Positions 1 through 55,162 of a stretch of DNA of 55,162 nucleotides are shown in pieces (the stretch's first letter is position 1; each line of letters begins with the position of its first letter). Source of the stretch: Pseudomonadota bacterium (GTDB lineage: Bacteria; Pseudomonadota; Gammaproteobacteria; Burkholderiales; Burkholderiaceae_C). The position numbers and the translations under genes are program-made. Location of the stretch: positions 1 through 55,162 of the forward strand of contig JAUNUR010000016.1 of the NCBI GenBank assembly GCA_030538085.1, in the 5' to 3' direction. The notes below the pieces were generated by a model. The model saw only the letters and a program-made list of their open reading frames with translations. It was not told the origin of the DNA and did not search any database.

Positions 1-66
1 TCCTCGCGTCTTGCCTGGCACGCCCATCACGGCACGCTCGGGCGCATCCAACTGCGGTTTCTAGGT
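1..66 (+). repeat. Family A repeat, right-hand part cut by window edge
   Basis: These bases match the right end of the complete family A copies at 7852-8089 and 54761-55001, including the terminal run ending in TTTCTAGGTT. The rest of the element lies outside the window. Bases 67-183 are AT-richer and hold nothing I recognise. Confidence 0.8.
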
Positions 67-183
67 TTGCTATTAATAAGCGAGCTTCTTGCCATTGTTT
101 TATAAGGAATTCAGATATAAAAGTATTTGAAACCCTTATTCTGCAAGCGCAGGTAGCTCCTGATAAAAGAGTGAACAGCGGCG

Positions 184-2031
184 TCAGAATCGTCCGCCGT
201 AATAGCGCTGCCCCAGCACCGACTGCAGTTGCTGCACCACGCCGAAGGCGTCCTTGAGAGTGCCGCGCTCGAAGCTGGAGAGCTCGTCCAGCTTCAGGTG
301 GTTGTCCGGCGCCGTGCCGGTGGCGATCTGGCGCGTCTGGTGAGCGATGCGCATGCTGGAGATGAATTCCAGCGCCTCGCGCAGGTCGCGCGCGGCGCGC
401 GGGGTGATCTCGCCGCCGACAGCGGCCACCTCGAGCCGGTCGTGGGTATTGACCGCGTCCAGTCCGCCGGCCAGCGAGTAGATGCGTGCCAGATCGACGA
501 TGGGCACGATGCCTCCGTGCTTCAGGTCCACCGTGCCGGGGTGCTCGCCCCCGCGGCTGACCGAGATCTGGCCGAACAGGCCCAGCGGTGGCCGCTGCTT
601 GAGCGCGTTGCCCACCATGTGCACCAGGAACAACCGGTTGCCGCGCGTGCGCTGCAGCACTTCTTCGCGCAGGCCGTGCAGCAGCGTGGTGTCGCCATGG
701 ATGGCGCGCTGGTCGAAGAACACCGATGTCAGCATCAGCGCCATCGCCTCCGGCTTCTTGGTCCACTGGTCGAAGTACTGCCGCCAGCGCGCTTGCGGCT
801 GGCGCCACTGGTCGGTCATGGCCATCATCTCGCCGGGGCAATGCACGTAGCCGCAGGCGTCCAGGCCGTCGCAGACGAACCGTGCGAACGCGCGGAAGTA
901 CTCGCCGTGCTCGGCTGGGCGATAGTCGTCCGACAGGATCAGGCAGTTGTCCTGGTCGGTGCGCGCCGCCTGCTCCATGCGTGCCTGCGAACCGGCGGCC
1001 ACCCAGGCGTAGGGCACTGGCGCGGGGCCCAGTTGCCGCTCGGCCAACTGGATCAGCCGCACCGTGAAGGCGTCGGTGACCGAGGTGATGATGTGGCCGG
1101 TGCTGTAGGCGTTGGTTTCGGCCTTGGCCAGGTTGCTTTGCAGTGAGCCGACGCGGGCGCTGCAGGCCACCAGCCCGGCCAGGTCGGCCTGCTTGTGGAT
1201 GTCGCTGGTCAGGTAGACGGCCGACGGGCTTTGGTGGCGGCTGAGGTCGGTGGCGGTGACCATGCCGACCACGCGGGTGCCGTCCAGCACCGGCACGTGG
1301 TGGATGTTCTGGCGCGCCATCATCACCATGGCGTCGAATATTGAATCGTGTGTTTGCAGCGTCAGTGGCGCCAGGGTGGCGATGTCGGCCACTGGCCGCG
1401 CGCTGTCCAGGCCAGCGGCCAGCACGCGTGAGCGCAGATCGCGGTCGGTGATCAGCCCGAAGAGCTGATCGTCCTGCGTCAGCAGGATCGATGACACCTG
1501 GGCATCGGCCATGCGGCGCGATGCCTCGCGGATGCTTTGCGCGCGGTCGATGGTGACCGGAGCGCGCGTGATCAGGCTGCTGATGGGCTGCGTCATGACG
1601 TTGCCCGATTGCGGTGCGTCCGCGCGCGGCCCAGCGCGCGACGCCCGCGGGATGGCCGGCAGCAGCGGCAGCAGCCGTGGGTTGGCCTGGGTCAATGCGC
1701 GCAACGTCTCGATGTCGAGGAACAGCACCTCGCTGGTGGCCGTTGCCGTGGCGTGCAGCGCGTCGTCATGGTCCAGCGTGGTGGCGCCGGCGCCGAACAG
1801 CTCTCCCGGCCGCAGCGGCAGCCGCCAGGCGGCCTCGGCATCGACCAGATCGACCGTGCCGGCCACCAGCCAGCCCAGATGCTCGGGCATCTCGCTCTCG
1901 GTCAATACGATTTCGCCATCGGCGAAGCGCTGACAGCGCCATTGCGGCGCCAGCGCCATCCGCTCGGCCTCGGTCAGCAGGCTGAACACGCGGTGGGCCG
2001 CCAACTGATTCTGGATTTCCGTCACTTGCAT
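184..2031 (-). CDS. Cyclic-nucleotide-binding/CBS-domain protein with DUF294-type nucleotidyltransferase module
   Basis: This 615-residue protein resembles the bacterial CBS-plus-DUF294 signalling proteins. Seen in order: an N-terminal cNMP-binding-like beta domain (about residues 10-120), a pair of CBS domains (about 145-270, each with the VxDGxxVVGMVT or QLFGLITDRDLRSR type of strand), a nucleotidyltransferase-like segment with GSQARMEQ followed by TDQDN (about 345-360), and a helical substrate-binding-like C-terminus. Family knowledge suggests a cytoplasmic adenosine- or cyclic-nucleotide-responsive regulator; the true reaction is unknown. I chose the ATG at 2031 (MQVTEIQN) because the 33 upstream residues run into repeat-bearing DNA and a GGTGG-like ribosome site sits just before it. 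Confidence 0.85.
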   Translation of the reverse strand: MQVTEIQNQLAAHRVFSLLTEAERMALAPQWRCQRFADGEIVLTESEMPEHLGWLVAGTVDLVDAEAAWRLPLRPGELFGAGATTLDHDDALHATATATSEVLFLDIETLRALTQANPRLLPLLPAIPRASRAGPRADAPQSGNVMTQPISSLITRAPVTIDRAQSIREASRRMADAQVSSILLTQDDQLFGLITDRDLRSRVLAAGLDSARPVADIATLAPLTLQTHDSIFDAMVMMARQNIHHVPVLDGTRVVGMVTATDLSRHQSPSAVYLTSDIHKQADLAGLVACSARVGSLQSNLAKAETNAYSTGHIITSVTDAFTVRLIQLAERQLGPAPVPYAWVAAGSQARMEQAARTDQDNCLILSDDYRPAEHGEYFRAFARFVCDGLDACGYVHCPGEMMAMTDQWRQPQARWRQYFDQWTKKPEAMALMLTSVFFDQRAIHGDTTLLHGLREEVLQRTRGNRLFLVHMVGNALKQRPPLGLFGQISVSRGGEHPGTVDLKHGGIVPIVDLARIYSLAGGLDAVNTHDRLEVAAVGGEITPRAARDLREALEFISSMRIAHQTRQIATGTAPDNHLKLDELSSFERGTLKDAFGVVQQLQSVLGQRYYGGRF

Positions 2032-2146
2032 CGCGCCACCTGTGGAGTGTGGGATGGGGGAAACGACGTCATCAAGGCTGCGTCGGGGGTCAATCCGACG
2101 CCAAACCATTGTTGCAGAGCGTGGGGGCACGTTGCTCCAGTGACCC

Positions 2147-2355
2147 TATTGAGAGTTTCGTCATTCAGGACAAGCCTATGTACTGCCTTCACTTCATCCC
2201 GTCATTGCGGCGAAGGCCGCAATCCACACGGTGTCCGCGGGTCAACGCCGTGTCAAAGTGACGTCCCATGGATTGCGGCCTTCGCCGCAATGACGAGGGG
2301 ATGTGAGGGGGGGGTCTGATGTCCCGCGCTGTCGTGATTTTTGAAATCATCAATA
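2147..2355 (+). repeat. Family B palindromic MITE-like repeat
   Basis: About 205 bp bounded by TA dinucleotides. The imperfect terminal inverted repeats begin TTGA and contain TTTC and GACA blocks. Inside is a 25-bp perfect inverted repeat whose arms read TCATTGCGGCGAAGGCCGCA on one side and its complement on the other. Near-identical copies lie at 8818-9024 and 16805-17014, and one runs off the right end of the window. Confidence 0.85.
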
Positions 2356-2576
2356 GAAACGGCCGTTGGATGCGCCCGAGCGTGCCGTGACGGGTGTGCC
2401 AGGCAAGGGCAAGTACCTCCGCAGGCTCGTGTCTGCGAGGGCGAGCAACGGCGCATGGCACGCCCAGCGCGGTGCGATCGGATGCATAGCGCGCTCACCC
2501 TACAGGTGAGCGTGACCAAAGCCGTGAAAGTCAGCACCCATGCGGGTTGCACAGGATGGCCGCGCGCCCGGCCTAG
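2354..2576 (-). repeat. Family A repeat, inverted copy
   Basis: Reverse-complement copy of the family A element, somewhat diverged. It starts in the AGAAACGG terminus that abuts the family B copy and ends in GGCCTAG at 2576. The open reading frame conserved in two other copies is broken here by a TAG stop after about a dozen codons. Confidence 0.75.
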
Positions 2577-2585
2577 TGTGGGCGC

Positions 2586-4184
2586 TTACCGAATTTCCCA
2601 TTTGGCGCCGCCGTCCGTGGATGTCTCCAGATAGTGTCCAAGGCTGTAGCGCAGCATCACCTTGCCCGTCGGGTCGATCCAGAACGGATCAAGCCAAGTA
2701 TGGCCGCCGGATACCTTTTCGGGCGTGGTGAACGGCCCCTGGGTCCAGGTCTGGCCACCGTCCTGCGAGATCTGCATGTGCTGTTTGTCCGACCCCATGA
2801 GTCCAACCGAGTGGACCTGCACCCAGCCACGCTGCTTGTCGATGAAATGCGGTTGCGTGGCATTGATCCAGGTGGACATGCGATTCCAGGTGCGGCCGTA
2901 GTCGTTCGACGTGGCGATCCAGCCCGGCCCCCACATGCCCGCGATGAAGCCGTCGGGCGTAATCTTGAAGCCATGCCTGAACGCGCGCTGCGTGGTGGTG
3001 GTTTCCCACTGGCCGGTGCGCAGATCCATGGAGTGCAGTTGCTTGGGAGGGGTATGAACCACCAGCCGCTCGTTCGAGGCCTCGGCGAAGTTGGGCAACC
3101 GCCAGTCGCGCAGCACGAACATGCGCGTGTCGAAGGCCGGTGACTCGTTGGAGTGCTCGGTGGGCAGCTCGCGCACCAGCGTCCAGTCGGTCAGCGAGCG
3201 GGGGTCGGCGCGGTACACGGCGACCTTGCTTTCGCGGTCGGCCACCAGGTAGACGCGGCCATCGCTGGCTTGTTGCAGCAGCAGCACGATGTCGCCCGGC
3301 GACAGCAACTGGATGGGCGTGATGGTCTGGCGCTTGGGATCGTTCAGCGCCAGAAAACCGGACTCTCCGCCCACCAGCAAGCGGCCATCGGCCAGCACCT
3401 CGAAGGCCTGGATGGCGTGCGCGGTGTCCATGTGGATGCGCTCACGGCGGCCAGCCTTGATGTCGTAGATTTCGACGACGCCCAGCGGCCCGCCGGACAT
3501 GGACAGATGGTCGTTGACGAAGCGCGAATTGACCGCGGCCCGGGTGCGCCGGACGGCCTGGTGCAGCGCCGCCTTGTCCGCCGTGCCGATGGTGCCGACC
3601 AGTGGCGGCTGCGCCAGCATGGTGGCGGCCATTTTCGGCAGGCGCGCTTTCAGCAGGGCATCGACCGCGACCGGGGTTGGGTGGCTGCTGATGAGAAACG
3701 AGGTCTGCCACTCCCGCCAGTTGGGTCTTTTGCTGTCGACTCTCGTGTCTGTTTCGATCAGCGGTACGAAAACCAGCGTGCGCAGGTCGGTGACGCGCCG
3801 GGCCTGCACCTCGAACGGGTCACCCGCCTTGTCCAGCGGCACCGTGACCTCGGCCATCAAGTTCTCCGTTCCAACCAGCGACGTGGGCTGATAGCGCCCG
3901 GCTGGCAAGCGGCCCAGGAAGGTGGCGGTCTGGGTTTGGCCGAATTGCTGGGCAAGCAGCGAAATCTCCTGGCCCGTGGTCAGCGAACGGACCTTCAGCT
4001 CGCGCAGCTTGATGCTTCCCGAGGTGTTGACCAGCCGCAGCGCCACCAGGCCATCGTTGGGATCGGGCTCGGTGGTTGCGTCCACCATGGTCGGATGCGT
4101 GGTGGCGCACCCGGCCAACGCGGCGGCCAGCATGGCTGGCGCCAACGCGCGCGCCCAGCGGCGCAAGAGTTTTGTGAAATGCAT
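2586..4184 (-). CDS. Asp-box (BNR-like) outer lipoprotein, paralogue 1
   Basis: A 532-residue predicted lipoprotein of unknown function. It has a lipoprotein signal peptide ending in the lipobox LAGC, a beta-rich body and three C-terminal Asp-box motifs of the S-x-D-x-G-x-x-W type (SNDYGRTWN, SQDGGQTW, STDGGAKW). These are common in sialidase-like and Ycf48-like beta-propellers, but no sialidase catalytic signature is evident. It is a close paralogue of 6060-7649, and phospholipase A lies between the two. I chose the ATG at 4184, eight bases after a GGAGG ribosome site; the longer frame would begin with TTG inside that site. Confidence 0.8.
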   Translation of the reverse strand: MHFTKLLRRWARALAPAMLAAALAGCATTHPTMVDATTEPDPNDGLVALRLVNTSGSIKLRELKVRSLTTGQEISLLAQQFGQTQTATFLGRLPAGRYQPTSLVGTENLMAEVTVPLDKAGDPFEVQARRVTDLRTLVFVPLIETDTRVDSKRPNWREWQTSFLISSHPTPVAVDALLKARLPKMAATMLAQPPLVGTIGTADKAALHQAVRRTRAAVNSRFVNDHLSMSGGPLGVVEIYDIKAGRRERIHMDTAHAIQAFEVLADGRLLVGGESGFLALNDPKRQTITPIQLLSPGDIVLLLQQASDGRVYLVADRESKVAVYRADPRSLTDWTLVRELPTEHSNESPAFDTRMFVLRDWRLPNFAEASNERLVVHTPPKQLHSMDLRTGQWETTTTQRAFRHGFKITPDGFIAGMWGPGWIATSNDYGRTWNRMSTWINATQPHFIDKQRGWVQVHSVGLMGSDKQHMQISQDGGQTWTQGPFTTPEKVSGGHTWLDPFWIDPTGKVMLRYSLGHYLETSTDGGAKWEIR

Positions 4185-4410
4185 GTGCTTTTCCTCCAAA
4201 TCAATCCCTCGAAAAGGGCGTCGGGATGCAGTCTACTGGCGCAAAACGAAAGTGCTATTTGATTCGGGTCAGCATCGGAGCCGTGACGGCTTGCCGGCGC
4301 TTTTTTCCGTGAACAGCGGCTTGCCGCGAAGTGCGGTTCGTGGCGCTTGGCCTATCGGCTCCACGGCTGGGACTGTCCATTTCATGCGCTGCTCACTGGC
4401 CCTCGTCATG

Positions 4411-4515
4411 GCGGCTTTCGCCGCCAATAGCTTGTGCTATTGGCAAGGAATGCAACGCCGCAGGGCGCCCGAGGCCGGGGACAAGTGCGGCGCGAGGAGT
4501 TTGAGGACAGCCTCT
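4411..4515 (-). repeat. Family C hairpin repeat, partial copy
   Basis: One arm and the central palindrome (GCCAATAGCTTGTGCTATTG) of the family C element, ending in the terminus that reads TGAGAGGCTG on the minus strand. The other arm is missing. The rest of the gap 4185-4661 holds short palindromic scraps around GTCATTCCGTCAT and no supported gene. Confidence 0.8.
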
Positions 4516-4661
4516 CATGCCGTTTCGCGTTCAAAACGGTAGCTTTTGATGCTGCGGAATGCCTCGCACTCGGCGTCAGTCATGCCGTCATCGAAGCGCA
4601 GCGAGGTCATTCCGTCATCGCATCGGGCGCGAGCAGCTATCTTTTTGAACGCGAACCAGTA

Positions 4662-5945
4662 TCAGAAGTCCACCAGGCTCAGACCGACGCTGAACACCGT
4701 GCGCTTGAAGTTGTAGTCCAGCAGGCTGTCGCCATAGCCGTGGAACAGCGAGGTGTACAGGCGCAGGCCCGAGAAGCTGTTGCCCAGGCCATCGCCCAGC
4801 GAGCGCGTCCACTCCAGCCGGCCCGAGCCATGGCGGTTGAACGTGCCGGTGTAGGTGGCGCGCAGCGTGTTCTTCGCGTTGATGGCCCAGCCCAGCGTGA
4901 CTTCGCCGCGCCCGATGTGGCGGGTGATGTCGGGGTTGTTGTCATTCTCGGCCGATTCGGGCAGGCGTTTCCACAATTTCATCTGCAGTGTGTAGCGGTC
5001 GTCCTTCTCGAAGCCGGCCATCGCGTAGACACGGTTCCAACTGCGCGAGAGCGGGTCGCTCTGACCGTTGGACTGGTGCGACACGCCCAGGCCGCTGTAG
5101 CGCCACAGCCAGCCGCCTGGCAGCTTGGCGGTGGTGGGGTAGATGTAGATCAGCTCGGGCAGGTGGTCGGTGTTGCGAAACGGGCGCGACAGGCCGGGGT
5201 TGAATACTTGCCAGTACGACTGCTGGCTGTAGGCCGCCCACAGCGAATCGCGCAGCGTGCCGTCTGGCGGCGTCAGCAGGCCGCTGGCCAGCTTGGTGCG
5301 CACCGACAGCGACAGCCGCATTTCCTGCTTGCTGTAGTCGATGGGCGTGGTCGCGCTGTTGACGGGATTGGGCGAGGTGGGCTGGCCGTTGACGCGCGTG
5401 CTGGCCGCCACCGACACCGTGGTGGGGTGAAAGGCGCGCAGCCCGAAGGTGGGGCAGCTGGAGCCGGATTCCAGCTCCCAGAAGCGCGACATGTCCGAGA
5501 ACTGGCGGTCGCGGCAGCCCTGCTCCAGCCCCACGCCGACGATGCCGGCCGAGGCCGACGCCGGCTTGCCGTCGGGCAGCTCCGGCTGCGCCGTTGCCAG
5601 GGCGGCGGCGACTTCCGTGCGCACCGCCGCCGCCTGCGCGCTGGGGCTGGTGTTGCTGGACACGGGCGAGGCCTGCACCGAGCGCGCTTTTTCCTCGATG
5701 GCGCTGATCAGCGCGCGCTGCTCGCGTGCCCAATCGTCGAAGCAGGCCAGGCGCTCGCGGTCGCCACGCCCCACGCACTGCTGCCACGCGGCGGCACTGT
5801 CGACGCGGTGCTCGATATCGCTGGAAGATGGCTCGGAGGCCTGCGCGAGCACCGCGGCGGGCGCCAGCATGGCCGCGCCAATGGCGGCGCGGAAGAATCG
5901 CGGGGGGAAATGAGGTGTCACGGCGGATGGAGGCAAGCAGCGCAA
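4662..5945 (-). CDS. pldA: Outer membrane phospholipase A
   Basis: A 427-residue OMPLA-family enzyme that hydrolyses phospholipid acyl esters in the outer membrane. After a signal peptide ending near AVLAQA there is an N-terminal extension of about 170 residues, longer than in enteric OMPLA, and then the beta-barrel. The active-site stretch YSGLGVSHQSNGQSD carries the family's His and Ser as His-290 and Ser-292, with the conserved N-R pair soon after (SWNRVY). The barrel ends in an aromatic residue (VDF), as expected for BAM-dependent outer-membrane insertion. It lies between two paralogous Asp-box lipoproteins on the same strand. The name rests on the motif and barrel pattern. Confidence 0.9.
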   Translation of the reverse strand: MRCLPPSAVTPHFPPRFFRAAIGAAMLAPAAVLAQASEPSSSDIEHRVDSAAAWQQCVGRGDRERLACFDDWAREQRALISAIEEKARSVQASPVSSNTSPSAQAAAVRTEVAAALATAQPELPDGKPASASAGIVGVGLEQGCRDRQFSDMSRFWELESGSSCPTFGLRAFHPTTVSVAASTRVNGQPTSPNPVNSATTPIDYSKQEMRLSLSVRTKLASGLLTPPDGTLRDSLWAAYSQQSYWQVFNPGLSRPFRNTDHLPELIYIYPTTAKLPGGWLWRYSGLGVSHQSNGQSDPLSRSWNRVYAMAGFEKDDRYTLQMKLWKRLPESAENDNNPDITRHIGRGEVTLGWAINAKNTLRATYTGTFNRHGSGRLEWTRSLGDGLGNSFSGLRLYTSLFHGYGDSLLDYNFKRTVFSVGLSLVDF

Positions 5946-6059
5946 AACCCCGGCGCGGCCAGGGGCACGGCCCGATTTTGCACTGCCGCCGTGACGGAGG
6001 GGCGACTGGAGCGCGCCTGCTTCGTCATCGTCGTGGCCGCGCGTCAGTCACTTTGTCGG

Positions 6060-7649
6060 TCACTTCCAGTTGACACCGCCGTCGGTCGATGCCCTCAGCA
6101 TTCCCCAGGAGGTGTAGCGCAGCAACACCTTGCCCGCCGGGTCGGCCCAAAGCGGATCACCGCCCGCGTCGAAAGGCAGGCCCTTGACCAACGGCCCTTT
6201 GACCCAGGTTTGTCCACCGTCTTGCGAGGTGTGGAGGTACCGATCCATCGAGAGCGAGAATTCGGGAGGGAGCGCCACCATCCACCCCTTTTGCCGGCTG
6301 ATGAAATGGTGCTGTGAAGCAAATCCCTGGGGCGGCAGCTGGTTCCACGTGCGGCCGTAGTCGGTGGTCGTGATGACCCGGTCGGGGGTGGTGAGCGTGT
6401 TGTCGGCGATGCCCAGGCCATAGACCAGGCCATCCGGCGTGACCTTGAAACCACGGCCCATGGAGCGCGGCGAGGCCGCCGTTTCCCATTGCCCGGTGCG
6501 CCAGTCCATTGAATGCAGCTGCTTGGGGTAGGCAAAGATCACCAGGCGCTCGTTGGAGGCCGCGGCGGCGGCGCGCAGCTTTTGGGCGCGATCGGGCACC
6601 GGGCTCTTGTCGGGGCGCTCGGCAGGCAGCTCGCGCAGCAACGTCCAGTCGGTCGGCGAGCGCGGCTCGGCGCGGTACACGGCCACGCCGCTGTCGCGGT
6701 CGACGACCAGGTAGAGGCGCCCGTCCGGGGCCTGCCGCAGCGCCAGCACCATATCACTCGGCGACAGCAGTTGAATGGGCGTGACGGTCCCGCGCTTGGG
6801 GTCGTTCAGGGCCAGAAAGCCGGCTTCGCCACCCGCCAGCAGGCGGCCATCGGCCAGCAACTCGACCGCCTCGATGGCGTGCGCGGTGTTCATGTGCACC
6901 TGTTCTAGCCGGTCGGTCTTGGCGTTGTAGATCTGGACGACGCCCAGCGGGCCGCCGGCCATGGACAGATGGTCGTTGACGAAGCGTGGATTGGCCGTGG
7001 CCGGCGTGCGCTGGACCGCTTCGCGCCGCACCGCGGCGTCCGGCGCGCCCATGCTCCCCACCAGCGGCGGCTGGGCCAGCATGGTGGCGGCCATCTTCGG
7101 CAGGCGCGCCTTCAGCAGGGCTTCCACCGCGACTGGTGTCCGGTCACCGCTGAGACCGAAAGAGAATCTCGACTCCGAACTGATGTTGGCGCGCGAGGGC
7201 TCCACGCTTCTTTCCGTTTCCATCAAGGGGACGAACACCAGCGTGCGCAAATCGGTGACGCGCCGCGCCTGCACCTCGAATGGGGGCGTTGCCTTGTCCA
7301 GCGGTACCGTGAGCGCCTCGCCGGCCTTCACCCCCGCGCCCGCGCCCATGAAAGAAATGGGCTGGTAGCGCCCGGCGGGCAGGCGCCCAATGAAGGTAAG
7401 GGTCTGGGTTTGCCCAAACGACTCGGCCCGCAGCGGCAGCTTTTCGTCCGTGTCCAGCGAGCGCACCATGAAGCTGTGCACCCGCATCGCGGATGCGTTG
7501 ACCAGCCGCAGCGTGACCAGGCCGTCGTTGGGCTCGGGTTCGGTATCCACGTTCAGCGCGGTGGGATGCGCGCAGGCGGCCAGTGCCGCCACCAGCACAC
7601 CCGCCGCCACCGCGCGCGCGACGCGGCTCCAATATTCAATGAAACGCAT
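6060..7649 (-). CDS. Asp-box (BNR-like) outer lipoprotein, paralogue 2
   Basis: A 529-residue paralogue of the lipoprotein at 2586-4184, similar along the whole length. Long shared blocks include LVTLRLVN near residue 45 and KARLPKMAATMLAQPPLVG mid-protein. The signal peptide ends in the lipobox LAAC, and the C-terminus carries Asp-boxes TTDYGRTWN, SQDGGQTW and STDGGVNW. The start has a GGAGG ribosome site in the right place. Function is unknown. The duplication around pldA suggests envelope-associated proteins made together, but that is inference. An Asp-box protein could be a scaffold or binding propeller rather than an enzyme. Confidence 0.8.
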   Translation of the reverse strand: MRFIEYWSRVARAVAAGVLVAALAACAHPTALNVDTEPEPNDGLVTLRLVNASAMRVHSFMVRSLDTDEKLPLRAESFGQTQTLTFIGRLPAGRYQPISFMGAGAGVKAGEALTVPLDKATPPFEVQARRVTDLRTLVFVPLMETERSVEPSRANISSESRFSFGLSGDRTPVAVEALLKARLPKMAATMLAQPPLVGSMGAPDAAVRREAVQRTPATANPRFVNDHLSMAGGPLGVVQIYNAKTDRLEQVHMNTAHAIEAVELLADGRLLAGGEAGFLALNDPKRGTVTPIQLLSPSDMVLALRQAPDGRLYLVVDRDSGVAVYRAEPRSPTDWTLLRELPAERPDKSPVPDRAQKLRAAAAASNERLVIFAYPKQLHSMDWRTGQWETAASPRSMGRGFKVTPDGLVYGLGIADNTLTTPDRVITTTDYGRTWNQLPPQGFASQHHFISRQKGWMVALPPEFSLSMDRYLHTSQDGGQTWVKGPLVKGLPFDAGGDPLWADPAGKVLLRYTSWGMLRASTDGGVNWK

Positions 7650-7851
7650 GATTTTCTTCCTCCAGATGATCCCAAACCGGGAATTGCCACCCAGTCTACC
7701 GGCGACGACCTATGTCTTACATGGTGACGTTGTGGTTTTTGCCGGTGACTTTGACTGCTGCTGTCGCAGCCGGGACGCCGCCACAAAAACGATGGGAAAC
7801 CGCATGCGTATATGCGTGGATGCATGCTCTGAAACTCGTTGATAAGCCTTC

Positions 7852-8089
7852 AACCTAGAAACGGCAGTTGACCGCTCGCCATCCTTGGACAACTGGCATG
7901 AGCACTGACTTTCACGGCTTCGATCACATTCACCTGTTGGGTGAGCGCGCTATGCACCCGATCGCACCGCGCTGGGTGCGCCATGCCGCGTTGCTCGTCC
8001 TTGCAGGCACGCACCTGCTGCGTCCTCACGTCTTGCCTGGCACGCCCATCACGGTACGCTCGGGCGCATCCAACTGCCGTTTCTAGGTT
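7852..8089 (+). repeat. Family A repeat, complete copy
   Basis: A 238-bp element with 19-bp perfect terminal inverted repeats: AACCTAGAAACGGCAGTTG at 7852-7870 and its complement at 8071-8089. No transposase is encoded. It contains a 62-codon open frame starting MSTDFHGFDHIHLL that is also open, with a 3-base length difference, in the copy at 54761-55001. The gap 7650-7851 before it holds no recognisable feature. Confidence 0.9.
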
Positions 8090-8208
8090 CACCGGCGGCA
8101 CCACGCCATTGACGATGCTGTCGGGGGCGATCACCTCGATCACGAACAGGCCGTAATTGGGCAGTGCCTCGCCAATCGTCACCGGCTCGGCTTGGGTACA
8201 GTGCCGCC

Positions 8209-8664
8209 ATGTCTGATCGTGCGCCAATGCTGTTTTCGCTCCAGGGCACGCGCCGCCGTGTCATCTACGTCGCGCTGTACGAGCTGATCGCCATCGTCGT
8301 GGTCACGCTGGCGATGCTTTTGTTCACCGACCATGGTTTGAGCAACTCGGGCGGCATGGCGGTGGGCAGCTCGGCCATCGCGGTGGGGTGGAACCTGGTG
8401 TTCAACTATTTCTTCGAGCGCTGGGAGTTGCGCCAGCCCGTGCGTGGCCGCAGCACGGCGCGGCGCGTGGCGCATGCCATTGGCTTCGAGGGCGGGCTGC
8501 TGCTGTGGCTGGTGCCCTTCATCGCCTGGTGGCTGGGCGTGAGCCTGTGGCAGGCGCTGGTGCTGGACATCGGGTTGCTGGTGTTCTTCCTGGTCTACAC
8601 CTTCGTGTTTACCTGGGTCTTTGATCGCGCTTTTGGTCTGCCGGCGGGAATTGCTCCCCCCTGA
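8209..8664 (+). CDS. PACE-family (chlorhexidine-type) efflux transporter
   Basis: A 151-residue membrane protein with two tandem bacterial transmembrane-pair domains, the hallmark of the proteobacterial antimicrobial compound efflux (PACE) family. Four hydrophobic helices are visible, with the family motifs RRVIYVALYE near the start, WNLVFNYFFERWE at the end of the first pair, RRVAHAIGFEGGL opening the second pair, and FVFTWVFDR at the end. It should be a proton-coupled exporter in the inner membrane; the substrate cannot be read from sequence. The start at 8209 (MSDRAP) gives the family's usual length. The stop codon TGA coincides with the TGAGAGGCTG terminus of a family C repeat. Confidence 0.88.
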   Translation: MSDRAPMLFSLQGTRRRVIYVALYELIAIVVVTLAMLLFTDHGLSNSGGMAVGSSAIAVGWNLVFNYFFERWELRQPVRGRSTARRVAHAIGFEGGLLLWLVPFIAWWLGVSLWQALVLDIGLLVFFLVYTFVFTWVFDRAFGLPAGIAPP

Positions 8665-8817
8665 GAGGCTGTCCTCAAACTCCTCGCGCCGTGCTTGTCT
8701 CCGGTCTCGGGTGCCCTGCGGCGTTGCATCCCTTGCCAATAGCACAACCTGCGAGGACGAGCAACGCAGCATGGCGCGGCCAGCGCGGTGCGATCGGGTG
8801 CATCCAACTGCCGTTTC
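8662..8817 (+). repeat. Composite repeat: family C fragment joined to rearranged family A fragment
   Basis: Bases 8662-8748 are one arm of the family C hairpin, starting TGAGAGGCTG at the stop codon of the upstream gene. At about 8749 the sequence switches to family A interior in inverted sense, and then at about 8800 to the direct-sense right end of family A (CAACTGCCGTTTCTA). A family B copy follows immediately. Confidence 0.75.
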
Positions 8818-9024
8818 TATTGAGAGTTTCGTAATTCAGGACAAGCCTATGTCATGCCTTCACCTCATCCCGTCATTGCGGCGAAGGCCGCAATCCACAC
8901 GGTGTCCGTGGGTCAATGCCGTGTCAAGGTGACACTCCATGGATTGCGGCCTTCGCCGCAATGACGAGGGGATGTGAGGGGGGGCTGATGTCCCGCGCTG
9001 TCGTGATTTTTGAAAATATCAATA
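8818..9024 (+). repeat. Family B repeat inserted in family A terminus
   Basis: Complete family B copy bounded by TA at 8818-8819 and 9023-9024. The left boundary lies in the CTA of the family A terminus CCGTTTCTAGG. Bases 9025-9147 form the leader of the next gene and contain a short C-rich/G-rich palindrome (CCCCCAAAGGGGG) of the kind common in this family of genomes. Confidence 0.85.
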
Positions 9025-9147
9025 GGCTGAGCCGCTCGCGCGGTTTCCCCCAAAGGGGGCAACGCCAGCGGCCGGGCCAAGCCCGCTTCGCGGCGTTCTC
9101 GCCTGGCCTGTTCCGCAGCCTTTTGAACAGCCCGGCACAATGCGCGG

Positions 9148-10356
9148 ATGCTGCAACTCGCCCACATCCAGCAAGCCGCCGAGCGCCTGAAAGGCCAGGT
9201 GCTCGACACGCCTTGCGTCGAATCGCGCACGCTCTCGCAGGTGACGGGCGCGCAGGTATTCCTGAAGATGGAGAACCTGCAGTTCACCGCCTCGTTCAAG
9301 GAGCGCGGCGCCTACAACAAGCTGGCGCAGCTCAGCGCCGACGAGCGCGCGCGTGGCGTGATCGCCATGAGCGCCGGCAACCACGCGCAAGGCGTGGCTT
9401 TTCATGCCGAGCGGCTGGGCATTCGCGCCGTGATCGTGATGCCGCGCTTCACCCCCGGCGTGAAGGTGGCGCGCACGCAGGGTTTCGGTGCCGAGGTGAT
9501 CCTGCACGGCGACACGCTGGATGCAGCCAGCGCGCACGCACAGGCGCTGGCGCATGAGCAAGGGCTGACTTTCGTTCATCCCTTTGATGACGAGGCCATC
9601 ATGGCCGGCCAGGGCACGCTGGCGCTGGAGATGCTGGCCGAGCAGCCCGCGCTGGACACGCTGGTGGTACCCATTGGCGGCGGTGGCCTGATCAGCGGCG
9701 TGGCCACGGCGGCCAAGGCGCTGAAGCCCGGCATTCGCGTGGTGGGCGTGCAGACGGCGCGCTTTCCGGGCGCGGTGAATGCGGTGACGGGCAGCACGCA
9801 TGCGCAGGGCGCGAGCACCATTGCCGAGGGCATTGCCGTCAGCGGCCCGGGCGCCGCCTGCCTGCCGGTCCTGCGCGAGCGCGTGGATGAATTGCTGCTG
9901 GTGGACGAGGGCGACATCGAGCAGGCCATCGTGCTGCTGCTGGAAATCGAGAAAACGCTGTCCGAGGGCGCGGGCGCCGCCGCGCTGGCGGCGCTGCTGC
10001 GGCACCCGGCGCCGTTCCGGGGGCACAAGGTGGGGCTGGTGCTGTCGGGCGGCAACATCGACCCCATGCTGCTGGCCGCCATCATCGGGCGCGGCATGGT
10101 GCGTTCGGGCCGGCTGGCGCGCATCGTGGTGAACACGCGCGACGTGCCCGGATCGCTGGCGCGCGTGACGGCGCTGGTGGCGGAGGGCGGCGCCAACGTG
10201 CAGGAGATTCACCACCAGCGCGCCTTCACGTTGCTGGCGGCGCAGAACGTGGAGATCGAGATGGTGCTGCAGACGCGCGACGCGGCCCATGTGCGCGAAC
10301 TGCTGGCGCGGCTGACCGCCGAGGGGCTGGAAGCGCGCTGGCTGGGCGGGGCCTGA
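9148..10356 (+). CDS. ilvA: Threonine ammonia-lyase (threonine dehydratase) with ACT domain
   Basis: A 402-residue PLP enzyme that converts L-threonine to 2-oxobutanoate and ammonia, the entry to isoleucine synthesis or threonine catabolism. The PLP-binding lysine is Lys-51 in the motif SFKERGAY, the SAGNHAQG substrate loop follows, and the glycine-rich phosphate loop GGGGLIS lies near residue 175. A single C-terminal ACT domain occupies about residues 325-400. The length matches the short single-ACT type rather than the 500-residue biosynthetic form, so tdcB-like is an equally fair name. It is followed after 43 bases by the UvrA-like gene on the same strand. Confidence 0.9.
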   Translation: MLQLAHIQQAAERLKGQVLDTPCVESRTLSQVTGAQVFLKMENLQFTASFKERGAYNKLAQLSADERARGVIAMSAGNHAQGVAFHAERLGIRAVIVMPRFTPGVKVARTQGFGAEVILHGDTLDAASAHAQALAHEQGLTFVHPFDDEAIMAGQGTLALEMLAEQPALDTLVVPIGGGGLISGVATAAKALKPGIRVVGVQTARFPGAVNAVTGSTHAQGASTIAEGIAVSGPGAACLPVLRERVDELLLVDEGDIEQAIVLLLEIEKTLSEGAGAAALAALLRHPAPFRGHKVGLVLSGGNIDPMLLAAIIGRGMVRSGRLARIVVNTRDVPGSLARVTALVAEGGANVQEIHHQRAFTLLAAQNVEIEMVLQTRDAAHVRELLARLTAEGLEARWLGGA

Positions 10357-10357
10357 C

Positions 10358-10407
10358 TATGACAAATGACGAATGGCCTCTTTGTCATTTTGAAAGCGAA
10401 TGCGCAT
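10358..10407 (+). repeat. Hairpin repeat D overlapping the uvrA-like start
   Basis: The sequence ATGACAAA...TTTGTCAT followed by TTTTGAAAGC and ATGCGCAT recurs inverted at about 34434-34493, after ahcY. The copy here supplies the spacer between the two genes and even the first codons of the uvrA-like frame (the ATGCGCATG lies inside the repeat). Confidence 0.7.
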
Positions 10408-13400
10408 GAACCCCAAACCTTCCGCTACCGGCCTGATCCGCATCCGCGGCGCGCGCCAGCACAACCTAAAAAACCTGGATCTCGACATCCGCACCGGCGA
10501 AATGACGGTGGTGACGGGGCCCAGCGGCTCGGGCAAGTCGAGCCTGGTGTTCGACACGCTGTACGCCGAGGGGCAGCGCCGCTACGTCGAAACCTTCAGC
10601 GCCTATGCGCGCCAGTTTCTCGACCGCATGGACAAACCAGCGGTGGACCGGGTGGAGGGCGTGCCGCCGGCGATTGCCATCGACCAGACCAACCCGGTGC
10701 GCAGTTCGCGCTCCACCGTCGGCACGATGACGGAGCTGAACGACCACCTGAAGCTGCTGTTCGCGCGTGCGGGCCAGTTGTTCGACCGCGAGACGGCGCA
10801 GCCGGTGCGGCATGACAACGCGGATTCGATCTATGCGGAGATGGTGCGGCGGGCGGCTGAAGCCGGCGATCCGCGCCTCGTCGTCACTTTCGCCGTGGAG
10901 TTGCCAGTTGGCACGTTGGCCGACGAAGTGCAGCAATGGCTGTCCGCCAGCGGCTTCACACGCGTGCAGGCGGAGCGCGAGGCAACGAGCGCCGCGCCGG
11001 GCCGCCCCAAGCAAGCGAGCGCCCCCTCGGGGGGCAGCGCAGACACGTCAGTGCGGAGCGTGGGGGTCGTCAAAGTGCTGGACGTGGTGGCCGACCGCTT
11101 TCGCATCGCCGGCGCCGCGCGGGCGCGGGTGATCGAGGCGATCGAGGTCGCGCTCAAGCGCGGCGGCGGGCGCATGGTGGTCTATGCGTTGCCGGCCGAT
11201 GAGGGCGCGGAACCTGAGCTGTGGAAGTTCTCCACCGGCCTGCACTGCCCCGAGAGCAATATCCGCTACGCCGACCCGATCCCGTCGATGTTCTCGTTCA
11301 ACTCGGCCGTGGGCGCGTGCGACAGCTGCCGCGGCTTCGGTCGCGTGATCGGTGTCGACTGGGGGCTGGTGATCCCGGACGAGCGCCTCACGCTGCGCGC
11401 CGGCGCCGTCAAACCGATCCAGACACCGGCCTGGCGCGAGGCGCAGGACGACCTGATGCGCCATGCCGAGGCCGCCGGCATCCCGCGCGACACGCCGTGG
11501 AACAAGCTCACGCCCGAGCAGAAGCACTGGGTGATCGAGGGCACGCCCAACTTCAAGGAGGGCAACTGGAATAAGCAGTGGTACGGCATCCGCCGCTTCT
11601 TCCAATACCTGGAGAGCAAGGCGTACAAGATGCACATCCGCGTGCTGCTGTCCAAGTACCGCAGCTACACCACCTGCCCCGACTGCGGCGGTGCGCGGCT
11701 GAAGCTGGAGAGCCTGTTGTGGCGCGTGGGCAGCAAGGCCGATGCCGATGCGGTGCTGCCGCCGTCGCAACGCTTCATGCCGGTAGGTGTGGGCTGGTCG
11801 CGCGCGCAACTCGAAAGCCTGCCGGGCCTGAGCCTGCACGACCTGATGCTGATGCCCATCGATCGGCTGCGGCGCTTCTTCGATCTGCTGGATGCATCCA
11901 CACCCTCCCCCGCTGGGGGAGGGCAGGGGTGGGGGCAGACCGCGTCCGCCATGAATGCTGTCGGCCCCTCACCCCAGCCCTCTCCCCAGAGGGGCGAGGG
12001 AGAAATAGCTGACACCGCTGGCGCCGCTGTAGCGGTGCGGCCCCCGCTCCCTCTCCCGCTTGCGGGAGAGGGCTGGGGTGAGGGTGCGCGCAGTGCCGAT
12101 GCCCAGGCCCTCAAGCTGATCCTGGACGAGATCGGCACGCGCCTGAAATACCTGTGCGAGGTCGGCATCGGCTACCTCACGCTCGACCGCCAGAGCCGCA
12201 CGCTGAGCGGCGGCGAGGTGCAGCGCATCAACCTGACCACGGCGCTGGGCACCTCGCTGGTCAACACACTGTTCGTGCTGGACGAGCCCAGCATCGGCCT
12301 CCACCCGCGCGACATGGACCGCATCACCGAGGCCATGCAGCGCCTCAAGAACGCCGGCAACACGCTGGTGGTGGTCGAGCACGACCCGGCCGTGATGCTG
12401 GCCGCCGACCGCGTGCTCGACTTCGGCCCCGGCCCCGGCGCGCAGGGTGGGCGCATCGTGTTCGACGGCACGCCCGACGAGCTGCGCGCCGCCGACACGC
12501 TGACCGGCGCCTACCTCGGCGGGCGCAAATCCATCGGCTTGGGCTTTGGGCGACCAGTGGCGGCGGGCACGCCGCGCCTGATTCTGGAAGGCGCGACCGA
12601 GCACAACCTGAAGAACGTCAGCGTCGAGTTTCCGCTGCAGCGCCTCGTCACCGTGACGGGCGTCAGCGGCTCGGGCAAGTCCACGCTGATCCAGGACGTG
12701 CTGGCGCCCGCGCTGCTGCGCCACTTCGGCAAGGCCACCGAATCGCCCGGCGCGCACGACCGTCTGCTGGGCGCCGAGCAGTTGGCCGATGTAGTGTTCG
12801 TCGACCAGTCACCCATCGGCAAGACGGCGCGCTCCAACCCCGTCAGCTACGTCGGCGCGTGGGATGCGATCCGCAAGCTGTTCGCCGATGCGCCGCTGGC
12901 CAAACAACGCAGCTACACGGCGGCCAAGTTCAGCTTCAACAGTGGCGACGGGCGCTGCCCGACCTGCGGCGGCTCGGGCTTCGAGCATGTGGAGATGCAG
13001 TTCCTGAGCGATGTGTACCTGCGCTGCCCGGATTGCGACGGCAAGCGGTATCGGCCCGAGATTCTGGAGGTCAAGATTGAGCGCCCGGTAAGAAAACTGG
13101 GGTCGGATTCCGATTTCCAGGGCGCAGCGGATCGTTTGTCTGCCGCCGCCGATGGGAAATCGGACTCTGACCCCAATTTTCTGGCCCACCGCACGCGGGC
13201 GCTCAACGTCGCCGACGTGCTCGACCTCACCGTGGCCGAAGCCGCGCAACTGTTCGTCGCCGACCGTGAGGTGATCCGCGCGCTGCAACCCATCGTCGAC
13301 GTGGGTCTGGACTACGTGAAGCTCGGTCAGCCCGTGCCGACGCTGTCCGGCGGCGAGGCACAGCGCCTGAAGCTGGCCGACTTCCTGGCCGAAGCGGCGA

Positions 13401-16400
13401 AACATGCCCCCACGCTCGCCGCGTCGCATGCTTCGCTGCCCCCCGAGGGGGCTGGCTGGACTTGGGGCGGCCCGGCGTCCAGCCGCGCCACCGCCAGCCG
13501 CCAGCCGACGGCGAAGAAGGGCACGCTGTTCCTGTTCGACGAGCCGACCACCGGCCTGCACTTCGACGACATCGCCAAGCTGATGCGCGCGCTGCGCAAG
13601 CTGCTCGACGCAGGGCATTCGCTGGTGGTGATCGAGCACAACCTGGACGTGATGCGGGCCAGCGACTGGCTGATCGACCTCGGCCCCGAAGGCGGCGACG
13701 CGGGCGGCCAGGTGGTGGCGCAGGGCGCGCCGGATGAACTGGCGCAGCACCCCACGTCGCACACGGGCGCGGCTTTACGCGACTACGCTGCGCGGTTGGA
13801 CGTTCAGCGTTCGGCGTTCAGCGTGGAAGAACCCCGTGCCATGTACCACGCCCAACGCCCAACGCCCAACGCTGAACCTGTGATCGAGATCGTGCACGCC
13901 CGCGAGCACAACCTGAAAAACCTTAGCGTTGACATTCCGCGTGGCAAGTTCAATGTCATCACCGGTGTTAGCGGCTCGGGCAAATCCACGCTGGCCTTCG
14001 ACATCCTGTTCAACGAGGGGCAGCGGCGCTACCTCGAATCGCTCAACGCCTACGCCCGCAGCATCGTGCAGCCGGCGGGCCGGCCCGAGGTGGATGCGGT
14101 GTACGGCATTCCGCCCACCGTCGCCATCGAGCAGCGCCTGTCGCGCGGCGGGCGCAAGAGCACCGTGGGCACGACGACCGAGGTTTGGCACTTTCTGCGC
14201 CTGCTCTACGTCAAGCTGGGCGTGCAGCACTGCGTGCACGACGGCGCCGCAGTGCAGCCGCAGACGCCCGAGCGCATCGTGGCGCAGGTCATGGCGCGCT
14301 TTCGTGGCCAGACTATCGGACTGCTGGCACCGCTGGTGGTGGCACGCAAGGGCGTCTATACCGAGCTGGCCGACTGGGCGCGCCCGCGCGGCTTCACGCA
14401 CCTGCGGGTCGATGGCGAGTTTTTGCCGACCACGAACTTCCCCCGCATCGACCGCTTCAAGGAGCACACCATCGAGCTGCCGGTGATGAGCCTGCAGGTG
14501 ACGCCCGGCAACGAGGCGCAGTTGCGCGAATCGGTCGCGCGCGCGTTGGAGCACGGCAAGGGCGTGGTGCACGTGCTGCACGACATCGCTGGCCTGCGCA
14601 ACGCGATGGAAACCGGCCAGCCCACGGCACGCATCGGCCAGGTGGATGTGTTCTCGACCAAGCGCGCCTGCCCGGTGTGCGCCACCAGCTATGCCGAGCT
14701 GGACCCGCGCCTGTTCAGCTACAACAGCAAGCACGGCTGGTGCCCCGACTGCGTGGGCACGGGCGTGAAGTTGACGCGCGAGCAGCGCAAGGCGCTGGAC
14801 GATTCGGTGCTGGCCGACGACCAGAAGGGGCGCGAGCAGACCTTTGCCGAGCCGGAGGTGGAGGACGTGGGCGACGCCGTGTGCCCCACCTGCCAGGGCA
14901 CGCGACTGAATCCGGTGGCGCGGGCGGTGCTGCTGGAAGCGCCCCGGCCCCTCACCCCAACCCTCTCCCCAGAGGGGCGAGGGAGCAAGGCCGGTGACGC
15001 TTCGCCGAACTTACTCCCTCTCCCGCTCGCGGGAGAGGGCGGGGGTGAGGGTGGGATTTCGATTGCCCAACTCGCCCACCTCAGCGTGCGCGACCTGCGC
15101 GCCTGGTTCGATGACTTGCGGCTCGAAGGCCGCGAGGCCGACATCGCGCGCGACCTGCTGCCGGAGATCAAGGGCCGGCTCGACTTTCTGGAGCAGGTCG
15201 GCCTGGGCTACCTCACGCTCGACCGTGGCGCGCCCACGCTGAGCGGTGGCGAGGCGCAGCGCATCCGCCTGGCGGCGCAGCTTGGCAGCAACCTGCAAGG
15301 CGTGTGCTACGTGCTCGACGAGCCGACCATCGGCCTGCACGCGCGCGACAACCAGATCCTGCTGAACGCACTGCACACACTCAGCGACAAGGGCAACACG
15401 CTGGTGGTGGTGGAGCACGACGAGGACACCATCCGCCGCGCCGAGCACCTGATCGACATCGGCCCAGGCGCGGGCGTGCGCGGCGGCCGGCTGGTGGCCG
15501 AGGGCACGGCGGCCGACCTCGAAGCCGCCGCCGATTCGGCCACCGGGCGCTACCTGCGCGACGCCATGCGGCATCCGATGCAAGCTCGCCGCGTGGTCTT
15601 GCCCCTTCTCCCGCAGGCGGGAGAGGGTGGGGGTGAGGGCCAGCGCGCCAAGTCAAGGAAGGCGGTCAGCACGACGACGCACCCCCTCACCCCCACCCTC
15701 TCCCCAGAGGGGCGAGGGAGCAAGCCCGGCGACGCGCCGGTGATCTGGCTGCATTTGCTGGGCGCCCATCTGCACAACCTGCGCGACGTTGACGTGGCCG
15801 TGCCGCTGCGGCGCCTGGTCGCGGTGACGGGTGTCAGCGGCTCGGGCAAGTCCACCCTGGCGCGCGACGTGCTGCTGACCAACGTGGCGGCCTGGGTCGG
15901 CCAGCGCGCCACCAAGGCCGGGCGCGAGGCGATGGACGCCGGCAAGGCCCCGCCGCTCGTTGGGTGTACCGGCCTGCGCGGCTTCGAGGGCATCGACCGC
16001 GTGCTCGAAGTCGACCAGACGCCCATCGGCAAGACGCCTCGCTCCTGCCCCGCCACCTACATCGGCTTCTGGGACACGGTGCGTCGGCTGTTCGCCGACA
16101 CGCTGGAAGCCAAGGCGCGTGGCTATGGCCCGGGGCGCTTCAGCTTCAACACCAGCGACGGCCGCTGCCCCAGCTGCGAAGGCCAGGGCGTGCGCACCAT
16201 CGCCATGAGCTTTCTGCCTGACGTGAAAGTGCCCTGCGAGGTCTGCCACGGCGCACGCTTCAACCCCGAGACGCTGGCCGTCACCTGGCGCGGCAAGAAC
16301 ATCGGCGACGTGCTGCGGATGGAAGTGGATGAGGCGGTGGAGTTCTTCGCCAGCATGCCCGCCATCGCGCATCCGCTGCAACTGCTGAAGGATGTGGGCC

Positions 16401-16801
16401 TGGGCTATCTGACGCTGGGCCAACCATCGCCTACGTTGTCGGGCGGCGAGGCGCAGCGCATCAAGCTGGTGACGGAGCTGTCGAAGGTGCGCGACGACGT
16501 CGGCAAGCGCGGCCAACGCACGCCGCACACGCTTTACGTGCTCGACGAACCCACGGTCGGTCTGCACATGCAGGACGTGGAAAAGCTCATCCGCGTGCTG
16601 CACCGCCTGGTCGATAGCGGCCAGAGCGTGATCGTGATCGAGCACGACCTCGACCTGGTCGCCGAGGCCGACTGGATCATCGACCTGGGGCCGGAAGGTG
16701 GCGACGGCGGCGGCCAGCTGGTGGCCGCCGGCACGCCCGAGGACGTGGTGCGCGCCGGCACGCACACGGGGCAGGCGCTGGCGCCGGTGCTGGGGCGTTG
16801 A
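10400..16801 (+). CDS. Double-length UvrA-like protein (two fused UvrA units, four ABC modules)
   Basis: A 2133-residue protein, about twice the roughly 950 residues of UvrA. UvrA is the damage-recognition ATPase of nucleotide excision repair. Four Walker A motifs (GPSGSGKS near 40; GVSGSGKS near 752, 1187 and 1810) and four LSGGE signatures (near 601, 982, 1614 and 2013) show two complete UvrA repeats in tandem. UvrA-type zinc CxxC pairs are present in both halves (for example [18 protein letters not shown]). The halves are joined near residue 1135 by a repetitive linker. At least six translated palindromic repeats interrupt the protein between domains. Tandem UvrA paralogues are known in this group; whether it replaces or accompanies a normal uvrA cannot be told here. 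The start may be ATG 10400 or 10406. Confidence 0.88.
11901..12088 (+). repeat. Pair of G+C-rich palindromes translated inside the uvrA-like gene
   Basis: Two palindromic repeat units of the CCCTCACCCC...GGGGTGAGGG class sit in frame and are translated as Pro/Gly/Glu-rich stretches ([39 protein letters not shown]). They lie in the insertion region just before the first LSGGE signature. Confidence 0.8.
13093..13180 (+). repeat. 24-bp inverted repeat translated inside the uvrA-like gene
   Basis: Arms 13093-13116 and 13157-13180 are near-perfect complements (AAAACTGGGGTCGGATTCCG against its complement, with one or two mismatches). They are read through as KLGSDSDF ... KSDSDPNFL. The sequence type differs from the other in-frame palindromes. 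Confidence 0.8.
13796..13885 (+). repeat. Repetitive linker at the UvrA-UvrA fusion point
   Basis: Short inverted and direct repeats of the TTCAGCGT and CGCCCAACGC kind span the junction between the two UvrA halves and are translated as [10 protein letters not shown] ... QRPTPNAEP. The first half ends and the second half ([15 protein letters not shown]) begins on either side of it. Confidence 0.7.
14947..15053 (+). repeat. Palindromic repeat pair translated inside the uvrA-like gene
   Basis: Two palindromic units, read in frame as [14 protein letters not shown] and [13 protein letters not shown], in the second UvrA half before its first LSGGE signature. This is the equivalent place to the pair at 11901-12088 in the first half. 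Confidence 0.8.
15601..15722 (+). repeat. Palindromic repeat pair translated between ABC modules 3 and 4
   Basis: Two palindromic units in frame ([14 protein letters not shown] and [14 protein letters not shown]) form most of the linker between the third and fourth ABC modules of the uvrA-like protein. Confidence 0.8.
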
Positions 16802-16804
16802 ACC

Positions 16805-17014
16805 TATTGAAAGTTTCGTAATTCAGGACAAGCATACGTAATGCCTTTACCTCATCCCGTCATTGCGGCGAAGGCCGCAATCCACACGGTGTCCGCGGGT
16901 GAATGCCGTATCAAGGTGACGCCCCATGGATTGCGGCCTTCGCCGCAATGACGAGGGGATGTGAGGGGATTTTTCTGATGGCCCGCGCTGTCTTGATTTT
17001 TGAAAATCTCAATA
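16805..17014 (+). repeat. Family B repeat in a remnant family A end
   Basis: Complete family B copy. Removing it and one TA joins AACC to TAGAAACGGC, restoring the left terminus of family A, so it sits in a CTAG target. The left boundary is four bases after the uvrA-like stop codon. Bases 17015-17176 are an AT-richer gap with a Comamonadaceae-type scrap (AGCTGCTCGCGCTTG) and no gene I can support. Confidence 0.85.
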
Positions 17015-17176
17015 GAAACGGCGGGTCAGACACCAGAAGCTCTCTCAAAACAGGCGATATTGATTTGACACCAAATTTGAGTATCAATAGAGGAGCTGCT
17101 CGCGCTTGTTCATAAGGCACAAAAGCCTGTTTTCGATGCTTAAAAAATTACGCAGGCCCCTCCAGGGGCACCTGTT

Positions 17177-18019
17177 TCAGCCAAGCCGCCGCGATGCCCG
17201 GTCAGCCAGCAGGCGCGCTGCCACTTCGGCAAAGCCCGCGCCGCGTTCCGACGCCGTGATGTAGCGCGGCAGGTGGTGCAGTTGCGCCGCGAAGTGCCGG
17301 ATGTTGGCCACGCCCACGCTGTGCTCGAAGTGCTCGAACATCACCTGATCGTTGGTCGAATCGCCCACGTAGACCCAGCGCTCGATCTGCGCCGGCAGGT
17401 CGATGTCCAGCAGGGTGCGCGCCGCCCAGCAGGCGCCCTGCCACTTGTCGTGCCCGCCGATCCAGCCGTTGACGTGGATGCTGCTGACGGTGGCGCGCAG
17501 GCCCTCGCCGCGCATGATGCGCACCACGGCGTCGATCTGCTCGGCACTCAGGTGGTGGAATTCGCCGTGGTCGATGGCGATGTCGGTTTCGCGGCCAGCG
17601 GAGTCGCGCGCCAGCGCGGCGCCGGGCACCTCGCGCAGCACGCGCGCCGCGACGGCTTGCAGCCGCTGGAAGTTGGTGGTTCGCGTGGCGGCATCCGCCT
17701 GGTACGTCTTGGACAGCCGTGGGGCCGTGCCGGTGCCAGGCGGTGCCGTCCGGGTGTCGTGCGCTGCCGGATGCAGGGCCACGGCGCCGTTTTCGGCCAC
17801 GATGGCGTGCAGGGGCCAGCTGAGCGCGAAGGGTTCGCTCCAGCCCACCGGCCGGCCGGTGACGGCGATCACCGTGAGCCCGGCGGCGCGCAGATCATGC
17901 AGCGCCCGCAGGGCGTCGGACGTGATCTCGCCCGCGGCCGTCAGCGTGTCGTCGATGTCGGTGAAAACGCCCGCGACATGCGCCCAGGCACGCGCGGGCA
18001 GGGCGTGCAGCGGTGTCAC
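17177..18019 (-). CDS. HAD-superfamily (IIB) phosphatase
   Basis: A 280-residue hydrolase of the HAD-IIB type. Motif I is TDIDDTLT (residues about 20-27) with both catalytic aspartates, motif II is VTGRP (about 54-58), and motif III/IV lies in the C-terminus (VYGDSTND-like, here VYVGDSTNDQVMF). The substrate is unknown; relatives act on sugar phosphates such as mannosyl-3-phosphoglycerate or sucrose phosphate. It starts with GTG, 19 bases after the S41 peptidase gene on the same strand, so the two are probably co-transcribed. Confidence 0.82.
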   Translation of the reverse strand: MTPLHALPARAWAHVAGVFTDIDDTLTAAGEITSDALRALHDLRAAGLTVIAVTGRPVGWSEPFALSWPLHAIVAENGAVALHPAAHDTRTAPPGTGTAPRLSKTYQADAATRTTNFQRLQAVAARVLREVPGAALARDSAGRETDIAIDHGEFHHLSAEQIDAVVRIMRGEGLRATVSSIHVNGWIGGHDKWQGACWAARTLLDIDLPAQIERWVYVGDSTNDQVMFEHFEHSVGVANIRHFAAQLHHLPRYITASERGAGFAEVAARLLADRASRRLG

Positions 18020-18038
18020 GCGCGCCGTGTCTAGAGAT

Positions 18039-19580
18039 TCAGTACGCCGGCATCAGCAGGCGGCCGGCGCTGGGCTTGTCGGCAAGCTGCGGACCCGGAA
18101 CTTCCACCGGGGCGGAGCGCACGCGCTCGGTGCCCAGGCCGGTGGTCGCCGGGCAGGCACCGGTCTGAATGTGCTGCAAGGCGGCGGCCAGCATGCGTTC
18201 GGCCGGGTCGCCCAGCGGGCGGCTGAAGTCGTCCGCCACCGAGCAGGTGGCCGGCAGGCCGTTGGCGTAGTCGCCGAAGCCCTTGGCGTTGGTGCCCTGG
18301 AACTCGATGGGGTACAGCGCCATGCCGCAGTTGTCCTTGCGCGCGAAGCCGTAGGGCTTGCCGCAGGTGGCGGCGCCGATGGTGACCACCTGCACGTCGA
18401 TGCCCTGCAGGGCGTTGATGATGGATTCGCTGGCCGAGCAGGAGGAGCTGGTGGTCAGCACGTAGACGCGCGGCAGGCTCAGCATTGGCAGCGGTTCGCC
18501 CTCGGGGTGGCGGGCGCTGTCGGCCACCAGCACCTTGGTCACGAAGGGGAAGGTACTTTGGGCGGTTTCGGCGCTGCGCTTGTCGTTGAACTGCAGGCGC
18601 TCGAACACCTTGCCTTCGGCGGAGGGGCCGGCAATCATCGAAGCCATGGACATCGCCACGTACAGGTAGCCGCCGCCGTTGTAGCGCAGGTCCAGCACCA
18701 GGTCGTTGATGCCGTTGGCGCGCATTGAGGACACGGCGTCGATCAGCTTGTCCTGCGCGAGCTTGGAGTGGTCGGTGAACAGCAGATAGCCCACCTTGCG
18801 GCCACCGGCGTCCAGCATGCGGGTGGTGGGCACGGGGTCGTCCTGGATCGGGGCGGCCTTGAGCGTGATCTCGCGCACGGGCGACGAGGGCGTGTCGCGG
18901 TAGCTGAAGGTGACGGTGGCGTTGGGGTCGTTCGGGTACCAGCTGTTGTTGGTGGCGGTGGTGATCTTCACCAGCGCGCCACCACGCGCCATGCCCGCCT
19001 GGGCCGCGGGCGAGTTGGGCGTGACCATGGCCACGCGCTTGGCGCCGGAGGCATCGTCCTTCCACTCCATGCCGTAACCCACGTTGGCGCCGGTGGAGAT
19101 GGCATCGGCCGTCGCGACGGGCACGATGAAGCTGAACCGGTCTTTCGGTTTGCCGAAGCGGTCAGGCGCGTCGGTGAGAACGCTGTAGAAATACTTGGAT
19201 ACGTCCGTCGTGCTGGTCACGCTCACGCGCTTGAGCTCGGGATACCAGAGGTAGGCTTCGTTCAGGTAGGACTGCACGAACTGGTTTTGCCCAGTCGGCG
19301 TGCAGATGCCGGCCACTTGGGACGAGGGAGGAATGTCGGTATGTACGGGCTGAGTAGGGGGGGTGCTTATGCCAGACCCACTTCCACCGCCGCCGCTTCC
19401 ACCTTGACCTGGCATTGGTGCAGGTTTTTGGGGAGAACCTGATGTGGGGCCACACGTGGCGCATTGGCCAGGATCACCACCCCCGCCACCGCAGGCGCCA
19501 AGCAGCGCGGTCACGGCCAGAACCAGGGCCCACGAACCGAGGGGGCGGGATGTGTTTGGAGTCTTCGCAAGTGCGCGCAT
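18039..19580 (-). CDS. S41-family (tail-specific/CPBP-like) peptidase, lipoprotein
   Basis: A 513-residue predicted envelope lipoprotein with signal peptide and lipobox LGAC followed by a poly-Gly/Pro linker. A PDZ-like segment (about 170-240, around SPAAQAGMARGGALVKI) precedes the S41 core, which has the strand DLVLDLRYNGGG, the serine-bearing stretch TTSSSCSASES and the lysine-bearing loop CGKPYGF, consistent with a Ser-Lys dyad. It probably cleaves proteins in the periplasm; the target is unknown. The ATG at 19580 is preferred over an upstream in-frame TTG. Confidence 0.85.
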   Translation of the reverse strand: MRALAKTPNTSRPLGSWALVLAVTALLGACGGGGGDPGQCATCGPTSGSPQKPAPMPGQGGSGGGGSGSGISTPPTQPVHTDIPPSSQVAGICTPTGQNQFVQSYLNEAYLWYPELKRVSVTSTTDVSKYFYSVLTDAPDRFGKPKDRFSFIVPVATADAISTGANVGYGMEWKDDASGAKRVAMVTPNSPAAQAGMARGGALVKITTATNNSWYPNDPNATVTFSYRDTPSSPVREITLKAAPIQDDPVPTTRMLDAGGRKVGYLLFTDHSKLAQDKLIDAVSSMRANGINDLVLDLRYNGGGYLYVAMSMASMIAGPSAEGKVFERLQFNDKRSAETAQSTFPFVTKVLVADSARHPEGEPLPMLSLPRVYVLTTSSSCSASESIINALQGIDVQVVTIGAATCGKPYGFARKDNCGMALYPIEFQGTNAKGFGDYANGLPATCSVADDFSRPLGDPAERMLAAALQHIQTGACPATTGLGTERVRSAPVEVPGPQLADKPSAGRLLMPAY

Positions 19581-19633
19581 GGTCGATACCGTGAGTGGGT
19601 GCAAAGGTGTAAGTGTATTGGCTTATGAGGCGG

Positions 19634-21262
19634 TCATCTGCCGGTTTCCAGCGCCAGCCCCGCATGCTCGCGCAGCGGGTGGAAGTGGATCTTGGGAAAG
19701 CGCTCCTGCGCCAGCCGCACGTCATACGGCGAGGTGCACAGGTAGGCCAGTGCATCGGCCGCGTCGTGCGCCATGCGCAGGGGGTAGGCGTTCTCGAATT
19801 CGCGCAACTGCTGCGGCGTATCGGCGGTGATCCAGCGGGCGCCCGTGTACTGGCTGCCTTCCAGCCGCACGTCGCAGTCGTACTCGGTCTTCAGGCGGTG
19901 CTGCACCACCTCGAACTGCAGTTGGCCCACGGCGCCCAGCATCATGTTGCCGCCGGCGTCGGGCTTGAAGACCTGGATGGCACCCTCTTCACCGAGTTGC
20001 GCCAGGCCCTGCTGCAATTGTTTGGTGCGCAGCGGGTTTTTCAGCACCACGGTCATGAACATCTCGGGCGCGAAGAAGGGCAGGCCGGTGAATTGCAGGT
20101 TGGCGCCGTCGGTGATGGTGTCGCCCAGTTGCACGCCGCCGTGCGTGGTGAAGCCGATGATGTCACCGGCGTAGGCCTCGTCCACCGCCTCGCGCCGCTG
20201 GCTCAGGAAAGTGACCACGCTGGTCGGGCGCAGTTCCTTGCCCGTGCGCTGCACCTTCAGCTTCATGCCCGGCACGTACTTGCCGCTGGCCACGCGCACG
20301 AAGGCGATGCGGTCGCGGTGGTTGGCGTCCATGTTGGCTTGCACCTTGAACACGACACCGGCGAAAGTCTTGTCCTCGGGCTGGATGACTTGCTCCTGCA
20401 CCTCCTTGTTCACCACGGCCACGCTTTTGCGCGGGCGCGGCGGCGGCGCCATGTCGACCAGCGCGTCCAGCACCTCCATCACGCCGAAGTTGTTGACGCC
20501 GGAGCCGAAGAACACGGGCGTCTGCTTGGCGGCCAAAAAGGCTTCGTGGTCCCATGTGGGCGAGGCGCCTGCGGCCAGTTCCATGCTTTCCTCGGCGGCC
20601 AGAAAAGCATCGCCGAAGCGGGCGACGAGCTTGTCGCGCTCGGCCAGCGGAATCACCTCGAAGTCCTCGGGGCGCTTTTCGCTGCCGGCCTGGAACACTG
20701 TCATCGCCTGCGTGCGCAAGTTGATGATGCCGCCGAAGCGCTTGCCCTGGCCCACTGGCCAGGTCATGGGCACGCAGGGCATGCCCAGCTCGCGCTCCAC
20801 TTCGTCCAGGATGTCCAGCGGGTCGCGCACCTCGCGGTCCATCTTGTTGACGAAGGTGATGATGGGCGTGTCGCGCTGGCGGCAGACCTCGATCAGGCGG
20901 CGCGTCTGCGTTTCCACGCCGTTGGCGGCGTCGATCACCATCAGCGCGCTGTCCACGGCGGTCAGCACGCGGTAGGTGTCCTCGCTGAAGTCCTTGTGGC
21001 CGGGCGTGTCCAGCAGGTTGATCACATGGTCGCGGTAGACCATCTGCATCACGCTGGATGCGACCGAGATGCCGCGCTGCTTTTCAATTTCCATCCAGTC
21101 CGATGTGGCGTGGCGGCTGGCCTTGCGGCCTTTCACGGCGCCAGCGATCTGGATGGCGCCGGAAAACAGCAGCAGCTTTTCCGTCAGCGTGGTCTTGCCG
21201 GCGTCGGGGTGGCTGATGATGGCGAAGGTGCGGCGGCGGCGGGTTTCGGTAGCGTGGCTCAC
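19634..21262 (-). CDS. prfC: Peptide chain release factor 3
   Basis: A 542-residue translational GTPase that recycles RF1/RF2 from the ribosome after termination. GTP-binding motifs are complete: SHPDAGKTT (G1), DTPGHKDF (G3) and NKMDRE (G4). The domain III signature MMLGAVGQLQFEVVQHRLK is present near residue 430. Length and motifs are typical of RF3. It is a single gene with its own start. A 30-bp inverted repeat lies just upstream. Confidence 0.96.
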   Translation of the reverse strand: MSHATETRRRRTFAIISHPDAGKTTLTEKLLLFSGAIQIAGAVKGRKASRHATSDWMEIEKQRGISVASSVMQMVYRDHVINLLDTPGHKDFSEDTYRVLTAVDSALMVIDAANGVETQTRRLIEVCRQRDTPIITFVNKMDREVRDPLDILDEVERELGMPCVPMTWPVGQGKRFGGIINLRTQAMTVFQAGSEKRPEDFEVIPLAERDKLVARFGDAFLAAEESMELAAGASPTWDHEAFLAAKQTPVFFGSGVNNFGVMEVLDALVDMAPPPRPRKSVAVVNKEVQEQVIQPEDKTFAGVVFKVQANMDANHRDRIAFVRVASGKYVPGMKLKVQRTGKELRPTSVVTFLSQRREAVDEAYAGDIIGFTTHGGVQLGDTITDGANLQFTGLPFFAPEMFMTVVLKNPLRTKQLQQGLAQLGEEGAIQVFKPDAGGNMMLGAVGQLQFEVVQHRLKTEYDCDVRLEGSQYTGARWITADTPQQLREFENAYPLRMAHDAADALAYLCTSPYDVRLAQERFPKIHFHPLREHAGLALETGR

Positions 21263-21296
21263 GAAAAAATCACTAGAGAAGGTTCGGCGGGTGGTG

Positions 21297-21383
21297 GTAG
21301 GGCGGATAAGCGCAGCGCCATCCGCCTGACTGCGCAGCTCAGGGGTGCCAAATGGCGGATGGCGCTGCGCTTATCCGCCCTAC
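21297..21383. repeat. Perfect 30-bp inverted repeat
   Basis: Arms 21297-21326 and 21354-21383 are perfect complements, beginning GTAGGGCGGATAAGCGCAGC and separated by 27 bases. This is a widespread intergenic palindrome in proteobacteria. Placed between the end of the efflux operon and prfC, it could act as a transcription terminator or RNA-stability hairpin. Confidence 0.9.
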
Positions 21384-21447
21384 ACCCTACGCGCTGCATG
21401 GCGCAGGCCAGTGATGGCGTCAGGGCGAATGCCAGCAAAGCCTTCAA

Positions 21448-22944
21448 TTATCGCGGCTGCGGCGTGTCTTGTGCTTTTTCAGTACCGCACGCCGAGGTGC
21501 CCAGCGCCTGATACAGGTTCGCCTGCGCTTGCAGCAGGTTCAGCTCGGCATCGACCTGCGCCTGCTCGGCCTGGCGGCGCGATTCCTGCGCGTCCAGCCA
21601 TTGGCGCAGGGCGATGGCGCCGGCCCGAAAGCGCACCTCGGTCAGTTCGTCGATGCGGCGCGCCTGCGCCACCAGATCGGCCTGGCGCGCCGCGCCCTCG
21701 CGCAGGGTGGCGACCGATGAAAGTTGGTTTTCCACTTCGCCCAGCGCGCGCAGCAGGCTCTGGCGGAAGCCGATGACGACCTGCTCGTAGTCGTTCTGCG
21801 CGATCTGCGGGTTGCGGCGCATCTCACCAGCGTTCAAAAAAGGCAGGCTCAGGCCCACGCCCAGCGTGGCGACGGGATTGCTGAGCAGGCTGACCAAGGC
21901 GGCGCTGCCGGTGCCCAAGCCGCCGGTCAGGCTGATGCCGGGGTAGAACGACAGGCGCACCGCATCGACATTGGCCAGCGCGCCGCGCAGCCGCAGTTCG
22001 GCGGCGCGCAGATCGGGCCGGCAGGCCAGCACCTCGGCGGGCAGGCCGGGCACGATGCGCGCGCGCGCGGCGGCGCCCAGCGGCAGGGCACGGCGCTCGG
22101 CGTGGGCGGGCAGATCGGCGGGCGGCAAGTCCAGCAGCAGCGCCAGCGCGTGGCGCGCCTCGGTGCGCTGCTGGGTGAGTGAGAGCAGGGTCAGCTCCTG
22201 GCTTTGCGTGGCCTGGCGCGCCTGCGCCAAGTCCAGGCCGGAGACGGCGCCGGCCTCGTACTGCGCCTGGGTCAGCGCCAGCGTGCGGCGCGCGTGCACC
22301 AGGCTTTGCTCGGCCACGGTCAGGCGCTGGTTCAGCGCGGCCAGTTGCCAGTACTGGCGCACCACATTGGCGGCCAGCGTGGCGGCGACGGCGCGGCGGT
22401 CTTGCCAGGTGGCATCGCGCTCGAAGGCGGCCATGTCGGCCTGCGTGCGCAGCCGACCCCACAAGTCCAGCTCCCACGACACGCCCCAACTGGTGCTGAA
22501 GCCGCGCGTGGTGCGCTGCGCCGCGCCCGACAGCGGGCGGCTGGCGTTGGCGCCCATGCTGCCGCTGAGGGTGGGCAGCGCGGCGGCGCCGGCGGCTTCG
22601 GCGCGCAGCTCGGCGTTGCGGATTTTTAGCGCGGCGCTGGCCAGATCGCCGTGCGCGGCCAGCGCCTGCGCCAAGGTCTGCTGCAAGTCGGGGTCGGCGT
22701 AGGCGGCCCACCACTGGGCGGGCGTGGCGCGGCTGGCGGGCGGGCCGTCCTGCGCCGCCGCGTCGGCGTACGTCCAGCGCGCGGGTGGCTCGGGCAGCGG
22801 AGCGGGCGACTTCAGGGGTGCTTGCGCGCAGGCGGCCAGCAGCAGCGCGGGCAGCAGGGCGATGAGGGCGGGCAGGCGTCTGGCCGTCGTTGAGGTGGTG
22901 GCCGTCGGCAAGGGAGCCGGCGGCGCTGACTCCGCGCCCGTCAT
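21448..22944 (-). CDS. Outer membrane factor lipoprotein (NodT/TolC-like) of a MacAB-type efflux pump
   Basis: A 498-residue outer-membrane channel of the resistance-nodulation-division outer-membrane-factor family. The signal peptide ends in the lipobox LLAAC, and the duplicated OEP helical and barrel repeats follow (LRTQADMAAFERDATW; VRFRAGAIALRQWLDAQ). It is the third gene of a leftward operon after macA and macB, so it probably completes a tripartite pump. The frame stays open up to an ATG that overlaps the macB stop (23106), but that stretch reads through a noncoding-type palindrome (FRRRPES). I therefore prefer ATG 22944, which places the signal peptide correctly. Confidence 0.85.
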   Translation of the reverse strand: MTGAESAPPAPLPTATTSTTARRLPALIALLPALLLAACAQAPLKSPAPLPEPPARWTYADAAAQDGPPASRATPAQWWAAYADPDLQQTLAQALAAHGDLASAALKIRNAELRAEAAGAAALPTLSGSMGANASRPLSGAAQRTTRGFSTSWGVSWELDLWGRLRTQADMAAFERDATWQDRRAVAATLAANVVRQYWQLAALNQRLTVAEQSLVHARRTLALTQAQYEAGAVSGLDLAQARQATQSQELTLLSLTQQRTEARHALALLLDLPPADLPAHAERRALPLGAAARARIVPGLPAEVLACRPDLRAAELRLRGALANVDAVRLSFYPGISLTGGLGTGSAALVSLLSNPVATLGVGLSLPFLNAGEMRRNPQIAQNDYEQVVIGFRQSLLRALGEVENQLSSVATLREGAARQADLVAQARRIDELTEVRFRAGAIALRQWLDAQESRRQAEQAQVDAELNLLQAQANLYQALGTSACGTEKAQDTPQPR

Positions 22945-23015
22945 TGCAGCGCCAGCCGGAATCCCAGAGCGCTGGCAAGGCGGATACGTGGATTCCGGCC
23001 TGCGCCGGAATGACG
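22943..23015. repeat. Palindromic intergenic repeat between macB and the OMF gene
   Basis: A palindromic repeat with CCGGAATCC near one end and GGATTCCGGCCTGCGCCGGA at the other. It is read in frame upstream of the OMF start. Its position implies a possible mRNA processing or stability element in the operon. Confidence 0.6.
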
Positions 23016-23102
23016 GTGGTGGGGCGATGGCTTTTCCTTCAATGAAAACGCCAATTTCCCTTGTGCAGCATGCGCAGGCAGCTATCAAATGCATAGAGTT
23101 GT

Positions 23103-25168
<2,066 letters not shown>

Positions 25169-25172
<4 letters not shown>

Positions 25173-26392
25173 ATGCCCTCGCCGCTGGCGGCGCCCTCGG
25201 CCTCGCGCTCGGCGGGCGTCTTGGCCTGGCCGATGACCACGCGCTCGCCCTCTTGCAAGCCGTCCAGCACCTGTGCCTGCACGCGCGTGTTCAAGCCCAC
25301 GCGCACGGCGCGCGTCTGCACCTGTTCGGCGCGGCCCTCGCCCACCAGCACGCGCACGGCGTAGCGGCCATCGGCATCCTGGGCGCCCAGCGCCGCCGCC
25401 GGCACCACCAGCGCCTGCGGCGCGCTCGCCGCCACGATGTGCACCTGCGCCGTCATCGACACGCGCAGGTGCCCGTCGGGGTTGTCGGCTTGCAGCACGC
25501 CGTTGTAATAGACCGCGCCGGTGCCGCCGGTGGTGGCTGGCACGGCGCCGCCCGTGTCCTTGGCCTGGTCGGCGGGAATCAGGTCGATCGACTTCAGTTC
25601 GGTCGGGTAGCGCTTGTCGGGCTCGCCCAGCAGCGTGAACCAGGCTGGCATGCCGGGCTTCAGGCGCGTCACGTCGGCCTCGGAAATCTGCGCCTCGATC
25701 TGCACCACGTCCAGCTTCGCCAGCTTGACGATGGTGGGCGAGGACATGGCGGAGTTCACCGTCTGCCCCTGCTCGGTGACCACGGCCACCACGGTGCCGT
25801 CCATCGGCGCCACGATGCGGGTGTAGCCCAGGTTGGCGCGCGAGGTTTCGATCTTGATGCCGGCCTGCTGCAACTGCATCTCGTTGGCTTTCAGGTCGGC
25901 CTCGGCGGCGGCGAGCTGGTTTTGCGCCGCCTGCAATTCGGCCTTGGACGTGGCGTCGCGCGCCATCATCGTCTGCTGGCGCTCCAGCGCCAGGCGCGCG
26001 TGCGTCAATGCCGCCTGGCGCGAGGCGCGCTGCGCCTTCAGCGAGGCCAGCGCCGCCAGGTCGTCGCGCAGCGCGTTCTGCTGCGTGGTGGCGTCGATCT
26101 CGGCGATGAGTTGCCCCGCCTTCACCTTGTCGCCCACCTGCACCCGCAGCGCCTTCACCTGGCCGGTGGCCTGCGCGCCCACGTTGACCATGCGCGCGGC
26201 GCGGATGGTGCCGGTGGCGAGCACGGTGTCTTCAAGGTCGGTGCGCTGCACGGGGGCCGTCAGCCAGGCCGGCGCGGCGTCGGCCGATGCCGCCGACCAC
26301 CAGACATAGCCGCCGACCGCCAGCACGCCCAGGGCCAGCAGCAGCCAGCCCCAGCGCGGCCAGCGTGCACGGTGCTTGATCGGAACAGTCAT
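25169..26392 (-). CDS. macA: Periplasmic adaptor (membrane fusion) protein MacA
   Basis: A 407-residue membrane fusion protein that links MacB to the outer-membrane channel. One N-terminal membrane helix (WGWLLLALGVLAVGGYVWW) is followed by a lipoyl-like half motif, a coiled-coil hairpin rich in Ala/Gln/Leu (about 100-190), the second lipoyl half (GTVVAVVTEQGQTV) and the beta-barrel and proximal domains. It is first in the macA-macB-OMF operon, with a 4-base overlap to macB. The ATG at 26392 (MTVPIKH) is preferred because the upstream in-frame ATG adds 12 unlikely residues. Confidence 0.92.
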
Positions 26393-26578
26393 GCGGCCGA
26401 TGGTAAACAGGGCCGATGGAGGAAGCATGGAGCGCTTGCCGCGCTTCGGTTGGCTGGGCTGGACTGGCCTGGGGCCGGTGGCTGCGCCGCGGCCAACGTC
26501 ATTTCGTCATTGATGCCGCGCAGCGGCGAAGTCATTCCGTCATGCGTGAAAAATCATCTTTTTGCGCGCCAGCTGGCA

Positions 26579-26977
26579 TCAGAAACTCACGCCGGCGACC
26601 AGCACGATATTGGCGTAGGGCGTGCACTCGCCGGTGCGCACGATGGCGCGCGCCGTGGCGCCGAGGCGCTTGAATTCGGCGTGCGGAACGATCTGGCGCG
26701 CCACGCCGCTCAGCGTGCCGGGGTACCAGGCTGGCAGATCGCCATCCGCGCTTTCAAGCGCTTCGCGGGCCAGCACCGTGCTTTCAACCTGCATCTCGCT
26801 CAGCACGGCTTGCAGCACCTCGGTCAGGCGCGGCACGCCGCGCGTGACCGCCAGGTCGATGCGGCGCGGGCCGTCGGGAATGGGCAGACCGGCGTCGCCG
26901 ATCACGAGCATGTCGCCATGGCCCAGCGAGGCGATCACCTGGGACAGCTCGGCGTGCAGCAAGGAGGTGCGTTTCAT
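26579..26977 (-). CDS. rbsD: D-ribose pyranase
   Basis: A 132-residue RbsD-family protein that interconverts the pyranose and furanose forms of ribose so that imported sugar can be phosphorylated. It has the N-terminal MKRTSLLHAELSQVIASLGHGD and the signature GDAGLPIPDG, with the catalytic histidine expected in GHGD, and the C-terminal TGECTPYANIVLVAGV. It is the last gene of the rbs operon, and its ATG overlaps the rbsK stop. After it (26393-26578) lie a palindromic scrap (GTCATTCCGTCATGCG) and the macA promoter region. Confidence 0.95.
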   Translation of the reverse strand: MKRTSLLHAELSQVIASLGHGDMLVIGDAGLPIPDGPRRIDLAVTRGVPRLTEVLQAVLSEMQVESTVLAREALESADGDLPAWYPGTLSGVARQIVPHAEFKRLGATARAIVRTGECTPYANIVLVAGVSF

Positions 26978-27963
26978 AGCGGAGTCCAGTCGGCGGGCAG
27001 GGGGGAGCGCAGCACGTCCCGCTGGCGCGGGATCGAGGGCTGCGCGCCCAGTTGCTGTATGCACAGCGCGGCGGCGCGGATGCCCAGGCGCACCGCTGCG
27101 TCGAGGCCGTGGCCCTGGCCCAGCGCCACGGCCAGCGTGCCCAGAAAGGTGTCGCCCGCCGCCGTGGTGTCGATGGCCTTGACCGGCAACGCCGGGTGGT
27201 GGCGGGCACCGTCCGCGTCGATGGCCACCGCGCCGTGTTCGCCCAGCGTCACCACCACGCGCCGCGCTCCCAGGGCGCGCAGCGCGTGGCCGGCCAGCGC
27301 TGCCTCGCGCGGGCTGCCGGCGGCCTGGCCGCTCAAGGCCTGGGCCTCGATCTCGTTGACCACCAGCGTGTCGATGCAGGGCCACAGCGGCGCGCCGATG
27401 GCCCGCACCGGCGAGGGGTTGAGCATGACCTTGCAACCCGCCTCATGCGCCAGCACGATGGCGCGCTCCACTTGCGCCATCGGCGACTCGAACTGCGCCA
27501 CCAGAAAGGCGGCGCCTTGCAGTTGCTGGCGCAGCGCGGCCTCGTCGATCCGCAACCGCGCGTTGGCGCCGGCCAGGATCACGATGCGGTTCTGGCCGTT
27601 GTCTTCCACCAGGATCAGCGCGGTGCCGGTGGGTTCGCCAGGCACGGTGCGCAGCGCCGTGGTGTCGATGCCGTCGCGGTGCAGGGCGTCGCGCAGGACC
27701 TGTCCGTGCGGGTCGTCGCCCACGCAGCCGATCATGCTGACCCGTCCGCCCGCGCGCGCGCTGCTCACGGCCTGGTTGGCGCCCTTGCCGCCCGCGATGG
27801 CGGTCATGCAATGGCCCGCCAGGGTTTCGCCCGCGGCGGGCGCGTGGGGCACCCGCAGCACCAGGTCCATGTTGAGGCTGCCCAGCACGACGATGCGCGG
27901 AGCGGCGTCGCCGGATGGGCTGTGGTGGTCGTGATGATCGTGGTGGTCGGGTTGGACGTTCAT
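26974..27963 (-). CDS. rbsK: Ribokinase with histidine-rich N-terminus
   Basis: A 329-residue PfkB-family kinase that makes ribose 5-phosphate from ribose and ATP in the cytoplasm. The PfkB signatures are clear: GGKGANQAV near residue 60 and the anion-hole motif DTTAAGDTF near 273 with the catalytic Asp. Before the usual start (RIVVLGSLNMD) there is an unusual 20-residue leader with three His-Asp-His blocks (DHHDHHDHHS), which could bind metal or be neutral. Its ATG overlaps the rbsR stop codon, and its own stop overlaps rbsD. Confidence 0.94.
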   Translation of the reverse strand: MNVQPDHHDHHDHHSPSGDAAPRIVVLGSLNMDLVLRVPHAPAAGETLAGHCMTAIAGGKGANQAVSSARAGGRVSMIGCVGDDPHGQVLRDALHRDGIDTTALRTVPGEPTGTALILVEDNGQNRIVILAGANARLRIDEAALRQQLQGAAFLVAQFESPMAQVERAIVLAHEAGCKVMLNPSPVRAIGAPLWPCIDTLVVNEIEAQALSGQAAGSPREAALAGHALRALGARRVVVTLGEHGAVAIDADGARHHPALPVKAIDTTAAGDTFLGTLAVALGQGHGLDAAVRLGIRAAALCIQQLGAQPSIPRQRDVLRSPLPADWTPL

Positions 27964-29018
27964 GGCACGGGTGGGTGGTGGATGCTGGCGGGTGGCGAAT
28001 CCGGCGCCGGGCACCGGGCGGTGGAGGCGCGCACGCACAGCTCGGGCTGTAGCATGGCCTTGCGTGCTTCGCGCCGCTGGCCGGCCACGCGCTCCAGCAG
28101 CATGTCCACGGCCAGCGTGCCGATGCGCTGCTTGGGCTGGGACACCGTGGTCAGTGCCGGGCTGGTATAGGCCGAGAGTTCGATATCGTCGAAGCCGACC
28201 ACCGACAGCGCCTCCGGCACGCCGACGCCGCACTCGTGCGCCGCGCGCACGGCGCCGATCGCCATCAGGTCGTTGCACGCGAACACGGCGGTGGGCGCGG
28301 GCTGGGCGCGCAGGATGGCGTGCATGGCTTCGTAGCCGCCCTGGCTGGTGAAGCCGCCGCGCCACAGCAGTGGCGGCAGGGCGCTGGCGGCCACGCCGGC
28401 CTCGGTCAGCGCCGCGCGCCAGCCCGCGATGCGCTGGTCGCTGGGCATCACGCCCGGCGGCCCACCAATGCACGCGATGCGCCGGTGCCCCAGCGACAGC
28501 AGGTGCCGCACCGCCAGCAGTCCGCCTTGCCAGTGGTCGGTTTGCACCAGGTCGCAGCCGGGGTGGGCGATCTCGCGGTCGACCAGCACCGCCGGAATGC
28601 GCAGGCCGCGCAACTGGGTCGCCAGCGCGGTGTCGCTGCCCACGCTGGTGGACACCACGATCAGCCCGTCGATGCGGCGCTCGGACAGCACCTGAAGGTA
28701 GATGCTCTGGCGGCTGGGTTCGTCATCGGTGTAGCACAGCACCAGCGTGTAGCCGGCGCTGAAGCAGCGCTCCTCGACGACGCGCATGATCTCCGCGAAA
28801 TAGGGGTTGGAGGCGTTGGGAATCAGCATGCCCAGCGTCGAGCTGGTGTTGCTTTTCAGGCCGCGCGCCATGGCGTTGGGCACGTAGCCCAGTTCGCGGA
28901 TGGCGCGCTCCACCCGCTCGCGCCCCGACGCGCTGACGTGGCGCGTGCCGTTGATCGCGTGCGAGACGGTGGTGATCGACACCCCCGCGTGCTGTGCGAC
29001 ATCCTTGATGGTGGCCAT
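27960..29018 (-). CDS. rbsR: LacI-family ribose operon repressor
   Basis: A 352-residue LacI-type regulator. The helix-turn-helix is at the very N-terminus (MATIKDVAQHAGVSITTVSH) with the hinge helix ARGLK near residue 53, followed by a periplasmic-binding-protein-like sensor domain that should bind ribose or its phosphate. It lies inside the rbs operon, 10 bases after rbsC and overlapping rbsK. The probable operator is the perfect palindrome at 32664-32675 upstream of rbsB. The name rests on context and length. Confidence 0.9.
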   Translation of the reverse strand: MATIKDVAQHAGVSITTVSHAINGTRHVSASGRERVERAIRELGYVPNAMARGLKSNTSSTLGMLIPNASNPYFAEIMRVVEERCFSAGYTLVLCYTDDEPSRQSIYLQVLSERRIDGLIVVSTSVGSDTALATQLRGLRIPAVLVDREIAHPGCDLVQTDHWQGGLLAVRHLLSLGHRRIACIGGPPGVMPSDQRIAGWRAALTEAGVAASALPPLLWRGGFTSQGGYEAMHAILRAQPAPTAVFACNDLMAIGAVRAAHECGVGVPEALSVVGFDDIELSAYTSPALTTVSQPKQRIGTLAVDMLLERVAGQRREARKAMLQPELCVRASTARCPAPDSPPASIHHPPVP

Positions 29019-29028
29019 GGCGGCGCTG

Positions 29029-30027
29029 TCAGGCCAGGCGGCGCTCGGCGCGGCGCTGGCGCAGGGTGTCGATGATCACGGCCACGACGATCACCATGCC
29101 GGTGATGATGCGCTTGCTGGGTTCGCTGGCGCCGATCTGGGCCAGCCCGGCTTCGAGCACGGCGATGATCAGCACGCCAAAGAAGGTGTTGATGACCGAG
29201 CCGCGCCCGCCCATGAGGCTGGTGCCGCCGATCACCACGGCGGCGATCACCTGCAGCTCCATGCCCGCGCCGGCGTTGGGGTCGGCCGCTTCAAGGCGGG
29301 CCGACTGCATCAGCCCGGCCAGGCCGGCCAGCAAGCCGGTGGCGGCGAACACGATGATGTGAACCGGCCGTGGATCCACGCCCGCCAGGCGCATGGCCTC
29401 CTCATTGGTGCCGATGCCCACCACCTGGCGGCCGAACACGGTGCGCGTGAGCACCAGGTGCCCGGCGATCACCAGCACGACGGCGATGACGAAGGCCGCC
29501 GAGATGCCGCCGACCCACGGCCTGGCCAGCCCCGCGATGGCATCGCCCACGTATTGCGTGCGTGAGTCGGTCACCAGGTAGGCGCCGCCGCGCACCGCCT
29601 CCAGCATGCCCAGCGAGACGATGAAGGTCGGCAGCCGCCAGGCGACCGACACCGCCCCCGTCACCGCGCCGCACAGCAGGCCCGTGAGCAGGCCCAGCAG
29701 CGCGGCCAGCGGCACCGGCAGCTGCCACTGAAGAATGGCCGCCGCGGTGACCGCCGCGCTGAGCGCCAGAACCGAACCCACCGAAAGGTCGATGCCCGCC
29801 AGGATGAGCACGAAGGTCATGCCGATCGCCATCACCGCTAGCGCCGGAATTTCATTGGCGATCGACAGGAAGGTGGCGCGCGTGAGGAAGTATTCGCTGA
29901 GCGAGCCGAACAAGGCCACCATGCCCGCCAGCACCGCCATCAGGCCGATGTAGGTGCCCAGCTGGCCTTTCCAGGCGGCGCGCGGGGGCGAGAGGGTGGC
30001 AACGGGGGCTGCTGGAGTGGCGGTCAT
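29029..30027 (-). CDS. rbsC: Ribose ABC transporter permease
   Basis: A 332-residue polytopic inner-membrane permease of the AraH/RbsC family with about eight to ten hydrophobic helices. The conserved stretches LAGIDLSVGSVLAL (near 78), LPTFIVSLGM and GRGSVINTFFGVLII are all present. It forms the channel for ribose with RbsA and RbsB. Its ATG overlaps the rbsA stop codon, so the two are coupled. Confidence 0.94.
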   Translation of the reverse strand: MTATPAAPVATLSPPRAAWKGQLGTYIGLMAVLAGMVALFGSLSEYFLTRATFLSIANEIPALAVMAIGMTFVLILAGIDLSVGSVLALSAAVTAAAILQWQLPVPLAALLGLLTGLLCGAVTGAVSVAWRLPTFIVSLGMLEAVRGGAYLVTDSRTQYVGDAIAGLARPWVGGISAAFVIAVVLVIAGHLVLTRTVFGRQVVGIGTNEEAMRLAGVDPRPVHIIVFAATGLLAGLAGLMQSARLEAADPNAGAGMELQVIAAVVIGGTSLMGGRGSVINTFFGVLIIAVLEAGLAQIGASEPSKRIITGMVIVVAVIIDTLRQRRAERRLA

Positions 30028-31625
30028 GTCTGTGACGGGACGGAAGGGGTGTGTGTGGCCGGCCCGGCGGGGGCTGGCGTGGTTGAAAGAGGGATTTCCG
30101 CGCCGGCGGCATCGCCGAACGCGGCAGTCAGCAGTGCCTGCTCGCTCCACTGCCCGCGCTCGAACACCGCCACCAACTGGCCGGCCTTCATCACGCCGAT
30201 GCGGTCGCACATGGCCATCAGCTCGCGCAGATCGCTGGACACCATCAGTAGCGCCTTGCCGGCGGCGGCCATGCGGTCGAGCTCGGCGTACAGGTCGGCG
30301 CGCGCGCCCACGTCGACGCCGCGCGTGGGCTCGTCGAGCAGTAGCACCCGGCATTCGCGGTGCAGCCAGCGCGCGAACACCACTTTTTGCTGGTTGCCGC
30401 CGCTCAACGTGGCGACGGGCTGCTCAATGCCGCGCGCCCGGATGCGCAGCAACTCGGCCAGTTGCCGCGCGAGGCCCCGCTCCTGGGCAAAGCGCAGCCA
30501 GCCAGCCCGGGCAATGGCGCCCAGATCGCTCAGCGTGACGTTGACGCGGATCGGCTGCGGCAACAGCAGGCCTTGTGATTTGCGGTCTTCGGTGACCAGC
30601 CCCACGCCGGCGCGGATGGCCTGCATGGGCGAGCGCCAGCCGCCCGGAATCCGGCGCGTGCCGCCCGCGCCGTCGTGCAGCTGGAGGGCGCCGCGATCAG
30701 CCCGGTCGGCGCCGAACAGCAGGCGCGCCAGCTCGGTCCGGCCCGAGCCGACCAGGCCGGCCAGGCCCATGACTTCACCGGCGTGCAAGTCCATGTCCAC
30801 GTCCCGCACCGCCGTCGCCCGGCCAATACCGCGCGCGCTCAGCAGCACCGGCCCGGCGGCGCGGCGCGGGCGGTCGTCGTGCACCTGCACCGCGCGGCCC
30901 ACCATGCGGCTCACGATCTCGGCTTCGCTCACGCCCGCCATCGGGCGCTCGTCCACCAGGCGGCCGTCGCGCAGCACCGCCACGCGGTCGGCGATGCGGC
31001 GCAGCTCCTCCAGCCGGTGCGACACGTAGATGATGGCCACGCCGCGCGTTTTTAGCTGCTCGATCTGCTCGAAGAGGTGCGCGGTCTCGCGCGGCGTGAG
31101 CATGGCGGTGGGCTCGTCGAGTACCAGCAGGCGCGTGTCGTCGTGCAGATTGCGGGCAATCTCCACCATCTGCTGCTGCCCAATGCCCAGCCGCGCCACC
31201 GGCGTGGCCGGGTCGATGTCGTTCAGGCCGATCTTGGCCAGTTGGCGCGCCGCCAGCTCATGCAGTCTGGCGCGGCATATCCAGCCCGCCCGGTGCGGCA
31301 AGCGGTCGAGCAGCAGGTTCTCGGCCACCGACAGTGTGGGCACCAGGCCCAGCTCCTGCATCACCATGCGCACGCCCAGCCACTCCGCCTGGCGGCGCGA
31401 GCCAGGCTGAAACGGCTGGCCGCCCAGCAGCATGTGGCCGCGCGTTGGCCGCACCAGGCCGCACACGATTTTCGAGAGCGTGCTCTTGCCGGCGCCGTTT
31501 TCTCCCGTCAGCGCCAGCACCTCGCCGGCATGCAGCGCCAGCGATACGTCGTCGAGCACGGGCGCGGCGTAGTCCTTGCCCAGCGCGCTCAGGGCAAGCA
31601 CCGGCATGGCGCGGCGATCCTGCAT
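30024..31625 (-). CDS. rbsA: Ribose ABC transporter ATP-binding protein
   Basis: A 533-residue sugar-transporter ATPase with two nucleotide-binding modules. The first has Walker A TGENGAGKST and Walker B LLVLDEPTA with the signature LGIGQQQ. The second has a degenerate Walker A (GLVGSGRTE) and the signature LSGGNQQK, as usual in RbsA. It couples ATP hydrolysis to ribose import. An ATG at 31625 is chosen over an upstream in-frame TTG. It lies 22 bases after rbsB. Confidence 0.94.
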   Translation of the reverse strand: MQDRRAMPVLALSALGKDYAAPVLDDVSLALHAGEVLALTGENGAGKSTLSKIVCGLVRPTRGHMLLGGQPFQPGSRRQAEWLGVRMVMQELGLVPTLSVAENLLLDRLPHRAGWICRARLHELAARQLAKIGLNDIDPATPVARLGIGQQQMVEIARNLHDDTRLLVLDEPTAMLTPRETAHLFEQIEQLKTRGVAIIYVSHRLEELRRIADRVAVLRDGRLVDERPMAGVSEAEIVSRMVGRAVQVHDDRPRRAAGPVLLSARGIGRATAVRDVDMDLHAGEVMGLAGLVGSGRTELARLLFGADRADRGALQLHDGAGGTRRIPGGWRSPMQAIRAGVGLVTEDRKSQGLLLPQPIRVNVTLSDLGAIARAGWLRFAQERGLARQLAELLRIRARGIEQPVATLSGGNQQKVVFARWLHRECRVLLLDEPTRGVDVGARADLYAELDRMAAAGKALLMVSSDLRELMAMCDRIGVMKAGQLVAVFERGQWSEQALLTAAFGDAAGAEIPLSTTPAPAGPATHTPSVPSQT

Positions 31626-31647
31626 GGGCAACCGGACGCGAGCGCGC

Positions 31648-32607
31648 TTACTTCGACGCCGCGGTCACCAGCACCACCTCGGTCTTCACCTCGGCGGGCA
31701 TGGCCGACTGGGTTTTCTTCTCGGCGATGGCCTTGAGCGCGGTCTCGATGCCGAACACGGCCTGCTTGGCCCCGAACTGGTCGGCCGTGGCCAGCACCCG
31801 GCCATCGGCCAGCATGGGCTTGATGGCGCCAATGTTGTCGTAGCCCACCACCAGCACCTGGCCGGTCTTGCCGGCCGTGCGCACGGCCGCCACCGCGCCC
31901 AGCGCCATGCTGTCGTTGCCGGCCAGCAGGGCCTTCAGGTCGGGGTGCTCGCGCAGCATGCCGGCGGCCACCGTGTTGCCCTTGTCGATTTCCCATTGGC
32001 CCGACTGCACGCCCACCACCGTGATGCCGGCGGCCTTCATGGCGTCCTGATAGCCCAGCGTGCGCTGCTGGGCGTTGAAGGTGGTCGATACGCCCTCGAT
32101 GATGCCGACCTTGTCGCCAGTCTTGAGTTGCTTGGCCAGCGCATCGCCCACCAGCTTGGCGCCCGCGCGGTTGTCGGGGCCGACGAAGGGAACCTGGATG
32201 CCCTTTTCCTTCAGCGCGGCGGCGTCCAGCTGGTTGTCGATGTTGACCACCAGCACGCCCTTGTCGATGGCGGACTTGATGACCGGCACCAGCGCCTTGG
32301 AGTCGGCGGGCGCGATCACCAGCGCATGAATCTTCTGCGCCACCATCTGCTCGACCATCTTGATCTGGGCGGCCGTGTCGGTTTCGTCCTTGATGCCGTT
32401 GACCACCAGCGTGTACTGCGATGCGTTGGCCTTCTGGTGCGCCTTGGCGCCGTCTTCCATGGTGCGGAAAAACTCGTTGGCCAGCGACTTCATCACCAAG
32501 GCGACCTTGGGCTTTTCCTGCGCCAGCGCGGGCGTTGCGCACAGAACCCCGAGCATGCCCAGGGCGATGGTGTGTTGCAGGGTGCGGCGGGTGAGTTTCA
32601 TCTTCAT
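31648..32607 (-). CDS. rbsB: Periplasmic ribose-binding protein
   Basis: A 319-residue periplasmic binding protein with a clear signal peptide (cleavage after ATPALA). The type-I binding fold follows, with VMKSLANEFFRTMEDGA near the start and the sugar-contacting GNDSMALGAV and VGYDNI stretches. It delivers ribose to RbsAC. I chose ATG 32607 (MKMKLTRR) because a TGGAG ribosome site lies nine bases upstream; ATG 32616 would overlap that site. It is the first gene of the rbs operon. Confidence 0.93.
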   Translation of the reverse strand: MKMKLTRRTLQHTIALGMLGVLCATPALAQEKPKVALVMKSLANEFFRTMEDGAKAHQKANASQYTLVVNGIKDETDTAAQIKMVEQMVAQKIHALVIAPADSKALVPVIKSAIDKGVLVVNIDNQLDAAALKEKGIQVPFVGPDNRAGAKLVGDALAKQLKTGDKVGIIEGVSTTFNAQQRTLGYQDAMKAAGITVVGVQSGQWEIDKGNTVAAGMLREHPDLKALLAGNDSMALGAVAAVRTAGKTGQVLVVGYDNIGAIKPMLADGRVLATADQFGAKQAVFGIETALKAIAEKKTQSAMPAEVKTEVVLVTAASK

Positions 32608-32663
32608 GGTGCGCATCTCCAAAAAATGGCTGTTCGTGCCGGAAAAGCCCAGTATTGGCAAAA

Positions 32664-32675
32664 GCAAACGTTTGC
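32664..32675 (-). promoter_or_regulatory. LacI-type operator upstream of rbsB (probable RbsR site)
   Basis: GCAAACGTTTGC is a perfect 12-bp palindrome with a central CG, the form recognised by LacI/PurR-family repressors. It lies 57-68 bases upstream of the rbsB start and so is well placed to control the whole rbs operon. Confidence 0.75.
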
Positions 32676-32814
32676 GGATGGGGTTTTACCCCAGTTCTTG
32701 CCGAAACGGACGCGGGGAAGGGCATTGTCCTGATCCTGGTCAATTTTGAGTCGGCATGCTTTGCCAGCCGCCGCTGCCAGGGGCCGACGCCCCCGGAAGC
32801 GGCCCGATCCCCTC

Positions 32815-32820
32815 TATAAT
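32815..32820 (+). promoter_or_regulatory. -10 element of the ahcY promoter
   Basis: TATAAT directly precedes the riboswitch, with transcription expected to start a few bases downstream at its 5' edge. No good -35 hexamer is evident. Confidence 0.6.
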
Positions 32821-32825
32821 TTCAG

Positions 32826-32910
32826 CTTTCCGAGGAGCGTTGCAGCGCCTGCACATTGCAGCCAGGCGTGAGGCTCGGAAGCTGATTCCCATCGCAACGA
32901 CGCTCACCCA
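32826..32910 (+). promoter_or_regulatory. S-adenosylhomocysteine (SAH) riboswitch
   Basis: The conserved SAH aptamer blocks are present in order: TCCGAGGAGCGTTGCAGC, then GTGAGGCTCGGAA closing the first helix, then ATCGCAACGACGCTCACCC, whose GCAACG and GCGCTC-like parts pair back to form the pseudoknot. The RNA sits directly upstream of ahcY, the enzyme that removes SAH, as in the known proteobacterial class, where SAH turns expression on. Confidence 0.93.
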
Positions 32911-32935
32911 CTGATCGCGTGTGGTGAGCTTTTTT
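32902..32935 (+). terminator. Conditional terminator of the SAH riboswitch
   Basis: GCTCACC (part of the aptamer 3' strand) can pair with GGTGAGC at 32923-32929, followed by six T. Because the left arm is shared with the aptamer, ligand binding should block terminator formation, giving an on-switch for ahcY. This is inferred from pairing by eye. Confidence 0.75.
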
Positions 32936-32981
32936 CATCCCGTCAGTGGTTTTTTCAAATGCATTGCCTTTGGAGCAAACC

Positions 32982-34418
<1,437 letters not shown>

Positions 34419-34433
34419 TGGCGGTGCGGGGGG

Positions 34434-34493
34434 TGATGCGCATTGGCTTTCAAAAGGACAAATGGCTCATTCGTCATTTGTCATGCGGCGCAA
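34434..34493 (-). repeat. Hairpin repeat D, copy downstream of ahcY
   Basis: Inverted copy of the repeat at 10358-10407, sharing ATGACAAATGACGAATG and TTTTGAAAGC blocks. The hairpin follows ahcY and may serve as its terminator, though the T tract is poor. Confidence 0.7.
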
Positions 34494-34580
34494 GCCGCGG
34501 TCATTGGTCATCGCTTTGAACGCAAAACGGTATCAGGGCAGTCTTGTGGGGTGGTCCCGGCTGCTTGCAAGGAGATGGCG

Positions 34581-35132
34581 ATGGGTTACCGGGTATTGAT
34601 TTTCTTCGTGGCGCTGCTGCCGTGGCTGGCCCACGGGCAGCCCCAAAGCAGTGGATACACGACAAAGATGATCGTGCAGCTTGCCAGGGACGATCAGTTC
34701 ATGGACATGCACTATGTGGCAAAGGCCTTGCAGTTGCCCGATCTGGTGGACGAAGCGGTCTGGATGGGGCCGGTGACCTCGGTGTCCGACCTGTCTTTTT
34801 CCGCCTTCTACGATCCACCGCGATCCGCCCTGGGCATCGAGAAAGTCGTGTTCAACTACCGGCCGGTCTTTCATCAGGAAAAGCCGTACATGCTGATCTA
34901 TCTTTCGCTGTTTTTCCGCGAAGGCCAGTGTCCGGCAGTGGTGGATCTGGAGCGCGCGTCCGGCTCCAAGGTCTCGCGTTTTGAGGTGCCTGCTTCCCCC
35001 CATAGCCGCGAGCGGGCGATTGCCAATTACGTGTCCGTCAGGCAGCCGCATACCAAGACCGACGAGGCGGACATTGACTTCAACAATGACAGCCTGTGCC
35101 ACCTGCGTATTACGAAGCAGCGCAATTATTGA
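34581..35132 (+). CDS. Secreted protein of unknown function
   Basis: A 183-residue protein with a Sec signal peptide (MGYRVLIFFVALLPWLAHGQ). I do not recognise the family. The mature part is mixed alpha/beta with a single pair of cysteines (FREGQCP and DSLCHLRI), which could form a disulphide in the periplasm. An AAGGAG ribosome site six bases before ATG 34581 decides the start over the ATG at 34575. It stands between ahcY and the TlyA-type gene on the same strand. Confidence 0.65.
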   Translation: MGYRVLIFFVALLPWLAHGQPQSSGYTTKMIVQLARDDQFMDMHYVAKALQLPDLVDEAVWMGPVTSVSDLSFSAFYDPPRSALGIEKVVFNYRPVFHQEKPYMLIYLSLFFREGQCPAVVDLERASGSKVSRFEVPASPHSRERAIANYVSVRQPHTKTDEADIDFNNDSLCHLRITKQRNY

Positions 35133-35197
35133 AAAGTCGCCGCTGGAGCCGTCCCGTGGTTTCTGGCAGGGCGGATTCCGTTCATGACCCGCAGCCC

Positions 35198-36001
35198 ATG
35201 CGTGCCGACCAGCTTCTCGTCAACCGCCAGCTTGCCGCCACCCGCAGCCAGGCCCAGCGCCTGATTGCGTCTGGCGTGCATTGGCGCGTGGGCGATGGTG
35301 CATGGCAGCCGGTGCGCAAGAACGGAGATGAGCTGCCCGCGACGGCCGAGCTGCAATTGCACGATGCCGGCGAAGCGCGCTACGTTTCGCGTGGCGGCCT
35401 GAAGCTGGAGGGCGCACTGCGAGCGACCGGGCTCGATGTGACGGGCTGGCACTGTCTTGACGTGGGCCAGTCCACCGGCGGCTTCACCGACTGCCTGCTG
35501 CGGCATGGCGCAGCATGCGTGGTGGGCGTGGACGTGGGACGTGGGCAATTGCACCCGCGTTTGCGTGCAGACGCCCGTGTGTTGGCTATTGAGGGCGTTA
35601 ACGCCCGCAGCATGAGTGCCGTGCAATTGATGCGTGCGCTGGTCGATTCGGCGCCCGACCTCCAGCGCTTCGATTTCCCCTTCGACCTGTTGGTTGCCGA
35701 CCTGTCCTTCATCTCGCTCACGCTGGTGCTGCCGGCGCTGGCGCCGCTGCTAAAGCCAAGCGGACGCCTGCTACTGCTGGTCAAGCCGCAGTTCGAGCTG
35801 CAGCCGGCCGACATCGGCAAGGGCGGCATCGTGCGCGATGCCGCGCTGTACGCCGAGGTCGAGCGGCGCCTGCGCGCGGCCTGCGCCGACGCCGGCCTGG
35901 CCGTGCTGCACTGGCTGCCCAGCCCCATTGCCGGAGGCGACGGCAACCGCGAGTTCTTCATTCATGCCGCCCAGGCGGCGTTCTCCCAGAGGGTTTCATG
36001 A
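35198..36001 (+). CDS. tlyA: TlyA-family rRNA 2'-O-methyltransferase
   Basis: A 267-residue protein with an N-terminal S4 RNA-binding domain (MRADQLLVNRQLAATRSQAQ) and a FtsJ/RrmJ-like SAM-dependent methyltransferase domain (motif I DVGQSTGGFTDCLL near residue 87; DLLVADLSFISL near 166; LVKPQFELQ near 195). Known relatives modify 16S and 23S rRNA cytidines and some are haemolysin-like. Its stop codon overlaps the metF start (ATGA), so the two are coupled; SAM use links it to the surrounding methyl-cycle genes. Confidence 0.88.
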   Translation: MRADQLLVNRQLAATRSQAQRLIASGVHWRVGDGAWQPVRKNGDELPATAELQLHDAGEARYVSRGGLKLEGALRATGLDVTGWHCLDVGQSTGGFTDCLLRHGAACVVGVDVGRGQLHPRLRADARVLAIEGVNARSMSAVQLMRALVDSAPDLQRFDFPFDLLVADLSFISLTLVLPALAPLLKPSGRLLLLVKPQFELQPADIGKGGIVRDAALYAEVERRLRAACADAGLAVLHWLPSPIAGGDGNREFFIHAAQAAFSQRVS

Positions 36002-36837
36002 CTTTCCCGATCAGCCTTGAATTCTTTCCCCCCAAGACGCCCGAGGGCGCCCTCAAGCTGCGCGCGGTGCGTGCCAAGCTGTACGCACTGAAGCCCGAGT
36101 TCTGCTCCGTCACTTTCGGCGCCGGTGGCTCCACGCAGGAGGGCACGCTGGACACCGTGCGCGAAATCGTGGGCGAGGGCCAGCATGGCGTGCCGCACTT
36201 GTCGGGCATCGGCCAGACGCGCGAGTCGATCCGCGAGCGCTTGGGCCTCTACAGGGCGGCCGGCGTGCGCCGCATCGTGGCACTGCGCGGCGACCTGCCG
36301 AGCGGCTACGGCGGCGGCGGCGAGTTCCGCTACGCGAGCGACCTGGTGGCCTTCATCCGCGCCGAATCGGGCGAGCACTTCAAGCTGGCCGTGGCGGCGT
36401 ACCCGGAAGTGCATCCGCAGGCCAAGTCGCCACAGGCCGACCTGGACGCCTTCGTCACCAAGGTGCAGGCCGGCGCCAACGTCGGCATCACGCAGTATTT
36501 CTTCAACGCCGACGCGTACTTTCGCTTCGTCGACGAGTTGAGCGCGCGCGGCGTCGCCGTGCCCATCGTGCCGGGCATCATGCCCATCACCAATTCCACG
36601 CAACTGCTGCGCTTTTCGGACGCCTGCGGCGCCGAAATTCCGCGCTGGATACGCCTGCGCCTAATGGGTTTTGGCGACGACAGTGCGTCCATCAAGGCGT
36701 TTGGGCTTGATGTAATCACCGCGCTGTGTGACAAACTCATTGCGGGCGGTGCGCCGTCGCTGCATCTCTACACCATGAACCAGAGCGTGGCGGTCAGCGA
36801 CATTGTGGATCGCTTGCGCGGCCATGCCCCCTCATGA
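35998..36837 (+). CDS. metF: 5,10-methylenetetrahydrofolate reductase
   Basis: A 279-residue FAD-dependent TIM-barrel enzyme that makes 5-methyltetrahydrofolate for methionine synthesis. Blocks SLEFFPPKTPEG, VTFGAGGSTQ, GIGQTRESIRERLGLY and PGIMPITN are typical. The C-terminus (SLHLYTMNQSVAVSDIVDRL) differs from a second, orphan metF-like 3' end found 700 bases downstream at 37535-37621, so the 3' end of this gene has probably been replaced. Confidence 0.95.
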   Translation: MTFPISLEFFPPKTPEGALKLRAVRAKLYALKPEFCSVTFGAGGSTQEGTLDTVREIVGEGQHGVPHLSGIGQTRESIRERLGLYRAAGVRRIVALRGDLPSGYGGGGEFRYASDLVAFIRAESGEHFKLAVAAYPEVHPQAKSPQADLDAFVTKVQAGANVGITQYFFNADAYFRFVDELSARGVAVPIVPGIMPITNSTQLLRFSDACGAEIPRWIRLRLMGFGDDSASIKAFGLDVITALCDKLIAGGAPSLHLYTMNQSVAVSDIVDRLRGHAPS

Positions 36838-36967
36838 AGCGCTGGTGATGTGATAGGCAGGCTGCGGATGATGTTTGGCAGCACCGATTTGTCGTCCAAA
36901 GCAACCGGCGCGCGTCAATGCCCCGGCGATAATTCATCGCCAAACATGGATGGTGGATCAAGCTGTG

Positions 36968-37489
36968 ATGAATCAATTTTCCTTCTCCTTGCTGGCCGCC
37001 TTGGCGGCTGTGGTGGCTCTTTCAGGGTGCGTATCGCCCGCCGTGGTTGACGAGCGCCACAGCCGCGTCAGCGCGGATGAAGACGCGTCGCTGGTCAGCA
37101 TCGCTCCTGACGCCTTGGATGCGCGCTACACCTTGATGGAATCGTCCCAATGCATCAAGCACGAGAACGTCTACCAGCGGTTTTATGTGAACCGCACTAT
37201 CGGCAATGCCAACAATGGCAAGGTCACGCGCGTCAAACCGGGCTACACGCCGATCCAGATGCACCTGAGCGGCAGCACGCACTACTGCATCGTCAACGCC
37301 GGCTTCATGGCGGAGCCGCACAAGCGATACGTGGTGCTTGGCTCCCGAGAAGGTAACAAGTGCGTGCTCACCATTTTGGAGCAAGGTCAAACAAACCAGC
37401 CGATGCGCTTGTCGTCGCCGTTTGACCGTCCTCACCCGGCCTGCACACCGCAGGACATTGCAGCGGAGGAAGGCAAAGCCCAGCGGTAA
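36968..37489 (+). CDS. Small lipoprotein of unknown function
   Basis: A 173-residue predicted lipoprotein: signal peptide MNQFSFSLLAALAAVVALSG followed by the lipobox cysteine. The mature part has a Cys-rich pattern (SSQCIKH, HYCIVN, NKCVLT, HPACTP) suggesting disulphides. I do not recognise a family. It lies in the 0.7-kb segment between metF and a displaced metF 3' fragment, so it may have arrived with that segment. ATG 36968 is chosen for the signal peptide; an in-frame ATG at 36950 is possible. Confidence 0.65.
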   Translation: MNQFSFSLLAALAAVVALSGCVSPAVVDERHSRVSADEDASLVSIAPDALDARYTLMESSQCIKHENVYQRFYVNRTIGNANNGKVTRVKPGYTPIQMHLSGSTHYCIVNAGFMAEPHKRYVVLGSREGNKCVLTILEQGQTNQPMRLSSPFDRPHPACTPQDIAAEEGKAQR

Positions 37490-37534
37490 TCGCTTCTTCA
37501 AATCGGTCTCAAATCGGTGTGAACTTGCGCGACC

Positions 37535-37621
37535 AGTTTTCACTTCTACACGCTCAACCAGTCGGTGGCCACGCTGGAGGTGTGCCGGCGGCTGGGTTTG
37601 ACCAGCGACAAACCGGCTTGA
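37535..37621 (+). pseudogene. Displaced metF 3'-end fragment
   Basis: In frame this reads FHFYTLNQSVATLEVCRRLG and a few more residues to a TGA at 37619-37621. That is the usual betaproteobacterial MetF C-terminus, with no upstream start. It parallels the end of the intact metF (LHLYTMNQSVA), so it looks like the original 3' end left behind by insertion of the 36.8-37.5 kb segment. Confidence 0.8.
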
Positions 37622-37752
37622 AATGAGTTGTCACATTTCGGCAACGCGGTGCTGTTATTGACCCGGCGCGTTGACGTGCCGCAAATCGCGGCATTCGTTG
37701 GCGCGGTGAAATCCCCTTCGGACTTTTTTGAAAACCACTAGGGGAATCACAC

Positions 37753-38358
37753 ATGAGCAAGAAGATCCTGTTTGCCGCCGCGCTTGCCAGCCTGCTGGCG
37801 ACGCCCGCCCTCGCCCAGACCTCGGGCGAGGGCCCATGGCTGGTGCGCGCGCGCGCCGTGCACATCGACAGCGCCAACAAGGACTCGACCGGGCTGGGCC
37901 TGTCGGTCAACAACAAGTGGATTCCGGAGGTGGATGTTTCGTACTTCTTCACCCCCAACATCGCCGCCGAGCTGATCCTGACCTATCCGCAGAAGCACAC
38001 GGTGCGCTCCAGCGTTCTTGGCGGTGACATCGGCTCGCTCAAGCACCTGCCGCCGACGCTGACGGTGCAGTACCACTTCACCAACTCCACGGCCTTCACG
38101 CCGTATGTGGGCGCCGGCCTGAACTACACGCGCTTCAGCTCGGTCAACGTGGCGGGTGGCGCCGCTGATGTCAAGCGCAACTCGTTTGGCCCCGCGCTGC
38201 AAATTGGCGCCAGCTACGCGCTGACCAAGAACCTGTCGCTGAACCTGGACGTCAAGAAGGTCTGGATCAAGACCGACGTGAGCGTGGGTGGCGTCAAGCA
38301 AGGCACCTTCAAGGTTGATCCGGTGCTGGTGGGCCTGGGCGTGGGCTACCGGTTCTGA
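37753..38358 (+). CDS. ompW: OmpW-family outer membrane protein
   Basis: A 201-residue small eight-stranded beta-barrel. Signal peptide MSKKILFAAALASLLATPALA, then family strands WLVRARAVHIDSANK, NKWIPEVDVSYFFTPNIAAE and the C-terminal VGLGVGYRF with terminal Phe for outer-membrane assembly. OmpW proteins pass small hydrophobic molecules; the role here is unknown. Its own strong terminator follows at 38379-38404. Confidence 0.93.
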   Translation: MSKKILFAAALASLLATPALAQTSGEGPWLVRARAVHIDSANKDSTGLGLSVNNKWIPEVDVSYFFTPNIAAELILTYPQKHTVRSSVLGGDIGSLKHLPPTLTVQYHFTNSTAFTPYVGAGLNYTRFSSVNVAGGAADVKRNSFGPALQIGASYALTKNLSLNLDVKKVWIKTDVSVGGVKQGTFKVDPVLVGLGVGYRF

Positions 38359-38378
38359 TCGCTTTCGCGTGACCGGTG

Positions 38379-38404
38379 AAAAAGGGGCCGCTGGCCCCTT
38401 TTTC
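38379..38404 (+). terminator. Intrinsic terminator of ompW
   Basis: AAAAAGGGGCC and GGCCCCTTTTT form a G+C hairpin with a T tract. It is symmetric enough to work in both directions. Confidence 0.9.
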
Positions 38405-38493
38405 GTGAACAGCGGTAATTTTTCCGGCGCGGGAGGCGGCGCGCGCGGGCATCTGGATGCGCCCTGGCGCCCTTGTCGCTAAAATCCGCCCCC

Positions 38494-39159
38494 ATGTTAC
38501 GGGACACCTCTCCCGGCGCCCGCGACCGCGGCCAGCCGGTTTTGGGAAGTGCACACCGTCAGCCAGTCGTCCGCTTGTTGTGTGCGGGCGCGCTGTGGCT
38601 GGCAACGGGGCCTTTGGCGGCCCAGACGGTGAGCCTGAACGCTTCCACCTCCATGCACGAGCCGTGCTCCTCGGCCAGGGCCGTGCACGACATGCGTTGC
38701 CCCAATTACACCGGGTTCAAGGCCCGGCTGGGGGGCGATGCCGCCAGGAGTGCCGCCGACGCGGTCACTGGCGCGACGGGTTTGACGGTTTCGCCACAGC
38801 CCGCGCTGGGTCTGCGCGCCGGGCGTGATTTGGGGCGCGGCGTGGCATCGTGGTACGGCCCTGGTTTTCATGGCCGGCTGACGGCCAACGGCGAGAAGTT
38901 CGACATGCACGAGCTGACCGCCGCGCACAAGACGCTGCCTTTCGGCACGCGCGTGCTGGTGCACAACCCGCGCACCGGCAAGGAAGTGGTGGTGCGCATC
39001 AACGACCGCGGGCCGTTTATCAAGGGCCGCGTGATCGACCTGAGCAAGGCCGCCGCCAAGGCGTTGGGCATCCAGTCGCGCGGCCACGATGCCGTGGTGC
39101 TGCGCGAGGCCGTGCCGGCCCCGTTGGCCGGCGAGCAGGTGGCTGGCCGGGACAGTTGA
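38494..39159 (+). CDS. rlpA: RlpA-family septal ring/peptidoglycan protein
   Basis: A 221-residue secreted protein with a C-terminal double-psi beta-barrel domain of the RlpA type ([58 protein letters not shown]), which cuts denuded peptidoglycan glycan in some species. The N-terminus has a signal peptide ([16 protein letters not shown]) after an Arg-rich leader. There is no SPOR domain, so septal targeting is uncertain. ATG 38494 is used; the longer frame starts with TTG. Confidence 0.85.
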
Positions 39160-39167
39160 TCCCATTT

Positions 39168-39232
39168 CCTCTGCAAGGCGCCCGAGACCGGGGATAAGCG
39201 CGACGCGAGGAGTTTGGGGACAGCCTCTAAGA
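39168..39232 (-). repeat. Family C repeat fragment
   Basis: A 65-bp piece of one arm of family C (CAAGGCGCCCGAGACCGGGG through to GACAGCCTCT). The remaining intergenic stretch to 39426 has an AT-rich, repeat-derived scrap (TAGCTGCTTGCC) and a short GC hairpin near 39400, possibly the paaE terminator. Confidence 0.7.
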
Positions 39233-39426
39233 GGCGCGCAAGGCGCCTCATCAGGCAATATCCATTTGGCGCGGATTTGCGATATCGAAATGGTAGCTGC
39301 TTGCCTTTGATATTCAGGCGCCAAAACCTTTTTTCAATATCCAAAAAATTTGGAAGGCCCCCCCCTTGCTGTGTCGGGTGATGCCTTCCTGTCAAACGCG
39401 GCCGCGCAAATCGGCCGCGTCGCGGT

Positions 39427-40530
39427 TCAGCGCTCGTCGTAGCTCACCGTCAGCTTGTCGGTGGTCGGTCGCGCCTGGCAGCTCAGCACGAAGCCCTGCG
39501 CCATTTCCTCGGCTTCCAGCGTGAAGTTCTTGTCCATGCTCACGCTGCCATCCAGCACCTTGGCGCGGCAGGTGCAGCACACGCCGGCCTTGCACGAGTA
39601 GGGCAGGTCCAGGCCCGCCGACAGCGCCACGTCCAGCACGTGCTGGTCGCGCCGCATGCTCATCTCGTGCTGCTTGCCGTCGATCACCACCGTCAGCGCC
39701 ACCTGGCCGGCGGGTGCCTTGGGGTCGGCCAGTTCGACGGCGGCGCGGCGCGCCTCGGTGCTTAAACGCTCCAGCGTGGGCGAGGTGAAGCGCTCGCTGT
39801 AGATGCGGTCTTCGGGCACGCCGGCGCCTTTGAGCGCCGTCTCCACCTGCTCAATCATGGCTTCGGGGCCGCACACGAACACTTCGTCCATGCTCTTGGC
39901 GGGCAGCAGCGTCTCGATCAGCTGTTGCACCTTGGCTGCGTCGATGCGGCCTTCCAGCATCGGCACTTCCTGCGCCTGGCGCGACAGGATGTGGATCAGC
40001 GTCAGGCGATTCTTGTACTTGTCCTTCAAATCCTGCAGCGCCTCGTTGAACATCACGCTGCTCATGCGGCGGTTGCCGTACACCAGCGTGAACTTGGCGC
40101 TGTCTGATTCCTCCATCGTGCTGGCGATGATGCTCAGGATGGGCGTGATGCCCGAGCCCGCCGCAAAGCCCACGCGGTGCAGCGCGCGCGGCTTCTTGAT
40201 GACGAAGCGCCCATCGGGCGGCATCACGGCCAGCTTGTCGCCGGCCTTCAGTTGCGTCGCGGCCCAGTTGGAGAACACGCCGCCTTCCATGGGGCGGATG
40301 CCCACTTCCAGCTCCTTGGCCTGGCTGTAGCGGCTGCGCGTGCTGCAGATCGAGTAGTTGCGCCGCACGTCCTGCCCGTCGATGGTGGTGCGCAGGGTGA
40401 GGAACTGGCCGGGCTGGAAGGCGAAGCTGTCCTGCAGCTCATCGGGGACGGCAAAGGTGATGGCGACCGAGCCAGCGGCCTCGGGGCTGACGCGGGCGAT
40501 GGTGAGGTCGTGAAAGCGTGGAGTGGACAT
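39427..40530 (-). CDS. paaE: Ring-1,2-phenylacetyl-CoA epoxidase reductase subunit
   Basis: A 367-residue FAD- and [2Fe-2S]-dependent reductase that passes NADPH electrons to the PaaAC oxygenase. FAD-binding RRNYSICS (near 56), NAD-binding GFAAGSGITPILSI (near 122), and a C-terminal plant-type ferredoxin domain with SCKAGVCCTCRAKV and the last cluster cysteine in FVLSCQARP. It is the last gene of the leftward paaABCDE operon. Confidence 0.96.
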   Translation of the reverse strand: MSTPRFHDLTIARVSPEAAGSVAITFAVPDELQDSFAFQPGQFLTLRTTIDGQDVRRNYSICSTRSRYSQAKELEVGIRPMEGGVFSNWAATQLKAGDKLAVMPPDGRFVIKKPRALHRVGFAAGSGITPILSIIASTMEESDSAKFTLVYGNRRMSSVMFNEALQDLKDKYKNRLTLIHILSRQAQEVPMLEGRIDAAKVQQLIETLLPAKSMDEVFVCGPEAMIEQVETALKGAGVPEDRIYSERFTSPTLERLSTEARRAAVELADPKAPAGQVALTVVIDGKQHEMSMRRDQHVLDVALSAGLDLPYSCKAGVCCTCRAKVLDGSVSMDKNFTLEAEEMAQGFVLSCQARPTTDKLTVSYDER

Positions 40531-40660
40531 GGCAGTCTCTCGTGGACTTGGCTGAGTGTTGTGGATGGGCGGTATGGGTCGGGGCGTGCGCGGAGCGGGC
40601 TTGGCCCGGCCGCTGCGCGCGTCCCTTGAGGGAAGGCGCGCAAGCGATTCCGGGTGGGCG

Positions 40661-41233
40661 TCAAATCCTTTTGAAGTAGTCGAACGGCTCCATGCAGTCG
40701 AGGCAGCGGTACAGCGCCTTGCAGGCTGTCGAGCCGAAGTGCGAGGTTTCGGTGGTGTTGGATGAGCCGCATTGCGGGCAGGCCACGGCGTGTTCAGGGT
40801 CGTTGCTGCCAGCGGGCGATTTGGTGGCGAACAGCACCACCGCCTCGCCGGCTGCCGTGGTGGTGGCGTGTGGCGGCGCGATGCCGTAGGCGCGCAGCTT
40901 CTCGCGCGCTTCCGGTGTCATCCAGTCGGTGGTCCAGGCGGGCGACAACTGGGTGACGACGCGGCCTTCGACACCCGAGCTCTTCAACACGGCGCCAATG
41001 TCGTCGGCGATCTGGTCCATGGCCGGGCAGCCGCTGTAGGTGGGGGTGATGACCACTTCCACCTGCCCGTCGGCGCCCCGGCGCAGGTCGCGCAGGATGC
41101 CCATTTCGCGCAGCGTGACGACCGGGATCTCCGGGTCGGTCAACTGGTCGAGCGCGCGCCAGAGTAGGGCGAACTCGGGCTCCCTCTCCCGCGTGGCGGG
41201 AGAGGGTTGGGGTGAGGGTGATGTGTCGCGCAT
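40661..41233 (-). CDS. paaD: Phenylacetyl-CoA epoxidase PaaD (MIP18/DUF59-type Fe-S factor)
   Basis: A roughly 190-residue protein thought to aid Fe-S or di-iron maturation of the epoxidase. The N-terminal DUF59 motif DPEIPVVTLREMGILRD contains the expected core, followed by TPTYSGCPAMD, and the C-terminus has the PaaD zinc/cluster motif CPQCGSSNT ... CLDCMEPF. The first 15 or so codons read through a palindromic repeat ([17 protein letters not shown]), so the true start is uncertain; ATG 41233 or 41251 are the candidates, and a non-ATG start nearer DUF59 is possible. Confidence 0.9.
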   Translation of the reverse strand: MRDTSPSPQPSPATREREPEFALLWRALDQLTDPEIPVVTLREMGILRDLRRGADGQVEVVITPTYSGCPAMDQIADDIGAVLKSSGVEGRVVTQLSPAWTTDWMTPEAREKLRAYGIAPPHATTTAAGEAVVLFATKSPAGSNDPEHAVACPQCGSSNTTETSHFGSTACKALYRCLDCMEPFDYFKRI

Positions 41234-41282
41234 GGCAGGCATGCCCCTCACCCCAGCCCTCTCCCCAGAGGGGCGAGGGAGA
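41180..41282. repeat. Palindromic repeat pair between paaC and paaD
   Basis: Two units of the CCCTCACCCC...GGGCGAGGG palindrome family lie across the paaC-paaD junction and the 5' end of paaD. The same family is translated in uvrA-like, macB and paaB. Confidence 0.85.
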
Positions 41283-41306
41283 CAAACCGGAATGCACCGA
41301 GCGAGA

Positions 41307-42149
41307 TCACCACGTCGCCCCCGGATGAGCGCGCGCCAGGCTTTGCATCTCGCCCAGCAGGTAGCTCAGGTGCTCGGAATGCACGCCGCGCTTGCCTTCG
41401 GGCACGTAGCGCTTCACATACGGCGGCCGCTGCAGCGTGGCCTCGGCCACCGCCTCGTCGACCATCTGGTCCCAGGTGGCGCGCAGGCTGGTCACGTCGA
41501 CGCCGGTGCCTGAATCGTTGGCTTCGGCCTCCAGTGCGCTGGCGGTCCAGAACTCTTCGGTGAAGGGCAGCAGGTAATCCAGCGCGGCCTGTGCGCGACG
41601 CTGCGATTCTTCGGTGCCGTCGCCCAGGCGCACCAGCCAGTCGCGCGAGTGGCGCAGGTGGTAGCGCACCTCCTTCAGGCTCTTGGCGGCGATGGCGGCC
41701 AGGTGCTCGTCGGCGGAGTGTTGCAGCCGCTCCCACACCTGAACCATCAGCGCGCTGTAGAGGAAATTGCGCACGATGCTCACGGCCCAGTCCCGCGGGC
41801 CACCGGCGGCGGGCACCAGGCCGGCGTGGTGCGGTAGCTCCAGCAGCACGTAGTTGCGGAAGTCGGTGTCTCCGCGGAAGTAGGCCAGCGTGTCTTCGGT
41901 GATCGGGCCGCCGGGCCAGGTGGTGCCACGCGGGGCACGCACGTCGGCGGCGATGCGTTCGGCTGCGTACTGGTACAACAGGCGGGCCTGGCCGATCAAA
42001 TCGAGGCTGTTGTTGGCCATGGCCAGGTCTTCTTCCAGCACCGGCGCGTGGCCGCACCATTCGGCATTGCGCTGGCCCAGCACCACGGCGTTGTCGGCCA
42101 GGTGCAGCAGGTAGTCGATGGGCGCGTGGGCCTTCACTCGCGCGTCCAT
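41307..42149 (-). CDS. paaC: Phenylacetyl-CoA epoxidase structural subunit PaaC
   Basis: A 280-residue ferritin-like helical protein, the catalytically inactive partner of PaaA in the epoxidase core. Typical stretches are DNAVVLGQRNAEWCGHAP, EDLAMANNSLDLIGQARLL and KEVRYHLRHSRDWLVRLGDG. Its ATG overlaps the paaB stop (TGATG), implying coupled translation. Confidence 0.95.
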   Translation of the reverse strand: MDARVKAHAPIDYLLHLADNAVVLGQRNAEWCGHAPVLEEDLAMANNSLDLIGQARLLYQYAAERIAADVRAPRGTTWPGGPITEDTLAYFRGDTDFRNYVLLELPHHAGLVPAAGGPRDWAVSIVRNFLYSALMVQVWERLQHSADEHLAAIAAKSLKEVRYHLRHSRDWLVRLGDGTEESQRRAQAALDYLLPFTEEFWTASALEAEANDSGTGVDVTSLRATWDQMVDEAVAEATLQRPPYVKRYVPEGKRGVHSEHLSYLLGEMQSLARAHPGATW

Positions 42150-42535
42150 CACATGTGCCCCACTTCTTCAGGAATCTCGTAGAACGTGGGGTGGCGGTAG
42201 ATCTTGTCGCTGGCCGGCTCGAACAGCTGGTCTTTCTCGCTCGGGTCGCTGGCCGCGATGAGGTGCGAGGGCACGACCCAGATCGACACGCCTTCCTGCC
42301 GGCGCGTGTACACGTCGCGCGCCATCTGCAGCGCGTGCTGCGCGTCGCTGGCGTGCAGGCTGCCGCAGTGCTTGTGCTCCAGGCCTTGTTTGCTGCGGAC
42401 GAAGACTTCCCACAGGGGCCAATCGCGAAGTGCCTTCGCGTTGGCCTGAGGGTCGGGCTTGACGCTCGACCCCTCCCCAACCCTCCCCTCTCCAGGGGAG
42501 GGCTTTCCGTCAGTTTGGGTTGCGGTGGTGTTCAT
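42149..42535 (-). CDS. paaB: Phenylacetyl-CoA epoxidase subunit PaaB with repeat-derived N-terminus
   Basis: A 128-residue small subunit of the epoxidase complex. The conserved core starts at WPLWEVFVRSKQGLEHKHCGSLHA and runs to the end (FYEIPEEVGHM), matching the usual 95-residue PaaB. In front of it is a 38-residue extension containing a translated palindrome (GKPSPGEGRVGEG). The ATG at 42535 overlaps the paaA stop codon. Confidence 0.94.
   Translation of the reverse strand: MNTTATQTDGKPSPGEGRVGEGSSVKPDPQANAKALRDWPLWEVFVRSKQGLEHKHCGSLHASDAQHALQMARDVYTRRQEGVSIWVVPSHLIAASDPSEKDQLFEPASDKIYRHPTFYEIPEEVGHM
42471..42506. repeat. Palindrome translated in the PaaB N-terminus
   Basis: CCCTCCCCTCTCCAGGGGAGGG is a compact palindrome read in frame inside paaB. 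Confidence 0.75.
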
Positions 42536-43560
42536 TACGCAGCCTCCTTCATGGCACGTTGTCTCTGTTTCTCGGCATGCGCCAGGGCGGCTTCGCGCAC
42601 CCAGGCGCCGTCGTCGTGCGCCTTCACGCGCGTGGCGAGGCGCTCGCGGTTCATCGGGCCGTTGCCGTTGACGGTTTGCCAGAACTCGTCCCAGTCGATC
42701 TCGCCGTGGTCGTAGTGGCCGCGCTCGGCGTTCCACTTCAGGTCGGGGTCGGGCAGGGTCACGCCCAGCACCTCGGCCTGCGGCACGGTGGCGTCGATGA
42801 ACTTCTGGCGCAGGTCGTCGTTGCTGATGCGCTTGATGCCCCACTTCATGCCCTGGCTGGAGTGCAGGCTGTCCTTGTCGGAAGGGCCGAACATGGCCAG
42901 GCACTTCCACCAGGTGCGGTTGACGGCGTCCTGCACCATGTCGCGCTGCGCCTGGCTGCCCTTCATCATCACCAGCAGGGCCTCGTAGCCCTGGCGCTGG
43001 TGGAACGATTCTTCCTTGCACACGCGCACCATGGCGCGGGCGTAGGGGCCGTAGCTGCAGCGGCACAGCGGTATCTGGTTCATGATCGCCGCGCCGTCCA
43101 CCAGCCAGCCGATCACGCCGACGTCGGCCCAGTTCAGCGTGGGGTAGTTGAAGATGCTGCTGTACTTGGCGCGGCCCGAGTGCAGCGCCTCCAGCATGTC
43201 GTCGCGACTGGTGCCCAGCGTTTCGGCGGCGCTGTACAGGTACAGGCCGTGGCCGCCCTCGTCCTGCACCTTGGCGATCAGGATGCACTTGCGCTTCAGG
43301 CTGGGCGCGCGGCTGATCCAGTTGCCCTCGGGCAGCATGCCGACGATCTCGGAATGGGCGTGCTGGCTGATCTGGCGCACCAGCGTCTTGCGGTAGGCGT
43401 CGGGCATCCAGTCGCGCGGCTCGATGCGGCCGTCGGCGGCGATGCGCGCGTCGAATTGCGCCATCAGCGCGGCTTCGTTCTCGGAAGTGGCCTTGGGCAC
43501 GGCCTTGAGCCCGGACTTGGCGTCGGCGTCGTCGGGAACGGAGAAAGATTGGGTGTACAT
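42535..43560 (-). CDS. paaA: Phenylacetyl-CoA epoxidase catalytic subunit PaaA
   Basis: A 341-residue di-iron oxygenase subunit that epoxidises the ring of phenylacetyl-CoA. Iron-ligand motifs are visible as [33 protein letters not shown] (E-x-x-H) and [16 protein letters not shown] (E-x-x-x-H). It is the first gene of paaABCDE, and a TetR-type palindrome lies at 43640-43667 in the promoter region. Confidence 0.97.
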
Positions 43561-43639
43561 GGGCGTCTCCTGTCGTGGATGGCTGGGCGCGGCCTGTGCG
43601 TGTCGCGCGCCACCGAAAGCGCGAAATCAAAGTATAGAA

Positions 43640-43667
43640 AATTAACCGACCAAGCGGTCGGTTAATT
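43640..43667 (-). promoter_or_regulatory. TetR-type operator upstream of paaA (probable PaaR site)
   Basis: AATTAACCGACC and GGTCGGTTAATT are perfect 12-bp arms around a 4-base spacer. The core ACCGACC...GGTCGGT resembles the site used by the TetR-family phenylacetate regulator PaaR in betaproteobacteria. It lies 80 bases upstream of paaA; no paaR gene is in the window. Confidence 0.85.
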
Positions 43668-43699
43668 TGTCGGCAGGAGTTGAGGGTTTACCCGCGCCG

Positions 43700-44641
43700 T
43701 CAACCGGCGCCACCGGCTTCCACCGACCAGGTCTGCCCGCGACCCCGGCCATCGCCCAGTGCGTGCAGCACCTGGGGCAGCGCCGTATCCAGCGCGGCTT
43801 TCAGGGTGTGCGGTGGGTTGACGACGAACATGCCGCTGGCCGACAGGCCGGTGCCGCTGGGGGCCGTGCCCACGTTCAGCGTGGCGTGCAGCCAGGCGCG
43901 TCCTGCTTGCTGGGCCAGTGTTTTCAGCCGGCGCGGCAAGCCGTGTGCCTCGGGCCGCGGGATGATGGGGTACCAGACCAGATAGACACCGGTGGCAAAG
44001 CGCTTCAGCGCATCCTGAATGGCGGCGGCCACCTTGGCGTAATCGCTCTTGATTTCGTAGCTCGGGTCGATCAGCACCAGTGCCCGGCGCGAGCCCCCTG
44101 CGGTTGGTGGCGGCGGCAGCAGGGCCTTGAGGCCATCGAAGCCGTCCTGCCGCGCCATCGTGACCTGGCGTCCGGCATCCAGTTGCTCGATGTGCGCTTG
44201 AAGCGCCTGGGCGTCGGTGGGGTGCAGCTCGAACAGCTTCAACCGGTCGTGCACCGGCGCGCGCGCGGGCTCGGCCATCAACGCGTGCATCAGCAAGGGC
44301 GAGCCGGGGTAGACGCGCCAGCCATCGCGCCCATCGCGGTTGAAGCTGGCGATCAGGGCCAGGTAGTCGGCGAGTGCTTTTGCATTGGGATTGGGCGCCG
44401 AGGTTGAAGGCGGCTTGGCGTTGGTGAGCAGTGATTGCAAGCGCGCGATGCCGGCCGCCGCCTCGCCCGAAGTGTGCGCCGCGTCGTCATCCAGCCGGTA
44501 GATGCCCGCGCCGGCATGGGTGTCGACCAGCAGCAGCGGCGAGTCCTTGCGCATCAGGTGCCGCAGTGTCGCCAGCAGTGTCAGGTGTTTGATCACGTCG
44601 GCATGGTTGCCGGCGTGAAAGGCGTGGCGATAGCTGAACAT
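43700..44641 (-). CDS. rlmJ: 23S rRNA (adenine2030-N6)-methyltransferase
   Basis: A 313-residue RlmJ-type methyltransferase. It begins with MFSYRHAFHAGNHADVIKH, has the SAM-binding LLVDTHAGAGIY (near 40) and the catalytic motif LVLIDPSYEIK (D-P-S/P-Y/F) near 195. It modifies A2030 of 23S rRNA. ATG 44641 is chosen because it gives the canonical N-terminus. Confidence 0.93.
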   Translation of the reverse strand: MFSYRHAFHAGNHADVIKHLTLLATLRHLMRKDSPLLLVDTHAGAGIYRLDDDAAHTSGEAAAGIARLQSLLTNAKPPSTSAPNPNAKALADYLALIASFNRDGRDGWRVYPGSPLLMHALMAEPARAPVHDRLKLFELHPTDAQALQAHIEQLDAGRQVTMARQDGFDGLKALLPPPPTAGGSRRALVLIDPSYEIKSDYAKVAAAIQDALKRFATGVYLVWYPIIPRPEAHGLPRRLKTLAQQAGRAWLHATLNVGTAPSGTGLSASGMFVVNPPHTLKAALDTALPQVLHALGDGRGRGQTWSVEAGGAG

Positions 44642-44771
44642 AATGGCATCGTACCCGTGGCCGGGCTCGCTGTTTTGGCGCGCCGACACCGTCACCCGTA
44701 TGGGGGGATGCCAAGCACGCGCAAGAATTTAGAATTTTGTATCCGTCGAGGAGTCACCGGATTTACTGATC

Positions 44772-44978
44772 ATGAGGCAAGGGATGGAGTTGGAAGTGCC
44801 CCCCTGTTCCGACAGCGAACTGGCTGTTTTGCTGGACCGATGGACCCATCGCGCCGAGTCGCGCGAGCCGCTGGCCCTGGCGATGGCGCGGGCCTTTGCG
44901 CGTGAAACGGCCAAGCGCATCGCCGAGCGGCAACTGCTGCGTGGGCGCGGCTCCCCGTCAGCCGCTCCCCGGGTCTGA
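44772..44978 (+). CDS. Small protein of unknown function
   Basis: A 68-codon frame, highly charged and predicted helical (LAMARAFARETAKRIAERQL). I do not recognise it. It lies alone between rlmJ and the rplM promoter. ATG 44784 (MELEV), after AGGCAAGGG, is a possible alternative start. Confidence 0.5.
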   Translation: MRQGMELEVPPCSDSELAVLLDRWTHRAESREPLALAMARAFARETAKRIAERQLLRGRGSPSAAPRV

Positions 44979-45019
44979 GAGGATGTTCACGATGTCCGCG
45001 CGAGGGGCCGGATGCGTGA

Positions 45020-45048
45020 TTGCTGTTTAGCCCATCACGGGCTATAAT
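45020..45048 (+). promoter_or_regulatory. Sigma-70 promoter of rplM-rpsI
   Basis: TTGCTG at 45020-45025 and TATAAT at 45043-45048 are separated by exactly 17 bases. The 120-base leader that follows includes possible stems (CCTAAGAGGCTCCCGG) that could serve ribosomal-protein autoregulation, but I cannot show it. Confidence 0.85.
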
Positions 45049-45180
45049 GGTGGGCTTTGCAGCGCTTTAATAGCGGCCCCGCGGCAAAAGCTAGATTTTC
45101 GCCACCTAAGAGGCTCCCGGTACAAGAGGAGCACCGACCGTGGAAAAGGGCCCTCTCAAACCATCCTTTTTGGAAAACTC

Positions 45181-45609
45181 ATGAAAACGTTTAGCGCGAA
45201 ACCCGCTGACGTGACGCACGAGTGGTTTGTGATTGACGCCACCGACAAGGTGCTCGGACGGGTAGCCAGCGAAGTTGCCCTCCGTCTGCGCGGCAAGCAC
45301 AAGGCCATTTACACGCCTCACGTCGATACCGGCGACTACATCGTGGTCGTCAACGCCTCCAAGCTCCGCGTTACCGGCGCCAAGGAACTGGACAAGAAAT
45401 ACTACCGCCACACCGGCTATCCGGGTGGCCTGCGTGAAACCAACTTCCGCGACCTGCAGGCCAGGCACCCCGGCCGTGCGCTGGAGAAGGCCGTCAAGGG
45501 CATGCTGCCCAAGGGCCCGCTGGGTTACGCCATGATCAAGAAGCTGAAGGTGTACGGCGGCGCCGAGCACCCGCACAGCGCCCAGCAGCCCAAGGCGCTG
45601 GAAGTTTAA
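45181..45609 (+). CDS. rplM: 50S ribosomal protein L13
   Basis: A 142-residue ribosomal protein. It begins [20 protein letters not shown] and contains the L13 signature [19 protein letters not shown]. It is transcribed with rpsI, the usual pair, 12 bases apart. Confidence 0.98.
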
Positions 45610-45621
45610 GGAGCCGATGCA

Positions 45622-46014
45622 ATGATTGGTGATTGGAACAATGGCACCGGCCGCCGCAAGACCAGCGTCGCCCGCGTGTTCCTGAAAAAAGGCAGCGGCA
45701 AGATGACGGTCAACGGCAAGCCGATCGAGGAGTTCTTCGGCCGCCAGACCTCGATCATGATTGCCAAGCAGCCCCTGGTGCTGACCGACAACGTCGAGAC
45801 CTTCGACGTGCAGATCAACGTGCACGGTGGTGGCGAATCCGGCCAGGCTGGCGCGGTGCGTCATGGCATCACCCGCGCGCTGATCGACTACGACGCGAAC
45901 CTGAAGCCCCAGCTGTCGGCCGCCGGTTACGTGACGCGCGATGCCCGCGAAGTCGAGCGCAAGAAGGTCGGCCTGCATTCCGCGCGCCGCCGCAAGCAGT
46001 TCAGCAAGCGCTGA
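45622..46014 (+). CDS. rpsI: 30S ribosomal protein S9
   Basis: A 130-residue ribosomal protein with [19 protein letters not shown] near the N-terminus, the [15 protein letters not shown] signature, and the basic RRRKQFSKR tail that reaches the P-site. It is the second gene of the rplM operon and is followed by a terminator. Confidence 0.98.
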
Positions 46015-46037
46015 TTTTCACTGCCGATGCTCTCAAG

Positions 46038-46069
46038 AACCGCGCCGCCGCCAGGCCGCGCGGTTTTTT
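46038..46069 (+). terminator. Intrinsic terminator of rplM-rpsI
   Basis: AACCGCGC pairs with GCGCGGTT around a GC-rich loop, followed by T residues. Confidence 0.85.
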
Positions 46070-46138
46070 CATGACCAAGCCGCTGATGGGCGGTGCCGCG
46101 TGGTAAAAGCGGGCCAACGAGTCAAGGAGTTTCAGTAC

Positions 46139-46561
46139 ATGCTGGGCATGAAGTCGAAATTGTCGGTTCGCAGCACCATCGGGGCCGGCATGCGTGTGCA
46201 GGGGCCGTGCAGCTTTCAGGACAGCCTGCAGATCGATGGTGCCGTGTTGGGCGACGTCACCGCCGAGGGCGGCCAACCCACCATGCTGGTGATTGGCGAG
46301 GGCGCCAGCGTGGAGGGAGCGATCAGCGCCGATCATGTGGTGATCGGCGGCACCGTGATCGGCTCGGTGCTGGCGCGCGAGTTGCTGGAACTGCAGGCCA
46401 AGGCCCGCGTGCAGGGCGACGTGCGCTACAAGTCGCTGGAAATGCAGCAAGGCGCGGTCATCGCGGGCCAGTTGCAGCCGCAGCTCACGCCTCCACCCCT
46501 GCCGACGGAACCCGCGCCGGCTGCCGAGCGCCGGGAACCCACCGAGCCCACGCTGGACTGA
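46139..46561 (+). CDS. Bactofilin (polymer-forming cytoskeletal protein)
   Basis: A 140-residue bactofilin-domain protein: right-handed beta-helix repeats such as GDVTAEGGQPTMLVIGEGAS, AISADHVVIGGTVIGSV and ARVQGDVRYKSLEMQQGAVI, flanked by a short N-terminus and a Pro-rich tail. Bactofilins polymerise without nucleotide and help cell-wall shaping. An AAGGAG ribosome site precedes ATG 46139. It stands before erpA. Confidence 0.9.
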   Translation: MLGMKSKLSVRSTIGAGMRVQGPCSFQDSLQIDGAVLGDVTAEGGQPTMLVIGEGASVEGAISADHVVIGGTVIGSVLARELLELQAKARVQGDVRYKSLEMQQGAVIAGQLQPQLTPPPLPTEPAPAAERREPTEPTLD

Positions 46562-46623
46562 TGCGAAATCCCGACTAATTCGATATACTATTCGTCAGTA
46601 AATTTTTGACCGCAGGAACCGCC

Positions 46624-47004
46624 ATGAGTGCCGTTGCACAAGAAGTCCAATCGCCCACCGCGATGCCCGATCCCATCGTTTTCACCGACAGCGCCGCCGC
46701 CAAGGTGGCCGATCTGATCGCCGAGGAGGGCAACCCTGATCTGAAGCTGCGCGTGTTCGTGCAGGGCGGGGGCTGCTCGGGCTTTCAGTACGGTTTCACC
46801 TTCGATGAAATAGCCAACGACGACGACACCACGATGACCAAGAACGGTGTGTCGCTGCTGATCGACGCCATGAGCTTCCAATACTTGGTGGGAGCCGAGA
46901 TCGACTACAAGGAAGACCTGCAGGGCGCGCAATTCGTCATCAAGAATCCGAACGCGCAGACCACCTGTGGCTGCGGCTCGTCGTTCTCGGTGCCGGAGGA
47001 ATAA
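46624..47004 (+). CDS. erpA: Iron-sulfur cluster insertion protein ErpA
   Basis: A 126-residue A-type Fe-S carrier. The three cluster cysteines are in [11 protein letters not shown] and TCGCGSSF, the FQYGFTFDE and GVSLLID motifs are typical. It delivers clusters to apoproteins. ATG 46624 has an AGGA site upstream; the longer frame begins with TTG. Confidence 0.96.
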
Positions 47005-47029
47005 GCTCGCATTTGACGCGCCACAATGC

Positions 47030-47060
47030 AAACGCCCGTTTTTCGACGGGCGTTTGTTTT
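47030..47060. terminator. Intrinsic terminator of erpA
   Basis: AAACGCCCGT and ACGGGCGTTT are perfect arms around a T-rich loop, followed by GTTTT. Usable in both directions. Confidence 0.88.
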
Positions 47061-47312
47061 ATTGGATTGCACCGATCGCCTCGCGCACATCGCTTGTTTG
47101 AGGCACCGCCCTCATCGGCACGGCAATGCCGCAGCTTCATGTGGCTGGGCAGTAAGCGCCGTGGTGGCGGGACTTTGTGCCAAGCTCGCGGCAAGGTTCC
47201 GCGATAGAGGTTAAAATTCTCTGCTTGTAGATGTTCGCTGTACTGCGCGACAGCCGAGTTTGACGGAGGCCGCAACAGCCTCCCTCCAGACACCGCGCAC
47301 CCGCGCCACCCG

Positions 47313-47334
47313 CCTCGTTGGCCGAGGTTTTTTT
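47313..47334 (+). terminator. Terminator-like hairpin in the leader before the 47485 ORF
   Basis: CCTCG and CGAGG enclose TTGGC and are followed by seven T. It ends a roughly 120-base GC-rich stretch that begins near TTAAAATTC (47212), so this region may encode a small RNA or attenuator. The gap 47061-47484 otherwise shows no gene. Confidence 0.55.
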
Positions 47335-47484
47335 GGTGGTCACGCTTTTCAATTAGCGAATTTTTTCCCGTCGGGCCTGGTGCCCCGGCGGCGGCATTCA
47401 TGCGTGTCCTGCCTTTAACTTCAAGGGCTGACAGGGACACGCGCTTCGGGCCTTACCTGCCCGCTTCCTGTTGTTGTTCCATTC

Positions 47485-47721
47485 ATGACCGTTTCCGTGG
47501 CCGCTGCGTTTGCCAGCGGCAAGTTTCATTTCACCCCGTGGAGCCGCGTGGCGCCCGATGGGGCTTTCACCGCATGCCTGTCCATTCGCCGGGGCCGTGG
47601 CATGCAGACGCACGACCGCGTCTACACCTTCGCGCGCCGCTTCGCGAGCGCCGACAGCGCCCTGCGCTACGCCGCCGCACAAGCGCGTGCCTGGCTCGCC
47701 AACCCGCGAGCTTTCGGCTGA
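47485..47721 (+). CDS. Small conserved-looking protein upstream of infA
   Basis: A 78-residue frame (MTVSVAAAFASGKFHFTPWSRV) with a basic, aromatic-rich centre (RRGRGMQTHDRVYTFARRF) and a helical end (ALRYAAAQARAWLANP). No function recognised; it may be of the DUF-type found in Burkholderiales. It precedes infA on the same strand by 30 bases. Confidence 0.6.
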   Translation: MTVSVAAAFASGKFHFTPWSRVAPDGAFTACLSIRRGRGMQTHDRVYTFARRFASADSALRYAAAQARAWLANPRAFG

Positions 47722-47751
47722 ATTCACTTGCTTTTTTGATAAAGGAGATCC

Positions 47752-48012
47752 ATGGCCAAGGAAGACTTGATTGAGATGCGTGGCACCGTTGACGAGATGC
47801 TGCCCGATTCGCGCTACCGCATCACGCTGGAGAACGGCCACCAACTGGTGGCCTACACCGGCGGCAAGATGCGCAAGCACCGCATCCGCATCCTGGCGGG
47901 CGACAAGGTCACGCTGGAAATGTCGCCCTACGACCTCAACAAGGGGCGCATCACCTTCCGCCACCTGGAGCGCAGCGGCCCGCGCGGGCCAGCGCGGCCG
48001 CGCCGCCACTGA
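47752..48012 (+). CDS. infA: Translation initiation factor IF-1
   Basis: An 86-residue OB-fold factor. It starts [20 protein letters not shown] and has the core [30 protein letters not shown]. The tail beyond residue 73 is a Pro/Arg-rich extension ([11 protein letters not shown]). GGAG ribosome site upstream. The last seven codons including stop are duplicated directly downstream. Confidence 0.96.
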
Positions 48013-48033
48013 GCGCGGCCGCGCCGCCACTGA
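47992..48033 (+). repeat. 21-bp tandem duplication of the infA 3' end
   Basis: GCGCGGCCGCGCCGCCACTG plus A occurs at 47992-48012 (the last infA codons and stop) and again exactly at 48013-48033, with a third partial unit after it. Confidence 0.9.
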
Positions 48034-48063
48034 GCGTGGCCGCCTCCTGCTGACAAGATCTCG

Positions 48064-48228
48064 GAGGCTGTCACCAAAACTCCTCGCGCCGCGCTTGTCC
48101 CCGGTCTCGGGCGCCCTGCGGCGTTGTATCCGTTGCCAACAGCACAAGCTATTGGCGGCGAAATGCGCCTTGCAGCACACCCGATCCGGGGCAATCGCTT
48201 TACCGCGATGAATTTGCGGACGGCCTCT
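48064..48228. repeat. Family C hairpin repeat, complete but diverged copy
   Basis: Both arms of the family C hairpin are present with several mismatches (GAGGCTGTCACC against GGACGGCCTC) and the central palindrome around ACAGCACAAGCTATTGGC. The right end abuts the stop codon of the protease gene at 48228-48230. Confidence 0.8.
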
Positions 48229-49244
48229 CACGAGAAGTGCACCTCGCTGCGCTTGATGCGCTTGCCTTGCCTCTCGATGCGGCGCCAGCCGCTGTTGTCG
48301 TTCATCGTGATCCAGCGGCGCTCTTCCGCGCGGTAGAACCAGTCCTGATCCTGTTGGTAGTAAATCTGCACGCCGGTGGCTTCCCAGATGTTGGCGATCT
48401 CGTTGCTGTGGGCACGCAGTTCGTCGAAGTCGGTGGTGGCCTTCTGGCCCATCTCGCTGTAGAAGCCGTTGAGCTTGAGCAGCAACTGGTTCACCTCGGA
48501 CGGCAGCCGCTCGGCGCGCAGGCCGATCTTCACCGCCTCGTCCAGCAGGATGGGGTAGCTGTGCGACGGGTACTTGGAGTTCAGCGTGGTGGCGATCTGC
48601 TCGGCCTGCGCTTCGTCGCGGATGTGGTGCGCCAGCAGTTCCTTGCACAGCATGATCGACAGCGATTCCGCCCGATCGACGGCGCCGATGACCAGCGGGT
48701 GCACGTACTGGAACAGCGATTTGTAAGCGTTGTCGGGGTCGGCGCCGTTCTGCCCGCGCCACAGGCGGATCACGCGCTGCAGCTCGTCCAGGCTCACGCT
48801 CACGCGGTCGTTGTCGCGGTCCACCGGAGACAGCGCGTGGTTGAGCGAGGTGTCCACCGCCGTCAGATAAGCGGTCGGCCCCATCAGGATCAGGTCGGCG
48901 CCGATGGCGATCATCGTCGCCGCCGACGCGCATTCCAGCGGCACCAGCACCACCAGGCGCTGGCAGTGCTGGCGCAGCAGGTTGGCGATGCGCAGCGACA
49001 CCTGGCCGCTGCCGCCACCCGATTTCAGGAACAGGTAGATGGTGTCGTGCTGGCCCAGCTGGCACAGCAACTCGTGCAGGGCCAGCACGTCGCTGCCGCA
49101 GACCGAGCCCCGCGAGCCGTTCCAGTAGCTGATCACCGGGCCGCCCAGGTGCTGGCACAGCTCGGCGATGACGGACTGCGTCTGGTTGAACAGCACCGGT
49201 GGCTGCTTGATCTTGATGTTGACTTGAGATTCTTGGTTGTCCAT
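48228..49244 (-). CDS. SDH-type ClpP-fold serine protease homologue
   Basis: A 338-residue protein resembling the SDH proteinase branch of the ClpP/S49 superfamily. It has the oxyanion motif KSGGGSGQ (Ser-75 to Gly-80) and a probable nucleophile Ser-107 in ECASAATM, followed by GADLILMGPTAYLTAVD; there is no signal peptide. The remaining 170 residues are helical, with a tryptophan-rich end (QDWFYRAEERRWIT). It lies 44 bases after the slipin-like gene, with a hairpin between. Pairing of stomatin-type proteins with ClpP-fold proteases is known (STOPP, NfeD). The stop codon TGA is part of the TGAGAGGC terminus of a family C repeat, so the C-terminus may have been altered. Confidence 0.75.
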   Translation of the reverse strand: MDNQESQVNIKIKQPPVLFNQTQSVIAELCQHLGGPVISYWNGSRGSVCGSDVLALHELLCQLGQHDTIYLFLKSGGGSGQVSLRIANLLRQHCQRLVVLVPLECASAATMIAIGADLILMGPTAYLTAVDTSLNHALSPVDRDNDRVSVSLDELQRVIRLWRGQNGADPDNAYKSLFQYVHPLVIGAVDRAESLSIMLCKELLAHHIRDEAQAEQIATTLNSKYPSHSYPILLDEAVKIGLRAERLPSEVNQLLLKLNGFYSEMGQKATTDFDELRAHSNEIANIWEATGVQIYYQQDQDWFYRAEERRWITMNDNSGWRRIERQGKRIKRSEVHFS

Positions 49245-49265
49245 TTTTTTCTCCAGAAAATAGGC

Positions 49266-49281
49266 GCCCGCCAGTGCGGGC
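49266..49281 (-). promoter_or_regulatory. Intercistronic hairpin between slipin-like and protease genes
   Basis: GCCCGC and GCGGGC pair around CAGT. It lacks a T tract, so it is more likely an mRNA-processing or attenuating hairpin than a full terminator. Confidence 0.5.
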
Positions 49282-49288
49282 CCCGTGC

Positions 49289-50425
49289 TCAGCGGATTTT
49301 CACCAATCCGTCGAGCACCTGGTCCAGACCTCCGACGACGGAGATCTTGTCGATGCGTTCGGCCACGCGCTCCAGCGTCTCCAGCTCCTTCATGCGCAGG
49401 GCTAAGGGCGAGCCCTCCATCACCTTGGCGGTGTTGAGCAGCGAGCGCGTGGCCGCCGTTTCCTCGCGGCGGCGGATCACGTTGGCCTGCGCGGCCTTCT
49501 CGGCCTCGACCACCTGCGCCAGCAGCGCCTTCATGTCGCCGGGCAGCACGATGTCCTTCACGCCCACGCCGTCCAGCAGCAGGCCGTAGGTGGCCAGCTT
49601 TTGGCGCACGTGCGCGGTCACGACTTCGTCGATGACGGCCTTGTTCTCCAGCAGTTCGTCGAGCGAGCGCGTGCCCACGGCGGCGCGCAGGCCCAGTTGC
49701 AGTTCGCGGTACAGGTGTTCCGCGGGTTTTTGCAGCTGGGTGAAGGCGGCCAGCACGTTGGCGTAACGCCAGGTGGCGGCCAGGTTCAGGCGCAGCGCGA
49801 CCTTGTCGCGGGTCAGGATTTCCTGGCCCGTGACTTCGAGCGACTGCAGGCGCAGGTCCACCAGCTCCACGGCCACGGTGCGGCCGAACTTCCAGAACGC
49901 ATGGTTGCCGGGCGGCAGCACGCGCTCGACGCGGCCGTCGATCGACAGCACGCCGGCGCCGTGCTCGGGCACCTGCACGCTCAGCACGCCGGCCAGACCT
50001 TGCACCGCGCGCGGGCGCAGCTGGGTCTGCGTCAGGCGCTGCACCAGTTCAGGCGGCAGCTCGGCGGTGGTGGCCACGTCGACCACGTCCACGCGCACCT
50101 CGCGCAGCCCCTTCCAGTACAGGCGGCGCGTGGCGGGCGGCAGCAGTTCGACCAGCACGCCGTCCTCGAACAGCAGGCCAGCCTGCGTTTCGCTCAGCTC
50201 CACGCGCACGAACTCGCGTGCGACCACCTCGGGCTCCTTGGCCAGCAGGTAGTCGGTCAGCTCGTGGGTGAAGGCGGGTTGTTCCAACGCAAAGGTGTCG
50301 ACGCGCAGGTCGTCGAAGGCGCTGAACAGGGTGTGGCGGCCGGGCGGCAGCACGCGATCGAAATCGCCATTGCGCAGCAGCAGGCCGCGTTCGTTTTTCT
50401 TGACGGTGACACGCTTGAGTTTCAT
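49289..50425 (-). CDS. Slipin/SPFH-domain (band 7) protein with triplicated N-terminal motif
   Basis: A 378-residue SPFH protein with no membrane anchor visible. A motif of the type G-L-L-x(3)G-x(4)V-L-P-P-G-x-H occurs three times (residues 14-34, 83-104, 158-178), then a band-7 domain with TGQEILTRDKVALRLNLAATWRY and the coiled coil VVEAEKAAQANVIRRREETAATR. Slipins of this build occur beside RtcB-type RNA repair genes and tRNA clusters in other bacteria. An AAGGAG site decides ATG 50425 over upstream ATGs. It is followed by the ClpP-fold protease gene, and upstream lies the tRNA array on the same strand. Confidence 0.8.
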   Translation of the reverse strand: MKLKRVTVKKNERGLLLRNGDFDRVLPPGRHTLFSAFDDLRVDTFALEQPAFTHELTDYLLAKEPEVVAREFVRVELSETQAGLLFEDGVLVELLPPATRRLYWKGLREVRVDVVDVATTAELPPELVQRLTQTQLRPRAVQGLAGVLSVQVPEHGAGVLSIDGRVERVLPPGNHAFWKFGRTVAVELVDLRLQSLEVTGQEILTRDKVALRLNLAATWRYANVLAAFTQLQKPAEHLYRELQLGLRAAVGTRSLDELLENKAVIDEVVTAHVRQKLATYGLLLDGVGVKDIVLPGDMKALLAQVVEAEKAAQANVIRRREETAATRSLLNTAKVMEGSPLALRMKELETLERVAERIDKISVVGGLDQVLDGLVKIR

Positions 50426-50533
50426 CTTGTTCTCCTTGGTGTGTTGCGTGGTTTCAAGCCAAATCGCCGTTTTGCGTAATAAGAGCAAGCGCGAGTAGCT
50501 ATTGATTTGATAGTGTCTGGGTGCCGTTACAGG

Positions 50534-50683
50534 GGTGGCGGCGGTCCGTGGTCGTGACCGGCGGGATCACGCGGCGGGCGCGGGTGTGCGGCTGCCCTTT
50601 GCAGGCAAGCCGAACGCCCGCGCTGGCCGTGTGTGCCGCGGGTTCGTCTCCCCGGCGCGAAGCCGCCACCGCTGACGGACCGC
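50534..50683 (-). ncRNA. Possible structured leader RNA of the slipin operon
   Basis: Two mutually exclusive 9-bp pairings are possible across this 150-base stretch: GCGGTCCGT with ACGGACCGC (50541-50549, 50675-50683), and GGTGGCGGC with GCCGCCACC (50534-50542, 50662-50670). It lies between the last tRNA and the slipin-like gene on the same strand. No homology to a named RNA can be claimed, and the gap 50426-50789 holds no gene. Confidence 0.35.
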
Positions 50684-50789
50684 TGGCGCGGGGCATGAGC
50701 GGGCTGGTCGCTGGCCGAAGCCATCGACAGCCGTTGCATGCCCCCGCACTGCGCGCCCGCGTTCGGCGGGTGGTCTTGCGACCGTTTCA

Positions 50790-50864
50790 TGGTGTATGGA
50801 GCGGGAGTCGAACCCGCGACCGACGAATTCCAGATTCGCTGCTCTACCGGTGAGCTATCCACAC
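50790..50864 (-). tRNA. tRNA with atypical anticodon loop
   Basis: A full cloverleaf with encoded CCA: acceptor GTGTGGA/TCCATAC, D stem GCTC/GAGC, T arm GCGGG-TTCGACT-CCCGC. The anticodon stem GCGAA/TTCGT closes the loop TCTGGAA, giving UGG (Pro) by position but with C instead of the near-universal U33. Identity is therefore uncertain. It is the last tRNA of the leftward array and touches the next tRNA-like unit with no spacer. Confidence 0.75.
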
Positions 50865-50961
50865 TGGCGGATCTCTTGGGAGTCGAACCCAAATCAAGAA
50901 GATGCCCCACGGCGAGTTCCATCGGCTGCTTTCAGCGGTGCGGCATGCGCGGCAGCGATCC
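50865..50961 (-). tRNA. Divergent tRNA-Ser-like unit
   Basis: A 97-base unit with acceptor GGATCGC/GAGATCC (one mismatch), G73, encoded CCA and a perfect T arm TTGGG-TTCGACT-CCCAA. The GGA in ATGGAAC could be a Ser anticodon, with a long variable region behind it, but the D and anticodon stems pair poorly. It is either a degenerate tRNA-Ser(GGA) or a tRNA mimic. Confidence 0.5.
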
Positions 50962-50977
50962 GTTCACCACGGAGCGC

Positions 50978-51045
50978 CACGCACCGGTGGGGCGGGCTTG
51001 CACCCGAACCCCTGACCTGTGAGCGTTCCGCCTTGGGCAGCAGAT
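50978..51045 (-). other. T-arm-like tRNA remnant
   Basis: CACAGGTCAGGGGTTCGGGT and the GCCCGCCCCACC that follows resemble the 3' half of a tRNA (an AGGTC variable region and a GGTTCG T-loop start), but the T arm carries a 2-base bulge and no 5' half or acceptor can be matched. Confidence 0.3.
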
Positions 51046-51071
51046 TCATTGACGCGGCTGAATCGTTGGGA

Positions 51072-51647
51072 TCAGTTCAGGCGCGAATTCCTTGGCAGGC
51101 GCGCGGCCAGCCAGTCGTGCACGTCGGCGCGGATGCGCCGCCCTTCGAGCAAAAAGCTCTCGAAGCGGCTGGGCACATACGGCAGGTACAGCAGCGGCAT
51201 GCCCGCCTCATCCGGCGTGCGCGCGGCCTTGCGGCCGTTGCACGCCGCGCAGGCGGTGACCAGGTTCATCCAGCTCCAGGCACCGCCGCGCGAGGCGGGC
51301 ACGATGTGCTCGCACTGCAGGTCCCACTCGGCGTGCACCTGCCCGCAATAGGCGCAGGTGTGGCGGTCGCGGCGCAGTAGCTTGGGCTTGGTCACGCCGG
51401 GCGTGATGTCGAACAGGTTCACCCGCGCCGCGCCATGCAGCGCGATGATGGGCGGCACCTCGATGATCGACTGCCGGCCAAGCGCCACGTTGAAGCCGCC
51501 GCGCAGCACCGCCAGCGGCGCGCGGCCCTCGGTCCAGGCCACGGCGTCGCTGGCCACGTGCGTTGCGGCCTGCTCCAGCGTGATCCACGCCTGCGGCGTG
51601 CCCTGGATGTCGAGTTGCAGCACTTGGCTGTAGGAACGGTGATGCAT
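51072..51647 (-). CDS. HNH endonuclease inside the tRNA array
   Basis: A 191-residue protein with a complete HNH module near residues 105-155: RRDRHTCAYCG, then CEHIVPASRGG (H of the first HNH step), then NLVTACAACNGRKAARTP (N-H and the second CxxC zinc pair). The N-terminal half is unassigned. HNH nucleases of this build are common singletons in proteobacteria, but here the gene sits between tRNA genes on the same strand, so it may be co-transcribed with them. ATG 51647 follows a GGAGG ribosome site; the longer frame reads into tRNA-Gln. Confidence 0.85.
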   Translation of the reverse strand: MHHRSYSQVLQLDIQGTPQAWITLEQAATHVASDAVAWTEGRAPLAVLRGGFNVALGRQSIIEVPPIIALHGAARVNLFDITPGVTKPKLLRRDRHTCAYCGQVHAEWDLQCEHIVPASRGGAWSWMNLVTACAACNGRKAARTPDEAGMPLLYLPYVPSRFESFLLEGRRIRADVHDWLAARLPRNSRLN

Positions 51648-51683
51648 GGGGCCTCCTTTCTGTGGCCGTTGAAAGAACAAAAA

Positions 51684-51758
51684 TGGCAGGGGCGGCAGGA
51701 TTCGAACCTGCGTGCGCCGGGTCAAAGCCGGCTGTCTGAACCGCTCGACGACGCCCCA
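51684..51758 (-). tRNA. tRNA-Gln (UUG)
   Basis: Anticodon loop CTTTGAC in the stem GCCGG/CCGGC, T arm GCAGG-TTCGAAT-CCTGC, encoded CCA, and U1 as is usual for Gln tRNAs (here facing U72, a mismatch). Confidence 0.88.
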
Positions 51759-51771
51759 TCAAAAAAAGCAC

Positions 51772-52010
51772 TGGTGCGCGCTCGAGGATTCGAACCTCGG
51801 ACCCTCCGGTCGGGAGGCTGCCCTCGGATTCCTCGCGTCGCGCTGGCCCAGGGCTCGAGTGCCCTGCGGCGTTGCAAACCTTGCCGATAGCACAAGCTAT
51901 CGGCGGCAGCTTGCGCCTTGCAGACCACCCGATCCGAGACCATCGCTTCCCGCGATCAATCTGAGGGCAGCCTCCAAGCCGGATACTCTGACCTGCTGAG
52001 CTAAGCGCGC
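51772..52010 (-). tRNA. tRNA interrupted in the anticodon loop by a family C element
   Basis: All arms are intact: acceptor GCGCGCT/AGCGCGC, D stem GCTC/GAGT, anticodon stem TCCGG/CCGGA, T arm CGAGG-TTCGAAT-CCTCG, encoded CCA. Between CTT and CGA of the anticodon loop lies a 163-bp hairpin element (51813-51975). Because one base can belong to either side, the original anticodon is ambiguous: UGC (Ala), UCC (Gly) or another. Without excision the anticodon cannot be read. Confidence 0.85.
51813..51975. repeat. Family C element inside a tRNA anticodon loop
   Basis: A 163-bp long hairpin with perfect 13-bp ends (GGAGGCTGCCCTC), one mismatch, more pairing, and central palindrome CCGATAGCACAAGCTATCGG. 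It is in the opposite orientation to the copy in tRNA-Leu. Confidence 0.85.
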
Positions 52011-52020
52011 AATCGATGTG

Positions 52021-52095
52021 TGGTTGTCCGAGGTGGATTCGAACCACCGCACGCCGCCTTATGAGGGCGGTGCTCTACCGCTGAGCTATCGGACA
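52021..52095 (-). tRNA. tRNA-Met/Ile2 (CAU)
   Basis: Acceptor TGTCCGA/TCGGACA, anticodon loop CTCATAA in the stem CCGCC/GGCGG, T arm GGTGG-TTCGAAT-CCACC, encoded CCA. CAU could be elongator Met or lysidine-modified Ile; it lacks the C1-A72 mismatch of an initiator. Confidence 0.88.
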
Positions 52096-52103
52096 GTAAG
52101 GGT

Positions 52104-52181
52104 TGGGGTGTCCAGCCGGCTTCGAACCGGCGACCCTCGGATTCACATTCCGATGCGCTGACCTGCTGCGCCATGGACACC
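52104..52181 (-). tRNA. tRNA-His (GUG)
   Basis: Anticodon loop ATGTGAA in the stem TCGGA/TCCGA, and an extra G at -1 facing C73, the His identity mark. Encoded CCA. Confidence 0.92.
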
Positions 52182-52190
52182 GTGGAAAGA

Positions 52191-52266
52191 TGGCTGCCCG
52201 AGGAGGCTTCGAACCTCCGCGCTCCTGGTTAACAGCCAGGCGCTCTACCGACTGAGCTATCGGGCA
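52191..52266 (-). tRNA. tRNA-Asn (GUU)
   Basis: Anticodon loop CTGTTAA in the stem CCTGG/CCAGG, acceptor TGCCCGA/TCGGGCA, encoded CCA. Confidence 0.93.
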
Positions 52267-52273
52267 AGAAAAA

Positions 52274-52450
52274 TCACCACTCGCCGTGCAGGCGCACGCG
52301 CTCGTCCGGGCGAAGCGGATCGTGCCGTGCGCGCAGCAGCGCAGCGGGCAGCCACGCACGCGCGGTCAGGCGCAACACGCGTTGTGCGGCATCGCGCAGG
52401 CTGCGGGCGCCGGGTTGCGCCGCCGGCACGGCTTGAGCTTGCTTGCGCAT
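52274..52450 (-). CDS. 58-codon ORF within the tRNA array
   Basis: MRKQAQAVPAAQPGARSLRD and so on: an Arg/Ala-rich, strongly basic frame preceded by AAGGAG at a good distance from ATG 52450. No family is recognised. It lies between tRNA-Cys and tRNA-Asn on the array strand. It could be a small RNA-binding protein or a chance frame. Confidence 0.5.
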   Translation of the reverse strand: MRKQAQAVPAAQPGARSLRDAAQRVLRLTARAWLPAALLRARHDPLRPDERVRLHGEW

Positions 52451-52483
52451 GCTGCTTCTCCTTGAAAAGAAAGCTGAATGAAA

Positions 52484-52563
52484 TGGAGGTGCGGGCCAGA
52501 TTCGAACTCGCGGTGATAGACGGATTTGCAATCCGTTGCCTTCGACCACTTGGCTACCGCACC
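52484..52563 (-). tRNA. tRNA-Cys (GCA)
   Basis: Anticodon loop TTGCAAA in the stem ACGGA/TCCGT, U73 as is typical for Cys, acceptor GGTGCGG/CCGCACC, encoded CCA. The T stem has one mismatch and the variable region is slightly long. Confidence 0.88.
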
Positions 52564-52572
52564 GATGAAAAA

Positions 52573-52661
52573 TGGTGGGTCGTCAGGGAGTCGAACCCCG
52601 TGGTGTCCCGAAGGAGGCCGGATTTACAGTCCGGTGCAGTCGCCAGTGCTGCGCACGACCC
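52573..52661 (-). tRNA. tRNA-Tyr (GUA)
   Basis: Anticodon loop CTGTAAA in the stem CCGGA/TCCGG, long variable arm around CCTTCGGG, acceptor GGGTCGT/ACGACCC, encoded CCA. Confidence 0.92.
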
Positions 52662-52668
52662 GAGAAAT

Positions 52669-52745
52669 TGGCGCCCCGCGCAGGACTCGAACCTGCAACC
52701 CCCGGCTTCGTAGGCCGGTGCGCTGATCCATTGCGCCAGCGGGGC
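52669..52745 (-). tRNA. tRNA-Arg (ACG)
   Basis: Anticodon loop CTACGAA in the stem CCGGC/GCCGG, acceptor GCCCCGC/GCGGGGC, encoded CCA. Confidence 0.93.
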
Positions 52746-52753
52746 ATGAAAAC

Positions 52754-52829
52754 TGGTGCCGACGGAAGGACTCGAACCTCCCACGCCCTCGTCTTCAGCG
52801 AGGCGCTCTACCGGATGAGCTACGTCGGC
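52754..52829 (-). tRNA. tRNA-Phe (GAA)
   Basis: Anticodon loop CTGAAGA in the stem CCTCG/CGAGG, acceptor GCCGACG/CGTCGGC, encoded CCA. Confidence 0.92.
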
Positions 52830-52838
52830 AAGATCTCA

Positions 52839-52914
52839 TGGCGCTCCGTGCGGGATTCGAACCCGCGGCTTCCGGCTAGACAGGCCGGCACTCTGGCCAC
52901 TGAGTTAACGGAAC
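52839..52914 (-). tRNA. tRNA-Asp (GUC)
   Basis: Anticodon loop CTGTCTA in the stem CCGGC/GCCGG, G73, acceptor GTTCCGT/ACGGAGC (one G-U pair), encoded CCA. U37 is unusual. Confidence 0.88.
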
Positions 52915-52920
52915 AACACT

Positions 52921-53155
52921 TGGCGTCGCGTAGGGGATTCGAACCCCTGTCGGCGAGTTGAAAACACGCTGTCCTAAGCCCAGGTGTCGTGTCGCGCCCG
53001 AAACGACCGTGTTCGCTTGGTCTCGAAACGCATCGCGGCGTTGCACTCGTTGCCAAGGCATCCAGCCTTGGCGGCCGACCGCGCCTTGCGCTGCGCTCAG
53101 AACCCGGCGCGACCATCGGCCATTTCGAGCGCGACACGACACCGACGAACGCGAC
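52921..53155 (-). tRNA. tRNA-Glu (UUC) interrupted in the D loop by a family C element
   Basis: Acceptor GTCGCGT/ACGCGAC, anticodon loop TTTTCAA in the stem GCGTG/CTCGC (one mismatch), T arm AGGGG-TTCGAAT-CCCCT, G73 and encoded CCA. The D arm is split: GTCG before and TGGGCTTAGGAC after a 161-bp element. Removing the element restores a Glu-type D arm. Confidence 0.85.
52983..53143. repeat. Family C element in the D loop of tRNA-Glu
   Basis: A 161-bp hairpin with perfect 15-bp ends (GGTGTCGTGTCGCGC). Its ends differ in sequence from the other copies, yet the interior keeps the family core (GGCGTTGCA, GCCAAGG...CCTTGGC, CAAGGCGCGGT). Confidence 0.85.
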
Positions 53156-53165
53156 GCTTGAAAAA

Positions 53166-53241
53166 TGGTCACGGTTGAAGGTCTCGAACCCTCGGCCTCA
53201 TGCTCCCAAAGCACGCGCTCTGCCAACTGAGCTAAACCGTG
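53166..53241 (-). tRNA. tRNA-Pro (UGG)
   Basis: Anticodon loop TTTGGGA in the stem CGTGC/GCATG, C1-G72 as is usual for Pro, acceptor CACGGTT/AACCGTG, encoded CCA. Confidence 0.9.
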
Positions 53242-53250
53242 AAGAAAATC

Positions 53251-53339
53251 TGGCGGAGCGTGCTGGATTCGAACCAGCGGGCCGCTTGCGCGACCACGGC
53301 TTAGCAAGCCGCTGCTTTGGGCCACTCGGCCAACGCTCC
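53251..53339 (-). tRNA. tRNA-Ser (GCU)
   Basis: Anticodon loop TTGCTAA in the stem GCGGC/GCCGT, long variable arm GTCGCGCAAGCGGC, G73, acceptor GGAGCGT/ACGCTCC, encoded CCA. Confidence 0.93.
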
Positions 53340-53349
53340 TGGATGTAGT

Positions 53350-53591
53350 TGGTGCCCCAGGAGGGATTCGAACCCTCAGAGGCTGTCCTCAAACTCATCG
53401 CGGTAAGCGATTGCCCCGGATCGGGTGTCCTGCAAGGCGCATTTCGCAGCCAATAGCTTGTGCTATTGGCAAGGAATGCAACGCCGCAGGGCGCCCGAGA
53501 CCGGGGACAAGCGCGGCGCGAGGAGTTTGAGGACAGCCTCTCAGGCCCCTGTTTCTGAGACAGGGACGTATACCTGTTCCGTCACCGGGGC
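53350..53591 (-). tRNA. tRNA-Leu (CAG) interrupted in the variable arm by a family C element
   Basis: Acceptor GCCCCGG/CTGGGGC, Leu-type D arm GACGGAACAGGTATACGT, anticodon loop CTCAGAA in the stem CCTGT/ACAGG, T arm GAGGG-TTCGAAT-CCCTC, A73, encoded CCA. The class II variable arm is occupied by a 164-bp hairpin (53378-53541). It is the first tRNA of the leftward array. Confidence 0.86.
53378..53541. repeat. Family C element in the variable arm of tRNA-Leu
   Basis: A 164-bp element with perfect 19-bp ends (AGAGGCTGTCCTCAAACTC) that continues as one imperfect hairpin to the central palindrome GCCAATAGCTTGTGCTATTG. It would form a giant variable arm in the RNA. Confidence 0.88.
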
Positions 53592-53601
53592 GATGAAAAA
53601 A

Positions 53602-53745
53602 CCACTTCGGCTGTGCCCGTGCGCGAACAGCCACAAGGGGCTTGGTGTTTCGCTGCACGTGGCGCCGGCCGGACACCGCGCACATCGCCGCCGCCACCCT
53701 CACCAGCGGTTGCGGCAACGGCGTGCACGGGCACACCCGAAGTGG
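53602..53745 (-). repeat. Long inverted repeat upstream of the tRNA array
   Basis: Arms 53602-53622 (starting CCACTTCGGCTGTGCCCGTG) and 53725-53745 are complementary over 21 bases with one mismatch, enclosing 102 bases. It lies just upstream (leftward sense) of tRNA-Leu. A hairpin of this size might be an array leader or another short element. The stretch 53592-53920 holds no supported gene. Confidence 0.7.
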
Positions 53746-53799
53746 GGCGAGGGCGCGCGTGGGTGCATGGGTGCACCCGGCGGCGCTCGCCTTTTCGAT

Positions 53800-53839
53800 G
53801 CAAGGCTGTGTGTTTCCCGCCAGTACGGGACAGCCTTGC
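53800..53839. promoter_or_regulatory. Hairpin upstream of the tRNA array
   Basis: GCAAGGCTGT and ACAGCCTTGC are perfect 10-base arms with an inner CCCG/CGGG pair. The role is unknown; it could belong to the leader of the array transcript. Confidence 0.5.
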
Positions 53840-53922
53840 GGCGGTTTGTTAATGAACCCGTGGCCATGCGAAGGGCACGACCCGCGCGGTGCGATCACCG
53901 CCCGTGAAAGAGCTTGAAAAAC

Positions 53923-53957
53923 AAAAACGGCCCGGAACCTTGTCGATTCCGGGCCGT
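53923..53957 (-). terminator. Intrinsic terminator of the 54001-54213 gene
   Basis: ACGGCCCGGAA and TTCCGGGCCGT form an 11-bp perfect stem. On the minus strand it is followed by TTTTT, so it terminates leftward transcription just before the tRNA array. Confidence 0.85.
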
Positions 53958-54000
53958 CGCGGGGCACCTGCGTCAGGTGCCTGGCGTGGAGGGCGCGTGT

Positions 54001-54213
54001 CTAGGCGTGGCCCTCCCCCGGAAGGATGGTGTTCTCGCGTGGATCAAGCTGCAGATAGCCCTGGGCCAGGCCCATGCTGCCCCGCTGCTTGGCGCACCAA
54101 TGGCTGGTCGAACGACTGGGCTTGCCAAAGCCTGCACACGGCACGCCGGCACGCGCAAACGCCGCCAACCCGCCAAAGGCGGTGCGCGCTATGGAAAAAA
54201 TGCCGGTGTTCAC
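54001..54213 (-). CDS. Small protein of unknown function
   Basis: A 70-residue frame starting with GTG (MNTGIFSIARTAFGGLAAFA), with an AAGGA site upstream and a strong terminator downstream. No family recognised. It is divergent from the DNA-binding-like gene at 54348, and the two share an intergenic palindrome. Confidence 0.5.
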   Translation of the reverse strand: MNTGIFSIARTAFGGLAAFARAGVPCAGFGKPSRSTSHWCAKQRGSMGLAQGYLQLDPRENTILPGEGHA

Positions 54214-54267
54214 GAGGTCAGTCCTTGAATGAAAAATAAGCTCAAGATGGAGCGATGAGGCTGGACT

Positions 54268-54282
54268 GTAAAGACTCTTTAC
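54268..54282. promoter_or_regulatory. Palindromic operator-like site
   Basis: GTAAAG-ACT-CTTTAC is a perfect 6-bp inverted repeat in the divergent promoter region between the genes at 54213 (minus) and 54348 (plus), a natural place for an autoregulatory site of the downstream gene. Confidence 0.5.
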
Positions 54283-54347
54283 TCTCCGGTCAAGCGCGGC
54301 GACAATCTTTTTTTCGTTTGTTGTTGCCGTTGCACAACCTCTTGCCC

Positions 54348-54725
54348 GTGTCCAACCTCACCGTCACCCGCCGTCAGAACGTGTTGGCGCTGTTCCAGTC
54401 CTTTGCCGAAAAGCAGCTGGCAGCCGGCACCCCGCCCAAGGGGCTGGAGCAGGCTTTCGCCGCCACGCTGCAGATATCGCCCAGCATGTGGAGCCAGATC
54501 AAATCGGCGCGGCCCGTTGGCGACAAGCTGGCGCGCCAGATTGAGGCGCTGGCCGGCCAGCCCGTGGGCTGGCTGGATGAAGAACGCGCCCATGAGCAGC
54601 CCAGCGCGGCGGAGCAGGCTTTTCTGGCGCTGGCGCTGGCCGCCTGGCGTGCCAGCAACGCGGTGGGCAAGCGTGAATTGCGGCAGCACGTCAAGCGCAT
54701 CGTCGACGCCAAGGCGGCGCTGTAA
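54348..54725 (+). CDS. Small helix-turn-helix-like DNA-binding protein
   Basis: A 125-residue protein whose middle (LEQAFAATLQISPSMWSQIK, then a pair of helices to GWLDEE) looks like a lambda-repressor-type helix-turn-helix, with a helical tail (ALALAAWRASNAVGKRELRQ). I chose the GTG at 54348 because the frame from ATG 54255 runs through the palindrome and promoter-like DNA. It may regulate itself and the divergent small gene. Family assignment is tentative. Confidence 0.6.
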   Translation: MSNLTVTRRQNVLALFQSFAEKQLAAGTPPKGLEQAFAATLQISPSMWSQIKSARPVGDKLARQIEALAGQPVGWLDEERAHEQPSAAEQAFLALALAAWRASNAVGKRELRQHVKRIVDAKAAL

Positions 54726-54760
54726 GAGCCTGTTCAAAGTCTCCTCGTGCCGAGACATTG

Positions 54761-55001
54761 AACCTAGAAACGGCAGTTGACCGCTCGCCATCCTTGAGCA
54801 ACTGGCATGAGCACTGACTTCCACAGCTTCGATCACATTCACCTGTTGGGTGAGCGCGCTATGCACCCGATCGCACCGCGCTGGCTCGCTGCCCAAGCGG
54901 CGTTGCTCGTCCTTGCAGGCACGAGCCTGCCGCATCCTCGCGTCTTGCCTGGCACGCCCACCACGGCACGCTCGGGCGCATCCAACTGCCGTTTCTAGGT
55001 T
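54761..55001 (+). repeat. Family A repeat, complete copy
   Basis: A 241-bp element with the same 19-bp terminal inverted repeats as the copy at 7852. The internal 63-codon frame starting MSTDFHSFDHIHLL is intact. Flanking bases AGCCTGTTCAA (54727) and TTGAACAGGTTCT (55001) extend the symmetry. Confidence 0.9.
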
Positions 55002-55011
55002 GAACAGGTTC

Positions 55012-55162
55012 TAATGACGCTTTCAAAAATCACGACAGCGCGGGCCATCAGAAAAATCCCCTCACATTCCCTCGTCATTGCGGCGAAGGCCGCAATCCAT
55101 GGGGCGCCACCTTGACACGGTGTTGACCCGCGGACACCGTGTGGATTGCGGCCTTCGCCGCA
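55012..55162 (-). repeat. Family B repeat, inverted copy cut by window edge
   Basis: Reverse-complement family B copy starting at TA 55012-55013. It has the same hairpin arms (CATTGCGGCGAAGGCCGCAA) and runs out of the window. Confidence 0.85.

Follow-up and report, generated by a model that had tools for sequence, protein, structure and literature searches.

IS5-related MITEs are short, multicopy elements with terminal inverted repeats and short target duplications. Palindromes are also found within genes in Rickettsia, where the Rickettsia palindromic elements are tolerated. In stable RNA, a related situation is presented by the intervening sequences in the 23S rRNA of some bacteria, which are hairpin inserts at loop positions that are cut by RNase III, with the resulting pieces held together by base pairing. 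Interrupted tRNA genes have been described as well: tRNAs of Thiomargarita and Beggiatoa, Arg and Leu included, are split by putative group I introns (PMC4853749), and a mobile element is proposed as the interrupter of an archaeal tRNA gene (PMC3293823). For tRNA array units of Mycobacterium, dense, redundant tRNA genes, one HNH endonuclease gene (in M. avium) and structurally odd tRNAs are described (PMC12803027). In the literature searched, outside of which lie most subscription journals, no earlier report was found of tRNA interruptions, or of a hairpin superfamily, of the kind described below.

The locus studied here lies in a 55,162-nucleotide stretch (the window) of G000, a draft genome of 134 contigs from an Ottowia-like bacterium. 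It is a tRNA array in which three genes each contain one palindrome. With a probability of roughly 0.83, we interpret these inserts as non-autonomous, MITE-like palindromic transposable elements of about 160 bp in a redundant tRNA array. The array and its features are as follows.

51684 to 53591, minus strand: array of 14 tRNA genes in the order Leu (interrupted), Ser, Pro, Glu (interrupted), Asp, Phe, Arg, Tyr, Cys, Asn, His, Met, Lys (interrupted), Gln
51072 to 51725, minus strand: open reading frame of an HNH endonuclease gene adjoining the array (PF14279, E 2.9e-14)
53350 to 53591, minus strand: tRNA-Leu(CAG), split where the variable loop meets the T stem; the flanks joined minus one TGA give a 77-nt Leu(cag)
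53379 to 53540, plus strand (strand of the core model): 162-bp palindromic element of family 1 (GAGGCTGTCC...GGACAGCCTC) in the Leu gene
52921 to 53155, minus strand: tRNA-Glu(TTC), interrupted in the D loop; the joined flanks read as Glu(ttc), 76 nt
52984 to 53142, minus strand: 159-bp palindromic element with GTGTCG...CGACAC arms in the Glu gene
51772 to 52010, minus strand: tRNA-Lys, assigned by synteny, with the insert in the anticodon loop; no excision tried recovers its anticodon
51814 to 51974, minus strand: 161-bp palindromic element, a diverged member of family 1, in the Lys gene

With 14 tRNA genes in 1.9 kb the array is a dense and redundant cluster, and outside the window contig the same genome encodes 40 tRNAs, among them Lys-TTT, Glu-TTC and Leu-CAG. 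An HNH open reading frame also follows the array in the relatives G015 and G230, where the array is chromosomal; some of the Ottowia genomes among which the presence of the array was assessed are incomplete drafts. Dense redundancy, the HNH gene and odd tRNAs, rather than a threshold in gene number, are the grounds on which we liken the locus to the Mycobacterium units, from which it differs by its 14 genes, its chromosomal location in G015 and G230, and its three hairpin-split members. An origin from a phage or plasmid was considered and rejected: in collections of phages and plasmids, similarity to its tRNAs was never more than partial, and the pattern of the Lys gene had no match (0) in viral contigs. 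The one named genome matched by this pattern is an Ottowia MAG.

The inserts measure 162, 159 and 161 bp (Leu, Glu, Lys), which agrees with the preliminary description of three interrupted tRNAs with one element of nearly equal length each; its assignment of all three to one family does not extend to the arms of the Glu insert. Arms are shared, at about 82% identity, by the Leu and Lys inserts alone. Common to all three is a core hairpin of about 61 nt that is joined elsewhere to many end types and that lies on the plus strand in the Leu insert and on the minus strand in the Lys and Glu inserts, in agreement with the earlier statement that elements occur in both orientations. Terminal inverted repeats are present. 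Of 30 family 1 copies inspected for a target duplication, 20, including the Leu insert, have an exact one of the form TNA; none was seen at the other 10, at the Lys insert or at the Glu insert. A search with the Leu insert returned at least 39 further matches in its own genome (88–100% identity; 40 of 168 candidates scored), and the family 1 terminal repeat, allowing up to one mismatch, had 133 matches as against 1 for the control. By contrast, no second full-length copy of the Glu-type element was seen in this genome. Three further family 1 copies lie outside the array in the window.

48064 to 48228, minus strand: family 1 element
4407 to 4521, plus strand: truncated family 1 element
8660 to 8750, strand not assigned: truncated family 1 element, from one arm to the apical loop

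For the core, a model (R1) was built from an alignment (A1) of 25 out of 33 sequences, eight having been left out by hand (L097, L098, L100, L120, L122, L125, L015 and L030). Among 150 candidates scored in the own genome, at least 74 matched the model with an E value of 0.01 or lower. The occurrence of the core in at least 85 of 150 sampled genomes of the bacterial family, with 36 candidates scored per genome, points to a superfamily of hairpin elements with a conserved core and interchangeable ends. Likeness to IS5-related MITEs thus extends to size, copy number, terminal inverted repeats and short target duplications, whereas a covarying core that joins many different ends throughout the family sets the present elements apart. 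The mobility favoured in the preliminary description is borne out by the target duplications, by dozens of dispersed copies and by an empty Leu site in three relatives.

The Leu gene documents an insertion most clearly. Its element shows one difference when compared with a consensus drawn from 30 copies of family 1 in the same genome, and is flanked by a duplication of TGA (tRNA strand) at 53376–53378 and 53541–53543. The reconstructed empty site of 77 nt has the same length as the uninterrupted orthologues in G015, G230 and G407, none of which, like the empty site itself, has a long variable arm; hence there is no long variable arm to receive the insert, which had initially been placed in the variable arm. 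The target CTGAG overlaps the T stem, and the TGA duplication re-supplies the first bases of that stem. It is because the duplication rebuilds the start of the T stem that the tRNA appears intact around the insert. The predicted fold of the Leu transcript has a disturbed D arm, and its T stem reaches a pairing probability of only 0.25.

In the Glu gene, the GG of the D loop is retained in the sequence on the 3' side of the insert, and the predicted transcript keeps acceptor, D and T arms, with a non-canonical anticodon arm. The T-T mismatch in its anticodon stem is common to G015 and G407, and therefore does not reflect decay following insertion. The Glu gene of G015 is uninterrupted. We regard the Leu and Glu genes as probably non-functional or marginal.

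The identity of the Lys gene was deduced from its position before Gln and from its sequence, which is nearly identical to that of the uninterrupted Lys genes in G015 and G230. None of the excisions tried restored a Lys anticodon; the products carried Gly, Ala, Arg, Gln, Pro, Ser or undefined anticodons. This argues against introns. The removal by RNA processing that had been entertained before also finds no support, since in the interval 50500–54000 Rfam gave no match to an intron at any E value up to 1; the earlier statement that the inserts are not group I introns is upheld by the same search. The anticodons of the Leu and Glu genes are uninterrupted. While the tRNAs of Thiomargarita and Beggiatoa share the interruption as such, the palindromes, the target duplication and the absence of an intron match distinguish our case from them; likewise, the archaeal case shares a proposed interruption by a mobile element but concerns introns of Archaea and an element of 1.8 kb for which a recombinase gene is predicted. 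Both the present elements and the 23S rRNA intervening sequences are hairpin inserts at loop positions of a stable RNA; yet the Lys insert destroys the anticodon, and removal by RNase III is a property of the rRNA inserts that would be conjecture for ours. Having lost its anticodon, the Lys gene is very likely a pseudogene.

Could the interrupted tRNAs nonetheless work, be it with a giant extra arm or as tRNAs nicked by RNase III and held together by pairing? The ends of each element pair, the CCA is encoded, and the acceptor, anticodon and T stems of all three genes are still complementary except for the shared Glu mismatch. In the predicted folds of the full-length transcripts the acceptor stem pairs with a probability of 0.8–1.0 throughout, and the Lys transcript would form a full cloverleaf with the hairpin in the anticodon loop (T stem about 0.6). 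Intact flanking arms and a fold with one giant hairpin, as previously proposed, thus hold for the acceptors, the CCA and the Lys cloverleaf but not for the Leu D arm and T stem or the Glu anticodon arm. Functional tRNAs would also be compatible with the retained Glu D-loop GG and with the conserved hairpin pairing of the Glu insert: a comparison with its G015 relative shows eight two-sided compensatory pairs and four broken ones where 17–18 broken pairs are expected. However, compensatory change is also present in core copies outside tRNAs and therefore speaks for the element, not for the tRNA. In the Lys insert, which deviates by 28 substitutions and one gap (18%) from the family 1 consensus, 8–11 pairs are broken where about 13 are expected and three are compensatory, age and subfamily divergence being inseparable here. 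Complementary stems kept even around so diverged an insert hint at constraint after insertion. Given the unrecoverable Lys anticodon, the weak Leu T stem and the redundancy of the tRNA genes, we nevertheless consider working tRNAs unlikely. It is a rather doubtful speculation, too, that chimeric Leu and Glu tRNA-hairpin RNAs are stable and have been kept or co-opted, for example as RNase III-nicked tRNAs or as decoys in an array protecting against tRNA-cutting defence systems, with the core being a recognized RNA or single-stranded DNA structure that borrows the ends of many transposons.

The array of G015 provides additional cases, as its Arg and Asn genes are interrupted by elements with the same core. 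There, the Arg insert lies inside the anticodon stem, which is disturbed even though three excisions still read Arg(acg), and the acceptor stem of the Asn gene is not formed in the predicted fold; both observations likewise speak against functional products. The Arg insert also bears on the rule that inserts occur in loops only and never in stems, which applies to the Lys anticodon loop and the Glu D loop but does not strictly hold, given the CTGAG target of the Leu gene and the stem insert of G015. In the array of G407, four tRNA-like stretches, for Pro, Glu, Trp and Gln, are not recognized by ARAGORN. Decay in relatives had been named as a sign against the first interpretation, and several array tRNAs of G407 do exhibit it, but those are without inserts.

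The two Ottowia arrays together contain five insertions, of which four lie within loops or next to them. This invites the idea that the elements specifically target tRNA genes or tRNA loops, all the more so as tRNA loops contain CTNAG- or CTAG-like words. Three core elements within 1.8 kb are more than expected, with a Poisson P of 0.007 when non-coding DNA, at an assumed share of 10%, is taken as the only place for insertions, and the array of G015 has a P of 0.002 under the same assumption, with a count of 16 cores (at least 16 among the matches listed) and an assumed length of 1740 bases; runs were made with non-coding fractions of 7, 10, 15 and 100%. Against such targeting, an excision scan placed none of 60 core loci from 19 genomes in a tRNA. 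Selection of these loci was manual, with 20 taken from the own genome and 40, mostly high-scoring, from 18 others, and in five of them (L232, L237, L238, L239 and L242) the contig stops inside the element; the scan recovered four of the five known cases, the Asn gene of G015 having been missed and read by eye. A second set of 30 loci comprised those of the own genome, G015 and G230 and 27 from other genera, a few with only two or three tRNAs; hits built from parts of intact neighbouring tRNAs were set aside. Among the 27 tRNA-bearing loci of other genera no hairpin-split tRNA was detected, and neither these loci nor a Variovorax plasmid array contained a core match below E 0.01. Moreover, four of five hits in loops have a chance probability of about 0.13 if 34 of 76 positions count as loop, and CTCAG, a word common in D arms, was spared in all five cases. 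A local excess of inserts in the Ottowia arrays remains. Taken together with the stem insert of the relative, the general preference for tRNA loops suggested at the outset is not sustained, and specific targeting appears improbable.

An assembly artefact, in which repeats were joined to tRNA fragments, might be suspected in a draft genome where the distance from the contig start is no more than 400 bases for several copies. The two halves of each tRNA fit, however, a proper target duplication flanks the Leu insert, and G015, a single-contig genome, shows the same type of event at other tRNAs, which makes this explanation exceedingly unlikely.

A candidate transposon to have moved the elements would end in GAGGCTGTCC or GTGTCGTGTC. 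No transposon with GAGGCTG or GTGTCG ends was found in plasmids or in the own genome, where PF01609 was the sole transposase family tried; its two weak matches, looked at as candidates for an autonomous partner, lack such ends. The Leu element had no match in the plasmid and phage collections. The two arm types of the window thus differ from IS5-related MITEs in that no partner transposon was found for them, whereas the arms of the Asn insert of G015 closely resemble both ends of annotated IS5-family transposase elements on a Polaromonas and a Burkholderia plasmid, in short matches (E 0.1 and 2). In an Acidovorax region, one of three examined for the IS5-like arm, no transposase is annotated. 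For a second arm type, a 22-base match (E 0.6) falls under an annotated IS5 family transposase on a Xanthomonas plasmid, with unrelated hits alongside, and was given no weight.

Elements that combine one core with several sets of ends are thus scattered through this and related genomes, and the Leu element sits at a CTGAG target of which TGA is duplicated. We propose that the elements were moved by transposases of the IS5 kind that recognized the ends. What allows the insertions to persist may be that the same amino acid is served by an intact tRNA gene at another site of the genome, and that a hairpin folding on itself within a loop would disturb the transcript little. Tolerated palindromes within genes also characterize the Rickettsia elements, to which ours are likened by description, the difference being that tRNA genes of a redundant array are affected here. 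Most likely, then, these tRNAs were harmlessly broken by mobile, selfish DNA in spare genes and do not represent a new sort of intron. Mobile hairpins would have entered tRNA genes whose stems stayed formally intact, one of them rebuilt by the target duplication. The redundant array may thus have captured a stage from which split or intron-bearing tRNAs could plausibly begin to arise.

Two minor observations concern database and scan matches. Over 50500–54000 only tRNAs exceed the Rfam gathering score; lower-scoring matches, among them MIR8622 at 53374–53545 (E 0.00015), plastid leader families and YrlA, were regarded as look-alikes of hairpins or tRNAs, and a catalogued RNA element was dismissed. 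In the scan of G407, a Trp tRNA with an excision of about 125 bases at its 5' end was obtained beside the decayed Trp gene and was read as a chance hit.

In one array of the window, MITE-like hairpins split three redundant tRNA genes, an observation that is real as well as unusual, and ordinary transposition is the most likely route by which the hairpins would have entered these genes. Two aspects are new: the element superfamily, whose members have a core in common but differ in their exchangeable ends, and how nearly intact the split tRNAs look. The window is one contig of a 3.5-Mb draft genome whose genus we take to be Ottowia; an Ottowia MAG also carries the Lys gene of the array. That three genes of a single array are split by palindromes, as stated in the preliminary description, was confirmed:

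51684-53591, minus strand: tRNA array, 14 genes
53350-53591, minus strand: split tRNA Leu-CAG; insert 53379-53540, 162 bp
52921-53155, minus strand: split tRNA Glu-TTC; insert 52984-53142, 159 bp
51772-52010, minus strand: third split tRNA, Lys; insert 51814-51974, 161 bp

ARAGORN recognized 11 of the 14 array tRNAs as intact, its twelfth tRNA (Pro, at 50790) being located outside the array. Ten array genes scored above the cut-off of the Rfam tRNA model, and Tyr gave only a weak match under a different Rfam tRNA model. The third split gene was assigned to Lys because the gene preceding Gln in two relatives of the same genus, G015 and G230, is a Lys-TTT or Lys-CTT gene that is near-identical to it outside the anticodon loop.

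We conclude that the inserts are mobile, MITE-like elements. The Leu insert has at least 39 further matches of 88–100% identity in its own genome (40 of 168 candidates scored) and shows a single difference from the consensus of family 1 (the Leu-type palindromic element), built from 30 copies including the Leu insert itself. An exact TNA duplication, frequently within CTNAG, is present at 20 of these copies and absent from the other 10. TGA flanks the Leu insert on either side, and joining the flanks minus one TGA yields a tRNA-Leu(CAG) of 77 nt, which is also the size of the unsplit Leu genes in G015, G230 and a third relative, G407. Mobility, which had been favoured from the outset, is supported by target duplications, unsplit relatives and dispersed copies. 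CTGAG, the target word, shares bases with the start of the T stem; since these are resupplied by the duplication, the stem remains intact, and stem avoidance would not have to be invoked. The Lys and Glu inserts are both diverged, and neither a target duplication nor close copies in the own genome were found for them. Family 1 also comprises elements with a deleted centre (L175, L176, L177 and L178; approximately 82, 108 and 125 bp) that have kept their terminal repeats, and numerous solitary half elements, both as expected from hairpin deletion.

The idea of one element family in all three tRNAs holds for the centre but not for the arms. All three inserts contain a central hairpin whose 5' side has the conserved sequence GCAAGGCG and whose 3' side has CAACGCCGC, whereas the arms of the Glu insert (GTGTCG...) differ from the mutually related Leu and Lys arms. 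Of the 11 pairs in the predicted core structure, 6 have changed on both sides, and the apical stem, unpaired in that prediction, also covaries by eye. A covariance model of the core gave at least 74 matches in the own genome and matched in at least 85 of 150 sampled family genomes (81 of 141 genera), with arms varying from genome to genome. The arm type of an insert in the Asn gene of G015 is closely similar to the two ends of elements that carry the annotation IS5 family transposase on plasmids of Polaromonas and Burkholderia savannae; an Acidovorax region matching this arm type has no transposase in its (incomplete) gene table. Searches of plasmids, and of the own genome with one transposase family, found no transposon that has the window's arm types. 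We infer that IS5-type transposases may move elements with these arms.

Several array tRNAs occur together in 4 of 29 genomes of the genus (the own genome, G015, G230 and G407), and 15 others with a match contain single tRNA-sized stretches. In the proposed comparison with relatives, no split array tRNAs were found in G230, whose array lacks several genes, or in G407; the latter has four tRNA-like stretches (Pro, Glu, Trp, Gln) unrecognised by ARAGORN. G015 has two split genes whose counterparts in the window are uninterrupted: Asn, hit in the anticodon loop, and Arg-ACG, where an insert 79% identical to the Glu insert lies within the anticodon stem, in its 5' strand. Given the Arg case and the Leu target overlapping the T stem, the earlier statement that stems are never hit does not hold strictly. 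A scan by computed excision revealed no hairpin-split tRNA in 27 tRNA-bearing loci of other genera, and the core model found nothing at E < 0.01 in these loci or in a Variovorax plasmid array. Excision at 60 further core loci (20 in the own genome, 40 from 18 others; five cut by contig ends) likewise gave no tRNA. Because the scan recovered four of five known split tRNAs, its negatives are not absolute.

Three cores within 1.8 kb are unlikely for insertion at arbitrary positions (expected 0.04) and remain uncommon for insertion confined to non-coding DNA, assumed to be 10% (expected 0.38, P 0.007); the corresponding P for G015 is 0.002, with core count, array length and non-coding fraction assumed. 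Such an excess could result from relaxed selection acting on redundant tRNAs. Some target preference is conceivable, yet the suggested preference for tRNA loops is not supported as a general rule: that four of the five inserts lie in or next to loops is no strong signal, and the 60 further loci gave no tRNA.

Some features would speak for functional split tRNAs. In this genome the stems flanking each of the three inserts are complementary save one Glu mismatch, which also occurs in G015 and G407, acceptor stems in full-length predicted folds reach pairing probabilities of 0.8–1.0, and Lys is predicted to form a cloverleaf whose anticodon loop carries the hairpin. Comparison of the Glu insert with its relative in G015 shows that the hairpin itself is kept, with 8 pairs changed on both sides and 4 broken against 17–18 expected; however, hairpin maintenance is a trait of the element outside tRNAs as well. 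Against function, the T stem of Leu has a predicted pairing probability of just 0.25, the anticodon arm of Glu adopts a non-canonical predicted fold, and the residual Lys loop letters, CTTG and CCGA, lack the anticodon of the relatives (CTCTTAA, CTTTTAA), which no excision tried restored. Hence the description of all flanking arms as intact applies to complementarity but not to these features. Moreover, Lys-TTT, Glu-TTC and Leu-CAG are present elsewhere among 40 other tRNAs. Weak folds, spare tRNAs and the missing Lys anticodon therefore favour tolerated, selfish insertions, and the Lys gene is best regarded as a pseudogene, while the Leu and Glu genes may or may not be functional.

An HNH endonuclease ORF and a Band_7/SPFH ORF lie after the array in the window (49289-51725), G015 and G230, which suggests a conserved tRNA-array island in three Ottowia genomes; the Variovorax plasmid array also has an HNH gene nearby. 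Redundant tRNAs of odd structure and one HNH gene are also found in the tRNA array units of Mycobacterium avium, for which an antidefence role is discussed as a possibility (PMC12803027). With its one HNH gene and redundant, odd tRNAs the window array resembles them to that extent and thus represents a known kind of locus. Directly upstream of its first gene is an inverted repeat of about 144 bp (CCACTTCGGCTGTGCCC...; 53602-53745), perhaps a leader or integration site, and the same structure immediately precedes Leu in G015, G230 and G407. Between Cys and Asn, a small ORF of 58 aa (52274-52450, minus strand), preceded by ribosome-binding-like AAGGAG, had no Pfam match for a translated stretch of it; it is conserved in G015 and G230 (LPAALLR...DERVR..GEW) and was seen by eye in G407.

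Elsewhere in the window, a UvrA-like ORF of 2133 aa (10400-16801) has apparently duplicated ABC domains and internal repeats; its reading frame contains palindromic CCCCTCACCCC / CTCCCTCTCCC repeats, located roughly at 11965-12086, 14948-15053 and 15602-15765. Another dispersed palindromic repeat family (GTCATTGCGGCGAAGGCCGCAATCCA) occupies 2146-2313, 8817-8984, 16804-16971 and 55009-55162, several copies being 91–95% identical to each other.
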